From a virus, in IMG/VR virus record IMGVR_UViG_3300042554_001774, positions 27,021 to 91,020 of that record: 64,000 nucleotides of DNA. The stretch is one strand, 5' to 3'. Positions 1-64,000 of this stretch are shown one piece after another. The notes under the pieces were generated by a model. That model had not been told where the DNA came from, made no database searches, and saw only the letters and a program-made list of their open reading frames with translations. The number at the start of each line of letters is the position of its first letter. Position 1 is the first letter of the stretch. The translations under genes and the position numbers were made by a program.

Positions 1-1799
1 TCCGTTGGTAAGTTGGTTGCGTCTGATTTGTATATTTGCCAAGATGGAGATCCAGCATCCATCGCATGGTCTCCTACCCGCCTGTCCCTGCTCATTGCTT
101 CTCTTAGGCTCTTCTTGGCCATCTCTGAAGCAATGACGGATTTAGCGTGATCGTGATTCTTGGTGTACTGGTAGAATGCCTCGTCCTCGAGTGCTTCGAG
201 CATTACGCTAGCTTCAATGTCGATTGGCGAGCTTATCGCGTATCCTCTAGCTGATATTGTCTCTGGCAACGCCTCTGAGAGTGTAAGTGTCGTTGCTGTG
301 GGTGCTGCGATAATGAATGACTGGAAGTCCCAGTTGTCTGAGTCAAGGTCCGTTGGTGTTGTGGAGTTACTCGAGACTCGAATGATGCACCCAACAAGTC
401 TCTTGTGAAACGCAGCGCCAGCACTCGTGACTGTATCTGAGTTTGCCGATCCAGCTAGATTGCTTCCTGTGACGGAATGTATGGATGGCGTTATCGGGAG
501 GACTGATGCGCTAACCTCGATTGTTTCCTCTTCGGTCGGCGCTGGATGCAGGATGAATTCGCACCCGCCAAACTTGCCGCCATGGTTTTGCCATGAGAAG
601 CATCTTGAGTGTCCATTGATCGTGCTGGAGAATGTTGATGCATTGAACTCAGCGAATGGAATTGATGTCAGCGGTCTGTTGTTCGTTATATTGTGCGCGT
701 ACTCTATTTTTAGCACTTCCCTGCCGAATGTGTATGCGCGGCGTCTCCAGGTGGCATCGCCTTCGTAGTCCGACATCATGGCGCTGTCTGGCTCGAGCGT
801 TGCTGTCGTGTTGGACAGTCTTCTGTGTACCTTGTAGAAGTTGCCTCCGATAAGGATTTCACCCATTGCAGCGTCTGCTGGCCAGTTGTCTCCGTCGGTG
901 ATTGTGACTAGTCGTTCGCTTGCGCCGCCAGTGCGGTCGTATTCGATAGTCATGGACCTTTCGGCTGACGTTGTGAATCGCGTTTGTGCCTTGTAGTAGT
1001 TCCATCCGTGCTTTGTGTGTAGAGACCTAATTGCAGACTGGATAGCCTTGACGATTCTTGCGTTGTGTCTCTCTGACGGGGTGCCACCCGTCCTGAGGGT
1101 CATTGAGTGAACCATGTCTTGCAGTGTCAGCACTTCATGTCCTGCTAATCCGCCCCATGATGGCATCCATGGATTGCTTGGAGGCGATATGGTGCTTGTG
1201 CTTTGCTTAAATCGCCAGTCCTTGCTTGCGATCTGCTTTTTGGCTAGCGTGACTGTTGAGGCAGTGCCCTGCTTCGTGTAAGTGCCTAGCGGTGAGGCGA
1301 CTGTTGGACCTAAGAAAAAAGTCAGGCCGTCCCATTCGATAACCCACCTATCAGTTCCATCTGGCACGTCCGAGCGAAACAGGACGCAATCCTTCGTTGC
1401 TACAGTCCATGCCCATAGCCGAGTATTCCCGCTGCCAGATACGGCAATCCCGATATCGGCTGTATATACGTCTGGAGTTACACCGCTGCCAGTCACTGCA
1501 AACCGATTGAATGAATCAATCATCGTTGCGGTGTCGTACTGCTCAGTAAGCGCGCCCTGCGCCAAGTCGATAACGACATGGTTATTGTCTGAGGTAGTTG
1601 GATTGCTAGCACCTAGGAATACCCACCACTTAGTATATTCAGTGTCATCTAGCGTGATTGTGAATGTGCCTAGTTGCGATACGCTTTCCGTAGCAGCAAT
1701 TCCGTAATCCGCATAGTGACTAAATGGAATCGAAGTATCGGCTGGAATAGCCCTGGCTGTGCTGCCTGTTGGTGCTGAGAATATGATAGTGTGAAGCAT
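1..1799 (-). CDS. Virion structural protein, head-tail adaptor or tail-tube type (3' end missing)
   Basis: Reading leftward from an ATG at 1799 the frame stays open to the window edge, giving at least 599 residues of an incomplete protein. The ATG overlaps the stop of the gene to the right (TAATG), so the two are translationally coupled. The N-terminal part is rich in Thr, Ser and Ala and beta-type sequence; the last visible third holds a charged helical stretch (EALEDEAFYQYTK, then AKKSLREAMSRDRRV) of the kind seen near the end of tail-adaptor proteins. The position at the end of the capsid-portal-tail operon supports a structural role. The exact class is inference; no family was firmly recognised. 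Confidence 0.6.
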   Translation of the reverse strand, partial: MLHTIIFSAPTGSTARAIPADTSIPFSHYADYGIAATESVSQLGTFTITLDDTEYTKWWVFLGASNPTTSDNNHVVIDLAQGALTEQYDTATMIDSFNRFAVTGSGVTPDVYTADIGIAVSGSGNTRLWAWTVATKDCVLFRSDVPDGTDRWVIEWDGLTFFLGPTVASPLGTYTKQGTASTVTLAKKQIASKDWRFKQSTSTISPPSNPWMPSWGGLAGHEVLTLQDMVHSMTLRTGGTPSERHNARIVKAIQSAIRSLHTKHGWNYYKAQTRFTTSAERSMTIEYDRTGGASERLVTITDGDNWPADAAMGEILIGGNFYKVHRRLSNTTATLEPDSAMMSDYEGDATWRRRAYTFGREVLKIEYAHNITNNRPLTSIPFAEFNASTFSSTINGHSRCFSWQNHGGKFGGCEFILHPAPTEEETIEVSASVLPITPSIHSVTGSNLAGSANSDTVTSAGAAFHKRLVGCIIRVSSNSTTPTDLDSDNWDFQSFIIAAPTATTLTLSEALPETISARGYAISSPIDIEASVMLEALEDEAFYQYTKNHDHAKSVIASEMAKKSLREAMSRDRRVGDHAMDAGSPSWQIYKSDATNLPT

Positions 1800-4630
1800 T
1801 ATTCGTTTGCCACCGTCAGATTGTTGGAGTTGTCGATGCTGATACGCGCAAAAGAGCCGTTGGGCTTTCGGACTAATAGTCCGTGCGTCTTCGTATCACC
1901 CCAGATGCGCCCACCCGCTGTCGTAAGGTAAGGAAGTGTTGCTGGCCATTGGACCTTATTGCGCCCCATAAAAGCCAGTAGGTTGACCGTCTGCGATTTA
2001 TCCTTTACTCCGACCAGTCGTAGCCTGACTTCTGAAGTATTGTTTTGGTTGAACCCGTCGAAAACCAAAAACTTCTGACTGGAGTTCAATAGCGATTGCG
2101 TGACAGTTAGGGCTGAGAATCCTGGAGATGGACCTGTTACCCTTACTTCAACACTCTTGGGTGTGTTGGTCGAACCGATCAAAAGGTAGAGCGATAGTAG
2201 CTCCAGATCGGTAGGCTCGATGATGATATCGACCGTGCCGCTATCGACATTGAATCCCGAGTTATAGGTGATTGTCGTGCCGGAAGAGTTGTTTGAGAAC
2301 AGGTTGGGCAAGCCACTAATCGAGCCGTCAGTGTGCGACGATGTGACTGTATATTTTTGATCAGCCAGATAGAGCACGTTTTCTAGGTGTCGAATAAAGC
2401 CCGTTTTTCCACCACTTGTCCCAGCGTCAACCAGGTAGAGGCTATTCGGATTGTGCATGTACGCGGTGGTTGGATCAATTTGCCCAATAATGTTAACGTG
2501 ACCTAGCTTCACGCTGGCCATTGAGTCTGGACCTGGCCTATTTAGTGAACCATTGTTGGCCCAAGCCTTTTTGTTAGTTCGATAGGTTGGCAGTGAGTCA
2601 TTACCCTTATCCAGATCGACCGTATGAAAGTTAAAATCAACGTCTGCGCCGTTCAAGGTTGTCAATGGCAGATCGTACTCAGCGGAAGACAGCACGTTAC
2701 CAGTCTGCTGGAATCCAGAGAGCCTGCCAGAAGTCCAGGTGTCAATCAGACACGCCTGCTTGCAGCCGATGGACGTGAAGTTTTCAAAGTGATTCGCAGT
2801 CGCTAAACACGGCAGAAAGACCTTTAGCGAAGTCATGTTCTGATTAGACCGCAACCGAAATGCTTGGTTTGACCCACCTGGCAGAGATTCGGCTTTGAAG
2901 GCTGGTACTAGGCTCTGTGTGGTATCGAGCGAATAACCAGCATTGGCTATCGCCTCATTGATTCGATCTATAATGCTGCCGGACATCGTGATCCTGAACG
3001 ACAGTATGCTCGATGCTCCCCACTTTATAGTGAAGAATCGCCGCACGTTTGCGGCTACCGCATAGCTATTTGAACTGGCCATTGTGTAGGTGGTTGGTGA
3101 CGTTCCGCTATCTGTTGTGGAACTCGACACGAGGAACCCACCTGAACTTGCATGACCATAGGCTGCTGCTGGGTACGACTGATAAGGCTCCTCTAGGCTT
3201 GCCATCAACGATCTGTTAAGGTAGATGCCTTTGACGTTATTACATTTGACGTAGTGCATTTCCCCAAAACCAGTTGGGAAGCCTACCTTTGGATCACCTG
3301 GGTAGTCATTCGAGCAATCAACAGAGATACCGAAGTGCCCCCCATTGGTGTCTCGTGTCGCCGTTTCGCTTCCAATCAGTGCGATATCTCGAATCTCACC
3401 GCTTTGTATCAGGTTGTAGAAGTAGCAGTATTTGATCAAAGATGGCGGACAGTAGTATGGGTCTGTTCGATTGCTGTAGACAGCGTTGCGACATTCGAGA
3501 GCGCCGCCACGAATGGTAACGCCCTCTGAGAATATGCGGATCATGTCGACCGCTGCCGAACCACTATAGAGGCAGCCTACAGTACCGTTAGTGATTCTCT
3601 TGGATAAGTTAGCTTCACCCTTGAGAAACACGTTCTTAGGTTTGGCTATTGTCAGTGTACTTAGTACGCAATAGCACCCATCGATATAAGCATCGTACTC
3701 GGAGTCAAATAAGTATTGGACTATCGCCGTCGCATCAACTGCCGAGGAGTAGTTGAGTGTGCTTAGCTGCCTGGAAGCGCCGAGGTTCTGCGGAGTTACC
3801 CAATTGTTAGTCGGAGCGATCTTCCACAACTTGTAAGTGGCCCCGCTACCAAGTTTGATAATGTCCTTACCGTTGGAAATGTCTTCAGCGTCTGGGTAGC
3901 TAACCGTCTCGCCCTCAGTCATGCCGTCCGGCGTGCCGTTCTCGAAGTTCTTATAGAACGTAAGTGGGGAGCCTCCTACCGTTGCACCCTGAATACGAAA
4001 ATCGCGATAGTGCGTGATCGTCCCGCTATAGTACGCACCAAATACAATCTTTTGGGCAGACGTAATCGTAAACTCTGTTTTGACTCGAACCGTTACCAAG
4101 TACCATACGTTTTTCGCTAGATTCTCCTGGTCTTGAAACGTGCCGTCTTCCGTTTCAACAGAAACGACTTCAATCTTGGCTGTAGATACGTTGAATCTGA
4201 TGAAACCGCTGGAAGTACGAAAACCAAAAATCTGGTCATGCAAATACACGTCACCCGCTGCACCTGTTAAGGAAGAACTAGAGTCAATCCTACACCAGGC
4301 TTGAATTACCGCGCCAACTGGTAGTGTCACAGTTCCGCCTAGCGTGCTGCCTGCGATCTCTACACGGTTCCCTGTGTAACTGCCGCCTGAACTGCCAGCG
4401 ACTCGTAGATACTTACCGACCGTGTTGCGCAATAGACGGAAGTTACAGCCGCGATCTCGAACGTACGCCTCAGTATTCAATGGAACATCTAGCCCGAGAG
4501 CGTCTACAGTGGCGACTTGCTGGACCGCGCCAATCAGTTCTGGCTCTAATTCCACCGAGTCAAACAGATCGCCCAGCCGTTCTTCTACGACGGCTTCAGC
4601 AATGGGTCTTGGGTTTGGAATGACTGTCAT
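1799..4630 (-). CDS. Tail fibre / tailspike-like protein
   Basis: 943 residues. The start at 4630 overlaps the stop of the preceding gene (ATGA) and is preferred over an ATG 30 bases upstream inside that gene. Residues 1-70 look like a virion-attachment segment. The middle is glycine-, serine- and asparagine-rich beta-sequence with a stretch like parallel beta-helix spikes (repeated short turns such as KNVFLKGEA, GVTIRGGAL, SGEIRDIALIGS). The C-terminal part (KTHGLLVRKPNGSFARISIDN) resembles tips that contact the receptor. Expected role: host recognition or surface-polysaccharide binding at the tail tip. The function is inferred from composition and location. Confidence 0.6.
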   Translation of the reverse strand: MTVIPNPRPIAEAVVEERLGDLFDSVELEPELIGAVQQVATVDALGLDVPLNTEAYVRDRGCNFRLLRNTVGKYLRVAGSSGGSYTGNRVEIAGSTLGGTVTLPVGAVIQAWCRIDSSSSLTGAAGDVYLHDQIFGFRTSSGFIRFNVSTAKIEVVSVETEDGTFQDQENLAKNVWYLVTVRVKTEFTITSAQKIVFGAYYSGTITHYRDFRIQGATVGGSPLTFYKNFENGTPDGMTEGETVSYPDAEDISNGKDIIKLGSGATYKLWKIAPTNNWVTPQNLGASRQLSTLNYSSAVDATAIVQYLFDSEYDAYIDGCYCVLSTLTIAKPKNVFLKGEANLSKRITNGTVGCLYSGSAAVDMIRIFSEGVTIRGGALECRNAVYSNRTDPYYCPPSLIKYCYFYNLIQSGEIRDIALIGSETATRDTNGGHFGISVDCSNDYPGDPKVGFPTGFGEMHYVKCNNVKGIYLNRSLMASLEEPYQSYPAAAYGHASSGGFLVSSSTTDSGTSPTTYTMASSNSYAVAANVRRFFTIKWGASSILSFRITMSGSIIDRINEAIANAGYSLDTTQSLVPAFKAESLPGGSNQAFRLRSNQNMTSLKVFLPCLATANHFENFTSIGCKQACLIDTWTSGRLSGFQQTGNVLSSAEYDLPLTTLNGADVDFNFHTVDLDKGNDSLPTYRTNKKAWANNGSLNRPGPDSMASVKLGHVNIIGQIDPTTAYMHNPNSLYLVDAGTSGGKTGFIRHLENVLYLADQKYTVTSSHTDGSISGLPNLFSNNSSGTTITYNSGFNVDSGTVDIIIEPTDLELLSLYLLIGSTNTPKSVEVRVTGPSPGFSALTVTQSLLNSSQKFLVFDGFNQNNTSEVRLRLVGVKDKSQTVNLLAFMGRNKVQWPATLPYLTTAGGRIWGDTKTHGLLVRKPNGSFARISIDNSNNLTVANE

Positions 4631-5385
4631 AGCGTCACCCCCGAGCGAGCCGCTAACCAAGATTCTACGGCGGTCAGATCATCACCCGCCAGAATCTCTG
4701 TGAACAAGAGTAGTGCGTAGATGTTACCAGTCAGCGTTCTGATACCGTCAGAAGTCCTGCCGGATATTCGTACATTCGCATTCCCCCATGTGCCCGCGCC
4801 TTGGCTCGATGTCGTGGCTGTGCCGTTGACTCCGTTTATCCTGGTTTGCAATAAAGCAGAAGACCTACGAAAAAAGCCAGTAACAATTTCGGTATAGGGT
4901 TGTGCGGAAACGTTTTGTGGTGAAGTCTGCCGTGTCGTGCCGACATTCGATCCCGCAACAATCGCTGGAGCTGTATTGTACTGCATGGAGAACCCAGGAT
5001 TGACAGAACCATTATTTTGATTGATCAGCATTATATCCGTACCCGCCTCTCGACGAACAGCAGCACAGATAGTCATGGCATTCAGCGAACTCATATCCAG
5101 CGTGCTATCTAACCTCTTGCCAGTGAACACGAGATACTTTAGCCCACCCGCTTCGGTGTATGTCGGAGCATTAGTAGCTTCGGTGAATAGCGTTGCGTTC
5201 GCTGTTTTGTCGCGCCAAGCCTTTACTGTTTGACCTGAAGCCGTAACCGCTGTAGTTGCCGCAGTATCAGTAAATAGCGTCGACATATCGGAAGCGTCCA
5301 GGCAAAGCCGACACGAGGCTATATTGAGAGGGGACCACTCCTCCTCGCCGCCAGGTATGTTCATGATAATGTTGGATACACTCAT
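4627..5385 (-). CDS. Tail protein with LamG/concanavalin-like lectin domain
   Basis: 252 residues. After a short N-terminus comes a jelly-roll-type domain whose landmarks match LamG/ConA-like phage proteins: LCLDASDMSTLF near the start (the usual form is LWLDASD..), VKAWRDKTAN, LKYLVFTG, and a C-terminal IYALLLFTEILAGDDLTAVESWL helix that in related proteins closes the domain. Probably binds carbohydrate on the virion tail. Overlaps both neighbours by ATGA (stop at 4627, start at 5385), so it is translated with the fibre gene. Confidence 0.6.
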   Translation of the reverse strand: MSVSNIIMNIPGGEEEWSPLNIASCRLCLDASDMSTLFTDTAATTAVTASGQTVKAWRDKTANATLFTEATNAPTYTEAGGLKYLVFTGKRLDSTLDMSSLNAMTICAAVRREAGTDIMLINQNNGSVNPGFSMQYNTAPAIVAGSNVGTTRQTSPQNVSAQPYTEIVTGFFRRSSALLQTRINGVNGTATTSSQGAGTWGNANVRISGRTSDGIRTLTGNIYALLLFTEILAGDDLTAVESWLAARSGVTL

Positions 5386-5954
5386 TGTTTTACTGGCCTT
5401 CCGTGCTTCTTTTCCACATAGGACTTCAGCTCTTGCTTGGTCATAGACCCAGCTTCGCCAGTCTTCGTGTAGTGATCCATCATTCTCTTTGTGACTTTTG
5501 GGTTGAGTGCTTTTTGCTTAGGTATCTTGTTTGGATCCGGCGCGACGTACAGTCCCGGCATGTCGCAGCCCTTGCCTGACTTCTGAAGCCTGCGCTTCAT
5601 CTCGGATAAGCCCTCTCCGGGCTTGAAGAATGCGTCAGGGTTCCCGCCTTTGTCGTCGTCGAGTTGTCCGATGTAAACGTCATTCGCCCCTACGGTGTAG
5701 CCGCGCTTCCTCGCCTGGGATGCTATGTGATTAGTCCAGTTGACGTCGCCTTCCAGTTGGTCAAGCAGTGTTCCCCTGCCAGCATGGAACTGCGTATCGC
5801 TCCTGTGTCCAGGCGGCTTACGGCTCTCAAGCATATCTTGGCATTTGCTCATGAACTTTTTAGCTAGAGACTCAGGCAGTGGCGGGAAGTAGACCTTTTG
5901 TCCGTCAACAATATTGACGCTGTACTTCGTGCCGTTAATCGTCATGAAAAACAT
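5382..5954 (-). CDS. Hypothetical protein of the virion operon
   Basis: 190 residues, not recognised. The start at 5954 is chosen because AGGA lies 8 bases upstream and the longer frame would run far into the portal gene. Contains a basic Lys/Arg-rich C-terminus (MTKQELKSYVEKKHGRP) and a central glycine/aspartate stretch (IGQLDDDKGGNPDAFF). Sits between portal and tail genes, so a head-completion, connector or small enzymatic virion role is possible but not shown. Confidence 0.6.
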   Translation of the reverse strand: MFFMTINGTKYSVNIVDGQKVYFPPLPESLAKKFMSKCQDMLESRKPPGHRSDTQFHAGRGTLLDQLEGDVNWTNHIASQARKRGYTVGANDVYIGQLDDDKGGNPDAFFKPGEGLSEMKRRLQKSGKGCDMPGLYVAPDPNKIPKQKALNPKVTKRMMDHYTKTGEAGSMTKQELKSYVEKKHGRPVKQ

Positions 5955-5964
5955 CTGGGGGTTC

Positions 5965-8046
5965 CTATTCGTAGAAGCCTGTATCTTCTTCCATGTCTTC
6001 ATCTGGAGCCGGATTAAATCCATCCAGCTGCTCAGGTGCAACACCGATACCTTCAACCATCATCTTGTGAGCCTTCTCTGCGTTGTTAAGCTGTAGCTTG
6101 CCAATGGCAGCCATCTGCTTCGCCTTGGCCATCTCTCGATCTTCTTGCATCGCAGCGATCTCTTCCTCAGATGGCCCTTGTTGCTGCTGTTGCACAGGTG
6201 GGTACTCCCAGGAACTGGTATCCTGGTCGATGGACTTGCCGATAGCACGAATCAAGCTGTTGAGAGGTTCTGTATTGCCAGTTGTTCCTGCGTACCATTG
6301 TGCCACTGGCAGCATGAAGGCCGACATTTGTTGCATGTTCTGAGCCTCTCTGGCCTTATTTGGTCGTCGGGTGGACCCAGCTTCGATCATGATGGTCATC
6401 TCGCGGAAGTACACATCAGGGTCCGCCTTGGTGATTAGTTCGGTCCACAGTTCTGACCCGAATGGGCCAAGAAGAGGCTTAAGAGTCGGGCCTTCTACGG
6501 AGTAACCAGCAGCGATGCGCTCGACGTTCGCGATGTCTGACTGCCACTCCTCCACTCTGGAAGCCATAAACTCCGGTCTTACTGCGACAGCCTCGCCCTT
6601 GATATTCGCGTCTGCTGCCGTTCTTGTAACCTTACCCCCAGGATTCAGGCCGTACATTAGGTCGGTTAATCCTACGGCCTTATCGAAGCTGGCGCTCATG
6701 ATCTCAACCATGCGCCAGACATCCATATTTAGCGGCTGCCTCTTAACACTGGAGATGAATTGGTCTATGGCCTCTCCAGCTGATGGATTGAGCGAGATGA
6801 CCTCATGCCTCAGGCTGAGGATCTTAGAGACTGTGTCGCTATCCAGGACGTTACTGATGGCTATCTTGTCCAGGCTGTCCCTGTACGCCTTCTCTGCAAT
6901 GGAGCAGAGGATTAAATTCATGATGGTCAACTGGCCAAGTCCAGCGCTGACTGTGGCGATAGGCCAGCATGTCTGCGGGTTATCCCAGAAGTCCAGGAGG
7001 CACACGGGCCATCTGCCATCCCTGTAGTACGGGATCGGCCAATCCATTCTCGCCTTGAGTTGCGAAAGCTCGATAGTAGAGGCTTCATCGTTTCTCAGGT
7101 TCAGTAATTCATTGACACCTGGACATACACAGAGGTAAGCTTCATCTCCTACCTCATCCTCAAACGCCTGATGCCATTCCTGCGCGCCTGAGCCATTGAA
7201 TCGCGTCCCAACGCCACATAGGCTGAATATCTCGTACCAGACAGTCAAGTCATTGACATTCCTGGGGGCCTTATTCATCTTGCTGACTTCAGCGCCCATT
7301 CGAGAGGCTACCGATGCGCCTTTGCCCTTAAGGCTGTTGCGAGGCCAGTTGAACCGTCTCTCGACTTCCCAGTGCGGATCGCAATGCTTGATGGCAACCC
7401 ACTTGCATCCAGAGAGATCCCCTTGTTTGCAATTGGGGTCAATGAACAGGTCGTCGACATTGATCCTGAAGCCACCTGTAAGCTCGTAGTTGGCTCCATG
7501 GGGCTTGTACGTGTCAATCTTGATCACTCCACGCCCCTTAATCAGGGCATCAAGGATCGCAAGCCTGCTCTGAGCCTTCAGGCCGCCTCCAGGCTGCTCT
7601 CGCTGGGAGTAATTGAGATATCGCTCCATGATCTTGCATGTAGCGTCATTGATGGCCCTGGTTTGTGCCTGCTCCATAAGGAACTGTTGTGCCATTGGCG
7701 CAGCTTCGGGCGATTGCAGGTCTATGCCCCTTAGCGCCAGTGGCACAGAAGGGTCAATGTCCAGCGCGGAATACATTGAAGCGTACCGTCCCGCATCGGC
7801 CCACATAAGGGACGGGCCAACAATGGACGTAAGCTCGAAGGTTTTGTTAAGGGTCAATCGAAACTGAGGCGCAGGTAATCCACCAAGAAACCTGGATCGA
7901 AATGAATCGTTCCACATTGCGTCCATGGAGCCGGTAAAGAAGGTCTGGCAGATCTCAGCAGTCTTGCTGAATGGTGCCTTAGCTTCTTCTGCGGCCTTGA
8001 TGGCAGCGGACCAGATTTTTGGTAGAGCGCCTAGATCGACTTGCAT
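5965..8046 (-). CDS. Portal protein
   Basis: 693 residues, placed directly after the terminase as in most tailed phages. The central region (about residues 350-480) has the features of portals: a conserved PVCLLDFWDNPQTCWPIA segment, then long helices (SIAEKAYRDSLDKIAI, VWRMVEIMSASFDKAVGLTDLMYG) and the phrase KVTRTAADANIKGEAV, typical of the helix bundle lining the DNA channel. The C-terminus has a glutamine run and a Lys/Glu-rich helix. Forms the dodecameric DNA gateway of the head. Start and upstream stop overlap (TAATG). Confidence 0.8.
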   Translation of the reverse strand: MQVDLGALPKIWSAAIKAAEEAKAPFSKTAEICQTFFTGSMDAMWNDSFRSRFLGGLPAPQFRLTLNKTFELTSIVGPSLMWADAGRYASMYSALDIDPSVPLALRGIDLQSPEAAPMAQQFLMEQAQTRAINDATCKIMERYLNYSQREQPGGGLKAQSRLAILDALIKGRGVIKIDTYKPHGANYELTGGFRINVDDLFIDPNCKQGDLSGCKWVAIKHCDPHWEVERRFNWPRNSLKGKGASVASRMGAEVSKMNKAPRNVNDLTVWYEIFSLCGVGTRFNGSGAQEWHQAFEDEVGDEAYLCVCPGVNELLNLRNDEASTIELSQLKARMDWPIPYYRDGRWPVCLLDFWDNPQTCWPIATVSAGLGQLTIMNLILCSIAEKAYRDSLDKIAISNVLDSDTVSKILSLRHEVISLNPSAGEAIDQFISSVKRQPLNMDVWRMVEIMSASFDKAVGLTDLMYGLNPGGKVTRTAADANIKGEAVAVRPEFMASRVEEWQSDIANVERIAAGYSVEGPTLKPLLGPFGSELWTELITKADPDVYFREMTIMIEAGSTRRPNKAREAQNMQQMSAFMLPVAQWYAGTTGNTEPLNSLIRAIGKSIDQDTSSWEYPPVQQQQQGPSEEEIAAMQEDREMAKAKQMAAIGKLQLNNAEKAHKMMVEGIGVAPEQLDGFNPAPDEDMEEDTGFYE

Positions 8047-8393
8047 TAGACTTCGACTTTCTTGCCCTGCAGCGCCTTGATTCGTTTTTCAATGTACTGC
8101 TTCGCTAGTGGGGCAGGCTCCCAACAACCTTTGCGAGATGCTGCAGTGCTGATATTCCCTCGAGAGTCAAACACTCTTCGGTCGCCGATATGGAATACGC
8201 CGTCTTGATACATGGCGGACCCATCGGTGTCTGGGAAGAAATTGATGTCAGCTTGGCCTTGATCCCACCCCTTGTGGATGATTCCGTTGAGCGGAGTTGC
8301 GTTTGGGTCAACGCGGCCACCTGGCCAGTAGAGGACGGGGATTCCGGTTTCTGGTACTTCGGAGTAGTGATCTGGCTGTGTTTCTGGGGTCAT
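8046..8393 (-). CDS. Hypothetical protein between terminase and portal
   Basis: 115 residues, unrecognised. Opens with a polar Pro/Glu stretch, then a short tryptophan- and glycine-rich segment (VLYWPGGRVDPN, IIHKGWDQG) and ends basic (KRIKALQGKKVEV). GGAAAG precedes the ATG. Its stop overlaps the portal start, indicating co-translation with the packaging machinery. Confidence 0.6.
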   Translation of the reverse strand: MTPETQPDHYSEVPETGIPVLYWPGGRVDPNATPLNGIIHKGWDQGQADINFFPDTDGSAMYQDGVFHIGDRRVFDSRGNISTAASRKGCWEPAPLAKQYIEKRIKALQGKKVEV

Positions 8394-8403
8394 GTTCTTT
8401 CCG

Positions 8404-10092
8404 TTAGTAAAAGGTTCCTATTGAGACTGTTGGTCTCTCCGTGTTTTGCCCAAACTTTTTCATGTATCGCTGATACGCTGGGCTCGCATCCTCGATGGTT
8501 GGCTTGATAAAGAAGTAATACGGTTTCGATCCTGCAAAGTATCCGAGCGCGTCAGCTACGTCGCTTGGCTGCCCGTCCGCTTTGCGTTCATCGACAGCTT
8601 CTTTTTGAATCACTTTCTTCTTCAGTTTGGTTAGCTGGACGCAAAGGTTTGGGCATCTGTGTGTCACGATCCTTAACCTGGGAAGCCCTTTTTGATTCGG
8701 ATGCATCCAGCCGTTGATAATCATTTGCCTACCGCCGACATCATCGCTGCCAGGGCGGAACCTGTGTTTCGTTGAGAAGCATGTTAGGCCAGCTAGCAAG
8801 AAGGCCCTTTCGTACTCATCTACAATCCGGCACCCAAAACCCATCGGCGTCTGTCGGGATGCCCTATGGTCAATAATGAACTTGAAGAATTTCTCATCCT
8901 GAGCCTCTCGCTTGATCAACTGAGCGAGCTGAACCGCATCAGCTCTTCCCGGATAAAATTCTTGATACGGGACGAAGTATTCACCAAACTCCGGTGGAGG
9001 GACTGCACACAAAAGAGCAGCGGGTGCAGAAGTTCCTGGATCGACGATAAGGTATTTAGTCCATGTATTAGGAGGAAGCCCATCACGAGAACGAAGAGTC
9101 CGACTAACCACATCTTCACGATCCTCATCATCAATAATTGCTGAGTGAACATACTTATCAAACAGTGGGTACATCCTAAGGTTTGCAGAGACAAATAGTC
9201 CCTTGTCTCGAGCCATCGCTTCTTCTGGTGTCGAGCACCCCGCAAGAAACTCGGCTATCGCCTTCCGGCCTAAATGCCTGTTGCCAGACATTGTTAGCAT
9301 GACCTTGCGGGCGATGTGGTGATTACCGGCCTCGATCTCCCGGTCAATCATGTCCACGTATTTCTTCAAGTCCTCGCTGTCCTCGTCAGGCCATGACGAC
9401 CACATGAGCCGTCCATCCCTATCGAGCAGTCGAGCCTTGGCTTCATCCACATACCCGTCGATATAGCACCGCTCGTCAATCCATATTTCATCAACCGGAT
9501 CTCCAGGCTGCGGTGCGCCACGACTTGAAAATGCGAATATCTCTGCAAGGTCTTCTCCGGTCGACGGGTCCTTGATAATGACCTTATTGAAGATGTTCTC
9601 GCTCTTAACATTCCATGAGATACTCTTAATGAATCTCTTGGGTATCAGAGGCGGACTATCCTTCGGCTTAAGCCCCTTGTCTTTGTCTGGGTCGTATGCT
9701 CTTAGCTCTTTAGTCAGTGGGTCGGTGACGACCTTGAATAGTCCTGACTTGAAGAGAACTCTGTGTATTGTTCTTCCTATGGCGGATTCGTCGAATGCCA
9801 CGATATACATTCGCAGGCATCTACCCTTCTGCCACGGCTCTCTGAGGTCAACTGTCCGTCCGTCTGCTAGTGTTACTGGCGTGTCCGTCGCTATCGCAGC
9901 GAACACATGAGCTAGTACAACTGTTTTTCCCGCGCGGTTCCCGCCTTGGCAGCAAGTATACTTGGCCCTTGGCATGTCATATAAAGGCTCTTGCTTGTCG
10001 GTTGGCCTGAATATCCTGATGGCCATCCTGGATCGCTCGACGAGTTCTACGGCTGCTGCTGCTTCTACTGCAGTGAAGTTCAGCCCTGCCAT
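8404..10092 (-). CDS. terL: Terminase large subunit
   Basis: 562 residues. The N-terminal ATPase has a Walker A-type P-loop GGNRAGKT (about residue 50) and a Walker B DEIWIDE (about 210). The C-terminal nuclease half has the RNase H-like acidic motifs: LIVDPGTSAPAALL (first Asp), FIIDHRASR, and DVADALGY near the end (last Asp). Drives ATP-dependent DNA packaging and cuts concatemers. Upstream stop and start overlap (TAATG), so it is coupled to the zinc-finger gene that occupies the small-terminase position. Confidence 0.9.
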   Translation of the reverse strand: MAGLNFTAVEAAAAVELVERSRMAIRIFRPTDKQEPLYDMPRAKYTCCQGGNRAGKTVVLAHVFAAIATDTPVTLADGRTVDLREPWQKGRCLRMYIVAFDESAIGRTIHRVLFKSGLFKVVTDPLTKELRAYDPDKDKGLKPKDSPPLIPKRFIKSISWNVKSENIFNKVIIKDPSTGEDLAEIFAFSSRGAPQPGDPVDEIWIDERCYIDGYVDEAKARLLDRDGRLMWSSWPDEDSEDLKKYVDMIDREIEAGNHHIARKVMLTMSGNRHLGRKAIAEFLAGCSTPEEAMARDKGLFVSANLRMYPLFDKYVHSAIIDDEDREDVVSRTLRSRDGLPPNTWTKYLIVDPGTSAPAALLCAVPPPEFGEYFVPYQEFYPGRADAVQLAQLIKREAQDEKFFKFIIDHRASRQTPMGFGCRIVDEYERAFLLAGLTCFSTKHRFRPGSDDVGGRQMIINGWMHPNQKGLPRLRIVTHRCPNLCVQLTKLKKKVIQKEAVDERKADGQPSDVADALGYFAGSKPYYFFIKPTIEDASPAYQRYMKKFGQNTERPTVSIGTFY

Positions 10093-10823
10093 TATTCCTC
10101 CGTGTACTCGTCAGCTTTGGGGTCGTATTCAGTATCTTCCCCTGTATTATTCTCTTCTGGAAATTTTTCTATTTCCGAATACTCGGCATCGATAATGACG
10201 CCGCCCTTTTCGAGGATCTCAGTGACAAGTGACGGGTCGGCTTTGATGCACGCCAGAAACACTTTCCTTCTTATGCCTCTGTCTGATACGGCTTGCGCGA
10301 TGACTGCCGTTTGCAGTGCTGGGTCTTCCGAGAACGCCTTGAGTGCGATATTAGCGAGGATTGACTCTAGATCCGCTTCATCCAGTGATCCAACATCGAG
10401 TTGCTTATCAGCGTCAGCGGCCTTGGCGTGTCGCGAGATCAGGTCAAACCAGTCCTTTCGGAGGTTGAGGCTTGGCTCGTAGAATTCCTTCTCCTCGATG
10501 GATAGGCCATTGCCGAGAGCTTTTTGGAACTCTTCATGCATCAGCTTGGCAAAGCCTTCATGCCCGCCAACTTCGGCAAAAAAAGAGGACATGACCATTG
10601 GCATGGCCTGTCCGTCTTTGCCTTTATCTTTTAGTGCTGCTAGAAGCTTCGTTGCAGCGCGGGTGCGGACCCTGCTTTCGGATCTGGTGATTATGCCTTT
10701 GGCTTGGTCGTTGTGATCCATAATACAATCTCGGCACAGTCCACTTGTTAGTTCGGCATTCCTGAAGACAAAGCCGCACGTCATGCAGTGCGAGTGCTGT
10801 TTATCTACCTTGGGCCAAACCAT
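10092..10823 (-). CDS. Zinc-finger protein, possible terminase small subunit
   Basis: 243 residues with the start at 10823 (GGAAG four bases upstream). The N-terminus has a four-cysteine zinc knuckle (HCMTCGF ... LCRDC). The rest is helical with an acidic C-terminus (EEN..GEDTEYDPKADEYTEE). Position immediately before terL suggests the DNA-recognition subunit of the packaging complex, but no small-terminase family was recognised. A terminator lies just upstream, so its level probably depends on readthrough. Confidence 0.55.
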   Translation of the reverse strand: MVWPKVDKQHSHCMTCGFVFRNAELTSGLCRDCIMDHNDQAKGIITRSESRVRTRAATKLLAALKDKGKDGQAMPMVMSSFFAEVGGHEGFAKLMHEEFQKALGNGLSIEEKEFYEPSLNLRKDWFDLISRHAKAADADKQLDVGSLDEADLESILANIALKAFSEDPALQTAVIAQAVSDRGIRRKVFLACIKADPSLVTEILEKGGVIIDAEYSEIEKFPEENNTGEDTEYDPKADEYTEE

Positions 10824-10834
10824 GTTTCTTCCAG

Positions 10835-10866
10835 AAAAAAAGGCGGGCAGCAACGAGCCACCCGCC
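10835..10866 (-). terminator. Rho-independent terminator between head and packaging genes
   Basis: On the minus strand a GC stem (GGCGGG pairing with CCCGCC, about 12-base loop) is followed by seven T. It ends 12 bases before the start codon of the zinc-finger gene. It would reduce transcription from the capsid genes into terminase and portal, matching the high need for capsid protein. Confidence 0.8.
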
Positions 10867-10915
10867 CTCTAGCGGCTTTCGTTACCGATTTAGCCGCCAT
10901 CCCCAGATTGTGTGA

Positions 10916-11116
10916 TTAGCTGTTGCCCTTCATGCCCTGCATTTTCAGCGGGCTTGACGACAGAGAGCCAATCGGTTCTGTTCCGACCTTATTTGGGAAG
11001 CCAGATGGCCGTGGAATCACGTTCTGGACCTTTCCCTTAGACAGGGCGACTTTCGCGTCTGCACGATTGGAATCGTTCAGCTTCGCGCCGCCCAGGTTCA
11101 TTTTTCCATTAGCCAT
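10916..11116 (-). CDS. Small basic head-region protein
   Basis: 66 residues, Lys/Asn/Gly/Ser-rich, no recognised family (begins MANGKMNLGGAK). AAGGAAG lies upstream of the ATG. Located between the decoration-like gene and the terminator at 10.85 kb; likely a minor head protein or head-completion peptide. Confidence 0.5.
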   Translation of the reverse strand: MANGKMNLGGAKLNDSNRADAKVALSKGKVQNVIPRPSGFPNKVGTEPIGSLSSSPLKMQGMKGNS

Positions 11117-11133
11117 GAGGTACTTCCTTGTTG

Positions 11134-12054
11134 TTAGGCTGCGACGAGTTCGTAAGTAATTAGCGCATGAACTGCAGTTGCGCCAGTCAAGTCACCACCA
11201 TCCTTAATGATGGTGATTGCAGTGTTTGCGTCACATGCAGCAAAGCTCGCGCCGTCAGCCAGGACTAGGCCGTTGGTGGCTGTTCCAATTCGCAGCACTA
11301 CACTGCGACCCAGACCGGCAATCTTAGCGTCCATGAGCGATACGGGTGACGAGGATTGCGTTCCACGCACCAGTATCCCAGTGATTCCTGCGGTTGTTCC
11401 GCCGACCGCAATCAATGACAGGTCGTGCAGTCTGTATTTATATCCAGGTACTGCTGGTAGCAGTGTTGCGCCAGCATTGACATTTGCAGTGGTCGTCTCG
11501 ACCCTAGCAGTCTGGACTACACCAGCAGCGGCTGCTGGTCGTGCTGTACTGAAGTCGCACGAGACGTCCGATAGCACATTGTTGGCCACTGCTTCGAGAG
11601 CCACGATGTTTCCTGCTGTTCCAGCCACCAGCTTGCCGCTGGTGCCGCACACGAGGTTTGCGCCTTTAGATACGGTCGCACCGCCAAGTCCTTCAATGCG
11701 GCTGGCCTTGGTGATGATCAGGAATAGCTCGTCGTCTGCAACGTCGGATGTTAGGAATGGATCGACGATGCCGCATGGGGCAGTGCCCGTGGTGCATTGA
11801 ACGACATCGGTGTCCATGCGAGTTCCGGAGGTGTCAGGTGTTACCAGAGACCCTGGCTTCAGCGCACCACCGCTCGTATTCTTAACCCACTTGGTCTTAA
11901 CTCGGCCACTATTCAAGACATAGAATATGTCGTTGGCTGAGTCATAACGCATTGCGACATCATCGCGCTCGTCACCAAGCAAGCCTGGTTCTTGAGCGGA
12001 GTCAGCCGCCGCTACTTTCTGCCCGAGGGCATATCTTCCGTGAAAACTAGACAT
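11134..12054 (-). CDS. Head decoration / DUF2190-like structural protein
   Basis: 306 residues. The first half contains VKTKWVKNTSGGALKPGSLV and a small-residue beta-rich region that resembles DUF2190-type capsid-associated proteins; the second half is alanine/threonine-rich beta-sequence (GYKYRLHDLSLIAVGG). It directly follows the major capsid gene on the transcript, the usual place for a head-stabilising protein. Assignment is by position and composition. Confidence 0.55.
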   Translation of the reverse strand: MSSFHGRYALGQKVAAADSAQEPGLLGDERDDVAMRYDSANDIFYVLNSGRVKTKWVKNTSGGALKPGSLVTPDTSGTRMDTDVVQCTTGTAPCGIVDPFLTSDVADDELFLIITKASRIEGLGGATVSKGANLVCGTSGKLVAGTAGNIVALEAVANNVLSDVSCDFSTARPAAAAGVVQTARVETTTANVNAGATLLPAVPGYKYRLHDLSLIAVGGTTAGITGILVRGTQSSSPVSLMDAKIAGLGRSVVLRIGTATNGLVLADGASFAACDANTAITIIKDGGDLTGATAVHALITYELVAA

Positions 12055-12081
12055 TTTGTATATTGCTCCTTGATTGACTGG

Positions 12082-13191
12082 TTATGCTGCGTAGTAAGCG
12101 CCGGTGTACTTGGGCTGATGGACATAGTTGCCCAAGAAGCCTACTAGGAATTGACTCAACTGGCTTTCTGTGGACCAATCAGTGTCAGTGAAGAACAGGT
12201 CGCTGTGTACTGAGTACAGGGCTGACGTTGATGGGTTGATCGCAAAGCCTTGACCTGCTGGGCAGTCAAAGTCGCTGGTGATCAAGGATCCACCGTAAGT
12301 CAGCGTGTCAGGGAAGCCTAGATTAGAGGCGTAATCGCTAACGCGAGTTCGCTCTCGTTCTTCCAGTCTGTCCTCGACGGCGCTGTACAATTCTTGCGAC
12401 AGCAACTGAACGACAGGAGCAGCGCCTTCGCCACCAGTGTGACGGATTGACTGAGTCATTCGTCGCATCGCTTTCAAGCAGTTAGCTGCCCATCCTGTCG
12501 ATGCGCCGATGCTGGCCGAGACGTTCATGATCTTGGGACTGTTGTAGTCATAATCGCTGGAGCCAGAACCAAGTGGCCAGTCAGTAAGTAGCGCGGCGCA
12601 TGGACGGCCTGATCCAATATTGTTGGACCATGTCCCGCCAATGGCTCCAAGAGCGATTGACAGTCCACCGTAGGTGGTTCCTGCGGTTGGCTTCATGATC
12701 CACTCAGTGGATGGTGAGCCAGGCGTGTCACCCTTCAAGAAGCTCTTGATCCCAGTCATGTACTGAGAGTTTGCTCCACTGTTGTCGATGTAGAACTGGC
12801 CGTTCAACTTGCGAGTCATCGCTCGAACCAAGCGGTCCATCTTCTTGCCAGCTTCGTCAACGATTGCTTGAGGCGAATCGCTGTTGATCATTTGGAATCG
12901 ACGACGCATAGTGTCGGTTGACTCTAGTTCGGCGTGCGAAATTCGCAGTTGCTCGTAAACTTGGGTTTCGTCCCATACGTGACGGTCGCTGCCAGTGATG
13001 GCACGAACCTTTGGCTCGCGTACTTCGATGTCCCAGACCATTTCTGGAGCCTTCATGTTCAGGATAACATTACCCTGGATTTCCATGAGCTTCAGCAAAA
13101 GGCGATTTCGGATGGTGTGATCGGTGGCTTCCTTAAAGTAGGCTGGCACCGTTACTTTGAGCGCGGCTAGCGCTTCAGCAATGGCATTCAC
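12082..13191 (-). CDS. Major capsid protein (HK97-type)
   Basis: 369 residues, starting at GTG 13191 with AAGGAG nine bases upstream. Size, position between scaffold and terminase genes, the N-terminal helical arm, the VWDETQVYEQLRISHAELE segment and the C-terminal beta-strand core (DTLTYGGSLITSDFDCPAGQ, ending PKYTGAYYAA) fit the HK97-fold shell protein of tailed phages. No N-terminal protease or prohead-protease gene was seen, so the delta domain may be absent or the separate scaffold does the job. Confidence 0.75.
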   Translation of the reverse strand: MNAIAEALAALKVTVPAYFKEATDHTIRNRLLLKLMEIQGNVILNMKAPEMVWDIEVREPKVRAITGSDRHVWDETQVYEQLRISHAELESTDTMRRRFQMINSDSPQAIVDEAGKKMDRLVRAMTRKLNGQFYIDNSGANSQYMTGIKSFLKGDTPGSPSTEWIMKPTAGTTYGGLSIALGAIGGTWSNNIGSGRPCAALLTDWPLGSGSSDYDYNSPKIMNVSASIGASTGWAANCLKAMRRMTQSIRHTGGEGAAPVVQLLSQELYSAVEDRLEERERTRVSDYASNLGFPDTLTYGGSLITSDFDCPAGQGFAINPSTSALYSVHSDLFFTDTDWSTESQLSQFLVGFLGNYVHQPKYTGAYYAA

Positions 13192-13256
13192 AGGTTGATA
13201 CTCCTTACTGTGTTATGTTGCCTGGCCAGCCTCATGCCGACCAATGGGGTTGTCCG

Positions 13257-14498
13257 CTAGTTTCTCCACCCGCTGACCCGCTCGGCGTTCTCTGGATTCA
13301 TTCGAACCATATTTGCCAGGCGAAGCGTTGGGAGAGTTTTCGATACATGCCCAACGTCTGCCGCTGGGGTTTGTTGATTTGGTACTGGCTGTCTGTTGTC
13401 AGCCAAGAGTCGTTTTTGCTGCGCCTGAGTTAGGACGGGTGCTGGCTCGGCGACTGCTGCTTGTGCTTGTGCTTGTTGAGTCCCTGCTGTCGCGAACTCA
13501 AGTGCGAGTTGTCGCAGTGTGATTTCTGGAGCGCCGGGAAGTTGTGTTCGCAATTGCGAAAGCTTGTTCTTGAAAGTGCTTCCCGCTTTAGTCCAGGCAA
13601 CGTCGCCGGATCCGAAGAAGTCTTGTTTTGGCTCGCCGTTTGCGTCCAAGTGGAACAGGACAGACTTGTTTACTTCGTGCCACTGCTGGAGTGACTGCCT
13701 GCTCTGTCGCTCTTGCTCGGCCTGGACGTAACTCTGTCGCTCTTGCTCGACTCGGGAGTTCATCTCAGCAAACCTGGCTTCGATGATTCTCTGTGCCTTT
13801 TCCTCGGCGATTTTCTCGATAATCTCTTTGCTGTCTTCGACTACTGCCATCGGGTTCCGTAGGAGCATGTCAGCCTGCTCTCGGGATGCCCTTTCGTACT
13901 CGTTGATTGTACGGGCTGCATCGATACTCACCGCGCCGAATGAAGTAATTGGCTTGGCGTAACCACTGTCATCGCGTTCGACGTAGTTTTCCAGTAGTGG
14001 ATCATACTTCTGCAGCTCACGGAACCGTCTCGCGATTTGTTGCGATTGAGTCTCTGGTCCCGTTGGTTGAGAATGTCCTGTTGTGTCCTGAGGGGCAGCC
14101 GCAGACTGAGCGGGTTGACTCTGAGAAGCTCTAAGCTGTTCTAACTCGTCCCTGAGTCGCGCTGCTTCCGACATAGCTTGCGAACCCGCCAAAGCGCGAG
14201 AGATGACGCTTTCGTAGAGTTCTGCAGGATCAGTCCCTTCATCGACAGTGATACCCTTCTGTCTGAGAAGGTCTTCAAACCTGATGGCCGCCTCTGAAGG
14301 CTGGCCCTGCCCCTGGTCTAAAACTGAAGCGGCATCCGTGCCTTCTACTGTCTCTATTCCCGGCGACAGTGCTTCAGTTGTAACCTGCGATACTTCCTCG
14401 CTAACCGTTGTAGCTGCAGTATCGCTTGTTTGAGTTGTGTCTGCTTGTGTTTTGCTGCTGGACATAAAGTCCGCAAAACGAAGTTCTTGGGATGTCAT
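13257..14498 (-). CDS. Scaffolding protein
   Basis: 413 residues, very rich in Gln, Ala, Glu and Ser, with little hydrophobic core. Long coiled-coil stretch at about residues 190-280 (EIIEKIAEEKAQRIIEARFAE, then repeated EQERQS). Disordered N-terminal half (SQPAQSAAAPQD..). Immediately upstream of the capsid gene, the classical place for the scaffold that shapes the procapsid. First gene of the virion operon. Confidence 0.75.
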   Translation of the reverse strand: MTSQELRFADFMSSSKTQADTTQTSDTAATTVSEEVSQVTTEALSPGIETVEGTDAASVLDQGQGQPSEAAIRFEDLLRQKGITVDEGTDPAELYESVISRALAGSQAMSEAARLRDELEQLRASQSQPAQSAAAPQDTTGHSQPTGPETQSQQIARRFRELQKYDPLLENYVERDDSGYAKPITSFGAVSIDAARTINEYERASREQADMLLRNPMAVVEDSKEIIEKIAEEKAQRIIEARFAEMNSRVEQERQSYVQAEQERQSRQSLQQWHEVNKSVLFHLDANGEPKQDFFGSGDVAWTKAGSTFKNKLSQLRTQLPGAPEITLRQLALEFATAGTQQAQAQAAVAEPAPVLTQAQQKRLLADNRQPVPNQQTPAADVGHVSKTLPTLRLANMVRMNPENAERVSGWRN

Positions 14499-14670
14499 TT
14501 GTACTCTACTGGGGGATAGTGTCGCTTTGCCATCGCTCGGGTGGCTTTAATGCGATTTATTCCCCAAGTGGAGTCAGTGACTAGAAAGCTCCCGAATTGA
14601 GTATCAAAAAAATAAAAAAATCGAAAAAGGAATAATGTGTAGGCAATGGTTCTTTTTAAGAAAGGTGTTT
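14499..14670. promoter_or_regulatory. Divergent control region between virion operon and HTH gene
   Basis: About 170 bases with no gene, separating the leftward scaffold gene from a rightward HTH gene. The right half is an A-rich tract (14607-14635). A late promoter for the virion genes must lie here or be supplied by readthrough, but I could not find a convincing sigma70 pair, which would fit use of a phage-specific factor. Confidence 0.4.
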
Positions 14671-14883
14671 ATGGACAGTATTCCTCCAACGGAAGAGTGG
14701 CTATCAGCTAAGGAAGTGGCGGCAATCTTTGGCGTCAGCGTGTCTCGGGTTTATTTTGCGCATAGTACTGGACGCAGGAATTCGTCTGGATCGCTAGTGC
14801 GGCTGACTATGTTTCGGACTCTGTCCGGACTGGCTACGACCAGGAAGCTCGTGGATGAGTTCCTGCTGAAGCTGAATGGTTAG
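14671..14883 (+). CDS. Helix-turn-helix DNA-binding protein
   Basis: 70 residues from ATG 14671 (AAAGG upstream; an earlier ATG at 14635 is in frame). Residues 9-30 read EWLSAKEVAAIFGVSVSRVY, a clear helix-turn-helix of the excisionase/MerR-like type. The C-terminus (TTRKLVDEFLLKLNG) matches the wing-plus-tail of short Xis-like proteins. Overlaps the DUF1289 gene by 8 bases. May regulate the virion operon it diverges from, or assist the neighbouring serine recombinase as a directionality factor. Confidence 0.7.
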   Translation: MDSIPPTEEWLSAKEVAAIFGVSVSRVYFAHSTGRRNSSGSLVRLTMFRTLSGLATTRKLVDEFLLKLNG

Positions 14884-15070
14884 AAGCCCATGCACTGGAA
14901 ATTGTATCTTATGTGATACAATATGCATTGGCTGTGGCAGGACTCTCGATGAGATATTTCGATGGCGCGCTATGCGCGACTGCGAGAAGCTCGAGGTTTT
15001 GAGGCGGACGGGAGCACTGGACTGTGAGTCCACTTCCAGCGATGAATCAGCCGAAGGTGATCCGCGCTAA
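14876..15070 (+). CDS. DUF1289 (YdhL-like) cysteine-rich protein
   Basis: 64 residues. The N-terminus SPCTGNCILCDTICIGCGRT has five regularly spaced cysteines followed by LDEIFRWRAMRDCEKLEVL, the signature of the DUF1289 family of small, probably metal or Fe-S binding, bacterial proteins. ATG 14876 overlaps the stop of the HTH gene. A perfect small palindrome (TTGTATC, six bases, GATACAA) lies inside the gene at 14902-14921. The 3' end overlaps the convergent recombinase by about 100 bases. Confidence 0.75.
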   Translation: MVRSPCTGNCILCDTICIGCGRTLDEIFRWRAMRDCEKLEVLRRTGALDCESTSSDESAEGDPR

Positions 15071-16397
15071 ATGGCTTCTTGAGGCTGAGTCTTGCCTTGT
15101 GTTTGCACTTGCCCCACAAGCTGCTGCCAATCATCTCGTGCATGATGTCTATCTGTCTCAGCCTGCGCTGCACATAGGATCGCTTGAGCATTGTCAGATT
15201 GGCCTTGACGCCTAGTTCCCTGGCCTTGATGGCTATGATCATGTCCTCGATTTGAGTGGTAGACAATCCGAGTTCGTACTTCATGACCCATATCTGACCG
15301 GCTTGAAGCAGTTGCTTCTTATCGACAGCCAGTCTCTTTTGGTGTTCGCTAATCTGTTCTATTTTGAATCCAGCGCGAGGGAGTCCATTTGGCCTTCCGT
15401 TTGCTTGGCACCATGCAGCAGTTTCCTTGTTTCGATTAGACTTCATCTGGCTTTCTAATTGTGCAATTGAAGCCATCAGCGATATCCATTCCTTACCCTG
15501 CCCTGTGTCTGTCCTGATTCGCTCGCAGACGAAGTGAACGTAAGCGCCTTTTCGCTGTATCTCGGCTATTGTCTTCATGGCGTCCAGGGTATTTCGCCAC
15601 CCTCGATCCATTCGGTAGATAACGACGTCATCCCCTGGCTGCAGGTCGTTCATAAGCCGCTTACCGGCCTCTCGCTCCATAAATGGCACTGAGAAGGCGC
15701 TAATGGCAGGATCGGAGTAAACTGGCCCTACAGGGCACTGTAGCTTCTCTGCGAGGTCCTCTGCGTATTTGGCATTGGCAGTGCCTTGCCACTTCAGGCC
15801 GAGCCCTGAGACGTACTGTGGCTCTGTGGATACACGTTCGTACATGCGGATCGTGCCTGTTGGTCGCTCCGTTTTGATCTTTTGAGGCAGGACGAATTCG
15901 CTATTCATCCATTTGACTTTTGGCTTCGTGTTTGACGATTGCGAGTTTTGAAGCCTCTTGATTAGTAGTGCTTCTCTAATTCGCTCGCTTGTCACATCAG
16001 AAGCGTATTGAGCCATAGCGGCTAGGATATTCGCCTGTAGCTTCCCGGAGGCTGTGGTCGTGTTGATCTGGTTGTTGATGAAATGCACGAAGATACCCTT
16101 CTCCTCGAAGAAGTGCATCAAGTTGCAGAAGTCTCTCAGGTTTCTGCATAGTCGGTCGATCTGCAAGCATATAACGTGGTCGCCCGGCTTTACCTGCTCG
16201 ATGATGCGACCACCACCTGGGCGGCCCGCAAAGGATTTGCTCCATGCGCTGACGCCAGCATCAGTAACCACAACTTGCTCAGCCTCTGGTATAACCGAAG
16301 TGGCATAATTGGTTGTCCTGACCATTTGGTCTGGTATACTGATGTCAGAGGCTTTGGAGTCCTTATGGCTAACGCGATTGTAAAGGAATGCTTTCAT
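14970..16397 (-). CDS. Serine recombinase with two catalytic domains in tandem
   Basis: 475 residues. Domain 1 (about 1-150) has YNRVS with Ser10, then DRLCRN at 81-86 carrying the family's arginine pair; domain 2 (about 182-330) has YERVS with Ser190, then DRGWRN at 264-269. Both have the following helices (SGKLQANILAAMAQ; TGQGKEWISLMASIAQLE). A basic C-terminal tail probably binds DNA. Resolvase/invertase proteins normally have one such domain, so this is a duplication and fusion. No Shine-Dalgarno precedes ATG 16397, which overlaps the start codon of the divergent sigma-like gene (CATG). Confidence 0.85.
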   Translation of the reverse strand: MKAFLYNRVSHKDSKASDISIPDQMVRTTNYATSVIPEAEQVVVTDAGVSAWSKSFAGRPGGGRIIEQVKPGDHVICLQIDRLCRNLRDFCNLMHFFEEKGIFVHFINNQINTTTASGKLQANILAAMAQYASDVTSERIREALLIKRLQNSQSSNTKPKVKWMNSEFVLPQKIKTERPTGTIRMYERVSTEPQYVSGLGLKWQGTANAKYAEDLAEKLQCPVGPVYSDPAISAFSVPFMEREAGKRLMNDLQPGDDVVIYRMDRGWRNTLDAMKTIAEIQRKGAYVHFVCERIRTDTGQGKEWISLMASIAQLESQMKSNRNKETAAWCQANGRPNGLPRAGFKIEQISEHQKRLAVDKKQLLQAGQIWVMKYELGLSTTQIEDMIIAIKARELGVKANLTMLKRSYVQRRLRQIDIMHEMIGSSLWGKCKHKARLSLKKPFSADHLRLIHRWKWTHSPVLPSASKPRASRSRA

Positions 16398-17085
16398 GGG
16401 TAAACGTCGAAAAGGAGGGATGTTTTCACCGAGTCCCTATGTGACTGGTGCGAAGCAAATGTCAACTGGAGAGGAATTGCAAGCGATTGCCGTATACCAG
16501 AAGACGAGAGATGGTAGTTTAGCGGAATCGGTACTTAAGTCAAGGGCCTCTTGGGTGCAGAGTATCATTGCTAATATACCCATGCCCAGCTTTGCTGACA
16601 TGGATACGGTGTTTTCTGATGTCATGCTGGCCGTCTATGAGTCGCTCTCGAACTACGATGAATCCAAGGCGGCCCTGTCCACATACCTCTGGAGGGTTAT
16701 CTATAATTCTGCACTGACCAGCGCCAAAGAGCAGGATACAAATGCTGAGCAGTTTACCCCTGAACTGATCGTCGATGAGGCCGTTGATTACTCTGAGTGC
16801 ATCGAAAACGCCCGAAAGGTCATCTTGAATACACCCCCCGAGATGCTCAATGAGCGATCCAGAAAGGTTGCGCACATGATGCTCAAGGGTTACTCCGTTC
16901 AGGAGATAGCAAGCACCTTAGACGTGACCAAGTCCGTTGCCGGTGAGATAATCACCAGCATACGTCGATACATCGCTTGGTGCATGGTCAAGCAGAATCT
17001 ATCTGCAGAGCCGGTCATTAGCGACAGCGATCTTATGGATCTGGCTGAGGAGCATGAGCGGGCCAATGTGACCAAATGGCGGTAG
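16396..17085 (+). CDS. Sigma-70 family-like transcription factor
   Basis: 229 residues. The arrangement is that of ECF/sporulation-type sigma factors: a region-2-like segment (MDTVFSDVMLAVYESLSNYDESKAALSTYLWRVIYNSAL; acidic/aromatic, about residues 68-108) and a region-4 helix-turn-helix (LKGYSVQEIASTLDVTKSVAGEIITSIRRYI, about 163-195). AAAGGA lies 8 bases before ATG 16396. Probably directs host RNA polymerase to middle or late phage promoters. Converges on phoH with only 3 bases between stops. Confidence 0.75.
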   Translation: MGKRRKGGMFSPSPYVTGAKQMSTGEELQAIAVYQKTRDGSLAESVLKSRASWVQSIIANIPMPSFADMDTVFSDVMLAVYESLSNYDESKAALSTYLWRVIYNSALTSAKEQDTNAEQFTPELIVDEAVDYSECIENARKVILNTPPEMLNERSRKVAHMMLKGYSVQEIASTLDVTKSVAGEIITSIRRYIAWCMVKQNLSAEPVISDSDLMDLAEEHERANVTKWR

Positions 17086-17088
17086 TGG

Positions 17089-17745
17089 TTAGTCCGGCCC
17101 TAATCTCTCTAGGATCAATGGGATCAATGGGTGCCTGACGCTACTGGCTATACTGGAGAAGTGAAAGTGCTGGATTCCATCTATCCCAGAGAGTAATGTG
17201 GCAGCCCGGAACAGGCCGCTGTCTCTGATGTCTGCTTGCTCAATGTCGCCGCACATGATCAGCTTGGATCCTATGCCTATTCGCGTCAGCAGTAGCCTCA
17301 TTTGTCGTATATTGGCGTTCTGCGCCTCATCGACGACTAAGACGGTGTTCTTTAGCGTCCTGCCGCGCAAGTACGCCATAGCGACAATCTCTGATGCGAT
17401 CTTTTGATCTGGTGCGTACTCCTTGATCGTGTCTGTCAGTGGATGCAAGAATGGCGACATCTTTTCGATGATGCCTCCAGGTATTGCCCCGATTTCTTCC
17501 CCGCAGGCTTCAACTGCCGGTCTTGTCAGTATCAGCTTCTTTCCCTCATGGGATAGGATGTAGTCAATTGCACAGGCTATTGCCGTGTATGTCTTTGAGC
17601 ATCCTGCCGGTCCTGTCAGAAATGTTATGTCGTTTTTCTGACACGCTGCGTATGCATCTGCTTGTTCTTGAGTAACTGGTCGAAAGTGCGGTCTGTTCAC
17701 GGTGTGACCTTCCGTAGTCGAGTAGAGTTTCTTTCTCTTAGACAT
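17089..17745 (-). CDS. phoH: PhoH-like ATPase
   Basis: 218 residues, the full PhoH core. Walker A GPAGCSKT (about residue 45), Walker B VLVVDEAQN (about 138), sensor segment IMCGDIEQADI and the C-terminal SSVRHPLIPLIL. Frequent in phages; probably an RNA-linked helicase/ATPase, often beside nuclease genes. Start overlaps the preceding zinc-ribbon gene. Confidence 0.9.
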   Translation of the reverse strand: MSKRKKLYSTTEGHTVNRPHFRPVTQEQADAYAACQKNDITFLTGPAGCSKTYTAIACAIDYILSHEGKKLILTRPAVEACGEEIGAIPGGIIEKMSPFLHPLTDTIKEYAPDQKIASEIVAMAYLRGRTLKNTVLVVDEAQNANIRQMRLLLTRIGIGSKLIMCGDIEQADIRDSGLFRAATLLSGIDGIQHFHFSSIASSVRHPLIPLILERLGPD

Positions 17746-17980
17746 TGTCGTCTTGTTCCTCTTGGATGTGCGCTGTTTGGAAGCTTTCTTTACACAGTGG
17801 GCACACCACGATGCTTGGGTGTGTTTCGACTATAGCGCCACCCCCGTCTTCTGATCTTGCGTTGTACTCGTTATTGAGCTGCTCCTCGGAGATGACTTTA
17901 ATCACGGGATGAACGTAGTTCATTGTCCCGCAGCTATCGCATATCCATGCGAAGACTTCGAATAATTCTGCCACTCTCAT
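17738..17980 (-). CDS. Small zinc-ribbon protein
   Basis: 80 residues from ATG 17980, which overlaps the stop of the primase gene (ATGA). Two CxxC pairs, WICDSCG and VVCPLC, about 40 residues apart form a likely zinc ribbon. Sits between primase and phoH in the replication operon. Confidence 0.65.
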   Translation of the reverse strand: MRVAELFEVFAWICDSCGTMNYVHPVIKVISEEQLNNEYNARSEDGGGAIVETHPSIVVCPLCKESFQTAHIQEEQDDNV

Positions 17981-18756
17981 GCGCTTGCAATCCTTTGCTT
18001 TTCTTGATAGACCCGCCGAACCTTGGTGATAATCTCGTGGGAACTCCACGGTGGGGATACATTGCGACCATGCCATAGGATTACTTCATGGATCGCTTCT
18101 GTTTCGCTTAATCCAGCCTCGATGCAGACCATCGTGGCGTGGTATGTTTTTACGTCTCTCTCGCCCTCGGATGCTCTGATTGTGCCTAGCACTGCCTGAG
18201 CGCTGCGAACGTGGTTGCCAATAACCGCATGAGACACGCCCGCTGACTCCGGTCTCCAGCCCATGTTGAACACTGGTAGGTTTCCTGGCATGATCCACTT
18301 TGCGTCAAGGTTGCCAGTGCAAATGCAGACTTGATACTGAAATCCCTTGACGATACTTGGCGGCATTAGGCAGTAGCTCTTGTCTCCCTTGACATCGTAG
18401 GTAAACCCTTCAGGGGCCTCGATCTTGGAGTTTGACTTAACGTAGATGCCTGGGTGCCGGTAATAGAAGTGCATTCCCTTGCGCGATCTTACTCTCAGTG
18501 GAGTTCTTGGCCTATGCTGCAGCCAGGACTTGTAAGATTCCTTTGTGTCGCAGTCGATGACCACGTATCCATTTTCTGCGCCGGTCAGCATTGCAATGTT
18601 GACGCCTCTGAATCTCCACTTCCTTAGCGGGTTGCCAATCAGGTTGCCCCATTCCGTAGTGGGTATTTTAGTCTCCATGCCAATAGGGATGACGCTCATT
18701 CCTCGGCTTAGCATTAGGCTGGCCACTTCGCTGACTCTGTCGCATATCACAGACAC
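17977..18756 (-). CDS. Bifunctional primase-polymerase (prim-pol) N-terminal domain protein
   Basis: 259 residues starting at GTG 18756, six bases after a strong AAGGAGG. Residues 15-170 carry prim-pol landmarks: VIPIGMETKIPTTEWG, VVIDCDT (catalytic Asp pair), RVRSRKGMHFYYRHP (nucleotide-binding His) and YDVKGDKSYCLMPPSI. The C-terminal helical part resembles small primase-associated domains. Would make primers for replication. No helicase domain is fused, matching the separate helicases nearby. Confidence 0.8.
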   Translation of the reverse strand: MSVICDRVSEVASLMLSRGMSVIPIGMETKIPTTEWGNLIGNPLRKWRFRGVNIAMLTGAENGYVVIDCDTKESYKSWLQHRPRTPLRVRSRKGMHFYYRHPGIYVKSNSKIEAPEGFTYDVKGDKSYCLMPPSIVKGFQYQVCICTGNLDAKWIMPGNLPVFNMGWRPESAGVSHAVIGNHVRSAQAVLGTIRASEGERDVKTYHATMVCIEAGLSETEAIHEVILWHGRNVSPPWSSHEIITKVRRVYQEKQRIASA

Positions 18757-18757
18757 A

Positions 18758-19177
18758 TTAAGCCTCCTTGTGTGTTCTTCGGAACGGAAGTGGTGGAGCC
18801 TTTCGGAATCTCCAGCCTGACCTGAACAGTATTGAATTGCCGCCCGGTGCATCTACAGCCGTGAAGTCGTTTTCCGCCAGGAATGTTACGGACTGCGTGT
18901 CGCTGACATCAACCACTGCCTCTAGTGACATTGATGGCCATGTCATCAGCCGTATATGTTCGATTAAGCTGGTTCCTATACCGAGCCTTCGCTTCCTATG
19001 ATCCACTGCTACGTCGAGTATCTGATGTACGCACATATCCGATACAGAGCAAAGGTATCCTACTATATTTCCGCCAAGCTCTGCAACTAAGCAGATCGCT
19101 CCTGGGTCGCTTATATGGCACGCCACTAAGTCATGACTGCCACCTATAGCATCGATGAATTGCAAGTCAATTCGCAT
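18758..19177 (-). CDS. GNAT-family N-acetyltransferase
   Basis: 139 residues from ATG 19177, which lies within the end of the exonuclease gene. Has the GNAT acetyl-CoA motif A as VAVDHRKRRLGIGTSLIEHI (R-x-x-G-x-G) preceded by strand IVGYLCSV and followed by AVVDVSDTQSVTFLAENDF. Substrate unknown; in phages such enzymes may modify host proteins or DNA. Stop overlaps the ribosome binding site of the primase gene. Confidence 0.75.
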   Translation of the reverse strand: MRIDLQFIDAIGGSHDLVACHISDPGAICLVAELGGNIVGYLCSVSDMCVHQILDVAVDHRKRRLGIGTSLIEHIRLMTWPSMSLEAVVDVSDTQSVTFLAENDFTAVDAPGGNSILFRSGWRFRKAPPLPFRRTHKEA

Positions 19178-20090
19178 TGCTCTGCGTACTGAAAGCTCGT
19201 TCAATTGGCAACCTCCTATCCAGTGTATGCAAGCTCCTTGCTGTCCAATAATCAAACTGCTTCATGGTTGCCCGAATCTTTTCTGGTATGAAGTCCGAAT
19301 GCATCGTGTCTATGAATGTCCCGCATGAAGACAGCAGGTCACTGGCAGTCTTGACTCCGATACCGCAAACTCCCTGCACTCCGTTCTTGCCTACCATGCA
19401 GAGCCAGTCAATCACTTGCGTCGGCTTGATCTTATGTGTCGCCAGTAGCCAGTTGGCCCCGTAGAACTCATCTTTAGCCCTTGAGTAGATCGATGTCTTA
19501 GGACCTAAGGACTGCCAGCAATCCTTATCCTCTGTGACCATCATGCATTCAGTGTCAAGTATCTGGCACTGCATGGCTACGCTAGCCAGTACATCATCGG
19601 CCTCCCTGCCGGTGTGTACCTCGACCTGCATGCCAGAATCCCTAAGGTGCTGTATCACCATGGGCCTGAGGCGATTTAATTCCTCTTTGATTGGGTCGTT
19701 TGGTCTGTCTGACTTAAATTCCGAGTAGAGTTTTCTTCGGAAGTTATTTGAGTCATCGAACCCAACAATGAAATGCTCTGGTTTATTCGTTGTTTTTAGC
19801 TTCTTGAGGCACGCATGAATCTTCTCGTGGATTCGATCTGTGCCTTTTGAAGCAAAGGCAACGGCACATGCTATCGCTTCACCATCTACCACTTGCGTCA
19901 GTCCGGCGCGAAAGCCTATATTCTGCGAGGCTCTACGCGCCTCCGTGACGCAAATAGGTACAACGCCCCTGACCTTGTGAAGCTGTGGGATCAATTGTAG
20001 CTTTGTCAGTAGTTCGTTCGCTGTCCTGCTGGCGTGCAGCTCGTTGCAGATATCGTTAACAACCTCTTCTGCCGTTATTACGCTAGGCAT
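19167..20090 (-). CDS. 5'-3' exonuclease / flap endonuclease
   Basis: 307 residues, FEN/T5-type. Metal-binding acidic motifs are visible: FIVGFDDSNNFRRKLYSEFKS (arch region), GREADDVLAS, VTEDKDCWQSL, and a helix-hairpin-helix DNA-binding segment GVQGVCGIGVKTASDLLSS. Removes RNA primers and flaps at replication forks. Coupled to the acetyltransferase downstream and helicase upstream by short overlaps. Confidence 0.9.
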   Translation of the reverse strand: MPSVITAEEVVNDICNELHASRTANELLTKLQLIPQLHKVRGVVPICVTEARRASQNIGFRAGLTQVVDGEAIACAVAFASKGTDRIHEKIHACLKKLKTTNKPEHFIVGFDDSNNFRRKLYSEFKSDRPNDPIKEELNRLRPMVIQHLRDSGMQVEVHTGREADDVLASVAMQCQILDTECMMVTEDKDCWQSLGPKTSIYSRAKDEFYGANWLLATHKIKPTQVIDWLCMVGKNGVQGVCGIGVKTASDLLSSCGTFIDTMHSDFIPEKIRATMKQFDYWTARSLHTLDRRLPIERAFSTQSNAN

Positions 20091-21657
20091 AGGCTCGCTT
20101 CCTTTGTATCGCTAGTTCTCTTTCCTGGGCCCATCTGTGATACATGTCGTCCGGTGGGTATCCACCGTGTCTCTTGGCATATATGGCAAGTACCTGAGCG
20201 TCAGTTGGTGACTTCCCTGATCTTTTCCTCACGGAAAAGAATATCTGGCTGAGCCTCTTGAGTTCTTCAGGCTTGGGTGGTGGAGGTGGCTCGAATTGAT
20301 CCATCTTGCGCTCCACGAGCCTTCCGTCCTTCTGGACGATGATTCGTGTCCTTGGATCTGCCTGGAACCCGCAGGCAGGGCATCTAAGGCCCTCAGCACG
20401 CACCGTACCGCACCTTGGGCATACAATGGGATTGGGAGCCTTACCTTCCTGCACGTCGCGTGTGCGCGATTCTGCGATCTCCTTCTCGGTCATGGAGAAC
20501 ATGGCCTCCCAGTCGCGATTAGCGTTGGGAGAGCCATGTCGGATCATATTGGCTCCGTGATCCTGTATAACTGCGTGGGTCTTGCCTGATTCAGGACATG
20601 CTCTAATTACTCTTCCAACGCTTTGGACATAATTAGCCAGCGAGCCGTATGGCCTGGCTAGGATTAGGTGCCTTAGGTTAGGTATATCGATGCCCTCTTG
20701 CACGACTTGGCAGTGACATAGAACGTCAAAGTCCCCTGCCTTCATGTCGTTGAGCACTTGATTCCTGACTTTCCCCTCGGCATCGTTGTCGTAGGTCTCT
20801 CCGTTGACGATGACTTTCTTACAGTCAATGTGAGCGACTCGATGTCCCTTCTTGAGGAATAAGTCAGCAACCCAGGCTGACTCGTCGATTCCAGGTGAAG
20901 CGCAGAGGGTCGGTAATGCATCAGGATTGAGTCTTCGCCAGTCTTCGTAGATGTACCCAACGATGGCTTGGCTCCAACATTCCTTAATGATGTCGCCGTC
21001 TGAGTATTCGCCCGTCTTTTCTGGCTTGATCTTGTCTACGTCCATTTCATGCACTGAGAAGCACTTTGCTGGCACGTGCGCGCCACAGGCCCTTAGTTCC
21101 GAATTGGTCGCAGCCACCACGACATCTCTATAGGCACCACTCATGCCTATTGGTGTTCCTGACATTCCCAGAACGTAGGCCCCTTTGGATAGGTATCTCT
21201 GGATCAGTTCAAGGGCCTTAGGTGACATGAGCATGTGAGCTTCGTCAATAATGACTAGATTCGCATCGAATAGCTGCCATCGCTCCTGGTTGATAACTCG
21301 CTGGATGTCAGTCTGGATCTGTGCTATCTGGATTCTCGCATTTGGATCGACCTTGTGTCGCATTGACGCTGCTCTCGCACCTGCCTCAATGCCATCTGAT
21401 ATGAGGCGATCCATCGACTGTTGCGTCAATAAGCGACGAGGGTTGTAGATAATTACCTTTCCGCCTTGTTTTTCAAGGAGATTCACTAATCCTGTAGTTA
21501 TTAAGCCTTTTCCCGAGGCCGTAGGTGCGCCTAGAACAACTGATTTAATGCCGCTACTGAACTTGTCGCATATCTGCCGAATCGATCTTATCTGATGATC
21601 CCATGGTTCTCTTGTGAAAGAGCCGTAGATGTCGTTATTAGAGAATCTCCAATCCAT
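20083..21657 (-). CDS. SF2 DEAD/DEAH-type helicase with zinc ribbon
   Basis: 524 residues. Motif I GAPTASGKG (about 45), motif II IIDEAHM, motif III SGTPIGMSG, and C-terminal motifs DVLCHCQVVQEGIDIPNL and YVQSVGRVIRA. A four-cysteine ribbon (CPRCGTVRAEGLRCPACG) follows at about residue 430. A replication or recombination helicase of the UvsW/type-III-restriction fold. GGAGA lies upstream of the ATG. Confidence 0.9.
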   Translation of the reverse strand: MDWRFSNNDIYGSFTREPWDHQIRSIRQICDKFSSGIKSVVLGAPTASGKGLITTGLVNLLEKQGGKVIIYNPRRLLTQQSMDRLISDGIEAGARAASMRHKVDPNARIQIAQIQTDIQRVINQERWQLFDANLVIIDEAHMLMSPKALELIQRYLSKGAYVLGMSGTPIGMSGAYRDVVVAATNSELRACGAHVPAKCFSVHEMDVDKIKPEKTGEYSDGDIIKECWSQAIVGYIYEDWRRLNPDALPTLCASPGIDESAWVADLFLKKGHRVAHIDCKKVIVNGETYDNDAEGKVRNQVLNDMKAGDFDVLCHCQVVQEGIDIPNLRHLILARPYGSLANYVQSVGRVIRACPESGKTHAVIQDHGANMIRHGSPNANRDWEAMFSMTEKEIAESRTRDVQEGKAPNPIVCPRCGTVRAEGLRCPACGFQADPRTRIIVQKDGRLVERKMDQFEPPPPPKPEELKRLSQIFFSVRKRSGKSPTDAQVLAIYAKRHGGYPPDDMYHRWAQERELAIQRKRAYA

Positions 21658-21674
21658 GCCTCTCGTGTCTCCTG

Positions 21675-22628
21675 TTACTCAGCTTTGAGTGAGTTTGCTT
21701 GCGTTAAGAATTGCTTCAGTGATACCCTGCACTGCGCCGTATTGAATCCTGCTGCGTCCAGATCGCTGAGCCTCTCCTCGATCCGCTCGCACAGCGGTGT
21801 GATTGACATGAGCGCGAATCTGAGTGACTCAGATGTCGACTTTGGTCTTATTTCGCCCTGGACTATCATCAGGCCCTGCTTGACACTGGTAACCTCTGGG
21901 TCCTCTAGGACTGATGAGAGCAGTTCCTGTTTTTCTGGAGCGAGGCTGGATAGTTTCTTGATGCTCTGGTGATCTGCTACTACAACGCCTGAGGCGACCC
22001 GTCTTTTAACTTCAGGGCTCATGTACTTGGATTTATTGATTGCCTCTAGATCGTCAGCCTTGGGGTTCCTTTTTGTCTTGGGTAGAGCGTCTCGCAGTGT
22101 CATATGCGGATTCTCTTTGATCCTTTGCTCGACAGCCGATGCCTCTAGTGGCTGCAGGGTGGAGAACTCCTCCCAGTCTTTCTTGCTGTTGATGATTTCG
22201 CCGGACAGGCACTTTTCCCTGAATCCCTTGGATGCCTTGTCCATCGAGTCAGCCATCTCGATGTCTCGGTAGACAGTTCGCTCGCTGACATCGAATGCCT
22301 CAGCGACCTCCGCTGGAGATGTCATCTTGGCCATTGTTCCACGGATATATGCGACTTCTGATTCAGACAGGTTTCTCTTGCCAACCTGATTCTTTAGGAC
22401 CCACAGCCGAGCCTCTTCGATATCAGCGAACTCCATCTCTTTTGTATGGGTCGCAAGGTTGTGCTTCTTGGCTATCTTGAGCCTGTGGCGACCGTCGACC
22501 AAGTATCCATTCCATACCTTAATTTCATCTAGGACGCCATGCTCAAGGCAGTTCTCCTCGAGATCCTTGTACTCATCCCTGGTTAACGCTCGAAGGGATT
22601 CGACTAATTCCATTTTATATTCTTGCAT
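21675..22628 (-). CDS. ParB/Srx-like nuclease-fold DNA-binding protein
   Basis: 317 residues. N-terminal ParB-like domain (residues 1-100) with VWNGYLVDGRHRLKIAKKH, which includes the GRHR core, then a helix-turn-helix (MTSPAEVAEAFDVSERTVYRDI). The C-terminal half is helical. Excellent AAGGAGG seven bases before the ATG, driven by a promoter with the TTGCCA motif. Role unknown: partition, chromosomal binding or transcription control of the replication operon. Confidence 0.8.
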   Translation of the reverse strand: MQEYKMELVESLRALTRDEYKDLEENCLEHGVLDEIKVWNGYLVDGRHRLKIAKKHNLATHTKEMEFADIEEARLWVLKNQVGKRNLSESEVAYIRGTMAKMTSPAEVAEAFDVSERTVYRDIEMADSMDKASKGFREKCLSGEIINSKKDWEEFSTLQPLEASAVEQRIKENPHMTLRDALPKTKRNPKADDLEAINKSKYMSPEVKRRVASGVVVADHQSIKKLSSLAPEKQELLSSVLEDPEVTSVKQGLMIVQGEIRPKSTSESLRFALMSITPLCERIEERLSDLDAAGFNTAQCRVSLKQFLTQANSLKAE

Positions 22629-22645
22629 TTTGTCCTCCTTGAATT

Positions 22646-22676
22646 GTTTTATCTAAACTACTGGTATATGGCAAGT
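22646..22676 (-). promoter_or_regulatory. Promoter with ACTTGCCATATACC motif, for the ParB-like operon
   Basis: Minus strand: TTGCCA (22674-22669), 17 bases, TAAAAC (22651-22646), then AAGGAGG and the start of the ParB-like gene. The -35 box sits within the 14-base motif ACTTGCCATATACC that recurs across the window. Confidence 0.6.
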
Positions 22677-22696
22677 CTCGTGGCTAAGTGTATCGC

Positions 22697-22734
22697 ATTA
22701 AATCTGCGCGGCGCAGGTTATGACGTTGTTATGC
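22697..22734 (-). repeat. Dyad repeat element, copy 1
   Basis: Contains the inverted pair CTGCGC/GCGCAG plus tandem CATAAC copies, and reads through the stop codon of the gene at 22729-23043. A near copy is at 60189-60226 after the methyltransferase gene. Could be a terminator hairpin, a mobile cassette boundary, or a host-derived repeat. Confidence 0.6.
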
Positions 22735-23043
22735 AGACCAGCCGTGCTCGACCATGAGTTCCTTTGTAATCTCAAACCATGGTTCGCCAAACGAAACTTC
22801 TACTTGCAATGTGACTTCTCCAGTCTCCATGCACCAAGTGACCTCCGTTACCATCATTTCGTCCAATATCGTACACTCCGACGATCTTAAGAATTGAATC
22901 ACTAATCCTTCAAATGGTGCGAATGGAAGTTCAACCTTTCGCGTGACATAGTTTCCGTGTTCATCAATTCTAAACTCTAGCGTGACTGGATGCATAGCAA
23001 TGTGTTCTACAAAAGTTGCCGGTAAGGTGTTTGGTTCGCTCAA
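22729..23043 (-). CDS. Hypothetical protein
   Basis: 104 residues if it starts at TTG 23043; an ATG at 22995 is the more conservative start. No Shine-Dalgarno at either, unlike nearly all other genes here. Acidic and beta-rich (HPVTLEFRIDEHGNYVTRKVE), no family recognised. Its stop codon lies inside the dyad repeat, suggesting a gene acquired together with that element. Confidence 0.45.
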   Translation of the reverse strand: MSEPNTLPATFVEHIAMHPVTLEFRIDEHGNYVTRKVELPFAPFEGLVIQFLRSSECTILDEMMVTEVTWCMETGEVTLQVEVSFGEPWFEITKELMVEHGWSA

Positions 23044-23083
23044 AGTCGTCCGGCGGTAACTTTGTGACCACTACCGTTATAGA

Positions 23084-23647
23084 TCAATACAGTTCCGCGA
23101 GATTAAATCCTTCCAGTATCATTGCCCCGATATTTTCCCCGGTGAATCGTGGGCCAGACCTGATGGAGGCTTGTCTCGGCAGAACCAACTCTTGCGATGC
23201 TGTCTTTGTTGCACCAACAGTTTCTGCCGCAATGATCCCGCTGGTACTGTTCGCTTGCGTTAGGACATAATGCAGCCTATCGCTTGGCCTAACCCTACAG
23301 CCTGTATCTGCCCAGCCAGTATCCCCGAAACAAAACCAGTGATTAAACATCAGGTCTTCGTATCTAATGAAGGTAAAACCAAATGCGTCTGCTGGGTTTA
23401 GAAATGACTCCATTGACGAAGGCTCAAATCCGTGCAAAAAGCATTTCCCGCGACACCCCAGCTCGAATACAAGAAAACTTACGTCCTCGTGCCCTGTATT
23501 GCCTGAGCCAACGCGGTAGTTACTCTCCGCAACTTCCTTATTAAATCCACTTGGATACTGCAAGTGCTCGCCGTCATCATTCCGCAATCGCAAGAACGCC
23601 TTCCACTCTCCGCGAATTAAGCTCTCAACCTGATTTGACATACTCAT
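23084..23647 (-). CDS. Hypothetical protein
   Basis: 187 residues, unrecognised. Aromatic- and glycine-rich (FLHGFEPSSMESFLNPADAFGF, FNHWFCFGDTGWADTG), without membrane segments. Ribosome binding site weak. Isolated by a 40-base gap on the left and 88 bases on the right, like its neighbour unlike the tightly packed operons. Confidence 0.5.
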   Translation of the reverse strand: MSMSNQVESLIRGEWKAFLRLRNDDGEHLQYPSGFNKEVAESNYRVGSGNTGHEDVSFLVFELGCRGKCFLHGFEPSSMESFLNPADAFGFTFIRYEDLMFNHWFCFGDTGWADTGCRVRPSDRLHYVLTQANSTSGIIAAETVGATKTASQELVLPRQASIRSGPRFTGENIGAMILEGFNLAELY

Positions 23648-23735
23648 AACCTACGAATCACGCAAGTTCCCGGTCTTGCGTTTTACCAAGAGAGAATCAC
23701 GCTCGGGAACTGCGCGATTCGTAGAGTTCACTGGA

Positions 23736-24047
23736 TCACTGCTCAACAGTGAATCCAAGTGTTTCAAAATGCTGCGATGTTGCAAAGTCTGTCGCAAACG
23801 GGAAGTCCAGTTCACTAACCATGTCGCCATCGGCATCAACAACTGCGATTCCAGACCAATAGTCAACGTCCAGATACGCAACCATTTCCTCACCTGGATT
23901 CAAGATCGGAGGGCTCCAGTTCGGTAGTACTACCTGCTTGAATCTCCCTGTATCTTTACAGATCTCGCACTGGTCGCAATCGCCGTGACACTTCGGGCAT
24001 TCTTCCTCTGGAAATCCGACTCGCTTAATCGTGTCCAATCGTGACAT
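23736..24047 (-). CDS. Small zinc-finger protein
   Basis: 103 residues from ATG 24047. Starts with a DnaJ-like zinc centre CPKCHGDCDQCEICKDTG, then a beta-rich acidic C-terminus (YWSGIAVVDADGDMVSELDF). The promoter at 24137-24166 precedes it. Function unknown. Confidence 0.55.
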   Translation of the reverse strand: MSRLDTIKRVGFPEEECPKCHGDCDQCEICKDTGRFKQVVLPNWSPPILNPGEEMVAYLDVDYWSGIAVVDADGDMVSELDFPFATDFATSQHFETLGFTVEQ

Positions 24048-24136
24048 GGCATTAACCCTTCTGTCTAACCTAACCACTGTGCTTTATAAGCAGCTTGCTT
24101 GGCAGTTTCCATTAGTCTTGCCGCTCCGTCTCGGTC

Positions 24137-24166
24137 ATTTTATTGAGTGTCTGGTATATGGCAAGC
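24137..24166 (-). promoter_or_regulatory. Promoter with CTTGCCATATACC motif
   Basis: Minus strand: TTGCCA (24164-24159), 16 bases, TAAAAT (24142-24137). Directly after the stop of the UvrD-like helicase gene and about 90 bases before the start of the zinc-finger gene. Confidence 0.65.
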
Positions 24167-24172
24167 CACTAA

Positions 24173-25684
24173 TCAGAAAAAATCTAAATAGGGACTTGGT
24201 TTCTGGCTGTACATGACATGCAGCTGCTCTATGGTTCTTGTTATTGCAACATAAAACACTCGCAGCTCTTCGTCGCTTCCTCTTCCCTGAGGCCATTCGC
24301 CTTCGTTTAGGTGCGGCAGGATTACAATCGGCCACTCTCCACCCTTTGCCCAATGCACAGTCCCGACAGTGATCCCGTCGCCCTCTGCGATCCATTCAGG
24401 CTTAGCCTCTTCGGATCTGTAGTCAGAGAGGGTTCTTCCAGCGTAGTACCTAAGTATCTCCTCTCTTTCTATTCTGCAAAACGCATTTTCTGGTATCTTG
24501 GATAGGATTATGTCCACCTTCCTGCCGACATTCGTTAGCCAGTCCTTGACAGCCGCTGCAACTGCCCGCTGCGGCAGGTCAGACGCTATGTATTTAACAA
24601 TCTCTGGCTTGTCGCCCATCCACTGCGAAACTTTCTCTCGCGCCGTGACGCTTCCCGGCGAGGCCAGGTACATTAAAAGGTAATGCAATTGCCCGTACTT
24701 CTTGATTGTCGGCACCACCACTGGGAAGCCCTTAGACGCTAGAGCTTCTCTGACCTTAAAGACCTGATTGTTATATCTGCACAAAACTGCTACATCCTGG
24801 TAGTCGCACCCACCTTTAACCAGCTTGGAAACTAGTGAAACAATATCGTCAGACTTGTGAACCACAACTTCTCTCTCTCGCTTCTTGGACACAACCTTTA
24901 GAGGCGTTGCGTTCGTGAGGTTCGCGATGTCTGCTATGTTCCTTGGAAATCGAAATGACTCACTCATATTCAGTGTTGGCCACTCAAGGTCGCTGAACTC
25001 CTCAGGGGTTGCCCCACGGAATCCATAAAGGCTCTGCCCGATATCCCCGACAACCATGACAGACGCATTCTTGGATATCTCGTACACAAAGTCCCATTGC
25101 AGCGGCTCATTGTCCTGCGCCTCATCAACGAACAAATGCTCGCACCAAAGGAACTTCCCGTCCCTCGCCAATGCGATGCCAGATACCAAGAGTCCATCGA
25201 AATCCGTATCGCCATTTATGGCTAATTCCGACAAGAACGCTTTGCATATAGGAGTCTCACTTCCCCTTCGCATGCGGTAACTGCGAATCTCCTTGCGGGA
25301 TTTGCTGATCTGCCCAGCTTCTGACTTGTAGAAATTGTACTTACCTATCTTTTTTAGGCACTTCACAATTGTGTCATCTGTCTCTTTTTCTGTTAGCACG
25401 TTCGGAAAAGTGCCATTATTTTGAAGAGTTCGAAGAATAACGCTATGAAAAGTACCCACTGTAACAGATCGATACTCCTCACCCAGCCTTGCGACTAGTT
25501 CCTTACCAGCCCTGCGGGTGAAGGTGATGGCCATGATGGATTCCGGTTCGGCGCCATCGGTGCATAAGCGGCTGATGCGGCTAGTGAGAACCGTCGTCTT
25601 GCCGCTACCTGCCGCACTAAGCACCTTAAAGTGCCTTTCCTGGCAAGAGACAATGGCTTCTTGTTCGGCTGTTAGAGTTGACAT
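24173..25684 (-). CDS. UvrD/Rep-type SF1 helicase
   Basis: 503 residues. Motifs in order: I AAGSGKTTVLTSRI (about 22), II HLFVDEAQDNEPLQWDF, III VVGDIGQSLYGFRGA, IV DVAVLCRYNNQVFKVREA, V TVGTVHWAKGGEWPIVIL, VI RVFYVAITRT. Unwinds DNA 3'-5' for replication or repair. Divergent from a secreted protein gene on the other strand. Confidence 0.92.
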   Translation of the reverse strand: MSTLTAEQEAIVSCQERHFKVLSAAGSGKTTVLTSRISRLCTDGAEPESIMAITFTRRAGKELVARLGEEYRSVTVGTFHSVILRTLQNNGTFPNVLTEKETDDTIVKCLKKIGKYNFYKSEAGQISKSRKEIRSYRMRRGSETPICKAFLSELAINGDTDFDGLLVSGIALARDGKFLWCEHLFVDEAQDNEPLQWDFVYEISKNASVMVVGDIGQSLYGFRGATPEEFSDLEWPTLNMSESFRFPRNIADIANLTNATPLKVVSKKREREVVVHKSDDIVSLVSKLVKGGCDYQDVAVLCRYNNQVFKVREALASKGFPVVVPTIKKYGQLHYLLMYLASPGSVTAREKVSQWMGDKPEIVKYIASDLPQRAVAAAVKDWLTNVGRKVDIILSKIPENAFCRIEREEILRYYAGRTLSDYRSEEAKPEWIAEGDGITVGTVHWAKGGEWPIVILPHLNEGEWPQGRGSDEELRVFYVAITRTIEQLHVMYSQKPSPYLDFF

Positions 25685-25744
25685 TTTTGCGTCTTTTGGT
25701 AGAGTTTAGGTGAGTCAAGTACCCGTTAATCAAAGGAGTTCGTC

Positions 25745-26236
25745 ATGGCAAGATTATCTTTGTCGCTGTTGATTGTAGCAATCTCTTGTGGCGTTTCATC
25801 TGCCCAATACTACAACCATGGCTCGTACTACAATAACAGCCCGTCGCACTGGCCGAATTGGCCGCCACCTACGCCATCTGATATGCCAATGAGCGCACTT
25901 GAGTTTGAGCGGATCATTGAGAGGCAGAGGCAACGCGCTCAGGAGGATACGATGCAGCAGTGGCAATATCAGCAACAAATGCAGCAGCAGATGATGTATC
26001 AGCAGCAAATGCAGAGGCAAATGCAACAGCAAATGCTTCTCAATGAGCAGGATATCGTCATGCGTCCCGTCGAGAAGAAGATACCTTGGGGGCCTCCATT
26101 TAAGGGGCAGCCTAGAACTGAAAAGGAGAGGCAGGACCGTGAGGCTTTTAAGAAGCGATTCCGTAAGGCTCTTGACGCTTTTGATGCAAGTGGATCGGAT
26201 GTTCCTTTCATCTTCGAGGGCTACAGGTATTTATAG
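25745..26236 (+). CDS. Secreted Gln/Met-rich protein
   Basis: 163 residues. Signal peptide at residues 1-20 (MARLSLSLLIVAISCGVSSA with a probable cleavage after the alanine), Tyr/Pro-rich segment, then a long glutamine/methionine repeat region (QQMQQQMMYQQQMQ..., about 73-100) and a basic helical C-terminus (REAFKKRFRKALDAFD). AAAGGAG precedes the ATG. A lone rightward gene between leftward blocks; could be an envelope-acting or lysogenic-conversion protein. Confidence 0.7.
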   Translation: MARLSLSLLIVAISCGVSSAQYYNHGSYYNNSPSHWPNWPPPTPSDMPMSALEFERIIERQRQRAQEDTMQQWQYQQQMQQQMMYQQQMQRQMQQQMLLNEQDIVMRPVEKKIPWGPPFKGQPRTEKERQDREAFKKRFRKALDAFDASGSDVPFIFEGYRYL

Positions 26237-26238
26237 AG

Positions 26239-26415
26239 CTAGCCATTGCCGTGAACCTTTACGATCCTCCCGTCCCTAATGGCTACATTGATCCTCTCTG
26301 GAATGTAATCCATGGTCACGACACAAGCGTGATCTCCATCCTGGACCACGCGAACCGAATAGCCGTTTCGCGGCGGCCCGTTGATGGGTAGCGTTCTATT
26401 GACGAAACTATATTC
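26239..26415 (-). pseudogene. Start-less frame resembling an I78 peptidase inhibitor
   Basis: A 58-codon minus-strand frame that opens after a stop at 26416-26418 and has no ATG or plausible start before its conserved part. The sequence VRVVQDGDHACVVTMDYIPERINVAI then RDGRIVKVHGNG has the order of peptidase inhibitor I78 proteins (TMDY..ERLNV...G.I..V). Either it starts at a non-standard codon, is a broken gene, or is joined to the gene upstream by a frameshift. Converges on the secreted protein gene with two bases between stops. Confidence 0.45.
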
Positions 26416-26749
26416 CTAAATCTCTCAGTGTTGCCTCTATTTCTTTCCATGATCCAGCGCCAAAATTACTGACGTTTCTCATGCCACTCCAGCCTATCGA
26501 TCTGATTTGTTCCGCAGTCAGTGGCCATATAAGCGTAGGCTGCGACTCGCAATACTCTTGCACGCAATTGCGTACCCGAGAGCTAACCTTATCCCACGGA
26601 AATGGCGTCCTACCTTGTGGCGAAGGAGAGTGTTTTTCTAGTTCGTTTGCAATGCGCTCTAGTGCTTCGGCTATTCGCAACAGAACAACGCGATCAACCG
26701 AAGCCGGATCAACGTCGTTCGCAGTGCCTTGAGGCTCTTGATTCTTCAT
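26408..26749 (-). CDS. Protein with RNA-polymerase alpha-CTD-like C-terminus
   Basis: 113 residues. The last 40 (LTAEQIRSIGWSGMRNVSNF then GAGSWKEIEATLRDLGI) closely follow the helix-hairpin-helix end of the alpha C-terminal domain of bacterial RNA polymerase (..IRNFGKKSLEEVKEKLAELG). The first half has a helical EALERIANELEKH stretch. A free alpha-CTD-like domain could bind DNA upstream elements or sigma and shift host transcription to phage promoters. The likeness was judged by eye. Confidence 0.6.
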   Translation of the reverse strand: MKNQEPQGTANDVDPASVDRVVLLRIAEALERIANELEKHSPSPQGRTPFPWDKVSSRVRNCVQEYCESQPTLIWPLTAEQIRSIGWSGMRNVSNFGAGSWKEIEATLRDLGI

Positions 26750-26758
26750 GCTTTACCC

Positions 26759-27076
26759 TTACCGATTCCCTTTCTCGCCCGCTGGTTGCGAATGCTGTGT
26801 GGATTTGATCCTCTCATTGAACGACAGCGCCTTATAGTGCTTGCCGATGTTCCCAGCATTAAGCCACTCTAGGTACGCTTCCGCCTCTGCTTTGCTGAGA
26901 CTGCTCGACCCCTGAAATGAGACATAAGTAACACGGACATACCTCCCAGATCTGGTTGCCCATGCATTGTAGTATGGCGATATGCTCCTTCCGTCTTTAG
27001 CAGCGTTGATGGTCTTATCTGACTCAAACCGCTTCAAGTGGTCTTTAATCTTGTCGGCTATTTCTTGCAACTTCAT
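26759..27076 (-). CDS. Hypothetical protein
   Basis: 105 residues, unrecognised; helical start (MKLQEIADKIKDHLKRFE), basic, with a central beta-strand pair (GRYVRVTYVSFQG). AGGGG upstream of the ATG. Belongs to a run of small leftward genes. Confidence 0.55.
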   Translation of the reverse strand: MKLQEIADKIKDHLKRFESDKTINAAKDGRSISPYYNAWATRSGRYVRVTYVSFQGSSSLSKAEAEAYLEWLNAGNIGKHYKALSFNERIKSTQHSQPAGEKGNR

Positions 27077-27090
27077 AATTCACCCCTCTC

Positions 27091-27459
27091 TTAAATGAAG
27101 AACTCTGGATCACTAAGCGTGATTCCGGTTCGCCTTTTGAATCTTAACTTAAATAGAGCAACATCATGCTTAAGCATGGCACCGCTGCTGTATGTTCGGT
27201 ACATGTGTAAGTGCTTGCCACGCTCTTCGTGATGCCTGAATGTCTGGTTGAACTGCCCGAACGCACTGAACTTGATTCCCTGGTAAGGCTCCAGTGCAGT
27301 CGTCACACGTTGACTGTAAGCATATGACTGCTTAACCTTCTCCTGTACGACATATAGTTTTAAGTCATAAGAGAATATCTCAAAAACCGGGTCGCCTCGG
27401 CTGAATTTATAGTCACGCGACAAGCCTAAGTTGTCAGTCGCGCTTTCTTGTGAGTCCAT
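27091..27459 (-). CDS. Hypothetical protein
   Basis: 122 residues from ATG 27459 (a GTG two codons earlier is possible). Rich in aromatic and basic residues (YKFSRGDPVFEIFSYDLKLYVV). No family recognised. Confidence 0.5.
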   Translation of the reverse strand: MDSQESATDNLGLSRDYKFSRGDPVFEIFSYDLKLYVVQEKVKQSYAYSQRVTTALEPYQGIKFSAFGQFNQTFRHHEERGKHLHMYRTYSSGAMLKHDVALFKLRFKRRTGITLSDPEFFI

Positions 27460-27483
27460 ATTCACTCTCAGGGTTGTGTGATT

Positions 27484-27693
27484 TCAGTCGCTCGTCTGTT
27501 TATTCGCATCGGGTTGACTCGCAATGCGATTGTTTCTCCATCGTTCTGCTGTTTTTTCGCACATCTTGCAGCGATGCTCTTTTTTGAAGGTGTCGAATAC
27601 TGCCAGCTTGTAGGAGGGAACCATTCGAGCCGTACCGTTTTTCCAGGACGGGCAATGGCACCGGCCTTTTTCGTCGCATAAGTGTTTTTTCAC
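27484..27693 (-). CDS. Small Cys/His-rich protein
   Basis: 69 residues starting at GTG 27693, nine bases after GGAGG. Contains CDEKGRCHC and HRCKMCEK, a likely zinc site. Follows the downstream remnant of the gene split by the insertion element. Confidence 0.5.
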   Translation of the reverse strand: MKKHLCDEKGRCHCPSWKNGTARMVPSYKLAVFDTFKKEHRCKMCEKTAERWRNNRIASQPDANKQTSD

Positions 27694-27712
27694 AATCGTT
27701 TGCCTCCGTGTG

Positions 27713-27764
27713 TCATACTTTGGCCTTCGATCTTTCTTCGATCAATCGCCCTCGCAGTTCGCTT
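27713..27764 (-). pseudogene. 3' remnant of a gene split by the IS200/IS605 element
   Basis: Joined to the 5' part at 29436-29620 without the element, the frame continues WRSELRGRLIEERSKAKV and stops at TGA 27713. The rejoined protein would be about 77 residues, mostly helical. Confidence 0.55.
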
Positions 27765-27769
27765 TGACA

Positions 27770-27960
27770 TACTCCCCACGGATAAATCCGGGGGATTCTT
27801 GGATTCAAACAGGAACAGCACAACCGGAGTTGCGACTTACATTCCCTAGCCCTGACGCCTGATGCCCCAGGCGTTTAATATTTAAAGCAGCATTCAAATC
27901 TCGATCAACTGAACAATGACAACCACCACAATTAAAAACTCGAACATCAAGAGGCATGTT
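27770..27960 (-). ncRNA. Probable omega (reRNA) guide region of tnpB
   Basis: TnpB proteins use an RNA transcribed from the 3' end of tnpB through the right-end hairpin; the next bases outside the element act as guide. The region here has the hairpin CCCCACGGATAAATCCGGGG. Extent is inferred from the family, not seen directly. Confidence 0.4.
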
Positions 27961-28944
27961 TTGAACACGACCGCATTGATGACAGGTTTTGGTTGTCGGT
28001 TCCCATTGTCCGATTTGCTCGGTACTTTTACCACGCTTGTACGCTACCCACTTCAGAATCTGCAAGAAACTATCGAACGAAAGATCGGATATCTTCCTTC
28101 CCCAAAGTTTCTGCATGGCTGCGATATTAAGCGTCTCAAAGTACATTATGTCAAACCTATCACACAACGAATGTGCCAACTTAAAGAACCAATCGGTTCT
28201 CCGGTTGGCGATTCGCTCGTGTGCTCTGCTCAATCGATACTTTGCTTTTCGGCGATTCTTGCTGCCTTTCTTTTTACTTGCCAGTTCTCGGTTGCACTTG
28301 GCAATTTCAGCCATGCTAACCTTAAAGAACTGCGGACTTTCAATGGTAGTGCCGTCGCTGCAAGTGAGGAATTGCTTGAGTCCAAAATCAAAGCCAGCCG
28401 TATGAATGGAACCTGTGACTTGATTTTGAGTCTCTTCCTTCTCACAACTAAACACTACCCAAAAACGATTCATGCTATCTCGCTTGAGCGTGCAAGTTTT
28501 GATATTGCCTTCGATCTCACGAGATTTAATGAATTTGTACTGATACTTACCAAAACGGATTCGATTTTCGCCAAGGTATGCCCAACCTGCCTGCTTGAAC
28601 GTGACGCTTCCATGCCCAGCGGAACGCTTGAACTTGGGCTTGCCTCGCTTCAGCCCAGCCCGCGTCTTGATCCACTTAAAAAACGCTTGGTACGTCAAGT
28701 CGAGTTTTTCAATGACCGCCTGGACACATTGCGATCCAACGACTTGCCAAGCTTCGCGACGATTGCGAAGCTTGGCAATGTGCTTCATCAGCTGGAATTT
28801 ATTGCAGTGCTTCTTGAACAATCGATAGTGGGTTTTTTGAAAAGCAACACAGTGATTGCGAATGCGAGTGGCTGTAGTCACAAGGCGATGAAGCCTGTGA
28901 TTCTTGCTGCTCTCGTACATTCGGAATTTGTAGCTGATTCTCAT
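27805..28944 (-). CDS. tnpB: TnpB RNA-guided nuclease
   Basis: 379 residues, apparently intact. RuvC-type acidic residues: GFDFGLKQF (Asp), MYFETLN (Glu), DRDLNAALNI (Asp). Zinc ribbon CHQCGR..FNCGGCHC between the last two. Start directly follows the tnpA stop (TAA ATG). Guides DNA cleavage that favours retention of the element. Confidence 0.92.
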   Translation of the reverse strand: MRISYKFRMYESSKNHRLHRLVTTATRIRNHCVAFQKTHYRLFKKHCNKFQLMKHIAKLRNRREAWQVVGSQCVQAVIEKLDLTYQAFFKWIKTRAGLKRGKPKFKRSAGHGSVTFKQAGWAYLGENRIRFGKYQYKFIKSREIEGNIKTCTLKRDSMNRFWVVFSCEKEETQNQVTGSIHTAGFDFGLKQFLTCSDGTTIESPQFFKVSMAEIAKCNRELASKKKGSKNRRKAKYRLSRAHERIANRRTDWFFKLAHSLCDRFDIMYFETLNIAAMQKLWGRKISDLSFDSFLQILKWVAYKRGKSTEQIGQWEPTTKTCHQCGRVQNMPLDVRVFNCGGCHCSVDRDLNAALNIKRLGHQASGLGNVSRNSGCAVPV

Positions 28945-29337
28945 TTAGACGTTTCTCTGGTTTTCAATATATTGCTTAATGACCGAAAGCGGAGCACCAC
29001 CCACCGTTGCGACGAAATAGCTATTTGTCCAAAGCGTTGGCATTCGACTCTTGAGGTGCCTGAATTCTGATCGAAGCAACCGACTAGTGCGTCCCTTGAT
29101 CTGCTTGACGAGGCGATGGATTCCGTACTGTGGATCGCACTCAACAAGAAGATGCACATGGTCGGGCATTGTCTCAATTTCAATTATGTCACTAAGACGC
29201 TCGCCGCAAACCTGACGAACAATCTCCTTGAGTCGCACATCAACCGCATCAACGATTACGTTTCGCCTGTACTTCGGGCACCAAACCACGTGGTACTTGC
29301 ACGAGTAGCAGACGTTGTTGTTAGTTTTGTATTTCAT
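28945..29337 (-). CDS. tnpA: TnpA Y1 (HUH) transposase
   Basis: 130 residues from ATG 29337. HUH motif as MPDHVHLLVE (about residue 60) and the catalytic tyrosine in SVIKQYIENQ near the C-terminus. The family start MKYKTNN.. and the promoter position favour this ATG over one 42 bases upstream. Catalyses single-strand excision and insertion. Confidence 0.92.
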   Translation of the reverse strand: MKYKTNNNVCYSCKYHVVWCPKYRRNVIVDAVDVRLKEIVRQVCGERLSDIIEIETMPDHVHLLVECDPQYGIHRLVKQIKGRTSRLLRSEFRHLKSRMPTLWTNSYFVATVGGAPLSVIKQYIENQRNV

Positions 29338-29344
29338 GGTCTGA

Positions 29345-29372
29345 ATTATACCGCTCGTTACTGTATAGTCAA
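29345..29372 (-). promoter_or_regulatory. tnpA promoter, probably leaderless transcript
   Basis: TTGACT (29372-29367), 16 bases, TATAAT (29350-29345). The expected start point is at or next to the A of the tnpA ATG at 29337, so tnpA mRNA would have almost no leader. Confidence 0.7.
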
Positions 29373-29435
29373 TGCCCATTTCAAAAACATTAGGAGCGTT
29401 GGCTTATATTCCCATGCCTAAAGGTAGGGGCTTTA

Positions 29436-29620
29436 CGCCAAATTTGGTAATGGCTCGCTTGCATCGCCAATTTCCCAACCAAACTTGCCAACCAATCAAC
29501 ATCGCTTGCCGATGGCCCAACCAGGCTACCAAGGCGATCTGCTGCCAATTTGACTGTTTCTACCCAAGTCTCTCGTTGCGACTCTAGCTGACCTTGAATT
29601 TCTTTTTCTCGTTCGCTCAT
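29436..29620 (-). pseudogene. 5' part of small gene interrupted by the IS element
   Basis: Starts at ATG 29620 (MSEREKEIQGQLESQ) and reads helically to HYQIW where the element begins; the frame then runs into the element and stops at 29390. The 3' remnant is at 27713-27764. Confidence 0.6.
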
Positions 29621-29624
29621 TTCA

Positions 29625-29954
29625 TTATTTCCCCTTATGATTGTTGTGTTCTTGGAATTCATCGGAATCTCTGTACCCAAGCTTCCATAGTATGCGACTT
29701 AAGTCTGCAGCCAAATGCTCCACGTAGTCCTCCGAATGCACAAACCCAATAGCGCATTGGTCGCACGCATGTATCACTTCATGAATCACCGCCTCTAGTT
29801 TTGTTTTGCCGCACAGGTTTGAATCAATCCAGATCGATCTATTCTTCGCCACGACTGGATCGCAAAGCCCGTCCACTTTTTCCCCATTCGACTTATGCCG
29901 ACCAAGGGCCTTGAATTCAATGTTCCAGTACTTGCGTAATATCTTGACTCTCAT
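29625..29954 (-). CDS. HExxH metalloprotease-like protein
   Basis: 109 residues from ATG 29954. Contains VIHEVIHACDQ (HExxH) followed by an acidic helix (HSEDYVEHLAADLSRIL), the arrangement of small zinc-dependent peptidases. Start overlaps the end of the ATPase gene region by lying just after its stop. Substrate unknown. Confidence 0.65.
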   Translation of the reverse strand: MRVKILRKYWNIEFKALGRHKSNGEKVDGLCDPVVAKNRSIWIDSNLCGKTKLEAVIHEVIHACDQCAIGFVHSEDYVEHLAADLSRILWKLGYRDSDEFQEHNNHKGK

Positions 29955-29985
29955 TGAAAAACCCATCTGAATAATGAGACTAAAC

Positions 29986-31629
29986 CTACACCAGCACTCC
30001 ACATGAAAGGTCAATCACCGCCACATCCACATCGGGCTTACTCCAGTGCTCAAGGATCACGTTACCCTTGCGTTTAACCTTCATCGCTGCTATGGCCTTC
30101 TCGAAGGTCCTGTGATCCATCTCGGCACATTCGACCGTTAGGATAGGTGCCTTGGCATTACTCAGCTCATGGATCGCTGCAACAAGACACAACCCGTACA
30201 GTAACCTCTTGCTGCGCGCCAATGACTCAATGGCAACGTCGTCAATGGACACATCCAAGGTCCATCCACGGCCATTCTGGTTGACGCTAACGTAGAGGTT
30301 GCTGAGGCCAGCAGCACCAAGCATCTCATTTGCCTTTGATTCAATTGGCCCTTTTAGCTTCTGAACCTCCTCAGTAAGACGCTTCTTGGCCGTCTCCAAT
30401 CTTGTCGCAACGCCTTCAAGTTCCATGAACGCCTTGTTCCTGGCCTCAACCTGCTTCTTCATTGCTGCTTCATATGCATCCCACGCGCTTGCGGCTTGTA
30501 CTTGCTGCTTAAGCGTCGAGATTGACGCATGTGCAGCAAAGAGAGCCTGGTCGTCTAAGATGCAATCGAAGCTGGGCTTCAGGCCAGCAGTGGCCATCGT
30601 GACCGCCTCGATCTTGTCAAGCGCTGTGTTGATTTGCTTGATTTCGTTGGCGTACTTATTGGACAACTCGCTCAGCTTTCCAGAGGCTGCGTACACCCTA
30701 AGGCCATCTGCCTCTGGGATCGTGCTCTTGAACGTCGCGGATTCAGGCAGCTCCAATTCCCCCTCGGGGATCTGACTGCAGATCAAGTCACTCCACTCCT
30801 GGGTAGCCGCCTTCGGATTAGCCCACTGAACAGCTTGCACCAAAAGATGCACTGTATCCTGAACAGCCACCCTAAGAGGCACACCGCGCCCTCTAGCAGA
30901 GGAGACAATCTTTGGCTCTTTGCTAGACGCCTCCTGGTATATGGCAAGCTGGGTATTTGCTTTTTCAAGCTCAGCGTTTACGTGCGACAGCTTTGTGTTT
31001 AGGCCCTGAAGGATGCCGGTTAGCCGCTGCTTATCAGCCACCCGAGCGGCAGCCTCAGTCTCGGTGCTCTCGAGTTTCGCATTGGCACTGACTTGCATGT
31101 TGTGCCTGGAAAGCTTTTGCTCGATCTCCCTGATCTGATCTTCGATCTCATGGATTGGAGGACCAGTGTACGTGTCAGGCGTCGGCGGCGTCGGTGCGTC
31201 GATGATAGTCTTTAGTCTTTTGCGGTCAGCTTCGAGCGATGCGATGTCCGATTCAATTGAATCAAGTGTCCCTGGTGGCGAGATAAGCTTCAGTCTTCCA
31301 GCGCCAGTAAGGGACCAGAATTCATCGACAGTGCTCGGCAGTCCACCCTGTGTCTCAGGGTCCTCCCACGCCTTCTTGCCTCCACGGATACTCCATGAAG
31401 CTTCGATGCCACGCCCCCAGGCCGTTGCTACCGCTGCATCGCCGCTCATCAGCTTAGACTGCGCTGATGCAATGGCTCCTATTTCGCATCGACCTGTAGC
31501 GGCAAGCTGTAGTGCGGCAGTAGCAGCAGACTTGCCTGATTCGTTGGGGCCCGTGATTACCAGCACATTATCCAACTGAATGGTGTTTGAAGTGCCCTTG
31601 ACGCCGCTATAACTTAAATTAGTAAACAT
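29986..31629 (-). CDS. Rad50/SbcC-like AAA ATPase
   Basis: 547 residues. N-terminal Walker A ITGPNESGKSAA (about residue 27), long coiled-coil middle (about 120-430), C-terminal segment LTVECAEMDHRTFEKAI with Walker B-type acidic residues. Likely works with an exonuclease in recombination or end processing. AGGAG upstream. Contains one in-gene copy of the TTGCCATATACC motif at 30933-30946, probably by coincidence of codons (LAIYQ). Confidence 0.75.
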   Translation of the reverse strand: MFTNLSYSGVKGTSNTIQLDNVLVITGPNESGKSAATAALQLAATGRCEIGAIASAQSKLMSGDAAVATAWGRGIEASWSIRGGKKAWEDPETQGGLPSTVDEFWSLTGAGRLKLISPPGTLDSIESDIASLEADRKRLKTIIDAPTPPTPDTYTGPPIHEIEDQIREIEQKLSRHNMQVSANAKLESTETEAAARVADKQRLTGILQGLNTKLSHVNAELEKANTQLAIYQEASSKEPKIVSSARGRGVPLRVAVQDTVHLLVQAVQWANPKAATQEWSDLICSQIPEGELELPESATFKSTIPEADGLRVYAASGKLSELSNKYANEIKQINTALDKIEAVTMATAGLKPSFDCILDDQALFAAHASISTLKQQVQAASAWDAYEAAMKKQVEARNKAFMELEGVATRLETAKKRLTEEVQKLKGPIESKANEMLGAAGLSNLYVSVNQNGRGWTLDVSIDDVAIESLARSKRLLYGLCLVAAIHELSNAKAPILTVECAEMDHRTFEKAIAAMKVKRKGNVILEHWSKPDVDVAVIDLSCGVLV

Positions 31630-31654
31630 ATTGCTCCTGTTTTATGGTAAGCTA

Positions 31655-32059
31655 CTAGGAAATGGACTTGACTTTAATGCTTTCATTGACAAAATTGATG
31701 ATGTCGCCCCAACTTCTCCCCTCATGAAACATAATTGTGATGGTGTTGAACACCTGTTCTTTGCATTCTGATGAGTACTCAAGACCACCAAAGTACCGAT
31801 AAACGGACGGTTCCTGGGCACTTTCTGGATCAATATTCCATGGCAGTAGTCGTAGAATATTGATAATGGATTGCCATGCCGCATGCGCAGGGATGTGCTT
31901 CAGTAGTTCGACTGCCAGTTCGTTGGCGATTGCTACCTGAGCTTCGCACATCTGTTCTAAAGACATAGCGTGCGGACCAGTAGCAGTGTGGTCGAGGTAA
32001 TCGCGAATGTGATCGCGAATATCGTGTTCGTCGTTGGCTTCAAGTGAATCGAGTAGCAT
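31655..32059 (-). CDS. Hypothetical protein, first gene of the leftward early operon
   Basis: 134 residues from ATG 32059, seven bases after AGGGAG. An ATG at 32083 sits at the expected transcription start and is not preferred. Helical and acidic, no family recognised. Transcribed from the strong promoter facing the XRE repressor. Confidence 0.6.
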   Translation of the reverse strand: MLLDSLEANDEHDIRDHIRDYLDHTATGPHAMSLEQMCEAQVAIANELAVELLKHIPAHAAWQSIINILRLLPWNIDPESAQEPSVYRYFGGLEYSSECKEQVFNTITIMFHEGRSWGDIINFVNESIKVKSIS

Positions 32060-32067
32060 CTGTCTCT

Positions 32068-32104
32068 CCCTACTTGTCAGCATAGAATAGTATTATATTT
32101 TTGT
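32068..32104 (+). promoter_or_regulatory. Candidate rightward promoter of the repressor gene
   Basis: TTGTCA, 16 bases, TATTTT read on the plus strand, overlapping the leftward promoter face-to-face. With one operator the repressor could control both, as in lambdoid switches. Confidence 0.45.
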
Positions 32105-32118
32105 GACACCTTTGGTCA
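32091..32118 (-). promoter_or_regulatory. Strong leftward early promoter opposite the repressor gene
   Basis: TTGACC (near 32118), 16 bases, TATAAT (32096-32091). The spacer overlaps the interrupted dyad TGACCAAAGGTGTCA, a plausible operator for the divergent XRE repressor. Confidence 0.75.
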
Positions 32119-32134
32119 AACACGGAGAAAAGTT

Positions 32135-32521
32135 ATGGAAGTTGATCCTAAGCAAATCGCACTGATATCCAGCGCCAAGGCGTGGATTGCCAGTAGGATA
32201 CGCGATGTCAGATTGGCTCGTGGTATGACACAGAAAGAACTCAGTAATCGCATGGCGATAACCTATACCAGAGTTTCTGACCTGGAAAACAACATCTCGG
32301 ACTACAAAATCAGCTCACTCCTTAGGGCCGCATGGGGGCTTGGAGTCTCGCTTGAGGACTTGATGAGCGGCTGCCCTGGATGGAAGTCCAAGGCAGCCAT
32401 CGAAAAAACAATGATTATTGTTGAACACCAGAGAGCCCATCACGTTCTAGTCTCTTCTGGTGTTTCGGCTCGAGAGGCTGACCGCATTTGCGCCAGACTC
32501 CTCGATGAATCCCGGTCATAA
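32135..32521 (+). CDS. XRE/Cro-CI family repressor
   Basis: 128 residues. Helix-turn-helix MTQKELSNRMAITYTRVSDLENN (about residues 34-56) in the classical Cro/CI arrangement; C-terminus helical, no protease-type cleavage domain seen. GGAGA upstream. Stands alone on the plus strand in front of the leftward early operon, the place of a lysogeny repressor. Confidence 0.85.
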   Translation: MEVDPKQIALISSAKAWIASRIRDVRLARGMTQKELSNRMAITYTRVSDLENNISDYKISSLLRAAWGLGVSLEDLMSGCPGWKSKAAIEKTMIIVEHQRAHHVLVSSGVSAREADRICARLLDESRS

Positions 32522-32586
32522 CAAATTCCCACCCCGTCTTATGCTTGGTAGCGTCGGAGTATCCTTTCAGTATTGTAGCCAGAGGT

Positions 32587-32916
32587 TTACTGACAATCAT
32601 CTAATAGTTCCTCCTTTTCTTCCTTGATTCCAAACTTTTTCATGAGCGACTCCCGGTACTCCAAAGCGCCCTCCACCCCCAAGGCTCGCATCCTCTGGCT
32701 GAACAGATGCCTTACAGGCTCCAGCTTCTCGTAGGTACTGAGGACCCCCTTGACCTTCTCATGGGCTGCCTGTAATGCCTCATGGTACTCTGCGTGCCTG
32801 GAATCAATTGCGTCTGGAACAAACACGCAATTACGAATCACGAGAAATTCCCCGTCCTTTTCTGCGACGAGGATGTGGTATGTCTTACTGATAGGTAGCT
32901 TGTCGATTACGTTCAT
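32587..32916 (-). CDS. Hypothetical protein
   Basis: 109 residues, helical, acidic C-terminus (KFGIKEEKEELLDDCQ). Repeated Arg/Glu helices; no family recognised. Converges on the repressor gene. The 134 bases before it (32917-33050) hold no convincing gene. Confidence 0.55.
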   Translation of the reverse strand: MNVIDKLPISKTYHILVAEKDGEFLVIRNCVFVPDAIDSRHAEYHEALQAAHEKVKGVLSTYEKLEPVRHLFSQRMRALGVEGALEYRESLMKKFGIKEEKEELLDDCQ

Positions 32917-33050
32917 GTATGCCTCTTTCGTTGTTGATGTAGTGTCGGATACTAAGTGTCTCTTATAGGCGACTCCTTGTGTGTTATAGGCTTGTTAAAT
33001 CTATGTATCGCCAACCAGCTCGCGCGCCGATTCGTTCACTTCCATTCATT

Positions 33051-33257
33051 TCACTCTCCTTCGACTACCACTCTGGTAGTGTACTGATCTCCATTGATCA
33101 CGTAAGTGCCACACGCTTCACCAGTCGCTAGCGCCTCGGTGATCATGCCTTGCACTGGATGGTCAGGCGAGAATATTTCCCGTACCTTGCTGACCTCGCC
33201 GTGCGCTACTGTATGCACAGCATTTCCGTCGATGTCGTTCACTAATACTATTGCCAT
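33051..33257 (-). CDS. Hypothetical protein
   Basis: 68 residues, beta-rich (VLVNDIDGNAVHTVAHG, TYVINGDQYTTRVVVEGE). GAGGAGG before ATG. Unrecognised. Confidence 0.55.
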   Translation of the reverse strand: MAIVLVNDIDGNAVHTVAHGEVSKVREIFSPDHPVQGMITEALATGEACGTYVINGDQYTTRVVVEGE

Positions 33258-33460
33258 TACACCTCCTCTGATTGGTCGTCGACCACTTGAAACAAAACGC
33301 GATCATGGCTTTCAAAAATAGAAGCAAATCCATCACGCAGGCGAATGTTACCTGGATCGATTTCCAGTAGCCTTTCCATTGCTGTCTTTAGTAATTTTTT
33401 CGATTCTACTAAGCACACCCTTGCCGCCTCTCGCGACCTCACTCGCTCAATTCTCTTCAT
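33257..33460 (-). CDS. Hypothetical protein
   Basis: 67 residues, basic helical N-terminus (MKRIERVRSREAARV), unrecognised. GAGGAG upstream; shares one base with the next gene. Confidence 0.5.
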   Translation of the reverse strand: MKRIERVRSREAARVCLVESKKLLKTAMERLLEIDPGNIRLRDGFASIFESHDRVLFQVVDDQSEEV

Positions 33461-33511
33461 TTTGCTCCTCCGTTGGTCTGGTGTTTAACTGACTGGCCAT
33501 GACTCTCGCGC

Positions 33512-33766
33512 TCAGCACGTTCCAAGAACCCCAAAAAGTTCATTCTTATACGCCCAAGATTCGACATCCGCAATCTGCTCCTCAGTCATACACTCTTCAA
33601 TAGCATCCATCGCCGATTCAATTTTATTAAGTCTCTTATAATATGCTTTGAGTTCTCTGTGATAAGGATGATCCATTGGATTCTTACCATAAAATGGGCT
33701 TCGCCAAAGTGCGTGCACCCTGCGGGCAAGCCTCTTGAAGGTTGCTATTTGCGTTGTAGTTGCCAT
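33512..33766 (-). CDS. Hypothetical protein
   Basis: 84 residues; helical and basic first half, acidic second half (IESAMDAIEECMTEEQIADVES). Good GGAG. Unrecognised. Confidence 0.5.
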   Translation of the reverse strand: MATTTQIATFKRLARRVHALWRSPFYGKNPMDHPYHRELKAYYKRLNKIESAMDAIEECMTEEQIADVESWAYKNELFGVLGTC

Positions 33767-33808
33767 TCCTATCTCCGTTAAATAAGTAAGTATCTCACGC
33801 TTTACGTT

Positions 33809-34021
33809 TCACACATCCTTTAAGCTGTGAACATAAGAGAATGTCCTCGTTGGAGTACCCACCTGCCGGTGGCTGTCCTTCATAAAACGAGTATATGATT
33901 TGTTGCTGTCCCACTCCATATTTACCAGGATTTGGGTTTTGGTTTCACCAACAATTACACCGACAAGGCCGTCGCTTGTCTTGATGTATAGCGTACCTAA
34001 ATGGTTGATTAGCTTGCTCAT
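33809..34021 (-). CDS. Hypothetical protein
   Basis: 70 residues from ATG 34021, overlapping the previous stop (ATGA). Beta-rich, SH3-like pattern (LYIKTSDGLVGVIVGE, TQILVNMEWD). Unrecognised. Confidence 0.5.
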   Translation of the reverse strand: MSKLINHLGTLYIKTSDGLVGVIVGETKTQILVNMEWDSNKSYTRFMKDSHRQVGTPTRTFSYVHSLKDV

Positions 34022-34482
34022 TCTGCCTCTCCCTTGCAAGAATAGCGGCCAGACGAAGTGACAGGCCGCTTGATACTCAACACTTCTTTATCTATAAACT
34101 CAGTGCATGAGCACATGCCACTTCGCACCTCACCTAGCAGGGACAGTTCCAGGCGACTAGCTTCCCTATACTTAGAAAACGCATCCCTCTCTGCGAGTCT
34201 ACACGCTTCAGTTTCAGATTGAATCATTGTGTCGAACTCAACCATCGTTTTCACTAGGCCAATCCTCTTGGCCTCTCGTCTTGCAAATGTTTGAGTGCGA
34301 CGGGGATCCTGTGATCGCAAGTATCTCAAAAAGTCCAGAGCCTTAGTTGTGGGGTTTTCGTAGTTAAAGTCGTTCATGTAGCGGATCGCTTTAACCTCAC
34401 CGTTGTCAATCGCGACCCAGGCTTTACCGCAGCCCCTGTAGTCTCGATCCAGGACGGTATCATCTATCTTGTAAACAATCAT
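34018..34482 (-). CDS. Hypothetical protein
   Basis: 154 residues; AGGAGG upstream. Basic helical middle (FARREAKRIGLVKTMVEFD) and a C-terminal Cys pair (GMCSCTEF). Unrecognised. Confidence 0.5.
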   Translation of the reverse strand: MIVYKIDDTVLDRDYRGCGKAWVAIDNGEVKAIRYMNDFNYENPTTKALDFLRYLRSQDPRRTQTFARREAKRIGLVKTMVEFDTMIQSETEACRLAERDAFSKYREASRLELSLLGEVRSGMCSCTEFIDKEVLSIKRPVTSSGRYSCKGEAE

Positions 34483-34520
34483 TTTGTGCCTCCTTCGATT
34501 TGGTGTTTAACTGTTCGTTA

Positions 34521-34679
34521 CTACTCGATCACGTAGCATGTGACGCTTGTGCCATCTATCTCGACCGAGATTACACCGCTGCCGCCATCATGCTTAGCCG
34601 CCTCAATTGATTCAGCCAGCTCTTCGGCGGTTGCCTCTCGAACAAAATCGCCGGTCTGATAACTCATTAAGCTTGCCAT
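34521..34679 (-). CDS. Small conserved-looking phage protein
   Basis: 52 residues, begins MASLMSYQTGDFVREATAEE; continues LAESIEAAKHDGG and a short beta end (VEIDGTSVTCYVIE). GGAG six bases before ATG 34679. The pattern REATxEELAxSIxAAxxDGG is one I recall from many small phage proteins. Confidence 0.65.
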   Translation of the reverse strand: MASLMSYQTGDFVREATAEELAESIEAAKHDGGSGVISVEIDGTSVTCYVIE

Positions 34680-34732
34680 TTATCTCTCCATATCTAAGGG
34701 TTGTGCGTAGCCGCATTGAAGCTAGTTGTCGG

Positions 34733-35098
34733 TTACTGAATACTAACCTCTGGCAAATCCATGACCCCATCGCTTTCGCGAAGCTCATTCGCGGCGTCAC
34801 ACCAGTCGCTTGCAAGTTGCCTGAGATACTTCTCGCATGTATCAGTCAGTGGAAACGATCCGCAGAAGTCCTCGGCTACAACTCTGAACTTATCATGGCC
34901 TGGCATGTCCATTGCGCTCAGGTCGTACTCGTTGAAGATAGCCAGGCAGCCTTGTTGCCCTTCGCAATGCAGCCACAAGCCGCCCTTCCCTGACTTTGTA
35001 GTGCCGGGATGTATCTTGACTGAGCCATCAGCTAAGCCCTTAGCAAGCCAGCCGCACGTTCCACGAAGGTATCCGGTATTGGGTATACTGAATTCCAT
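34733..35098 (-). CDS. Hypothetical protein
   Basis: 121 residues, Cys/Trp/Gly-containing (YLRGTCGWLAKGLADG, GGLWLHCEGQQGCLAIF). AGGAG upstream of ATG 35098. The frame is open further upstream without a start codon. Unrecognised. Confidence 0.5.
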   Translation of the reverse strand: MEFSIPNTGYLRGTCGWLAKGLADGSVKIHPGTTKSGKGGLWLHCEGQQGCLAIFNEYDLSAMDMPGHDKFRVVAEDFCGSFPLTDTCEKYLRQLASDWCDAANELRESDGVMDLPEVSIQ

Positions 35099-35199
35099 AA
35101 CTAAATCTCCTGCGGGGCGATAGCTGCCCGCTAGCTTCCGGTAATTCCCGGCGTTTCCCGAATTCGGTCGGGGCCGTTCCTCAAAGTGAGGTAATTCAT

Positions 35200-35379
35200 C
35201 TACATTCTAACATCGGTTATTACCGATATCGGAATCCTCTTTCTCTCGTGCAGTACCTTCGCCCACTTATGGCCGTAGCCAAGCAGGCGATAGTTACCTC
35301 CACCGCATGTCGTCACCCATACGGACTTGATTGCCAAGTCCCTATTGCTGACCATCTTCTTCAGTTCTCTCAGTGTCAT
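35200..35379 (-). CDS. Hypothetical protein
   Basis: 59 residues from ATG 35379 (GGAG upstream), overlapping the end of the next gene by 38 bases. Basic, beta-rich (VWVTTCGGGNYRLLGYGHKW). Unrecognised. Confidence 0.45.
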   Translation of the reverse strand: MTLRELKKMVSNRDLAIKSVWVTTCGGGNYRLLGYGHKWAKVLHERKRIPISVITDVRM

Positions 35380-35542
35380 CTCGATTCTCCATTTCAATGA
35401 ACAGATCTATTTGTGCGTCAATTGCATCAGCCGCCTCTTTGGCTGTTGCGCGATCCTCATTTGTATTGAGGTCAGCTTCCCGTGCTAGCCAGTACAGGAA
35501 TCTCTGTATCATCCCAAATAGTTCTAGCGTCTTGCCTTTCAT
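35342..35542 (-). CDS. Hypothetical protein
   Basis: 66 residues from ATG 35542, whose A is the last base of the previous stop (TGATG). Helical, acidic end (EMENRDDTERTEEDGQQ). Unrecognised. Confidence 0.5.
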   Translation of the reverse strand: MKGKTLELFGMIQRFLYWLAREADLNTNEDRATAKEAADAIDAQIDLFIEMENRDDTERTEEDGQQ

Positions 35543-36375
35543 CACCACCATCCAGTCACGGCAAAGCCGCTGTCAAGTGCCTTCTGTCGAAACTCCTTCG
35601 ATGGTGCCTTGAGTCTTAACCCAATCACAACACCACGAGGATCTTCCCATCTGCGGTCAGTCTCATCTCCGTTGACTACCTGGAAACCATTCCATTCCTC
35701 TGGGAGAGTCCGATTGAACTTGTGAAGGTTCCTCGCCCCTGAAGTGTAACCATCGTCAAACACAACGGCAACATTCTTTCCTTCCTGGAGCAGCTCGATG
35801 CATGTTCCGTCACCGAATTTACCACCTCTAGAGAATGTAGTCCAGTAGTTCTTTCGGACTTGACCAACTCGCTGAGGGTGTTTGGTGTAGTCATAGAACT
35901 GAACATCTGGGTGTGCTTGCGGCACGCCGTATTTCTCCCACTTAATATCAGAAAACATGTTCGGCCTGTAGCAAAGCTTCTTGCCCTGCTTCTTAGCCTT
36001 CTCACTGAACTTCTCGATCTCCCTTGCTTGTTGGTCAAGGAACCATTCGCGAGCCTGGAACCACGCAACAGTCCTGGCTATTCTAGCGCCGTGAATCACG
36101 TCGCCTAAAAAGTGCTTTGCACCTCTTCCTGTCTGGTCGAGACATGTGTCTGGGCAGTGCAGCGCATTCGTGCATACGTTGCCAGTTCCAGAACTCTCCT
36201 CTGGAGCCAGCGACGTGCCACAGGACATATACTCTTCGTTGTTATTCTTGGCTGTCTTCATGTTGTTATCGCCGTTAGAGACTACGCTCTTAACTGGTCG
36301 CAGCACACCATTGACCTCCACCACTGGGCTGCCATTAACCCAATCAACAACACGATTCACCTTAGTATTAATCAC
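35542..36375 (-). CDS. Conserved phage protein with Cys-rich N-terminus
   Basis: 277 residues from GTG 36375 (GGAG seven bases upstream). A Cys cluster (MSCGTSLAPE..VCTNALHCPDTCLDQTGRG), then HGARIARTVAWFQAREWF, RPNMFSDIKWEKYG, VQFYDYTKHPQR and NYWTTFSRGG. This order of motifs is one I recall from a widespread phage family of unknown function. The Cys pattern could hold a metal or Fe-S centre. Confidence 0.65.
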   Translation of the reverse strand: MINTKVNRVVDWVNGSPVVEVNGVLRPVKSVVSNGDNNMKTAKNNNEEYMSCGTSLAPEESSGTGNVCTNALHCPDTCLDQTGRGAKHFLGDVIHGARIARTVAWFQAREWFLDQQAREIEKFSEKAKKQGKKLCYRPNMFSDIKWEKYGVPQAHPDVQFYDYTKHPQRVGQVRKNYWTTFSRGGKFGDGTCIELLQEGKNVAVVFDDGYTSGARNLHKFNRTLPEEWNGFQVVNGDETDRRWEDPRGVVIGLRLKAPSKEFRQKALDSGFAVTGWW

Positions 36376-36408
36376 TCAATAGCTCCTTATATTTTAGATA
36401 CAACAAAA

Positions 36409-36447
36409 AGAGAGGCCGGATAAAACTGCCGTTGCCGTACCTCTCAG
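36409..36447 (-). terminator. Rho-independent terminator
   Basis: Minus strand GAGAGG ... CCTCTC followed by TTTTTG, upstream of the Cys-rich gene and downstream of the gene at 36544. A second hairpin (TGCTACG/CGTAGCA) lies 20 bases further upstream on the transcript. Confidence 0.65.
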
Positions 36448-36543
36448 GGGAGAATGCTACGCAGATGAGTGCCACGTAGCAGGCTAGTTCTTAACTGGAC
36501 GGCAATCTGCCTGTTAAGCGCCAGCCCTCTTTGCCTTATACCC

Positions 36544-36753
36544 TTAGTCGTTGACTGGGTTAATTTCCATTTCGTAGTGCGACCTGGCTGTCTCGAGCAT
36601 CGACTCGAAATCAACGCCTCTATCGCTGCAGAAATGCATCATGTCGACTAAGAGGTCCAGGCAGTCAGATTGCATTGGACCTTCCGAGTTAGTGATGTCT
36701 GCATAAAACACGATGCATCGTTCAGCTAGCATTGATCTTTCTTGATTATCCAC
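36544..36753 (-). CDS. Hypothetical protein
   Basis: 69 residues from GTG 36753, nine bases after GGAGG, overlapping the previous gene. Helical, acidic, with methionine-rich middle. Unrecognised. Confidence 0.5.
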   Translation of the reverse strand: MDNQERSMLAERCIVFYADITNSEGPMQSDCLDLLVDMMHFCSDRGVDFESMLETARSHYEMEINPVND

Positions 36754-36982
36754 GAGCGCTGACCTCCAGTGATTGCTTACCGAGACTTGTAATGTCGAAA
36801 CCATTTTCTACTTCACCATCGACTGGCTCAACCAGCCCCTTTCGTTGTAGTGACTTGAGGATCAGGAATGTCTGGTGCCTGCTACCCCAGAACCATGGGC
36901 CTTGCCGCCATGCACCATTACGCTTCAACTGCAGCAGCACTGCACGTTGATTCTTCGTTGCTCTTGGAACCTTTACTTGCAT
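36746..36982 (-). CDS. Winged-helix-like small protein
   Basis: 78 residues from ATG 36982. NQRAVLLQLKRNGAW and QTFLILKSLQRKGLVEPV read like a winged helix-turn-helix, followed by a short wing and a C-terminal strand. Could bind DNA or act as a minor regulator. Confidence 0.5.
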   Translation of the reverse strand: MQVKVPRATKNQRAVLLQLKRNGAWRQGPWFWGSRHQTFLILKSLQRKGLVEPVDGEVENGFDITSLGKQSLEVSARG

Positions 36983-37415
36983 CCTCTGGACCTTTCTGAA
37001 AAATGAGGGGTGCCTTGCAGCACTTGCTGACATAAAGAATTAGTTTCCTGATCTTGCTGATGGACATTACCTTCTTGCCGCAGCAGGAGCATTCGTACTG
37101 ATACGCTATGCTCGGATGCACGCGAGCCTCGACGCTTCGATCTGGCCTGGCTCCGATCTCTCGGCACTTGGCTCGCCACCTTAACCCATGATCATCACCC
37201 GGTGTTAGGGCGTGTGCGACTTCATGCAGCACAGTATCCATCAAGTCGCCTTCGGGTTGGTATTTCGACACATGGATACACTTGCTGCTGCAGTCGCAAA
37301 GGCCAAGTGTCCTCTTGCTTCTGGTCACCTTGACGCTCCAGTCGCTAAGTCCATGAGCGTCCAGGACGCTTTGGACCTCTGCGACATTAACGTCGACACG
37401 CTTAAGTACTCGCAT
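36918..37415 (-). CDS. SprT-like zinc metalloprotease
   Basis: 165 residues from ATG 37415 (AAGGAG seven bases upstream). HEVAHALTPGDDHGLRWRAKCREIG contains the HExxH active site and third histidine of SprT/SPRTN proteins, followed by a zinc ribbon (CSCCGKK ... SKCCKAP). Family members cleave proteins crosslinked to DNA. Confidence 0.85.
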   Translation of the reverse strand: MRVLKRVDVNVAEVQSVLDAHGLSDWSVKVTRSKRTLGLCDCSSKCIHVSKYQPEGDLMDTVLHEVAHALTPGDDHGLRWRAKCREIGARPDRSVEARVHPSIAYQYECSCCGKKVMSISKIRKLILYVSKCCKAPLIFQKGPEDASKGSKSNEESTCSAAAVEA

Positions 37416-37746
37416 TGGCATTCTCCTTGTAAGCCCTAAGTAACTTGACAGCCTTCTCGGACATATTCAGTGCGTCATGGTGTGCCGTTAGCCCCCTGAC
37501 AGTCATCTCTTCCATTAGCCTCCATGTGAAGTACCCCATTGCCTCTTCTCGCTGGTCGCTGTAGAAGTAGTGACCGTTGATCCACTCTGCGCTTCCTAGT
37601 GTATACAGTGACACAACGTACCCTGCGCACCTGCCACTGCCGCTTCTCTGCTCGACAAGTATTAGGTGTACAAATTCGTCAGGCGCACCAAGCGCACTGT
37701 ACGGCGCAAAGGCCACTAGGTTGCCGGATGCCTTGTAGTTAATCAT
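37402..37746 (-). CDS. Hypothetical protein
   Basis: 114 residues. LVAFAPYSALGAPDEFVHLIL and a helical C-terminus (EMTVRGLTAHHDALNMSEKAV). Unrecognised; overlaps both neighbours. Confidence 0.5.
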   Translation of the reverse strand: MINYKASGNLVAFAPYSALGAPDEFVHLILVEQRSGSGRCAGYVVSLYTLGSAEWINGHYFYSDQREEAMGYFTWRLMEEMTVRGLTAHHDALNMSEKAVKLLRAYKENANAST

Positions 37747-38119
37747 TGTCGCTCTCCTGGATATGAACGTGTTGTGATTGCGCGGATATGTACTGTCCGT
37801 TGCAGCATATCACTGGGCCTCCATGATCCCACCCAACAAGCCGATGCATCGCCCTATTGTTGCCAGGCTCGCTGCCGTACTGAACCAGTACGTCAGTCCT
37901 TGGATTCACATCGCTTGGGCGAACTGCTCTCCACTTTTGTGGTCGATACCTCCGATAACTCCTCTCTTCCCCCCACTCAATAGGCTCAGTGAGTTCGCTG
38001 TCAGTTAGCGCGATTATGTTATTGCCGATGGCAATACGAGTAATGCTATCGCTCCATCGCCACATCTCATCGACCTTCATCACTGCAGACAGTCCCTCAA
38101 ACGCTTCCTTTGGTGTCAT
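37739..38119 (-). CDS. Hypothetical protein
   Basis: 126 residues; N-terminal helix, then RPQKWRAVRPSDVNPRTDVLV and a Trp/His-rich core. Looks like phage DUF551-type small proteins only in its tryptophan motif; not assigned. Confidence 0.5.
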   Translation of the reverse strand: MTPKEAFEGLSAVMKVDEMWRWSDSITRIAIGNNIIALTDSELTEPIEWGEERSYRRYRPQKWRAVRPSDVNPRTDVLVQYGSEPGNNRAMHRLVGWDHGGPVICCNGQYISAQSQHVHIQESDND

Positions 38120-38328
38120 TACTTAATCTCCCTTGTTAAGTTCTCACAAGCCCTGAGTGCCTCTCGTAAATTCCACCAGTCTTGATACCACCTGTATCCG
38201 TCTTCATCTACAGGATAGTCATCATCGTGATTGTCCTCATCCACATAGACAGCACCGACGTCCATGTGATTAGCCATAACCTCTCTCGCCTCTTCCATGA
38301 GTATCTGAAACTCAACTGGAATGTTCAT
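38119..38328 (-). CDS. Hypothetical protein
   Basis: 69 residues, strongly acidic middle (VDEDNHDDDYPVDEDGYRW). Start overlaps the previous stop (ATGA). Unrecognised; charge could mimic DNA. Confidence 0.5.
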   Translation of the reverse strand: MNIPVEFQILMEEAREVMANHMDVGAVYVDEDNHDDDYPVDEDGYRWYQDWWNLREALRACENLTREIK

Positions 38329-38609
38329 CTCCTGTCCCTTTCGTAAGATTCAAATGTATCGTACCCATAACACGCAATCATCTGATCCATCATGACACTC
38401 ATGTGCCCGGAACTTGCTGTGCCGCCGAACCCCTCGTCCTTTCTGTCGTTGTAGTTCTCAGCGAGCTTAGCCATCAGTTCCAGCGTGTCACTGAGTAAGT
38501 ACTCCGTGTCCTCCTCAAGGCACTCCAGCACCTTTATGATGCACTCGGTTATGAAGATCCCTTCGTAGCACTCTGGATCATTGCCGTTCTCTTGTAGGAA
38601 TAGTTTCAT
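38325..38609 (-). CDS. Hypothetical protein
   Basis: 94 residues, helical, acidic (IIKVLECLEEDTEYLLSD). Coupled to neighbours by overlaps. Unrecognised. Confidence 0.5.
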   Translation of the reverse strand: MKLFLQENGNDPECYEGIFITECIIKVLECLEEDTEYLLSDTLELMAKLAENYNDRKDEGFGGTASSGHMSVMMDQMIACYGYDTFESYERDRR

Positions 38610-39004
38610 ATTACCAACATCTCCTTGAATGTTTTAAGGATCTCTTTACCTAGACTAGTAGGCGTGTACTGCTTGCCGTCGAAACTCGCCAGACCTTTGC
38701 GAGCCAGCGAGTCCATGGCCCTCTTGGTTCCAGATGGAGTATCCCACACCCACCCGCAGCAGTCGTGCCACTTTCCACTATCGACCAATGACCTAAGGAC
38801 AGCCACTTGAATCGCTCCGACACTGACCCCATGCTTCCTCTTGATATGGTCCAGGTTTTTAGCTTGCTGCACGTCCACCAGAAGCCTATTAACGTACCCG
38901 ATCCAGTATCCCGCTGCGCTGTCACTAACACTGCGACTCTCGATAGTGCTCTGTATGAACTTCAGTAGCGAAGTGAGCTCCGCGATGTCTATTGAATACT
39001 TCAT
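38606..39004 (-). CDS. Hypothetical protein with winged-helix-like C-terminus
   Basis: 132 residues. C-terminal GTKRAMDSLARKGLASFDGKQY followed by TPTSLGKEILKTF has the helix-wing look of small DNA-binding proteins. Start overlaps previous stop (ATGA). Confidence 0.5.
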   Translation of the reverse strand: MKYSIDIAELTSLLKFIQSTIESRSVSDSAAGYWIGYVNRLLVDVQQAKNLDHIKRKHGVSVGAIQVAVLRSLVDSGKWHDCCGWVWDTPSGTKRAMDSLARKGLASFDGKQYTPTSLGKEILKTFKEMLVI

Positions 39005-39189
39005 GCTTTACTCACCTCCTTAACCGTCTCGACCCACTTATCGCTTCCCATTATTTCACCATCAAAGATAATATATTTCTTTAGTATCTCCTCTCCGATC
39101 CTTGCTGCATCCTGGCGAGACTCAGCCTCGACGATCCTTGTCTCAATGTAAATCTCCTTGCGAACAAACTTGATCTCATACTTCTTCAT
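39001..39189 (-). CDS. Hypothetical protein
   Basis: 62 residues, beta-alpha pattern (YEIKFVRKEIYIETRIVEAE then SRQDAARIGEEIL), common in small phage proteins. AGGAG upstream. Confidence 0.5.
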   Translation of the reverse strand: MKKYEIKFVRKEIYIETRIVEAESRQDAARIGEEILKKYIIFDGEIMGSDKWVETVKEVSKA

Positions 39190-39407
39190 CTGACTCTCCT
39201 TCTCTTCTTGCTTGACTTAACCTTGCACGGAAACTTCTCGTACACCCAATCCTCTAGTATCTCAAAGTCCTTCGTGGATATCCTTCGCGCCTCGTGCTCC
39301 TCATGCAGATTCCTGATTACGTACAGCAGCCGATCTCTCTTGTCCTGTATCATCTTCAGGTTGCCATCGCACTTAATGGCCTGCTTGAATCTTTGTATCG
39401 TGCCCAT
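39186..39407 (-). CDS. Hypothetical protein
   Basis: 73 residues from ATG 39407, overlapping the previous stop (TGATG). Basic helix with a KSSKKRRRVR end. Unrecognised. Confidence 0.5.
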   Translation of the reverse strand: MGTIQRFKQAIKCDGNLKMIQDKRDRLLYVIRNLHEEHEARRISTKDFEILEDWVYEKFPCKVKSSKKRRRVR

Positions 39408-39580
39408 CACTTGCTCCTTCTTGTTACTTGATATTCCCTGTCGAAGACGACCACCTCGTCCTCGTATACAGTGATCCTATTGTCTTCCTCGTCGATCACG
39501 ACCATGCAAGGAATCCCACGCATAATCGTCTCGACATTCAAGTACTCAACACCTTCTAAGTGAACTTGATTTGATTCCAT
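39407..39580 (-). CDS. Small acidic protein
   Basis: 57 residues from ATG 39580; its stop is part of the next gene's start. Beta-rich, acidic (VVIDEEDNRITVYEDEVVVF). Unrecognised. Coupled TAATG with the gene upstream. Confidence 0.6.
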   Translation of the reverse strand: MESNQVHLEGVEYLNVETIMRGIPCMVVIDEEDNRITVYEDEVVVFDREYQVTRRSK

Positions 39581-39864
39581 TACGGTACTCCAAGTTCTTC
39601 TGACAGATCGTGGTCGTAGTTTGTACTGCCGTCATCGTTAACTCCGTAGATAGATACCTCTGTTGGCCTTTTCGTGTCAGGCTCAATCTCAACACCCATG
39701 TCTTTCTCGAACCTAGAACCGTCCATGAGTTCGCAGTGGAATACACCCCATTTAATCCACCACTCCTTAATATCTTCAGTAGTCTTTCCCTCTGGCAATT
39801 CTACTGACGCACATGTGCTGCAGTAGTAAGTCGCATGTACTATAAACTCATTAATCGCCTTCAT
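39580..39864 (-). CDS. Hypothetical protein with CSTC motif
   Basis: 94 residues from ATG 39864 (AAGGAG seven bases upstream). YYCSTCASVELPEGKTTED and WGVFHCELMDG; a possible zinc site. Unrecognised. Confidence 0.5.
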   Translation of the reverse strand: MKAINEFIVHATYYCSTCASVELPEGKTTEDIKEWWIKWGVFHCELMDGSRFEKDMGVEIEPDTKRPTEVSIYGVNDDGSTNYDHDLSEELGVP

Positions 39865-39886
39865 TTGCATTCTCCTTTGTGTGAAA

Positions 39887-40357
39887 CTACCGTCGTGATA
39901 CACTGACCTTAAGTGACTCCATTATCCGATTGGCAATGTCGTCTGTGTCAATTCCGACACGCTCAGCGAGGTTGTCGTAGTCGATGTGTATGCTCTCGGC
40001 CAGTTCGGCATAGTCCAGGTCGATGTTGCTTGCGATATCCTCTTTATCCAACTCAAGACACTCAACCAACTCCCTGTAGTCGACTTCAAGGTATCTAGCT
40101 AGCTCGCTATATTCAAAACATAGGTTATCAGCCAGCTCTCTGTAATCGATATGCCTCGACCAGTTTATGTCCTCAGTGGCTCTCGTAACTGCATCATCTA
40201 TAGCTACCGAATCTAGACCCTTGCTGACTTCACGGCGCATGACTTCTTCAATATCGATTCTATTGATTCGAGATTGAATCTCTGATGCAATCAGTTGTTT
40301 GACGCACGCATCGATGCGATTCGTGATGAATGATTTAAATCGTGTGAACATGTTCAT
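39887..40357 (-). CDS. Protein with seven 11-residue repeats
   Basis: 156 residues. After a helical basic start, residues about 71-147 consist of seven consecutive 11-residue units of the form DYxELAxxLxL (for example DYRELADNLCF, EYSELARYLEV, DYRELVECLEL, DYAELAESIHI). This hendecad period predicts a long right-handed coiled coil. Could be an oligomerisation rod; no family recognised. Confidence 0.6.
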   Translation of the reverse strand: MNMFTRFKSFITNRIDACVKQLIASEIQSRINRIDIEEVMRREVSKGLDSVAIDDAVTRATEDINWSRHIDYRELADNLCFEYSELARYLEVDYRELVECLELDKEDIASNIDLDYAELAESIHIDYDNLAERVGIDTDDIANRIMESLKVSVSRR

Positions 40358-40602
40358 TTGTCTTCTCCTTTTGAAAATTGTTTACTATCCCGCAGGTACT
40401 TCAGAAGGGCGACCGCCTTCTTGTACTCAGCCTGAATCGCCAGATCCTCTAGTGCCGCATGCCCGTCAAGGGCCTTGCACAGGTCGGACATGGAGATCAG
40501 TACGTCTCGAATGCTTGTCACCATATCGATGGTAACGCCACCAATAGTGACGCCACCCTCTACAGTGAGCATCCCATCTATGACGGTGATCGTGTGCTTC
40601 AC
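40354..40602 (-). CDS. Hypothetical protein
   Basis: 82 residues; beta-hairpin start (GGVTIGGVTIDMVTSIRD) then a helix. Unrecognised; overlaps neighbours (ATGA type). Confidence 0.5.
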   Translation of the reverse strand: MKHTITVIDGMLTVEGGVTIGGVTIDMVTSIRDVLISMSDLCKALDGHAALEDLAIQAEYKKAVALLKYLRDSKQFSKGEDK

Positions 40603-40865
40603 TTCTCCTCCAGCGTGTACGTGACTGCTACGTCGTCCATGGTTTCGCTAATTACCGCACCCTCGGACCTCAGCACTGCGAGTACGCTCTCAAATGCCTT
40701 CTTGGTGCAGTCAGATATAGCATCAACTGGAACAATTCGAACTGGTCGGCCACTCATGAGATCCTCTACGTGTCTAGCGATGTCACCTGCAGGCCACCCG
40801 AACGTCATGAACATCGCCATCTCTTGCCTGACGATTTCACTTGACACCTCATTACTTAGCTTCAT
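40599..40865 (-). CDS. Hypothetical protein
   Basis: 88 residues from ATG 40865 (AGGAG upstream). Helical first half, GRPVRIVPVDAISDCTKKAF. Unrecognised. Preceded by one copy of the intercistronic hairpin. Confidence 0.5.
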   Translation of the reverse strand: MKLSNEVSSEIVRQEMAMFMTFGWPAGDIARHVEDLMSGRPVRIVPVDAISDCTKKAFESVLAVLRSEGAVISETMDDVAVTYTLEEK

Positions 40866-40893
40866 ATTGATTCTCCTGTCTCTTAAGAGACGG

Positions 40894-42453
40894 CTAAACA
40901 TTAAAGAACTTTCGCAATCTCTCGTGACCGTATTGACCTTTCGTCTTCTCAATTATCTGCTTGACCGTGTACTCCTTTCTCTCATGCCCTGCGGACTCGA
41001 CGAACATTTGGCAGCCCATCGAGCAGGCCCCGGTAACTGACCTGTACAACTGAACGCACTTCTCGAACGGCAGCTTGTCGGTTAGCTTCAGGCCCTTGAA
41101 CTCACTGGTGTCCCTCGGTGATAACTTGTAGGCCAGGGACTCACGCGCTTTCTCGATGGTCTCTCCGTGAGAATAGTTCTCCCCGTCTGTTACGAGATAC
41201 GAAACCTTGCCGTCGATCTGGCGTAGTTTGCGAATACCAAACTTCTCGCTTATGACTTCCGAGAAGACACCATCAACCTTGATGTACTTGCCGTTCTGCC
41301 AAGACAGGAGTCGAACATCGCTTCCTATATGGCGACTGTCGCCCTGCAGGTGTAGGTCTCCACCAACCGTAGGATTAAATCCTTCCGGCAGGCTGGTAAC
41401 ACTCCGCAGATATAGGTTTCCACCAACCGTAGGATTGAATCCTTCCGGCAGGCTGATAACCCTCGACAGGTATAGGTCTCCACCAACCGTAGGATTAAAT
41501 CCTTCCGGCAGGCTGGTAACACTCCGCAGGTCGAGGTATCCACCAACCGTAGGATTGAATCCTTCCGGCAGGCTGGTAACACTCCGCAGGTCGAGGTCTC
41601 CACCAACCGTAGGATTGAATCCTTCCGGCAGGCTGGTAACACTCGACAGGTGTAGGTCTCCACCAACCGTAGGATTAAATCCTTCCGGCAGGCTGGTAAC
41701 GCTGTGCAGGCAAAGGCTTCTACCAACCGTAGGATTGAATCCTTCCGGCAGGCTGGTAACACTCCGCAGATATAGGTTTCCACCAACCGTAGGATTGAAT
41801 CCTTCCGGCAGGCTGATAACCCTCGACAGGTATAGGTCTCCACCAACCGTAGGATTAAATCCTTCCGGCAGGCTGGTAACGCTGTGCAGGTAAAGGCTTC
41901 TACAAACCGTAGGATTAAATCCTTCCGGCAGGCTGGTAACACTCCGCAGGTCGAGGTATCCACCAACCGTAGGATTGAATCCTTCCGGCAGGCTGGTAAC
42001 ACTCCGCAGGTCGAGGTCTCCACCAACCGTAGGATTGAATCCTTCCGGCAGGCTGGTAACACTCGACAGGTATAGGTCTCCACCAACCGTAGGATTAAAT
42101 CCTTCCGGCAGGCTGGTAACACTCCGCAGGTCGAGGTCTCCACCAACCGTAGGATTGAATCCTTCCGGCAGGCTGGTAACGCTGTGCAGGTAAAGGCTTC
42201 TACCAACCGTAGGATTGAATCCTTCCGGCAGGCTGGTAACACTCCGCAGGTCGAGGTATCCACCAACCGCAGGACTGAATCCTTCCGGCAGGCTGGTAGC
42301 ACTCCGCAGGTCGAGGTCTCCACCAACCGTAGGATTGAATCCTTCCGGCAGGCTGATAACCCTCGACAGGTATAGGTCTCCACCAATGGGCTGCCTCCCG
42401 TCGAACTGCTCGTCAGTAATATTGAATTTCTTGCAAAACTCTTTTCGATTCAT
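40894..42453 (-). CDS. Leucine-rich-like repeat protein with 17-18 near-identical 20-residue repeats
   Basis: 519 residues. After MNRKEFCKKFNITDEQF come 17-18 copies of a 20-residue unit, LPEGFNPTVGGDLDL then RSVTS, predicting a beta-solenoid. The DNA is a perfect 60-bp tandem array (41343-42402) with variation mostly in the Leu-x-Leu part (DLYL, YLDL, SLYL, DLHL). The C-terminal 150 residues (LKLTDKLPFEKCVQLYRSVT, MFVESAGHERKEYTVKQI) form a separate domain. I recall similar repeats in other phage proteins of unknown role. Confidence 0.8.
   Translation of the reverse strand: MNRKEFCKKFNITDEQFDGRQPIGGDLYLSRVISLPEGFNPTVGGDLDLRSATSLPEGFSPAVGGYLDLRSVTSLPEGFNPTVGRSLYLHSVTSLPEGFNPTVGGDLDLRSVTSLPEGFNPTVGGDLYLSSVTSLPEGFNPTVGGDLDLRSVTSLPEGFNPTVGGYLDLRSVTSLPEGFNPTVCRSLYLHSVTSLPEGFNPTVGGDLYLSRVISLPEGFNPTVGGNLYLRSVTSLPEGFNPTVGRSLCLHSVTSLPEGFNPTVGGDLHLSSVTSLPEGFNPTVGGDLDLRSVTSLPEGFNPTVGGYLDLRSVTSLPEGFNPTVGGDLYLSRVISLPEGFNPTVGGNLYLRSVTSLPEGFNPTVGGDLHLQGDSRHIGSDVRLLSWQNGKYIKVDGVFSEVISEKFGIRKLRQIDGKVSYLVTDGENYSHGETIEKARESLAYKLSPRDTSEFKGLKLTDKLPFEKCVQLYRSVTGACSMGCQMFVESAGHERKEYTVKQIIEKTKGQYGHERLRKFFNV
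41343..42402 (-). repeat. 60-bp tandem repeat array
   Basis: About 17 copies, period exactly 60 bp, within the repeat-protein gene. Copies differ by few bases, so recent expansion or gene conversion is likely. A second minus-strand frame and plus-strand frames are also open through the array because 60 is divisible by 3; these are shadows. Confidence 0.9.
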
Positions 42454-42470
42454 ATTGATTCTCCTGCCTC

Positions 42471-42680
42471 TTAAGAGACGGCTAGTGTCCTAATTTCCTC
42501 GAACTCGCACTCGCTGACCCCATTGATCCTTAACCACTGCACATGCTCGTACTTCTTGTAGAGTTCATCTCGAATCTCGTCGGCACTTGCGTGGCTACTT
42601 AGGATCACTTGGTCGGCGATACGGTAAAACAAGCCGGACGCATTAACCTTGCGCCCTGTGAATTCGCATTGATAAATCAT
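42471..42680 (-). CDS. Hypothetical protein
   Basis: 69 residues; AAGGAG upstream of ATG 42680. Begins MIYQCEFTGRKVNASGLFY, no family recognised. First gene after promoter 42692-42722. Confidence 0.55.
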   Translation of the reverse strand: MIYQCEFTGRKVNASGLFYRIADQVILSSHASADEIRDELYKKYEHVQWLRINGVSECEFEEIRTLAVS

Positions 42681-42691
42681 GTGTTCTCCTT

Positions 42692-42722
42692 TTTATAATG
42701 CGACATGCCGTACATGGCAAGT
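42692..42722 (-). promoter_or_regulatory. Promoter with ACTTGCCATGTACG motif
   Basis: TTGCCA (42720-42715), 17 bases, TATAAA (42697-42692), then AAGGAG and ATG 42680. Third member of the motif family. Confidence 0.65.
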
Positions 42723-42727
42723 CTGGG

Positions 42728-43027
42728 TCACCAGTCATACTGTGGAAGTTCTTCGTGCAGCGGACCATCCGCATCGAGGACCAACCATTTGCAATCATTG
42801 TCCTTGGCTATACGAAGAAGCCTCGCAACATTCGTGACACCAAAATTCTCAAGAGCACTAATCGTCTCCTCGAAATCCGGTGGTGTGTATATTCGCCATC
42901 CATATTCATACGGGTAGCATATTATGTACTTATTAACCCTACTGCACTTATCTTGGAGCGCTGCGCTTTCAAGTACATTGATATGTGCAGTGCTGAAGAC
43001 AATCTCTTTGTTGATTTCGTAGTTCAT
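42728..43027 (-). CDS. Hypothetical protein
   Basis: 99 residues from ATG 43027, overlapping the previous stop (ATGA). Contains WRIYTPPDFEETISALENFG. Unrecognised. Confidence 0.5.
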   Translation of the reverse strand: MNYEINKEIVFSTAHINVLESAALQDKCSRVNKYIICYPYEYGWRIYTPPDFEETISALENFGVTNVARLLRIAKDNDCKWLVLDADGPLHEELPQYDW

Positions 43028-43680
43028 ATTCGCTTCCCTTCTTCTGTAAATTCGTATTCGTTGCAAACGATATTCTCAGCAACATTCTCGTCACCCATCA
43101 AGTAGTCGTACTCCCTCTCAAGGCTCTTGTACAACCAGTGCGCAAGGTCTCGGAAGAGATCAAGCAAGTCGTCTTCGACGGTTGGCTCAGTGATATCCTT
43201 GCCGTCCCGCCCTTCTATGTAGTCAACGCTCATCGTGTACGCATGAACGCCCCTGCCACCCTGACTCACTCGGGCTGCCAGTTGATACATGTATGGCTTC
43301 TGTATCAACTGTAGCCCTTCGCCTATCCGCAGCAACTCCTTGTCATTGCAGTACGCGAGGAGATTCTTCTTCCAGCCAGGCGAGTACTCATAATCACCGC
43401 ACCAGGATGCTCCATCACCCTGCGAGCAGAAGCCGCTAAAGTAAATCACTGGCTCGTACACAGGTATCTTAGCGCCGTCTTTTCCGAGACGGTAAGTGCA
43501 GCTTGTTCTTTCGCTCAGGGTGATACCGAGTATCTTCGTGATCGCAATGAAGTCATCGAAGATGCAATCCCACCACTCGTCGTATGGGTAATCCCCCCCT
43601 CGATACCAGTCGCGAGCATTGGCTTTTGCTGAATCGCTAAGCTCCTCGTAGGTGTAGACCTTCGTCTCAATCGTTCGCAT
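43024..43680 (-). CDS. Antitoxin-like phage protein (SGFCSQGDGASW motif)
   Basis: 218 residues from ATG 43680 (GGAGG upstream). YTYEELSDSAKANARDWYRG and VIYFSGFCSQGDGASWCGDY are marks of a phage family I recall as annotated 'antitoxin of toxin-antitoxin stability system'; actual function unknown. Confidence 0.65.
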   Translation of the reverse strand: MRTIETKVYTYEELSDSAKANARDWYRGGDYPYDEWWDCIFDDFIAITKILGITLSERTSCTYRLGKDGAKIPVYEPVIYFSGFCSQGDGASWCGDYEYSPGWKKNLLAYCNDKELLRIGEGLQLIQKPYMYQLAARVSQGGRGVHAYTMSVDYIEGRDGKDITEPTVEDDLLDLFRDLAHWLYKSLEREYDYLMGDENVAENIVCNEYEFTEEGKRI

Positions 43681-43948
43681 GGCTCTCCTCCGTTCTCTGT
43701 ATTGGCTCGACCTTAGTGACACGCAGTCCACCGCAGATTGTCTTGGCAGTCACCCGATGTGAAGGAGTCCTGCCTTTCGAAAACGGATTGGACTTCCACT
43801 GAACATTGATGCAATCTTCATCGTGCGATATCCGCACAGTCGTCCCAAAGCATGCGCCGGGGTACTTATTGCCACCGCTGACAATGCCGTTCTCTATGGC
43901 GCGAGCAATCCTTAGTAACTGCTCGGCACTCAACTTAATACCGTTCAT
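43667..43948 (-). CDS. Hypothetical protein
   Basis: 93 residues; AGGAGG upstream. SAEQLLRIARAIENGIVSGG then a beta-rich half. Unrecognised. Confidence 0.5.
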   Translation of the reverse strand: MNGIKLSAEQLLRIARAIENGIVSGGNKYPGACFGTTVRISHDEDCINVQWKSNPFSKGRTPSHRVTAKTICGGLRVTKVEPIQRTEESHAND

Positions 43949-43957
43949 TACATCCTC

Positions 43958-44332
43958 CTAATCGAACCAAAAGTAAAGCCTAATTGCAGACACAGTGAAC
44001 ACATCTGCCCGATGGGCGAACCTATTGAAGTCAGCCAGAGTTTCCTTGCTATACTCCCCGACATACTCCAGTCCCTCGATAGTCACCCTGTAGTCATCTC
44101 TTAGGTGACTAATAGCGTAACCATGGGCCGTAAACCCTGGGTGGCTCTCCATGAATTTAAGCATCTCCGAGGCAGTTGGCGCACTGTTCTGGTGATCCTT
44201 TCCTTCAATGAACTCCTCATCGAACAACTTCTTCAGAGTCTCCAGGGTCATACCCCTGAAACTCTCGCAGCCGCCGACCTCATCTCGGCCAAAGATAATC
44301 TGATTCCGTCGCTTGTAATCTTTATTTAACAT
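43958..44332 (-). CDS. Hypothetical protein
   Basis: 124 residues from ATG 44332 (AAGGAG seven bases upstream). Middle reads SAPTASEMLKFMESHPGFTA, ending FTVSAIRLYFWFD. Unrecognised. Confidence 0.5.
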   Translation of the reverse strand: MLNKDYKRRNQIIFGRDEVGGCESFRGMTLETLKKLFDEEFIEGKDHQNSAPTASEMLKFMESHPGFTAHGYAISHLRDDYRVTIEGLEYVGEYSKETLADFNRFAHRADVFTVSAIRLYFWFD

Positions 44333-44343
44333 CAGTATTCTCC

Positions 44344-44415
44344 TTAAATATCTAATCCACCACGCTGAAATAAAACCACCTTCTTGGGATGCTCGATCTC
44401 GTGCGAGCTTTTCAT
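44344..44415 (-). CDS. Candidate 23-residue coupling peptide
   Basis: ATG 44415 overlaps the stop of the gene upstream (ATGA); the frame MKSSHEIEHPKKVVLFQRGG LDI stops inside the Shine-Dalgarno of the next gene. A same-length frame with the same geometry is at 63351-63422. May be translated only to carry ribosomes to the next gene. Confidence 0.4.
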   Translation of the reverse strand: MKSSHEIEHPKKVVLFQRGGLDI

Positions 44416-44726
44416 TCTTCTGCCCCTGCACTTTCAATGAACTTCTCCCTTGTCAACACCTGAATCACTACAGACATATCCGAAGCCAGCCCCCTGGGTG
44501 ATATCGGGCCAGTTGGCACCTCCTTCAGAGTGCAGTTCGGCCCGTATGGTAGGATGGTCAGTTGACCAGCCCAGCTTGACCCAAAATCATGTGCTTCCAG
44601 TAGAACCCAGCCATCAGGCCGGTACTCATTCAGTTGCACCCCAAGACGCCGTGACAACTCTGGCGGCTCAATGTCTTGCTTGCCGCAGTATGTTGCGATA
44701 AACGTCGAACGGTCCACGTATTCCAT
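44412..44726 (-). CDS. Hypothetical protein
   Basis: 104 residues from ATG 44726, overlapping the previous stop (TGATG). WVLLEAHDFGSSWAGQLTIL. Unrecognised. Confidence 0.5.
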   Translation of the reverse strand: MEYVDRSTFIATYCGKQDIEPPELSRRLGVQLNEYRPDGWVLLEAHDFGSSWAGQLTILPYGPNCTLKEVPTGPISPRGLASDMSVVIQVLTREKFIESAGAEE

Positions 44727-45007
44727 CATTCTTCTCCTGTTTCTTGTGGTACATTCGCCTTACATGGCAAGTTGTTGATACAAAAATCATACGCATCAGA
44801 AAATCTGTCGTCGCTTCGCACCATGGAATCAATCTTATTGACCCACAGAACAGTGACCGGATGTTCCCTCAGCGCATCGCCATAGACACCATGGCCCTTT
44901 AGGTCCGATAGCGCCCTGGAGAATCCATTAGCTACCGCCATAAGATTGCAGGCGTCTTGGACCGATAGGGCGTCATCGCATAGTTCAGGTATTGGTTTCA
45001 TTGACAT
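44726..45007 (-). CDS. Conserved phage protein (QDACN motif)
   Basis: 93 residues (ATG 45007 or 45001, GGAC-type Shine-Dalgarno before both). ALSVQDACNLMAVANGFSRAL followed by a helix; I recall this motif from small phage proteins. A motif copy (ACTTGCCATGTAAG) at 44757-44771 lies within its C-terminal codons. Confidence 0.55.
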   Translation of the reverse strand: MSMKPIPELCDDALSVQDACNLMAVANGFSRALSDLKGHGVYGDALREHPVTVLWVNKIDSMVRSDDRFSDAYDFCINNLPCKANVPQETGEE

Positions 45008-45290
45008 GAGTCCTTTCTAAAGTTGACTTCATTTCGAGGATACAGAACATGTATTCATCATGGGCAACTGGCCGCCAGTTCTCCACGAGATCCTTCAAGA
45101 CCATTGGCCCTGTGCAGAATCTCCCTTCATGGAAGTAGATGATTTTCTTTGTTTTCTCGTGGACATACGAAGGACAGAATCCCCAGTATTTCCAGCACCC
45201 AGTAATTGTGTAGCCATACCTCGCCATGTCTGGGATCTTGCGGAACCCGTCAATAGCATCCGCCTTGTAGTACCTGCGACGGTCAGCCAT
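44985..45290 (-). CDS. Hypothetical protein
   Basis: 101 residues from ATG 45290 (TGATG overlap). YTITGCWKYWGFCPSYVHEK, aromatic-rich. Unrecognised. Confidence 0.5.
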   Translation of the reverse strand: MADRRRYYKADAIDGFRKIPDMARYGYTITGCWKYWGFCPSYVHEKTKKIIYFHEGRFCTGPMVLKDLVENWRPVAHDEYMFCILEMKSTLERTHVNETNT

Positions 45291-45583
45291 CACATCCATC
45301 CTTTCTCTTTGAGGTGCTGCTTAATATCCCTATAGGTGCAGTTGCTTAGTCCTGGCCAGAAGACGCTAAACATAGTTCCGTACTCAAGCTCTGCCTTGCA
45401 CGCACCTCCTCGCCACCACCCGCAGTAGCCGCAACTACTGAACTTAATTCCTGCATACCGTGCGTACTGCACCATAATGCAGCCGCACGTATCGCCTGCC
45501 AAATTCTCACCGAATCTAACCTGTCGGTCGTCCGGCTGCTGCTGAATAAACTCGATCATGTCTTCCCTGGTTACTACTTTCAT
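45290..45583 (-). CDS. Hypothetical Cys-rich protein
   Basis: 97 residues from ATG 45583. CGCIMVQYARYAG and SCGYCGWWRGGACK suggest a metal site. Unrecognised. Confidence 0.5.
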   Translation of the reverse strand: MKVVTREDMIEFIQQQPDDRQVRFGENLAGDTCGCIMVQYARYAGIKFSSCGYCGWWRGGACKAELEYGTMFSVFWPGLSNCTYRDIKQHLKEKGWM

Positions 45584-46029
45584 CACTGCTCTCCCTTCGT
45601 CTCTTTAGAGACGGCATTAGCTTTCTCTTGAACGTACGACATGGCGTCACACCGAATCGTCGGAACCCCACGAATGATTGCCATTGCTCCTCCACCGAAC
45701 TCATCAGTTCGCATTTTGCTACATGTGTATGCCCACGAGCAGAAGAATGGGTCATCGATCTCAAGCTCCTCAATTAACTGTCGAGCAATCGCGTCGACTG
45801 TAATCGGACAGAACGACTCGTCTCCGATGAACAGCACTCCATCACCCTTGATCTCAATCTCCACTCCATACTCAAGATAAGACTCGTATTCGTCCTCACT
45901 TTCTCCGTATTCTAGACATACAGATTTAGCCGCCTCGATCTTCGCTCTCTCAATGATCTCCTGAACGCGAGGCATCTTGTCTTTTGGTATCTCCATGAAT
46001 GAACTGCTTTGTGAATAGTTATTGGCCAT
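45583..46029 (-). CDS. Hypothetical protein
   Basis: 148 residues from ATG 46029 (GGAGAG upstream). Acidic middle (YGESEDEYESYLEYGVEIEI). Follows a motif-plus-hairpin pair at 46069-46097. Unrecognised. Confidence 0.5.
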   Translation of the reverse strand: MANNYSQSSSFMEIPKDKMPRVQEIIERAKIEAAKSVCLEYGESEDEYESYLEYGVEIEIKGDGVLFIGDESFCPITVDAIARQLIEELEIDDPFFCSWAYTCSKMRTDEFGGGAMAIIRGVPTIRCDAMSYVQEKANAVSKETKGEQ

Positions 46030-46097
46030 TTCATCTCTCCGTTTGTAAGGGTTAATTCCGCCACGAACCATCTCTAAAAAGACGGTTATATGGCAAG

Positions 46098-46775
46098 TCA
46101 CCAGCGTGCCCACTCAGGCAACGCTTCGTAAGTTTCCTGCGCCAACTCTTCATATCGCATCGCCCATGGAATGTCGCCGCCAGTCCTCTTGGTTCTCGCC
46201 TCAAGGGACAGCGAAGCGTATTGGCGTAGTTGTTTAACTGCATCCATGGCTTCCTTTCCTTTGCCAGGGAACATGACCCTAGCTTCAGTCATGGGCCGAT
46301 CCCACATAGACCGATAGAACCCACGCAAGTCCTCCTCGTCCATCCCGTCCAAGTTCGGGCTGCCAACCCAATTCCTGGACTTCTTCCTCGGTGTCGCCTT
46401 AAGTTCCTTAAGGTTCTCCAGTGCCCACTTTCGCATCGCAACAGCTTCGCTTCCTGCGCTATTGTGTCCGCCCCCATTATTCCAGGCGTCGTATAGTTCA
46501 TCAGGAAGTTCCAAGCCGAACCGGCAGTAAACGTCATCCGGCACTGTCTCTGGTAATCCATCTGATCCATACGACCCAGATAGCGTCGTTTGGTAGTCAC
46601 CCAGCTTCGCGCTGCCCATCATGAAGTGCCCGAATTGCGACATCTTCACGAAGCGAACTACACCCTTGAGCTTTCTGTACTTTTCGCTCTCGCCTTGCAT
46701 GAGAATCAAGAATTCTCCGTGAGCGAACTGCTCTCCGCTGCTAGTATATCCTCGCTTTGTTGTTGTTACGAACAT
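46098..46775 (-). CDS. Hypothetical protein
   Basis: 225 residues. Mixed alpha/beta start (RGYTSSGEQFAHGEFLILMQ) and basic helical end (KKSRNWVGSPNLDGMDEEDL). Unrecognised; motif ACTTGCCATATAAC follows its stop directly. Confidence 0.5.
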   Translation of the reverse strand: MFVTTTKRGYTSSGEQFAHGEFLILMQGESEKYRKLKGVVRFVKMSQFGHFMMGSAKLGDYQTTLSGSYGSDGLPETVPDDVYCRFGLELPDELYDAWNNGGGHNSAGSEAVAMRKWALENLKELKATPRKKSRNWVGSPNLDGMDEEDLRGFYRSMWDRPMTEARVMFPGKGKEAMDAVKQLRQYASLSLEARTKRTGGDIPWAMRYEELAQETYEALPEWARW

Positions 46776-47005
46776 TAGTTGCCCCTCCAGTCGAGGTCTT
46801 GTGTTATGCAGATAGAACGGCGTCGCGTTAAGGCGAAACCAGCGGTCAGGCAGTCGTTCACATCAGCGGAAGTGTACTCGTTCCAGGTGGTAATGTATTC
46901 TTCGCACAGTTCCAGGAACTTCTTTTCTGCGGACTCATAGTCGTCGAATAAGTAAGCCTCTTCTAGTAAATTGCGGTCGATGATAACTACTAGTGTCTTA
47001 TTCAT
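46775..47005 (-). CDS. Hypothetical protein
   Basis: 76 residues; VVIIDRNLLEEAYLFDDYES. Unrecognised. Confidence 0.5.
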   Translation of the reverse strand: MNKTLVVIIDRNLLEEAYLFDDYESAEKKFLELCEEYITTWNEYTSADVNDCLTAGFALTRRRSICITQDLDWRGN

Positions 47006-47051
47006 GATTAACCTTTCTGCCGTCTCGAAAAAGACGGCCCGTGATGATAGT

Positions 47052-47462
47052 CTATACTTCCCCTACGATCTCAAGATCAGGGAAGCTTGGGATCTCTAGG
47101 GACCGAATAAATTCCTCAATTGTCGTACTTGGATCGCGTGCTTCAAGTTGATCCAATGGGATCAAGATACGACCTGATTGAGTGGCGTTGAACATTGCAA
47201 TACCATTTGGCGTGTAGTATTCAACGTGCCCATCAAGCTCGTACCTGGTGTCCCGTTGAATCAAGATGGAGGCTCCAATTTCAATACAATACGCAACAGT
47301 GTCGTTGAAATCACTTTGAGTGCATTCGTAGAAGTACCCGAAACCATCATCACCTAAGTCGCCTTCAAGGCACGGCGACAGCAAGCACTCGATCTTCTCT
47401 AATTGCTCCTGCGTTACCTTGCCGCCAATGTAAACCGATCCACTAAACCTGTCAGCCATGTT
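47052..47462 (-). CDS. Hypothetical protein
   Basis: 136 residues from ATG 47462 (GGAGGAGG upstream). Gly/Asp-rich beta-type (SGSVYIGGKVTQEQLEKIE). Unrecognised. Confidence 0.5.
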   Translation of the reverse strand, partial: NMADRFSGSVYIGGKVTQEQLEKIECLLSPCLEGDLGDDGFGYFYECTQSDFNDTVAYCIEIGASILIQRDTRYELDGHVEYYTPNGIAMFNATQSGRILIPLDQLEARDPSTTIEEFIRSLEIPSFPDLEIVGEV

Positions 47463-47649
47463 ACACCTCCTCCCTGTCGTATGTATCACAAACCCCAAAA
47501 GCTTCTGCCGCATCGTCTGGATTCTGCTTAAGGTACCTAACCCTCTGCTGTAATGCGTCAATTAGCACGCCAACCGGAACATCCCTCGGTTCTTCGCAGT
47601 CGTGATTGACTGTAAACGCCACGTCAAACATGGTGTTGTATCTCATCGC
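47461..47649 (-). CDS. Hypothetical protein
   Basis: 62 residues from ATG 47649 (AAGGAG). PVGVLIDALQQRVRYLKQNP then an acidic end. Unrecognised. Confidence 0.5.
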   Translation of the reverse strand, partial: AMRYNTMFDVAFTVNHDCEEPRDVPVGVLIDALQQRVRYLKQNPDDAAEAFGVCDTYDREEV

Positions 47650-47656
47650 TCTCTCC

Positions 47657-48625
47657 TTAGTACTTGGATTTCTCTTGCCAAACAAACTTAACGCCTTCCG
47701 GTAGGTCGGCTGTCTGAAACTCTGCCACAATTGGAGCCATTGCATCGAACTGCTCCTTCGTTATCCTCCTATCGGTGCTAGTCCAATTGACCGTCACCTC
47801 ATTAGTGTGGTTGTAGTAAATGTAGTTGATGCCGCTTCCGAACTTGTCAAGCATGAACAACTCAATATCACGGTCGATACGAAGCTTCTTGGACTTGTTA
47901 TCAAAGTCGCAGAGAATCTCAAGCCGCTTCTGCGCCTTAAAGCGAGCTTTCTTTTCGGCGTCTCTTGCGGCGATAGATTCAGGTGAGTAGTACCCAGTTC
48001 TCCTTCTCTCAGCCACCAATTCCCTCATCTCTTTCGAGACGGGCTTGTAGTGCTTTCTTGTGGCTTTAGACTCGAACTTCTTGCCGGTCCACGCCTCAAG
48101 CTGGGCAATAGCGGCATCTGCCTCTTGCTTCCATCTCTCGACAATACCCGTGTCCTCGAGGAGTATTTGAATCTCCTCATCGGATCGGCACTCAATGAAT
48201 GCAGGAAGCTCAGCATCGGTCAGCCTGAGCGACTCCTTGAAGATGCGCAGGCACTCCTCCTTGCTCTTTGCCCAGCTTCCACTGCCACCGTGATACTCGA
48301 CCCAGGGGGCACCGAGATACCCGGCCAGCCAGTACCACGCATTGCCTCCATGCATTGGGACGCCTTCCCAATCACACAGGTGAAGGTCAACGAACGGCTT
48401 GAGTTCTGGCCTGACCGAGAGTATCTCCTCGTGGCAACAGCCGCCACCAGCATCGACCCATCGACCTCGACCGTCCTTCTCTTTGATGTTTGCTGTTACA
48501 GAGAAGTCCTCATGGCCATTCTTACAGTCATCGTCCAGGGTTATTCGAATGTCGAACAACCGGCCACCCTTCCTCGCCACGATACTGTGCCGCAGGGTGT
48601 TAGTCGTTTCAGTTGTTTCAGTCAT
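47657..48625 (-). CDS. Hypothetical protein
   Basis: 322 residues. GGCCHEEILSVRPELKPFVDLH suggests a metal-linked N-terminal part; helical and basic in the C-terminal half (KRLEILCDFDNKSKKLRIDR). Similar to large conserved phage hypotheticals but not assigned. AAGGAGAG right after a hairpin. Confidence 0.5.
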   Translation of the reverse strand: MTETTETTNTLRHSIVARKGGRLFDIRITLDDDCKNGHEDFSVTANIKEKDGRGRWVDAGGGCCHEEILSVRPELKPFVDLHLCDWEGVPMHGGNAWYWLAGYLGAPWVEYHGGSGSWAKSKEECLRIFKESLRLTDAELPAFIECRSDEEIQILLEDTGIVERWKQEADAAIAQLEAWTGKKFESKATRKHYKPVSKEMRELVAERRRTGYYSPESIAARDAEKKARFKAQKRLEILCDFDNKSKKLRIDRDIELFMLDKFGSGINYIYYNHTNEVTVNWTSTDRRITKEQFDAMAPIVAEFQTADLPEGVKFVWQEKSKY

Positions 48626-48655
48626 TTCATCTCTCCTTCGTCTCTTTAGAGACGG

Positions 48656-48817
48656 TTAGTGCGTCGTGACATTGCATTCGTACTTGCCTATCAAGTGCGA
48701 TAATGCTTGGTTGGCATTGGGCCAGCTACACCAGCCCATGCCGTTCTTGTAAACAGAGCCGGACATGAAGATGTGATACACATCTGGTCCGACTCGAACT
48801 GTATAGATCAAGGTCAT
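48656..48817 (-). CDS. Small hypothetical protein
   Basis: 53 residues from ATG 48817 (AAAGGGG seven bases upstream), bordered on both sides by copies of the hairpin. YTVRVGPDVYHIFMSGSVYK then Trp/Cys-rich end. Unrecognised. Confidence 0.6.
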   Translation of the reverse strand: MTLIYTVRVGPDVYHIFMSGSVYKNGMGWCSWPNANQALSHLIGKYECNVTTH

Positions 48818-48848
48818 GCCATTGCCCCTTTCGTCTCTTTAGAGACGG

Positions 48849-49127
48849 TTAGTACATTTGGTCAGCCAATTGACATCGCAGTTCCTGAGCCAGGTCCAGG
48901 CAGTTTGAGCTTCTGTACACGCCGACATTCGCCCAGTACTGATGCAAGTACGCACCGCCACTAAAAGAGTTATCGCCGGTCTGGTAATCCCAAGAGCCGT
49001 CCTTGTCAGCTCCAACGGTTAGCTGTATCCCTGGTTTGTCGTCACCCTCGAAGGCAAGATAGTCATCCTCGATGTACTTCTTGATATGGCGACACAGCTC
49101 GTAGAGTTCTTTGATTGTTGGTTTCAT
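48849..49127 (-). CDS. Conserved small protein (YQTGDNSxSGGAY family)
   Basis: 92 residues from ATG 49127. DDKPGIQLTVGADKDGSWDY and QTGDNSFSGGAYLHQYWANV form a pattern I recall from many phage and plasmid proteins of unknown function. ATG overlaps the previous stop. Confidence 0.7.
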   Translation of the reverse strand: MKPTIKELYELCRHIKKYIEDDYLAFEGDDKPGIQLTVGADKDGSWDYQTGDNSFSGGAYLHQYWANVGVYRSSNCLDLAQELRCQLADQMY

Positions 49128-49285
49128 TTGCTTTTCCTTAGTGAGTAGACTGATTCTCCAGGTGGCCAGATGCATGGCACGAGATACAGCGTGACGCCGC
49201 ACTTCGGGCACGTAATAGTCTCTGGTTCGGGCCAGCCAGGGACATTGATCATTTCTTTGCAGGCACCGCATGATTGACTAGTCAT
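49124..49285 (-). CDS. Small zinc-ribbon protein
   Basis: 53 residues from ATG 49285. SCGACKEM and TCPKCGVTLYLVP give a four-Cys zinc ribbon. Overlaps the genes on both sides. Confidence 0.65.
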   Translation of the reverse strand: MTSQSCGACKEMINVPGWPEPETITCPKCGVTLYLVPCIWPPGESVYSLRKSK

Positions 49286-49532
49286 GCGACGCCTCTGTCT
49301 CTCTTGCGACGGTACGCTTACGCCTTATCCGGGTCACTAGGAACGTACATTCCCAGCTCTCCTCGTCACCGCTAATAAGCGCCGCTTCCCACATACAAGG
49401 GCGACACCATAGCCTCGTTCGTTCGTCAGCCTCCCTGATAGCGGCCTGGCACATATTCTCAAGCCAACCCTCGCTACGGTCGTACAGGTCAGACGGAAGC
49501 TTCACTTTGTATTTATCCTTAACAGTGCTCAT
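49278..49532 (-). CDS. Hypothetical protein
   Basis: 84 residues from ATG 49532 (GGAG). LWCRPCMWEAALISGDEESW; basic C-terminus. Unrecognised. Confidence 0.5.
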   Translation of the reverse strand: MSTVKDKYKVKLPSDLYDRSEGWLENMCQAAIREADERTRLWCRPCMWEAALISGDEESWECTFLVTRIRRKRTVARETEASHD

Positions 49533-49765
49533 GCTGTTCTCCATGAAGTTGTTGGCGCTTCTTCGATGGCGTAACGTGTGCCATCGTCAATCAGAACTAG
49601 AGCCTCTCCAGGGAAGAGATCAGGCTTGCCGATGCAGATTGAGCCATCGGCGATCTTGGAATTTACAAGGGACATAATGTCCCCGAGGGTCGCGTCGTCC
49701 TCGTAGTCGCTGTAGTACACACAGGCTTTCGAGAAGGACACGAAGTGATTAGTGCCGTTGGTCAT
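49529..49765 (-). CDS. Hypothetical protein
   Basis: 78 residues from ATG 49765 (GAGGAG). YYSDYEDDATLGDIMSLVNS; unrecognised. Overlaps the lipoprotein gene by 17 bases. Confidence 0.5.
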   Translation of the reverse strand: MTNGTNHFVSFSKACVYYSDYEDDATLGDIMSLVNSKIADGSICIGKPDLFPGEALVLIDDGTRYAIEEAPTTSWRTA

Positions 49766-49922
49766 CAATCATCTCCTCATTAAGGGTTATATGGCAAGTC
49801 CTATCCGGAATAATAGCGACAGAGACTTGAGGTCTGTCGCCATTCATGTTGATACCTACGACCCATCGGTGTGACTGGCACCCCGAGAGGAGGAGGGTAA
49901 GTAGCAGTAATCCTTTACGCAT
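49749..49922 (-). CDS. Small lipoprotein
   Basis: 57 residues from ATG 49922 (AAAGGA). Signal peptide with lipobox LLSGC (MRKGLLLLTLLLSGCQS), then 40 mature residues. Anchored in the inner or outer membrane; a spanin-like partner role is possible but no Rz partner was seen. Confidence 0.7.
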   Translation of the reverse strand: MRKGLLLLTLLLSGCQSHRWVVGINMNGDRPQVSVAIIPDRTCHITLNEEMIDDQRH

Positions 49923-49933
49923 GATAATCCTTT

Positions 49934-50263
49934 CTATTTGATCCATGAAAACTCATAGGGCCATTGCGACGGACTGCATGAATCGTGAATGCGTTGGTAC
50001 GACCGAATAAGATCCCTATGACTCTCTGGCAGGCCATATATGGTAACCAGTCGATCCCAGGTGTGATTCTCGAAATCCACGTTGTACTCATCGTCTCCGA
50101 TGAGGCATCCCGCCGCACACTTGAGGGTCTTACCGTCTCCTTCGAGATGATAGCGACATATAGCACCGGCTACACATCGCTCGCCCTGAGCGAGAAGATG
50201 CGCCTCGATCTGTGCCTTAACCTCTTCCCGTGTTGCAAGGTGCAATGTCTTTAGCGTGATCAT
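49934..50263 (-). CDS. Conserved small phage protein
   Basis: 109 residues. HLLAQGERCVAGAICRYHLE and KCAAGCLIGDDEYN contain paired Cys; I recall similar phage proteins. Candidate promoter at 50315-50343. Confidence 0.55.
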   Translation of the reverse strand: MITLKTLHLATREEVKAQIEAHLLAQGERCVAGAICRYHLEGDGKTLKCAAGCLIGDDEYNVDFENHTWDRLVTIYGLPESHRDLIRSYQRIHDSCSPSQWPYEFSWIK

Positions 50264-50314
50264 GATTAACCTTTCTTGTTGATGATTGCCGTCTCTAAAA
50301 AGACGGCCTCTTGC

Positions 50315-50360
50315 TTATACAAAAACTTGCCATACAACGCAAGAGTGTTATATGGCAAGT
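50315..50360 (-). promoter_or_regulatory. Inverted pair of ACTTGCCATA motifs with promoter-like boxes
   Basis: Plus-strand ACTTGCCATACAAC (50325-50338) and, 8 bases later, its inverse GTTATATGGCAAGT (50347-50360) form a large dyad. On the minus strand TTGCGT, 17 bases, TATAAG overlaps it. Looks like an operator over a promoter. Confidence 0.5.
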
Positions 50361-50372
50361 CGATTCCAAAAA

Positions 50373-50849
50373 TTACAGCAGGAACTCAGTCGTAGTCCCG
50401 CATACGATCCACTTGCCAACCTTGTAGTCCAGCGTGCCGCATGGATGGCGATGCGGGACAAAGACCACAAGGTCTAGGTACTGCAAGGCCAGGAACATCG
50501 GGCTATCCTTGGGCATGTCGACTGGAATTGATTCATGCGCTGGCCGCCAAGCGCCCTTCCACACTAGGCTTCGGTATGTATCAATAATCTCTTGCCTGGA
50601 CAATCTAGCCCCGGTCTTTTCAAGGACGACTCTAATCGCCTCTCTAACCCATTTAGCGCGAGACCGACCGGCAGCCGCTCGATCTACTGGCTCTATGACG
50701 CAATTTACGTGCAGGTTTCTTTTGCTGGACCCAGCCCAATACCCGCATCCATCCCTGGACGCAGTGAAAAGCTCTCCATGCAGCCAGAACTTGTCGCCTG
50801 GCGCGAGCAATCCAAACCGATAAACTGGCTTTATTTTTTTCGTTCTCAT
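50373..50849 (-). CDS. Hypothetical protein
   Basis: 158 residues; FGLLAPGDKFWLHGELFTAS then basic middle and Cys-containing end. Unrecognised. Confidence 0.5.
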   Translation of the reverse strand: MRTKKIKPVYRFGLLAPGDKFWLHGELFTASRDGCGYWAGSSKRNLHVNCVIEPVDRAAAGRSRAKWVREAIRVVLEKTGARLSRQEIIDTYRSLVWKGAWRPAHESIPVDMPKDSPMFLALQYLDLVVFVPHRHPCGTLDYKVGKWIVCGTTTEFLL

Positions 50850-50903
50850 GTTTCCCTTTCACTCGTCTTTTTAGAGACGGTTGATTGTTGTTGCGCATTT
50901 TCC

Positions 50904-51212
50904 CTAAAGCAAATCCTGGATCTCGTCAGCTAGGCGATACGTGTACTTCAGTTCCTCGTCAGATGCCCACTGCATGATATATGCAGCGGTAACCCCTTTC
51001 ATACTAATGCCACCACCGTGGGCCATCAAAAACTCGTCCACAATAGCCCTCATGGCTTCATTGAGATGCACCCACTGTCCGCCCACTGGAAGGTTCAGTG
51101 CTTCCGTCTCCTTGGCGCTAAACAGATCGCAGGAGGCGATGTCGCCCCAGCCGTCTGCATTAGACCAAAACAACATTACGTTGTTTTCCATGCTTCGAAT
51201 CACATAGATCAT
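50904..51212 (-). CDS. Hypothetical protein
   Basis: 102 residues; NVMLFWSNADGWGDIASCDL. AAGGGG before ATG. Recalls phage proteins of unknown role. Unassigned. Confidence 0.5.
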   Translation of the reverse strand: MIYVIRSMENNVMLFWSNADGWGDIASCDLFSAKETEALNLPVGGQWVHLNEAMRAIVDEFLMAHGGGISMKGVTAAYIMQWASDEELKYTYRLADEIQDLL

Positions 51213-51268
51213 GGTTTCCCCTTCGTCTCTAAAAAGACGGTTAAGTGTTATTACGGATTGTCTCTAGG

Positions 51269-51571
51269 TTAAGACATGGATTTCGAGCGATTGTGGACAG
51301 AGCTGCCGTCCGGGTAGATATTGAGCCCAACGTAAAACGCCGGGAGCACTCGCCGATCCTCTCCTGCGGCCTCTGCGGCCAATCCCCTGGCAATGTCATC
51401 CAGGATACTGTACTGGCAGCCATCTTTGCAGATATTGGCGACAGTGACATTCCTTGGGTCAAAGCCTTCAGCCCGCAGCAGACCAACGACACTTCGCACG
51501 GGGGTTCTACTTAGCACCTCAGGCAGGCGGTACACGAAGCTCGTGCTGTTGACTGTAATCTCAACTCTCAT
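51269..51571 (-). CDS. Hypothetical protein
   Basis: 100 residues; FVYRLPEVLSRTPVRSVVGL. Unrecognised; flanked by hairpin copies at 51224 and 51584. Confidence 0.5.
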   Translation of the reverse strand: MRVEITVNSTSFVYRLPEVLSRTPVRSVVGLLRAEGFDPRNVTVANICKDGCQYSILDDIARGLAAEAAGEDRRVLPAFYVGLNIYPDGSSVHNRSKSMS

Positions 51572-51603
51572 TTACTTCCCCTTCGTCTCTAAAAAGATGA
51601 CTC

Positions 51604-51858
51604 TTAGCCCAGACGGACCTTCCGCCCGGCTCTCTTGAACACGCCGCCAACGGGTCGCTGCCGACCCAATTCGGGGCAGGCCGTAATGACCCAGCGCCCG
51701 TTTGGTTGCAACACCACGCGCCCAGGCCCAGCCGGAACCGGCCTTTTCAGGCTAGCATGTTCCATTGCCACTAGGCCCAACGCCTTCCTGGGTGGCATCC
51801 CATAGTGGGCACACATTGCCCGTATGGATACCCAGTGCCCATAGTATGGACAATTCAT
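51604..51858 (-). CDS. Hypothetical basic protein
   Basis: 84 residues from ATG 51858 (AAGGAAAG). Basic, MPPRKALGLVAMEHASLKRP; DNA- or RNA-binding is possible. Unrecognised. Confidence 0.5.
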   Translation of the reverse strand: MNCPYYGHWVSIRAMCAHYGMPPRKALGLVAMEHASLKRPVPAGPGRVVLQPNGRWVITACPELGRQRPVGGVFKRAGRKVRLG

Positions 51859-52003
51859 AGTAACTTTCCTTATACCAGGAGTCCCAAAACGAAACAAGCC
51901 AACAGCCCCGATAAGGCAATTGGCTAGCGTCGTCTCGAAAAAGACGGACCAAGGTCGGCGCGCACCCCGATGATAGTCCCCTTATGATAGTCCGCATCTT
52001 GCC

Positions 52004-52070
52004 GATTCACCCGTCCCCAAGGCAGCCGCTGACCATCGGGCCAACCGCTGCTGTGTAGGACAGGTGAATC
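52004..52070. other. Isolated structured element
   Basis: Arms GATTCACCCGTCC and GGACAGGTGAATC (12 of 13 pair) enclose an inner stem GGCAGC/GCTGCT. Lies in the 242-base gap between two genes, beside a repeated ATGATAGTCC. Either strand could carry it as RNA; function unknown. Confidence 0.55.
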
Positions 52071-52100
52071 GTTTGAAACAACCGTCTCAAAAAAGACGGG

Positions 52101-52367
52101 TCAATCCCCAATCGGAAGTCTGGTAGTGCCGAATTCGGCGAATCCAACAAACGTATAGTTCGCCAAGGCTTTCACGCTATCGCTCCACTTCCGGCCATCC
52201 ACGCCCAGGTCGTTCAGAATGTCCAAGAACACTTCGGCAGTCGCGCCGTAGTGACGATGCGTCTCAGCGTATGCCTCCCAGTAGAGGTTGCCAATCGCAT
52301 CAAAGCCGACTAGCACTTCAACTGGGCGGATATAATCCGGGTGTTCACACAGATACTTAGCAGCCAT
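52101..52367 (-). CDS. Hypothetical protein
   Basis: 88 residues. LCEHPDYIRPVEVLVGFDAI then helical, ending in an IGD. Unrecognised. Confidence 0.5.
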   Translation of the reverse strand: MAAKYLCEHPDYIRPVEVLVGFDAIGNLYWEAYAETHRHYGATAEVFLDILNDLGVDGRKWSDSVKALANYTFVGFAEFGTTRLPIGD

Positions 52368-52497
52368 TTCGATTCCCCTTTGTTTCTAACCGTCTCAAAA
52401 AAGACGGCTTGCACCAATTACGGATTTTCTCCGTGGTGCTTTTGGTCCAATTGAGACAATGGAAACAAGTGAAACTTGCTTCCCCTACGCAACAAAC

Positions 52498-52558
52498 GTA
52501 GGCTAACGAATCCCGTAGGATACATTAGCCTACGCCGCCCCCCTAGTTTGAGGGGCGG
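52498..52558 (-). terminator. Two strong hairpins after the 52.6 kb gene
   Basis: Arms GTAGGCTAACGAATCC / GGATACATTAGCCTAC (near-perfect) at 52498-52533 and CCGCCCC / GGGGCGG at 52535-52558. On the minus strand they follow the stop at 52581 and could end or process that transcript; no U-run is present. Confidence 0.5.
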
Positions 52559-52580
52559 AGAAGGTTATATGGCAAGTCGA

Positions 52581-53387
52581 TTAGGCGACTTCAGCGGTTT
52601 GCTTGGCCATTGCCTCATCGTACTGCTGTTGAGCGCTTTCCATAGCCTCAGGCTTGAGAACGGTCTCAATCCAGCTAGACTTCTCGTGCAGGGCTTGTGC
52701 TACAACGATGTCCAGAACCCGCCCAAACCCTAACCCTTCTGCCAGCCAGTCGGCAATCAAGCTATACTTCTCATCATCGCTCAGGGTCTTTCCTGGTTCT
52801 ACGCTGGTCGCTTGGACGTTGACCGTCTTTTCTGAGACGGTTTCGGCCTTTGGCGCACCCTTGGCGCTCTTGGTTTTCTTGGGCTTAGCTTCCCCGTAGC
52901 CATTGCCGATCCATAGGGTGTTCATGAAGGCATTTAACTTGCTTGCGGCTTCACTCAATTCCCATTGGATGTTCCAGGCTTGGTCGCGCTTGTCTACTTC
53001 CTTGCGCATTGTAGCCAAGAGCTTAGATACCAAGTCATAGACTGAACCCTCTTTGTTTTTCTGGTATAGTCCAACGTTGGCATTGGACAATTCCACAAAA
53101 GCGTCTGGCCCTTCGATGCCCTTGGCTGCCTTCAGTTTGGGCAATTCGTTGGCGCACTTCGTGAATGCCGTAGCAAAATCCGGACAACTCAGGAAGTATT
53201 CCCCACAGATCCTTGCAAAGATAACGTCCTTGGATTCCCCCAAATGGTTACCTTGCTTGAAGCTTTCCAAGATGAAGGGTTCCAATTGCCTTAGCAATTC
53301 AATCTTCTTGCCCTTCCTGATTGCCCCTGCGACTTGATCGGCGGCGGCGATTCGGAATTCGTCACGGATTGCATTTTCCATAGTCAT
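52581..53387 (-). CDS. Hypothetical protein
   Basis: 268 residues from ATG 53387 (GGAG eight bases upstream). Helical first part (IRDEFRIAAADQVAGAIRKG), a Lys/Pro/Thr-rich linker (about 180-205), then LIADWLAEGLGFGRVLDIVV. Contains a hairpin copy in frame. Unrecognised; abundant helix may bind nucleic acid. Confidence 0.55.
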   Translation of the reverse strand: MTMENAIRDEFRIAAADQVAGAIRKGKKIELLRQLEPFILESFKQGNHLGESKDVIFARICGEYFLSCPDFATAFTKCANELPKLKAAKGIEGPDAFVELSNANVGLYQKNKEGSVYDLVSKLLATMRKEVDKRDQAWNIQWELSEAASKLNAFMNTLWIGNGYGEAKPKKTKSAKGAPKAETVSEKTVNVQATSVEPGKTLSDDEKYSLIADWLAEGLGFGRVLDIVVAQALHEKSSWIETVLKPEAMESAQQQYDEAMAKQTAEVA

Positions 53388-53485
53388 AGCACATTCTCCC
53401 AAAAACAATTGTTTGACATAGTCTTACACTAGGCAACATGCCTAATGCTCTATGCTCTTGAGTAACCCAGTTACCTAGGCTACTT

Positions 53486-53515
53486 AAAAGCATCCGTCTT
53501 AAAAAAGACGGATGC
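53486..53515 (-). terminator. Rho-independent terminator of the structured RNA
   Basis: GCATCCGTCTT / AAGACGGATGC, 11-bp stem with TTTT loop, followed by TTTT. Its core is a copy of the CCGTCTC hairpin family. Confidence 0.8.
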
Positions 53516-54270
53516 CAAACAATGTAGAATATAACCCAATAGCATGAATGGCAGCTCTACATGAAACCGCCATCGCAGACCATCACGCCGCTATTGTGAC
53601 TCGGCGCGATCCGGGGAGCTGCTATGCCTCTCCCGTTTTACTTCAAGCATTCCGTCAACTGTTATTCACCCCCCTGAATTGTGGCCTTTACCCTTGAATC
53701 CCTAGCTTCTCGCAATTGTAGGGAACGCAGCACACTACTACTTTTGACCCGTTCAGGGTTACAAGTAACCCGTCATCCCGTCATGCCTCAGTATGCCACT
53801 TTGGCGACCATTCCAGGAAAGCGCAATCTCTGTACTGACCCGAAGTGATTGATAGGGTACAACATATCCCCTATGTCCGAATTAGTCTCCCAATTCGCTT
53901 TTGTGCTAGAGCGCCTGTAAACTTGCGATAACACTTCCAACAATTCGATTCGTTATGCCATATCGTTTCTTTATGTCGCCACCAGCGACCCGTAGTAAGC
54001 TTGCCCCATAGAAACACCTATGGGGTTACCGCATCGCTAGGCAAAGCTTGCTTTATGTCCTGCGGTTATTCGGACAGACAGGTTTATCCCCCTATCGGGC
54101 GACAAGTTGCTAGCAAGACTAGCTTTGTGTCCCCTTGTCATTGGGACAACCTAGCATCAATCGGAACTATTCGTTCTCTTGATGCTAGGTGTCAGCAGTG
54201 CAAACTACTGACACAATAGCATCACGTGGAACAAGTGAAACAAGGGTTTCGGTTGTCATCTCAAAAAAGA
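53486..54270 (-). ncRNA. Candidate large structured phage RNA (about 0.8 kb)
   Basis: No convincing gene, yet hairpin follows hairpin on the minus strand: 54189-54214 (GTGTCAG/CTGACAC), directly adjacent 54151-54188 (CTAGCATCAA/TTGATGCTAG, 10 bp), 54128-54148, 54056-54076, 53975-53989, 54004-54025 (CCCCATAG/CTATGGGG), GGGTTAC/GTAACCC near 53757-53771, and more. Three of them end in GACA(T/C)AAAG. The left end is an intrinsic terminator (53490). A weak TATACA -10 lies near 54282. Recalls the phage-borne GOLLD and ROOL RNAs in size and setting; no homology is claimed. Confidence 0.6.
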
Positions 54271-54568
54271 CGGCCTATGGCGTGTATAAGAATTAAGGCG
54301 AAAAATGCTTTTCAATGTGCTAATGGGGCGAATTTTCACATTAACTTTCAGTTTTGAGCGTCGTAAGTGCTTATTTGACAAGGGGTTACGAAAATCAGCC
54401 AGGTGATAAAGGGGTGGGACGGACCATTTGTCTTGTAGATATATATTGGTACAGCCCCAAAAATTTTTCACGATTTTCAAACTCCAATTCCCCTCTTTTA
54501 GTGGAGCATGCGAATCAAACGAATCAGGATTGGGCTAGAATCGACGCTGATCGAGCCTTGACTCTTTA

Positions 54569-54819
54569 CACCTAATCACCCTCAAGTCGCTTCCTGACGC
54601 GAGTTAGGGGCCTTCTTGAGCGTTTGATGCGACCTGAGGGTCTTGAAGGTGCGAAGTAGGTGGAAGCACCAATTGCCCCTTTCAACGCTTTACGGGGCAA
54701 TCTGATGCGTTTTAGGGCATCTATAGCCCCACGAGCGTCTTGTGGGGTGTTAGGTACGGTGAGGAAGACGGTGATTCGGTGGTGAAGGTGCGGAATGGGT
54801 GGAAGTACCAATTGCCCCT
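54569..54819. other. Second hairpin cluster with a duplicated 36-bp hairpin unit
   Basis: Outer pair ACCTAA/TTAGGT; stem 54578-54590 with 54629-54641 (ACCCTCAAGTCGC / GCGACCTGAGGGT); then hairpin GGTGC/GCACC, ATTGCCCC/GGGGCAAT, GATGC/GCATC and CCCCAC/GTGGGG in a row. The unit GAAGGTGCG..CCCCT occurs at 54645-54680 and again at 54784-54819 with four differences, one of which keeps pairing (GC to GU). Confidence 0.6.
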
Positions 54820-55455
54820 AGCGCATTTGATACTGATCCCTGGTGTCCTTCTTGCGTTCCCTAGGGTTCCTTCCTGCCTTTCTTCACGGGATGCCTCTTC
54901 CCTTCTGCTCCTATTGCTTCGCTTACCCCTTGAGAGGCTATTGCTTGGCTATTGCCTCTTTATGGGGCTTGTTGAAGCAACTTGGAGCTATTAGTTATAT
55001 GTTGCACCTTATTTCAAATGTGTACCATTATTTTGAAAGTCAATGAGGGAATCATATACTGTTGCGCGTTTATGTCTCTATGTAGTTTCTAAGCAGGCCG
55101 CCCAGGGAGGAGGCAACCAAGAAGGGGCCTGGTTCACGCTGCTTTATGTCTCAAATGACCTATTTTAGATCTCAACTGACCACAAAAGAGACGGAAAGCA
55201 GCCATTCAAACCCTTAATGGCTCGCTGGACGCCCTTATGTACCCCTAGAACGGCTTGAGACCCGATTAGTGCATGGAATCTTGCCATTAAGGTATCTGAA
55301 ATAGACCCTAAATACACCAACAACTGGGTTGCCGAGTAGATTTTATGGCGTTTTTCGCCAGAAAGAGCATCGAGGGACTTGCCATATACCGGAAGGTCGC
55401 TAAGATTGGTGTGAATTGGGGTTTCAGGAGTCTATTTAGCTTGGAGGCAGCACAG
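54820..55455. other. Intergenic stretch before the rightward operon
   Basis: Pyrimidine-rich 54840-54960 ends in a hairpin AGAGGC/GCCTCT (54932-54960) with a short T-run on the plus strand. No gene with a credible start is seen. The promoter of the rightward operon is at its right end. Confidence 0.4.
55379..55406 (+). promoter_or_regulatory. Rightward promoter with ACTTGCCATATACC motif
   Basis: TTGCCA (55379-55384), 16 bases, TAAGAT (55401-55406). Only plus-strand copy of the motif that acts as a promoter; it supports the ATG at 55456 over one at 55345. Confidence 0.6.
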
Positions 55456-56097
55456 ATGGGGCGTGTTTGGAAGCGAGCGGGTATTGATCTGGACGCTCTT
55501 ATTGATGCTGAGCGCGCTGCTCAGCTTAGCGGTTATGACCTGGATGAGGATGCGTTCTATGCCAGGCTCTGCGAGGCCACTAAATGCGGTGCAGTCAGCG
55601 CCCCAGAAGGGGAGAGATACGACTGGTACACCGATGACGAGGAGTCCGAGGGGCCGGAAGCCGCCCCTGAGCCCGAAGATGCCGATAGTGAGTCATGGTG
55701 CTGGCATGGGCATCCCGACAGGGGGGAGCGGATTCGTCGAGTCCAGGCGTATACAAAGATACACGCCAAGCACCGGGACATCTGGGACATTGACGCTGAA
55801 GACCTAGAGATCCTAACTGCAGCCAAGGAGGAGGTCCTCATGCGCTGCAAGACATCCTATGGGGTCATGTACGTCGTGGAGGACTTTGGGGTCAGCGAAG
55901 TGAGTGTCCGGTGGGTCGTTAAGTGCCACAGGAAGAATCTGAGGGCTGGTGATCCAGATGCTCTAGCGCTTGAGAAGGCGATTCAGGACAGAATGAAGGC
56001 GGCTGGCGGTCCCAAAGGCATGAGGAATGCAATGAAACGCAGACGTCGTTTTGATTTGAGTGTAACTAAGGGTATAAGGCAAGTTGCTTCAGCGTAG
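55456..56097 (+). CDS. Hypothetical DNA-binding-like protein, first gene of rightward operon
   Basis: 213 residues from ATG 55456 (GGAGG nine bases upstream, downstream of the promoter). Acidic linker (about 75-100) and a helix-turn-helix-like KTSYGVMYVVEDFGVSEVSV with a basic C-terminus. Unrecognised. Confidence 0.55.
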   Translation: MGRVWKRAGIDLDALIDAERAAQLSGYDLDEDAFYARLCEATKCGAVSAPEGERYDWYTDDEESEGPEAAPEPEDADSESWCWHGHPDRGERIRRVQAYTKIHAKHRDIWDIDAEDLEILTAAKEEVLMRCKTSYGVMYVVEDFGVSEVSVRWVVKCHRKNLRAGDPDALALEKAIQDRMKAAGGPKGMRNAMKRRRRFDLSVTKGIRQVASA

Positions 56098-56110
56098 CAG
56101 GGAGGCTGAG

Positions 56111-56203
56111 ATGGCTCAAGCGATAGTGATTTGTGCTTTTGTGTTGGCTTTTGTGGTTCAGGGGTTATTTGTACTAAGAGAGGGCAGTGATCATGAAGAT
56201 TGA
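56111..56203 (+). CDS. 30-residue membrane microprotein
   Basis: ATG 56111 five bases after GGGAGG. A single hydrophobic helix (AIVICAFVLAFVVQGLFVL) then a polar end. Overlaps the next start by 11 bases. Too short to assign. Confidence 0.6.
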   Translation: MAQAIVICAFVLAFVVQGLFVLREGSDHED

Positions 56204-56486
56204 AGATATTAACGCAACGCTCCGCAAGGACGTAGATGTGCTTTTTATGGATGCCATGGCGGCTCGCAGAGCCTTGGGTGAGGCTATGCGGCGTGTTGAT
56301 GGCGTCCTGGAGGCGATTGAGAAGATCGAGAAGCTCGAGGACGCAATGCTTATTCACAGCCGGAAGACCGGATCAGCATTGAACCTTACGCTGCCTAATG
56401 CGCCGGAAGGTGCCTATACCAGCACTTGTGGCGATGTGCAGCTTTGGTTCGACTGGGCCAATAAGGATGATGGAGTTTGGCCGTAA
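56193..56486 (+). CDS. Hypothetical protein
   Basis: 97 residues from ATG 56193. Helical (AMRRVDGVLEAIEKIEKLED) then beta, acidic end. Unrecognised. Confidence 0.5.
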   Translation: MKIEDINATLRKDVDVLFMDAMAARRALGEAMRRVDGVLEAIEKIEKLEDAMLIHSRKTGSALNLTLPNAPEGAYTSTCGDVQLWFDWANKDDGVWP

Positions 56487-56526
56487 ATACTACGGCTTAG
56501 TGCGATTTCTTAACAAGGAGTTTTAT

Positions 56527-56934
56527 ATGGTACATGGATTAGAAGTCATCAAGGCAATGAATCACGAGGCTAGCGCGCCTGACAAGTTGCAGGCTGAGAT
56601 CGTAGCTGCGGAGGCGCGCAGGTTATACGAGGACTTGCCTACCTTCCGGTGGGGCTCGGCAACTACATTTGTGAACGCTGGCGGGAGGCTTATTCGCATT
56701 ACCATGTCAATTGTCGATGATGCAGATGGCATTATCCGCGACATGGGCGGGCGAAGAGTGACTGTCGGCAGTAAAGTGCGAGTCCACCAAGAAGACGGAA
56801 TCCGCACTGCCGTTGTTCACAAGCTCCAATTGAACCAACCGACCAAAAACGCACCGGGCTACTGGGTTGATATCGATTCCGGCGAGGGGCTAGAGGGAAT
56901 GCCATCATATCTCCTGGAGGTGATTGATGACTGA
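56527..56934 (+). CDS. Hypothetical protein
   Basis: 135 residues from ATG 56527 (AAGGAG six bases upstream). Ends in a beta-rich part (GRRVTVGSKVRVHQEDGIRT) like OB or SH3 folds. Unrecognised. Confidence 0.5.
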   Translation: MVHGLEVIKAMNHEASAPDKLQAEIVAAEARRLYEDLPTFRWGSATTFVNAGGRLIRITMSIVDDADGIIRDMGGRRVTVGSKVRVHQEDGIRTAVVHKLQLNQPTKNAPGYWVDIDSGEGLEGMPSYLLEVIDD

Positions 56935-57166
56935 CATAGTAAAAGCCCTCAGAGATCCAGAAGGATGTACCGCAGGCGACATAAGCGAAGCGGCAGATAT
57001 GCTGGCATTCTTCTTTCTTATGATGCAAATACACTCCCCGAAGGGGAACAATCAATACAGTTTCGTGTTCCATAACGGCTGGCCAACGACGCTTTGTGTT
57101 GGCAGCGGCCCGCAAGAAGCTGTTCGGGCTGCGATTCGAGATATCAGAACGAATATTGGTGAGTAA
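56927..57166 (+). CDS. Hypothetical protein
   Basis: 79 residues (GGAGG six bases before ATG 56927). ADMLAFFFLMMQIHSP is hydrophobic but short. Unrecognised. Confidence 0.5.
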   Translation: MTDIVKALRDPEGCTAGDISEAADMLAFFFLMMQIHSPKGNNQYSFVFHNGWPTTLCVGSGPQEAVRAAIRDIRTNIGE

Positions 57167-57168
57167 CA

Positions 57169-57507
57169 ATGAATCGTTATGTAATAAAAACTGAACGCAC
57201 TGGCGAGTCAGGTGAATGTCATTATGTATGGGCGAAATCCAAAGACCGCGCTGTCGAACTCTTTAAGGAATTACACCCAGACGCAGTGGCGAAAGGAGCA
57301 TCCTTGACAGTGACCAGTGACAGACTAGATCCACCGGCTGGCCTTCACGACGAAGACACTCCAGATGGCGCGCTCAGCGAGCGTGAGAAGATGCTTGGGC
57401 TACTACGGCAAACCCTCGACATGATGGAGCGATGCAAGTTGTACGGCCCACTAAGGCGAGATATCAAGTCAGTCCTAGGTCTCCCGCAGAGTACATCCAA
57501 GCCATGA
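57169..57507 (+). CDS. Hypothetical protein
   Basis: 112 residues; beta start (YVIKTERTGESGECHYVWAK) and helical end (EKMLGLLRQTLDMMERCKLY). Unrecognised. Confidence 0.5.
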   Translation: MNRYVIKTERTGESGECHYVWAKSKDRAVELFKELHPDAVAKGASLTVTSDRLDPPAGLHDEDTPDGALSEREKMLGLLRQTLDMMERCKLYGPLRRDIKSVLGLPQSTSKP

Positions 57508-57722
57508 CTCTTCTTGACACTAAACAAGTCCACCAGATCACAGGTTGGTCCCTAGACAAGATCCGCTCACTCATACGATCCGGTAGACTCCCCGCTGTCA
57601 ATACGAGTTCAGGGAGGCGTCCTACGTTCTCCATACGACGCGATGACCTTGATCGGCTCATAACACCAACCGAGCCTAAGTCGCACAGAAGAACGCGACA
57701 GAGGGCTCCTAAGGTGTTTTAA
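57504..57722 (+). CDS. xis: Excisionase-like helix-turn-helix protein
   Basis: 72 residues from ATG 57504. LLDTKQVHQITGWSLDKIRS then IRSGRLPAVNTSSGRRPTF is the HTH_17/Xis pattern; basic C-terminus. Converges on the integrase, the usual partner, with which it shares the hairp­in at their stops. Confidence 0.7.
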   Translation: MTLLDTKQVHQITGWSLDKIRSLIRSGRLPAVNTSSGRRPTFSIRRDDLDRLITPTEPKSHRRTRQRAPKVF

Positions 57723-57728
57723 GGAGCC
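57704..57728. terminator. Hairpin shared by converging xis and int stop codons
   Basis: GGCTCCT / AGGAGCC with an 11-base loop contains both stop codons. Could end transcription from both sides. Confidence 0.6.
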
Positions 57729-58827
57729 ATGATCGAATGTGCAGACAGACCTTCTTGATTCTCTCATCGCTAACCTGTCTGTACCTTGAGGACATATCCG
57801 ATGCACTTGGGGTATGCCCCATACAGAACGAGACAGCGGGGAAGTCCATTGTCTCGTCTCCTACGGTCTGAAATGTCCTGCGTAGGTCATAGAACGAGCC
57901 TTTCTTGAGCTTAGCGGCGATACGAGCCTTTCGAAACATTTGCGTCCCTGCGTCTTGTGAGTCATGTTGCCACGGAGTGCCATGCGAAGTTAGCAATGCG
58001 GCACTTAAGTGGCTTGACTCTTTTCGACGCGAAATGGACGCCTTGATGGCCTTGATTGTTTCCGGCCAGAGATAGATTCTCCTTGGGGTGCCGGTTTTAT
58101 TTCTAGGGCAGTTGAGCCACGGGAGATCCTCTAGCTGATCTAGTGTTATCCTTGAGATGTCACCTACTCCCATTCCTCCGTTGATACCTAAGTACACTAC
58201 TGGTAAGAAGTACACATTGCATTTGGATAGGATGGATCTGATGTGGCTTGCGGGGAGCGGCCCAGAGGAGGATTGATGCCTTTCGAGGCGAGTGATCCTT
58301 GAGCTGAACTCAGACAATGCGCAGCCTGGTTCCGCTGGCGGGAGGTACTTTGAGTTCCTAAGCCAGTTTAGAAACGCCTTGATTCGGCGGATGTCACCAT
58401 TGACTGTAACATGCGATCTCTTCTGCACCGCGCCGCGACCACCAGTTCCCTTCTTTCGAGAGACCGGCTCCAAGAGCTTCACCTTGATTCTCTGATAAGC
58501 ATCCTGATTCCAACTCGCTGGGTCGCTGGTCCTCCCCATAACACCACATAGCCGCACAAGAGTCTTCTTGACCTCTTGAAGCGACCTGTCGCTAAACTCA
58601 CCTATTGCGACCTGTTGCTTCTTATGGTCATAGTACAGATCGGCAAGTTCATGCAGAGGAAGGTCCGGTGAGTCATCTATCTTCCCGAGGCCAGCGCGAA
58701 GATTCTCTTTGGACTTCGAATAGGACAAGAGAGCCTTCTCGAGGTCTGTACCGAAGTAGTAAAACTTGCCATTGATCTTTTTGCACCACTGGCCGCTGGT
58801 GTGCCTGCAAAGCGGTAAGTCTCCCAT
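57709..58827 (-). CDS. int: Tyrosine integrase
   Basis: 372 residues. Core-binding domain (about 60-180), catalytic core with PVVYLGINGGMGVGDISRITL (first Arg position here occupied by Gly/Asp, unusual), a later FYDLRRTFQTVGDETMDF (H/R-x-x-R), and the C-terminal FCMGHTPSASDMSSRYRQ with the tyrosine. Integrates the phage at the tRNA-type site beside it. ATG 58827. Confidence 0.85.
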   Translation of the reverse strand: MGDLPLCRHTSGQWCKKINGKFYYFGTDLEKALLSYSKSKENLRAGLGKIDDSPDLPLHELADLYYDHKKQQVAIGEFSDRSLQEVKKTLVRLCGVMGRTSDPASWNQDAYQRIKVKLLEPVSRKKGTGGRGAVQKRSHVTVNGDIRRIKAFLNWLRNSKYLPPAEPGCALSEFSSRITRLERHQSSSGPLPASHIRSILSKCNVYFLPVVYLGINGGMGVGDISRITLDQLEDLPWLNCPRNKTGTPRRIYLWPETIKAIKASISRRKESSHLSAALLTSHGTPWQHDSQDAGTQMFRKARIAAKLKKGSFYDLRRTFQTVGDETMDFPAVSFCMGHTPSASDMSSRYRQVSDERIKKVCLHIRSWLLKTP

Positions 58828-58873
58828 AGTTGCCTCCGCACGGCATTGTAGCGGCAGGAGGTGCTAGGATCAA

Positions 58874-58891
58874 TGGTTGTAGCTACAACCA
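58874..58891. other. Integrase arm-type site, left of attP core
   Basis: TGGTTGTAGCTACAACCA, an 18-base palindrome made of two inverted copies of the half-site CTACAACCA also found right of the core. Confidence 0.65.
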
Positions 58892-59000
58892 CGTTTCCCG
58901 AGATTTGCTTGTTTTCCAGGGTTTTTGACATCGCTTCTGGTATATGGCAGAGTGCGTTTGACCCAATAAAAACAAGGGTAAAGTCAATCTGACCAAGTAT

Positions 59001-59044
<44 letters not shown>

Positions 59045-59057
59045 GATTTTTGAAGGG

Positions 59058-59079
59058 ACTACAACCAAAACTACAACCA
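59058..59079 (+). repeat. Direct pair of integrase arm sites, right of attP core
   Basis: ACTACAACCA at 59058 and 59070, spaced 12 bases. With the palindrome at 58874 they put arm sites on both sides of the core, which marks attP rather than attL or attR. Confidence 0.7.
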
Positions 59080-59080
59080 A

Positions 59081-59455
59081 TCACCTTGGCTTGGCGTACA
59101 CGGCGCACCAGTAAAGCTTTCCGTTTTGGGAGTCGCGACACCCGAATCCGCATTCTGAGTAAGACTTATTGAGCATGTTTCTGCGATGCCCCAAAGAGCG
59201 ATACCACGCCTTTATGACATCCTCTTCGCTGCGGTATCCTGCAGCCACGTTTTCGGCTACCGCAAGGAATGAATACCCCTGGTCCTTAACGCGATCCGAT
59301 GGAGAGGAGAATTCCTTTCCCCTGTGAGACATTCGGCTCTTCTTGGCCATCCAGTCAGCGTGACCTTGGGCTGCCTTAGATAAGAGGTCGTCAAGCTCTA
59401 GCGGGCTTCCGCCGCGCAGATCGTTTGTTAGGTCAAGCAAAAGCTTCGGGTTCAA
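59081..59455 (-). CDS. CAP/SCP-domain protein
   Basis: 124 residues from TTG 59455 (AAGGA eight bases upstream). HADWMAKKSRMSHRG, VAENVAAGYRSEEDVIKAWY and GHRRNMLNKSYSECGFGC are the HNxxR, active-site His/Glu and GHYTQ-like marks of the CAP family. No signal peptide. Probably lysogenic cargo or a cell-wall-linked factor. Confidence 0.8.
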   Translation of the reverse strand: MNPKLLLDLTNDLRGGSPLELDDLLSKAAQGHADWMAKKSRMSHRGKEFSSPSDRVKDQGYSFLAVAENVAAGYRSEEDVIKAWYRSLGHRRNMLNKSYSECGFGCRDSQNGKLYWCAVYAKPR

Positions 59456-60119
59456 ATTTCAAGTCCTTTATCCATTGAGATATTTTGGGGTTAAGATTCC
59501 GGTCCCACCCATGACGGAGCCTTGGTCTCATGCTACGGTCGACCCTAATATGCCTTCCGGTGCCTTCCAGGAAGTCCACATGGCGACCAATCACCCACGC
59601 ATCCTCCATTCTCTCGACTGCGCTCCTGTAGATAGCCTTGGACTTCCGGCCTCTCTTGTTCCAGATGATCAAAGCTGGGAAGCTTCCCATGGCTTTGTTG
59701 TAAGCACCCAGCGGAGACTCATACAGCACGGCGCTTCTAATGTTAGGCAAGATACAGGACAGGTCCGCTATAACACCCCCGCCACGACTGTAACCAACGA
59801 GGTTCACTTCCGGAAACTCTCTGCAGAAGCTGGCGGCATGGTACTTATCGACGAAGTAATCGACATGCAGTCCCTCGCCGATATCTTCACGAAGCATCTC
59901 TGGTGTCGCGCCGTCTCCGTGAAATGCAATTGTTGCTACTTCATTACCAACCTGGCGATTAGAAGGCTGGAATTCATCCCATTTTTCGACAATCATGTAC
60001 TCGTCACCTGACCATGTTTCCCCCACCCAGCCCGTCGTAAAGCCAAGGCCACACTTTGGGCACTTACTGATGCTCAGTGACAGCTCGAAATCAAATCCAC
60101 AGCGAGGGCAGTCGACCAT
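59433..60119 (-). CDS. Zinc-ribbon alpha/beta hydrolase
   Basis: 228 residues. N-terminal ribbon CPRCGF ... CPKCG (residues 4-24), then an alpha/beta-hydrolase core with nucleophile NLVGYSRGGGV (about 118), an acid after VLYES and a histidine HGW near the end. A fusion of these two parts is uncommon. Overlaps the CAP gene by 23 bases. Confidence 0.7.
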   Translation of the reverse strand: MVDCPRCGFDFELSLSISKCPKCGLGFTTGWVGETWSGDEYMIVEKWDEFQPSNRQVGNEVATIAFHGDGATPEMLREDIGEGLHVDYFVDKYHAASFCREFPEVNLVGYSRGGGVIADLSCILPNIRSAVLYESPLGAYNKAMGSFPALIIWNKRGRKSKAIYRSAVERMEDAWVIGRHVDFLEGTGRHIRVDRSMRPRLRHGWDRNLNPKISQWIKDLKFEPEAFA

Positions 60120-60188
60120 ATTTCAGTCCTGAAGTGACGGAATAGAGTGAAGTGACTAAGAGCCGCAGTGGGGTGCAATTGTTGTCAT

Positions 60189-60226
60189 ATTAAATCTGCG
60201 CTGGCGCAGGTTATGCAGTAGTTATA
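60189..60226 (-). repeat. Dyad repeat element, copy 2
   Basis: Near copy of 22697-22734: TAAATCTGCGC, GGCGCAG and two ATAAC units, with the methyltransferase stop codon at its edge. Confidence 0.6.
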
Positions 60227-61007
60227 CGGATTCAATCAAACGTCGTCCAATCCACTCGGCGACTTGTGGCACGACTGCGTTTCCAACCAATCGCTCGGAA
60301 ACCCCATCAGCCACAACAGAAACTCTTTCGACGGGTTCATCGCTACCGAGAACGGAAATCCACCGATCAAACAAAGCACTTGCTTCAAACCTTTTTGTAC
60401 GACTCGCCCCGTTGACTGGTGGTAAAACCGCTGGTTCCAGTGTTCCGGCTTTGAACCATCTTTTTTCACAACGTCCATTTTCCATTGCGGTGGACGTGCG
60501 CACGGTGTCGGCAATAATGAACATCCTTTCCCGTAAGTGCGGGGCACCAATGGCGGCTGCGGGAATAATGTCCCATTCGCAAACGTACCCGATACCGGCC
60601 AACTGTTCGACGATCTCTCGCAATCCTCTTGTTCTGATCGCTGGGCTGTTTTCGATAACAACAATTCTTGGCTTGGCTTGTTTGACGACTCGGAAATACT
60701 CTGCCCATAAACCACTTCTGTCGTCGCTAAGTCCTTTGCCTTTTCCTGCAACGCTGATTCCTTGGCACGGGAATCCTCCACAAATAACATCAACTGATGT
60801 TGGCTCGAATGTTCTAATGTCGTCATGCTTGGGCACCTCCGGCCAATGCTTGTTTAATACCATCCGTGCATCTGGATCAATCTCGACTTGCCACGCACAC
60901 TTTAACCCCGCTCTGTCAAACCCAAGGTCAATACCACCGATGCCGGAAAACAAAGAACCGTATAGCAATTGATTGCATCGAAGCCCGCTATCAGGCGTTT
61001 TTGACAT
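60222..61007 (-). CDS. C5-cytosine DNA methyltransferase
   Basis: 261 residues, short for the family. Motif I LFSGIGGIDLGF, motif IV GGFPCQGIS (catalytic Cys), motif VI VIENSPAIRTRG, motif VIII HLRERMFII, motif X LVGNAVVPQVAEW. The target-recognition part is small. Shields phage DNA from restriction. A second frame overlaps its last 591 bases. Confidence 0.88.
   Translation of the reverse strand: MSKTPDSGLRCNQLLYGSLFSGIGGIDLGFDRAGLKCAWQVEIDPDARMVLNKHWPEVPKHDDIRTFEPTSVDVICGGFPCQGISVAGKGKGLSDDRSGLWAEYFRVVKQAKPRIVVIENSPAIRTRGLREIVEQLAGIGYVCEWDIIPAAAIGAPHLRERMFIIADTVRTSTAMENGRCEKRWFKAGTLEPAVLPPVNGASRTKRFEASALFDRWISVLGSDEPVERVSVVADGVSERLVGNAVVPQVAEWIGRRLIESV
60236..60826 (-). CDS. Overlapping second frame with methyltransferase-associated signature
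   Basis: 196 residues in another minus-strand frame, starting at ATG 60826 seven bases after GGAGGTG. Contains SWPVSGTFANGTLF, QPPLVPRTYGKGCSLLPTP and NPSKEFLLWLMGFPSDW, phrases I recall from proteins annotated beside phage methyltransferases. Either a true dual-coding gene or a by-product of conserved motifs. Confidence 0.55.
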   Translation of the reverse strand: MTTLEHSSQHQLMLFVEDSRAKESALQEKAKDLATTEVVYGQSISESSNKPSQELLLSKTAQRSEQEDCERSSNSWPVSGTFANGTLFPQPPLVPRTYGKGCSLLPTPCARPPQWKMDVVKKDGSKPEHWNQRFYHQSTGRVVQKGLKQVLCLIGGFPFSVAMNPSKEFLLWLMGFPSDWLETQSCHKSPSGLDDV

Positions 61008-61146
61008 GGTGAATTTTTCCTTGCGGGCTCAATGAATCAAAACGTTCGTCGTACCAAATAGGCCGCTCTACGTTGTCCTTTTCCATCGCGAGCATCAATT
61101 GCCGCAATGCGTCCAAGTTCTCGGTCGAGTCCTTTTGCGAATCCAT
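60991..61146 (-). CDS. Hypothetical protein
   Basis: 51 residues from ATG 61146 (GGAG eight bases upstream). ENLDALRQLMLAMEKDNVER; unrecognised. Overlaps the methyltransferase start. Confidence 0.55.
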   Translation of the reverse strand: MDSQKDSTENLDALRQLMLAMEKDNVERPIWYDERFDSLSPQGKIHHVKNA

Positions 61147-61177
61147 GTATATTGCTCCAGCGCGATAATCGCAGATG

Positions 61178-61663
61178 TTATTTACATGAAGGTGGCTTAG
61201 GGTATGGCATCCAGTGCGTGACAGATGCAATATCGTCGTCGTCTAGTTTGTCTGCATGCATTCCGTCCCAGCACCACAATACCGAGAATACACACGTTCC
61301 GTCAGAGACCAAAATGTCATCCTCGTCCTTTGGGATAAACTTTGCAAAGCTATTCCAGTTCCCATAGCGTCCACTGATATATTTTGCGTTTTTCGCCAGA
61401 TTTCGTGGGAACCTCCTCTCCATAGCTTCGACCTGCTCTTTCGACATAGACTCTACGCTCGTAGGGAAAACCATTTCTTGAATTTCATCCATGAGATCAA
61501 GTGCGTCCGGTAAGCTTGTGCTTATGGCGGTCTGCATTTGGCTTACTTTCCTTGCTATGTCTTCTCGCCTACTATCGAGGCTCCTATCCTTGACTGCGCA
61601 ATCCAGCATCCCGCCTACTCGCTCGACCAACCACTTGCTGTCAATGTAATTCTGTTCTGTCAT
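61178..61663 (-). CDS. Hypothetical protein (DUF551-like end)
   Basis: 161 residues (AAGGAG upstream). Helical first half; ends in VTHWMPYPKPP, as in DUF551-type phage proteins. Otherwise unassigned. Confidence 0.55.
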   Translation of the reverse strand: MTEQNYIDSKWLVERVGGMLDCAVKDRSLDSRREDIARKVSQMQTAISTSLPDALDLMDEIQEMVFPTSVESMSKEQVEAMERRFPRNLAKNAKYISGRYGNWNSFAKFIPKDEDDILVSDGTCVFSVLWCWDGMHADKLDDDDIASVTHWMPYPKPPSCK

Positions 61664-61981
61664 ATCCTTCTCCTTGAATTATGCCGTCACTATTACTGTC
61701 CACTCAAGAAATGATCGTGAAGCGTGGGATGCCTAGGTCTCCAGTTATTCCCCGGCTGGGGAGACTCCACGAGACCGACGATTACTCGCCGGTTTCTGCG
61801 ATCTCTCGATCACTTCATCAGTCGCAAAATGCCGGGCCAGATGTTTCCGATGTCAGCACCCCTGGGAAACCCACGGTTCTCGATCACTCCTCAATTAACA
61901 ACTCAATTCACTAAAACGCATGACTTTACTCAGTAGTAAATACTGCCACCGACAAACAAGATCTTGCTGCGACAGCGTGAA
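61664..61981. other. Gene-poor stretch
   Basis: No frame here has a start and ribosome binding site I trust on either strand. A minus frame after GAGGAG (IENRGFPRGADIGN...) is only about 25 codons. May be host-derived. Confidence 0.4.
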
Positions 61982-62233
61982 TCATTCCCACGACCAGGAC
62001 CACAATCGCCTAGCCCTGAATGCATCGCCGACTTCGCCGTACTGATAATCTCGCCGCCTCCTGGTTCCATCTGGGAACTCCACTACCGTATAGTAGTCTT
62101 GCGCGCCGATCTCATGGCTATGACCGACCACTACAATCTTCACATCTTCCAGCGGTGCCTGGTTACAACCAGGGATAACGCACAGCAAAAGCACACAATA
62201 AACTATAGCCTGAAGTCTTTTCCGAATACCCAT
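61982..62233 (-). CDS. Small lipoprotein
   Basis: 83 residues from ATG 62233 (AAGGTG). Signal and lipobox in MGIRKRLQAIVYCVLLLCVI then PGCNQ; a beta-rich mature part. Membrane anchored. Confidence 0.7.
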   Translation of the reverse strand: MGIRKRLQAIVYCVLLLCVIPGCNQAPLEDVKIVVVGHSHEIGAQDYYTVVEFPDGTRRRRDYQYGEVGDAFRARRLWSWSWE

Positions 62234-62264
62234 ACGATCACCTTCGTGCCAACTAGAGTCAGTA

Positions 62265-62486
62265 CTATCGCGACGAAACATCAGCATCAATAGAATTGAC
62301 CTGCACATTAAGATGCGTGGCTTCATACCACGGCATATCGATCCCCTTCGTCTCCTTGATCCATCGTGACTTTGCTCGTCCGTCAAGATACATGATCGGA
62401 ATAACTAGAACTGCTATCAGTAAAATTGCCGACATTATGGAACCAATGAATATGCACAACAACTTTAGGCGCTCCGACCAATCCAT
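62265..62486 (-). CDS. Membrane protein with one transmembrane helix
   Basis: 73 residues; helix at about 8-32 (LLCIFIGSIMSAILLIAVLV), then a polar C-terminal tail. GAGGTG before ATG. A holin-like role is possible but not supported. Confidence 0.55.
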   Translation of the reverse strand: MDWSERLKLLCIFIGSIMSAILLIAVLVIPIMYLDGRAKSRWIKETKGIDMPWYEATHLNVQVNSIDADVSSR

Positions 62487-62513
62487 AATTCACCTCAATA
62501 GAAACAATAGGCA

Positions 62514-62822
62514 CTACCTATCCTGGTAGTACAGGACTTTCCTTGCTTGACTTGCAGCGTCTGGCAGCAACTTAGCTATTGCTGGCCACTGATCACCGAT
62601 GCGGACCTCAATACCCTTCTCAATCACATGCAAACACATTGACAGCGCCTTTTTCAACCTGACACTCTCGGCCAGCGCCATTGCGTGATGGGCTCGTCCT
62701 GACTGCTGGTCGGCATATGACCCAAAGCACTCACCGTCTGGCGACACAATGGAATACCCATCACCCCGTTCTGTGGCCTGTATCGTCCACACTTCCACAG
62801 CCGCACTTTCGCTTTTACTCAT
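62514..62822 (-). CDS. Hypothetical protein
   Basis: 102 residues; EVWTIQATERGDGYSIVSPD then a helix. Recalls phage DUF proteins; not assigned. GAGGAG upstream. Confidence 0.5.
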   Translation of the reverse strand: MSKSESAAVEVWTIQATERGDGYSIVSPDGECFGSYADQQSGRAHHAMALAESVRLKKALSMCLHVIEKGIEVRIGDQWPAIAKLLPDAASQARKVLYYQDR

Positions 62823-62825
62823 GAT

Positions 62826-63341
62826 CTACTCCTCAGGCACACCGAACGGCATGCCGTCATCAACGAACATGAATCTCCTGAAAGCTTCCTCCCAGGTGTA
62901 AACTGACCATGCATAACTAGAATATCGCTGCGGAGGGAGAGCCTCCGTGCTACCAATCCTGACCGTCCATTTGTTTTTATATGGCTCAAACTCAGTCGCA
63001 TTTTTGAACGGCCTGTATTTCGGCTTAGGCTCATCTATTGGAGCACAGTACAGCAAAAATGCCTCGTACTTAGTATTTCTGGCAGACCTCCACACTTTGT
63101 TGCTATAATCAAAAAACTTCGCACCACTCCTGAAAGGCTCATTCGCCGTATCGATCAACCGATACCCTTCAGGTGGATCGACTGGCTTAAACTCAGGTAT
63201 CGGCATCCAGGCGACTACGCCGCCTAAAGACTTCCAATGGTAGAAGCTGACATTACCCATGCGCGACAGCTGCAATACAAGACCATCTTTGTTTGCATCA
63301 GCCGCAGTGGGCTTTCGTATTCGAATGTCAATCCAGTTCAT
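62826..63341 (-). CDS. DUF551-like conserved phage protein
   Basis: 171 residues. MNWIDIRIRKPTAADANKDG and WKSLGGVVAWMPIPEF are like the DUF551 start; the rest is Tyr/Trp-rich. Function unknown. Confidence 0.6.
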   Translation of the reverse strand: MNWIDIRIRKPTAADANKDGLVLQLSRMGNVSFYHWKSLGGVVAWMPIPEFKPVDPPEGYRLIDTANEPFRSGAKFFDYSNKVWRSARNTKYEAFLLYCAPIDEPKPKYRPFKNATEFEPYKNKWTVRIGSTEALPPQRYSSYAWSVYTWEEAFRRFMFVDDGMPFGVPEE

Positions 63342-63350
63342 TTCCAGCCC

Positions 63351-63422
63351 CTATCTCTTAATAATTGCACCAATTTCACAGTCCAGACTAATCAGCACAG
63401 TTCGCACAAATACATCCCTCAT
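63351..63422 (-). CDS. Candidate 23-residue coupling peptide
   Basis: ATG 63422 overlaps the upstream stop (ATGA); MRDVFVRTVLISLDCEIGAI IKR stops in front of the next gene. Same geometry as 44344-44415. Confidence 0.4.
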   Translation of the reverse strand: MRDVFVRTVLISLDCEIGAIIKR

Positions 63423-63805
63423 GGCGCGACTGTAGGTGTCAATCTTTCCAGGATCATCACCCTCTGATCTTCCTTTCTGTACTTCTGATTTAATCTCTCC
63501 GGATCTAACCTCGTCCATGTCTGCCTAAACACTTTTGACTTAAAAAAGACAATGCCGTGACTAGCAGATATATGCTCAGCGATCCACATGTCACCACGCC
63601 TCCTCACTGGGTAGCTCTTCTCCGCTAAGAACCACCCAGATACATCATACCTTCGATATTCAGGATCCCATGTCCATAAAATAATCTGCTTGTACTCAGC
63701 GCCGTTGTATAGCTGCTTGCAATGATTAAACTCAATTACATCGACAGGAAACTCGTTCCGAACTGGAACTGACACAACAGTCGCAAGAAGAATAAAGCGG
63801 AACAT
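63419..63805 (-). CDS. Hypothetical secreted or membrane-linked protein
   Basis: 128 residues; short hydrophobic start (MFRFILLATVVSVPV) then NHCKQLYNGAEYKQIILWTW and a basic end. AGGA before ATG. Unrecognised. Confidence 0.5.
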   Translation of the reverse strand: MFRFILLATVVSVPVRNEFPVDVIEFNHCKQLYNGAEYKQIILWTWDPEYRRYDVSGWFLAEKSYPVRRRGDMWIAEHISASHGIVFFKSKVFRQTWTRLDPERLNQKYRKEDQRVMILERLTPTVAP

Positions 63806-63814
63806 CCTTGATCC

Positions 63815-63860
63815 TAAAAAATGGCAGCGCCGGGCGAGAGGCGGTCAACCCGACGCCGCC
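63815..63860 (-). terminator. Rho-independent terminator after ssb
   Basis: GGCGGCGTCGGG / CCCGGCGCTGCC (10 of 12 pairs plus wobble) followed by a T-run. Ends the SSB transcript. Confidence 0.75.
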
Positions 63861-63870
63861 ACAGGGGATA

Positions 63871-64000
63871 CTAAAAAGGAATATCTTCCATCGACGACTG
63901 CGATGGCTGGTACTGTTGCGGAGGAGCAGCATGTGGATTGTATTGCTGCTGCGGAGCCGCTTGTTGAGTCGGCTGAGATCGCTGCTGCTGTGGCTGCTGT
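63871..64000 (-). CDS. ssb: Single-stranded-DNA-binding protein (C-terminal part only)
   Basis: The last 42 codons are seen: a Gln/Pro-rich linker and the acidic tip MEDIPF, the hallmark of bacterial SSB. The OB-fold lies beyond the window. Confidence 0.85.
   Translation of the reverse strand, partial: QQPQQQRSQPTQQAAPQQQYNPHAAPPQQYQPSQSSMEDIPF

Follow-up and report, generated by a model that had tools for sequence, protein, structure and literature searches.

A structured leader RNA candidate exchanged together with its neighbouring gene between two near-identical phages

What is the role of a gene-free stretch of phage DNA, approximately 0.8 kb in length, whose transcript is predicted to fold strongly, and does it resemble the large structured RNAs of phages such as GOLLD and ROOL, with which an original prediction for this locus compared it as a possible new class? 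Our analyses suggest that the stretch may be a structured leader RNA of the phage that fits no described family, and that it is notable for being exchanged with the neighbouring gene. The window analysed here covers the final 64 kb of a virus record of 91 kb (IMGVR_UViG_3300042554_001774, called G000), and coordinates without a prefix are positions in this window.

The source is a temperate tailed phage by its gene content. Genes for a terminase, helicases, an exonuclease and a tyrosine integrase (57709-58827) are recognised in the record, along with a weak match to a major head protein. A tRNA 3'-end-like fragment that adjoins the integrase gene (59005-59045) is, as read from the sequence, a likely attachment site, and the region behind the integrase encodes a CAP-domain protein (59081-59455) as well as a short frame for a C-5 cytosine methylase (60222-61007). 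Leftward of about 53.4 kb, nearly all genes are on the minus strand. On its other side the stretch adjoins a gap without genes (54317-55345, about 1 kb), and past this gap the genes are oriented rightward. The stretch stands at the head of a leftward minus-strand operon, which is probably an early operon given the position of the stretch at its head. The longest open reading frame in 53486-54270 is just 72 amino acids and no protein-coding match was found there, in agreement with the original view that no convincing gene is present. We rejected a leader peptide encoded by a short frame at the 5' end of the leader (start codon ATG near 54259), since the related phage described below has ACG at this place. 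The adjoining gap, which is near-identical in the two phages, contains a repeat of 42 nt (54639/54778), a fourth copy of GACATAAAG and, between 54560 and 54720, strong hairpins (minus-strand z -6.2).

Scans with the terminase returned two records with an identical terminase, and helicase scans returned the same two. One of these stops at window position 43092, before the region of interest. The other, G001 (106.8 kb), matches G000 without a difference (100% identity) along roughly 40 kb, and in the rest of the window identity is about 98-99.8%. The three phage records are also near-identical around approximately 17 tandem 60-bp repeats (41346-42386, inside open reading frame 40894-42453), where the aligned repeat content differs among them. 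Both blastn and base-by-base comparison reveal that the window from 52599 to about 54316 is replaced in G001. The two records are 99-100% identical on either side of this block. The borders are sharp, with no differences in 52300-52598 or 54317-54900, and with eight scattered differences in 54244-54316 that give way to full divergence. The G001 block consists of a gene-free leader (L011:12478-13252) and a gene (L011:11606-12376). The main features of this region are as follows.

52599 to 54316, minus strand: exchange cassette of leader RNA and first gene, replaced as one block in G001
53486 to 54280, minus strand: candidate structured leader or non-coding RNA of about 0.79 kb (z -5.96), gene-free, with a counterpart of about 0.77 kb in G001
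52581 to 53387, minus strand: first operon gene, within the cassette, encoding an orphan protein of 268 amino acids (256-amino-acid homologue in G001)
52501 to 52575, minus strand: two strong back-to-back hairpins right after the stop codon of the cassette gene, identical in both phages (window 52400-52559, minus-strand z -8.45)

As judged by comparison of the two genomes, the leader and the first operon gene form one exchangeable cassette with the same layout in both phages, and their joint replacement suggests that the two act together. The hairpins at 52501-52575 possibly mark the end of the transcription unit. No DNA similarity to the RNA region was found in phages and plasmids. Searches with DNA patterns for the leader, its flank and a recurrent hairpin described below matched only the sister record, apart from single chance matches to the hairpin.

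The minus strand of 53486-54270 is predicted to fold with an energy of -297 kcal/mol, which corresponds to a z score of -5.96 relative to dinucleotide shuffles. The plus strand gives a nearly equal value (z -5.8), and folding therefore has no power to fix the strand; the bias between G-U and A-C pairs in stems, which can serve as a test for the RNA strand, was not informative. When the minus strand is divided, the 5' 280 nt (54000-54275) reach z -7.6 and the 3' end -8.1, whereas the middle of about 420 nt reaches only -2.6 (-0.6 on the plus strand). Among windows of 160 nt, 54000-54275 and 53440-53540 alone stand out from controls (mean z -0.65, sd 1.28), and 53520-53920 lies at a z of about 0. 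Thus, the 'unbroken chain of strong hairpins' that had been claimed does not extend through the middle of the stretch. The G001 leader also folds beyond shuffles (z -5.6, L011:12420-13250), and each allele folds most strongly toward its 5' and 3' termini. The stretch is non-coding and strongly folding, with structure at both ends and not throughout.

The transcript presumably begins near 54275-54280, and its 5' domain is assembled from the following elements.

54257 to 54272, minus strand: CGUCUUUUUUGAGAUG, the first hairpin at the 5' end, which repeats the start hairpin seen across the operon (G001 counterpart CGUCUUUUCUAAGACG)
54210 to 54232, minus strand: X1, first copy of the direct repeat GUUCCNNNYGAUGYUAGGUUGUC (G001 copy at L011:13184-13211)
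54171 to 54194, minus strand: X', complementary to X1 and X2 in mutually exclusive pairings, as indicated by duplex energies
54145 to 54167, minus strand: X2, second copy of the direct repeat, with GGUUGUC at its 3' end
54123 to 54148, minus strand: hairpin UGUCCC/GGGACA followed by CAAAG (in G001, UGUCGC/GCGACA followed by GAAAG)
54041 to 54076, minus strand: second copy of a 36-nt unit of hairpin, GACAYAAAG and hairpin (first copy at 54113-54148)

Both leaders present the same order of elements, which runs from the CGUCUU... hairpin through GACAACC, a GAAAC/GUUUC hairpin, X1, a region that can pair with X1, and X2 ending in GGUUGUC, to a hairpin that terminates in GACANAAAG and then a further, small one. 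The second copy of the 36-nt unit was not found in G001. The X repeat occurs twice in the window versus 0.04 occurrences expected by chance. Because the X1/X2 motif is common to both alleles, at least this part of the leader is expected to be read by a shared factor rather than an allele-specific one. The GACAYAAAG motif occurs seven times in the 64-kb window versus 1.1 expected, and four minus-strand copies fall within 53969-55150 (at 53969, 54051, 54123 and 55142). The first three had been described as the ends of three hairpins, and each is indeed the 3' foot of a possible hairpin, but the third hairpin (53990-53969) is absent from the minimum-energy fold, in which its strand is paired elsewhere. 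The two hairpins reported to abut without a spacer do so in the minimum-energy fold (54149-54215), although a longer alternative hairpin competes with them.

A leader stretch complementary to flanking sequences on both sides is thus formed by X1, X' and X2 in G000, and in weaker form in G001. The predicted duplex energies for 30-nt segments of G000 are -28.8 kcal/mol for X':X1 and -25.6 kcal/mol for X':X2, and the corresponding G001 duplexes, which use neighbouring segments, are weaker (-18.8 and -16.1 kcal/mol). When the G000 leader is lengthened stepwise, the predicted co-transcriptional fold switches between the X1:X' and X':X2 states. The G001 leader keeps X1:X' at all lengths, which counts against a switch model. 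In addition, two pairings are available to the GGUUGUC at the 3' end of X2: with the 5' GACAACC, which closes a junction, or within the next hairpin.

Structure-aware alignment of the two 5' domains yields 45 shared pairs, among which nine are compensatory, three are one-sided and none is broken. However, when the differing letters were permuted and the alignment was refitted, the score of the true pair lay at z 1.1, and at least nine compensatory pairs were obtained in 46 of 80 trials. We do not count the 45-pair fold as covariation, because equally refitted randomised controls do as well. With an alignment based on sequence only, 12 of the 26 changed pairs still pair, and structural alignment of the leader bodies scores slightly above shuffles (z 2.4 for the minus strand and 2.0 for the plus strand). 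The original prediction had looked to covariation among homologues for confirmation, and the two known alleles do not rise above the null; covariation is not established, because two sequences are too few.

The 3' end of the leader carries a further element.

53490 to 53515, minus strand: terminator-like hairpin GCAUCCGUCUU/AAGACGGAUGC followed by UUUU, which holds the core of the operon-wide hairpin (in G001, GCAGCCCUUG/CAAGGGCUGC followed by UUU at the corresponding place)

In both leaders the hairpin has at least 11 base pairs, is followed by U's and occupies the corresponding place, with different sequences. The G000 hairpin had been called a perfect intrinsic terminator. Its stem of 11 bp has no mismatch, but only four U's (UUUU) follow, a standard terminator scan does not list 53490-53515, and the core is that of a hairpin repeated through the operon. 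This inverted repeat, CGUCUYNNNNRAGACG with slight slack, is present in 17 copies on the minus strand between 40877 and 53510 and nowhere else in the record, whereas simulated sequence yields zero to four matches per window. Several near copies exist besides these 17. Some 13 copies precede a start codon at a distance of 11-26 nt, in most cases 11-15 nt, and many of them directly precede an AAGGRG-like ribosome-binding site; the hairpin is probably a phage-wide site of translation or transcription control. Its core recurs in the 3' terminator-like hairpin and, with one mismatch, in the first hairpin of the leader. Because the leader opens with the hairpin that marks the starts of operon genes, it is tied to the operon transcript. 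One copy resides within the coding sequence of the cassette gene, in the linker that joins its diverged part to its conserved part, and is kept at corresponding positions in the two alleles (52824-52839; L011:11834-11849).

The cassette protein and its G001 homologue are about 30% identical (E 7e-15), and the best conserved part is the last 65 residues. Pfam and PADLOC returned no match for the protein of either allele, and PHROGs returned none for the 268-residue protein of the window. Scans of viral and genome collections with the protein and with the two-row alignment, as well as tblastn in phages, recovered the sister record only. An AlphaFold model was unusable (pLDDT 38), and the one match in a profile search of solved structures, a cytochrome fusion, was spurious.

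The layout of an inferred promoter, a leader with alternative pairings, a terminator-like hairpin, the first gene and the rest of the operon points to control of read-through. We tentatively favour, at somewhat less than even likelihood, a model in which the stretch is a switchable structured leader of about 0.79 kb for an early operon, forming one specificity cassette with the first gene and exerting control somewhat like that of P4 and P1. The leader would be transcribed on the minus strand from a promoter near 54285, where no convincing sigma-70 promoter was found, a result that speaks against the leader model, as do the short U tracts, the covariation result, the strand tests and the X motif shared by both alleles. 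The 5' domain would fold co-transcriptionally into either X1:X' or X':X2, with GGUUGUC engaging the 5' GACAACC or the next hairpin. Depending on the fold chosen, polymerase would either read through into the operon or stop at the 3' hairpin and release an RNA of about 0.79 kb. What sets the switch in trans might be the cassette protein or an RNA cut from the leader, in the manner of P4/P1-type control. An exchange of alleles would then change specificity, either for immunity or for escape from a host factor. A more far-reaching proposal, which we consider doubtful, is that this early-operon leader of about 0.8 kb represents a new RNA class that works only with the protein encoded next. Phages would exchange matched, diverged alleles of RNA and protein as one cassette and thereby alter their immunity type or evade a host factor.

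Some of the same observations could be explained by a stand-alone large RNA, representing a new class of GOLLD/ROOL-like size that is freed by the 3' hairpin and acts alone or with the cassette protein. The length of about 0.79 kb, the lack of genes, the strong ends, the 3' hairpin with its U's and the similar length of the G001 counterpart all fit this explanation, for which an ICP1 transcript of about 800 nt provides a precedent (PMC7567579). We nevertheless judge it unlikely, given that the middle half hardly differs from shuffled DNA in its folding, that the two alleles offer no covariation support and little common fold in their bodies (z 2.4 minus, 2.0 plus), and that Rfam gives no match. 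At the other extreme, the region might have no special RNA function and be an ordinary regulatory gap that accumulates short hairpins such as start hairpins and terminators, with selection on the protein only driving the swap. Its unstructured middle and the covariation result would then be expected, and some of the folding signal of the 5' and 3' ends is accounted for by operon-wide hairpins. This explanation is quite improbable, because the 5' 280 nt beat all shuffles widely in both alleles, and because these two alleles, although diverged, have retained the layout of the repeats and their lengths.

Alternatively, the functional entity could be DNA: a replication origin or operator cluster whose inverted repeats would be bound by the cassette protein. 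This protein would be an origin-binding initiator or a regulator that changes specificity along with the sites through its N-terminal part and keeps its C-terminal part. Both strands fold alike, the region has clusters of direct as well as inverted repeats, the sites are exchanged along with the protein, the last 65 residues of the protein are clearly more conserved, and the flank at 54317-55345 is likewise gene-free and repeat-rich. However, no iteron-type direct repeat array is present beside the gene, where repeats have two or three copies only, and Tandem Repeats Finder reports no tandem repeats in 53486-54270. The protein has no recognised DNA-binding or replication domain, the helicases and exonuclease are about 27 kb or more away, and the order of leader, hairpin and gene fits a transcript, so that a DNA element appears rather unlikely. 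The same order, together with the strong hairpins after the gene and the exchange as one unit, is also what would be seen for an RNA-protein pair like type III toxin-antitoxin systems, in which a structured RNA and a leaky terminator precede a toxin gene in an addiction or defence cassette. We regard such a pair as highly improbable. The RNA has no tandem repeats, no defence or toxin family is matched, and the very-low-confidence protein model is all-helical, unlike ToxN-type toxins. Known antitoxin RNAs are far shorter than 0.79 kb, which also counts against this reading.

Few natural RNAs are as poorly understood as the large RNAs of phages, most of which are without a known partner or phenotype. 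Near-identical phages that differ in one RNA-plus-protein block constitute a natural experiment that can be tested by swapping. If RNA and protein must match, the cassette would be a phage specificity module composed of a long RNA and its protein. If no match is needed, the leader would still be a tractable model for early-operon switching.

Comparison with known systems places the switchable leader among several partial parallels. GOLLD and ROOL RNAs are at least 0.6 kb in length, and proximity to tRNA genes is common but not obligatory for them. They are phage-borne, non-coding and strongly folded RNAs of up to 0.9 kb whose function is unknown and that often lie near tRNAs (PMC12286853). The leader resembles them in being phage-borne, of similar size, non-coding and strongly folded. 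It is unlike them in lacking an Rfam match and tRNAs, in its weakly folding middle and in its coupling to the downstream gene. No Rfam family was matched in the whole window at the gathering score, and searches at E values up to 10 gave three chance matches, none of which is to GOLLD, ROOL, OLE or HEARO, the four families suggested for checking; ARAGORN found no tRNA in the scanned parts of both records (about 190 kb together). Membership in these four families is not supported, and the likeness to GOLLD and ROOL in the original prediction was not borne out, whereas the structured, non-coding, RNA-like region of about 0.8 kb that it described was.

The most abundant transcript of phage ICP1 is an RNA of about 800 nt that was seen by RNA-seq, comes from an ORF-less gap of about 1 kb adjoining the lysis cluster, and belongs to a phage without tRNAs (PMC7567579). 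By description, the leader is alike in size, in its ORF-less gap and in the lack of tRNAs. The two differ in that the ICP1 RNA was detected by RNA-seq near a lysis cluster, whereas ours is predicted from sequence and lies at the head of a probable early operon. Type III systems (ToxIN, CptIN, TenpIN) likewise join an RNA, a terminator-like hairpin and a protein gene in one exchangeable unit, but here the RNA is much longer and has no tandem repeats, and no toxin is recognisable (no ToxN, CptN or TenpN match for the protein of either allele in PADLOC or Pfam). The recurrent hairpin has its own parallel in the Start-Associated Sequences of cluster K mycobacteriophages, which are short repeats just upstream of many gene starts (PMC3203893). 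The placing is alike, whereas the sequence is GGGATAGGAGCCC in those unrelated phages and a palindromic hairpin upstream of the ribosome-binding site here.

The closest functional analogy for the proposed switch is offered by the leader RNAs of P4, P1, P7 and N15, which control immunity or antirepression. In P4, an RNA stretch is complementary to repeats on both sides, and a terminator-like hairpin lies before the first gene. Control of the P4 type also employs a small stable RNA that is cut from the leader and terminates operon transcription in trans. All four phages produce regulatory RNAs complementary to leader sequences (PMC7567579). The leader described here, at about 0.79 kb, is several times the length of these known RNAs and has no sequence relation to them. 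In P4-type systems immunity specificity lies in the complementary segment; here the leader is swapped between near-identical phages, and its main X motif is largely shared instead of differing. In common with P4 and phiR73 (CI RNA), P1 and P7 (c4) and N15, however, it combines an operon leader, a stretch complementary to two flanking repeats and a terminator-like hairpin before the first gene.
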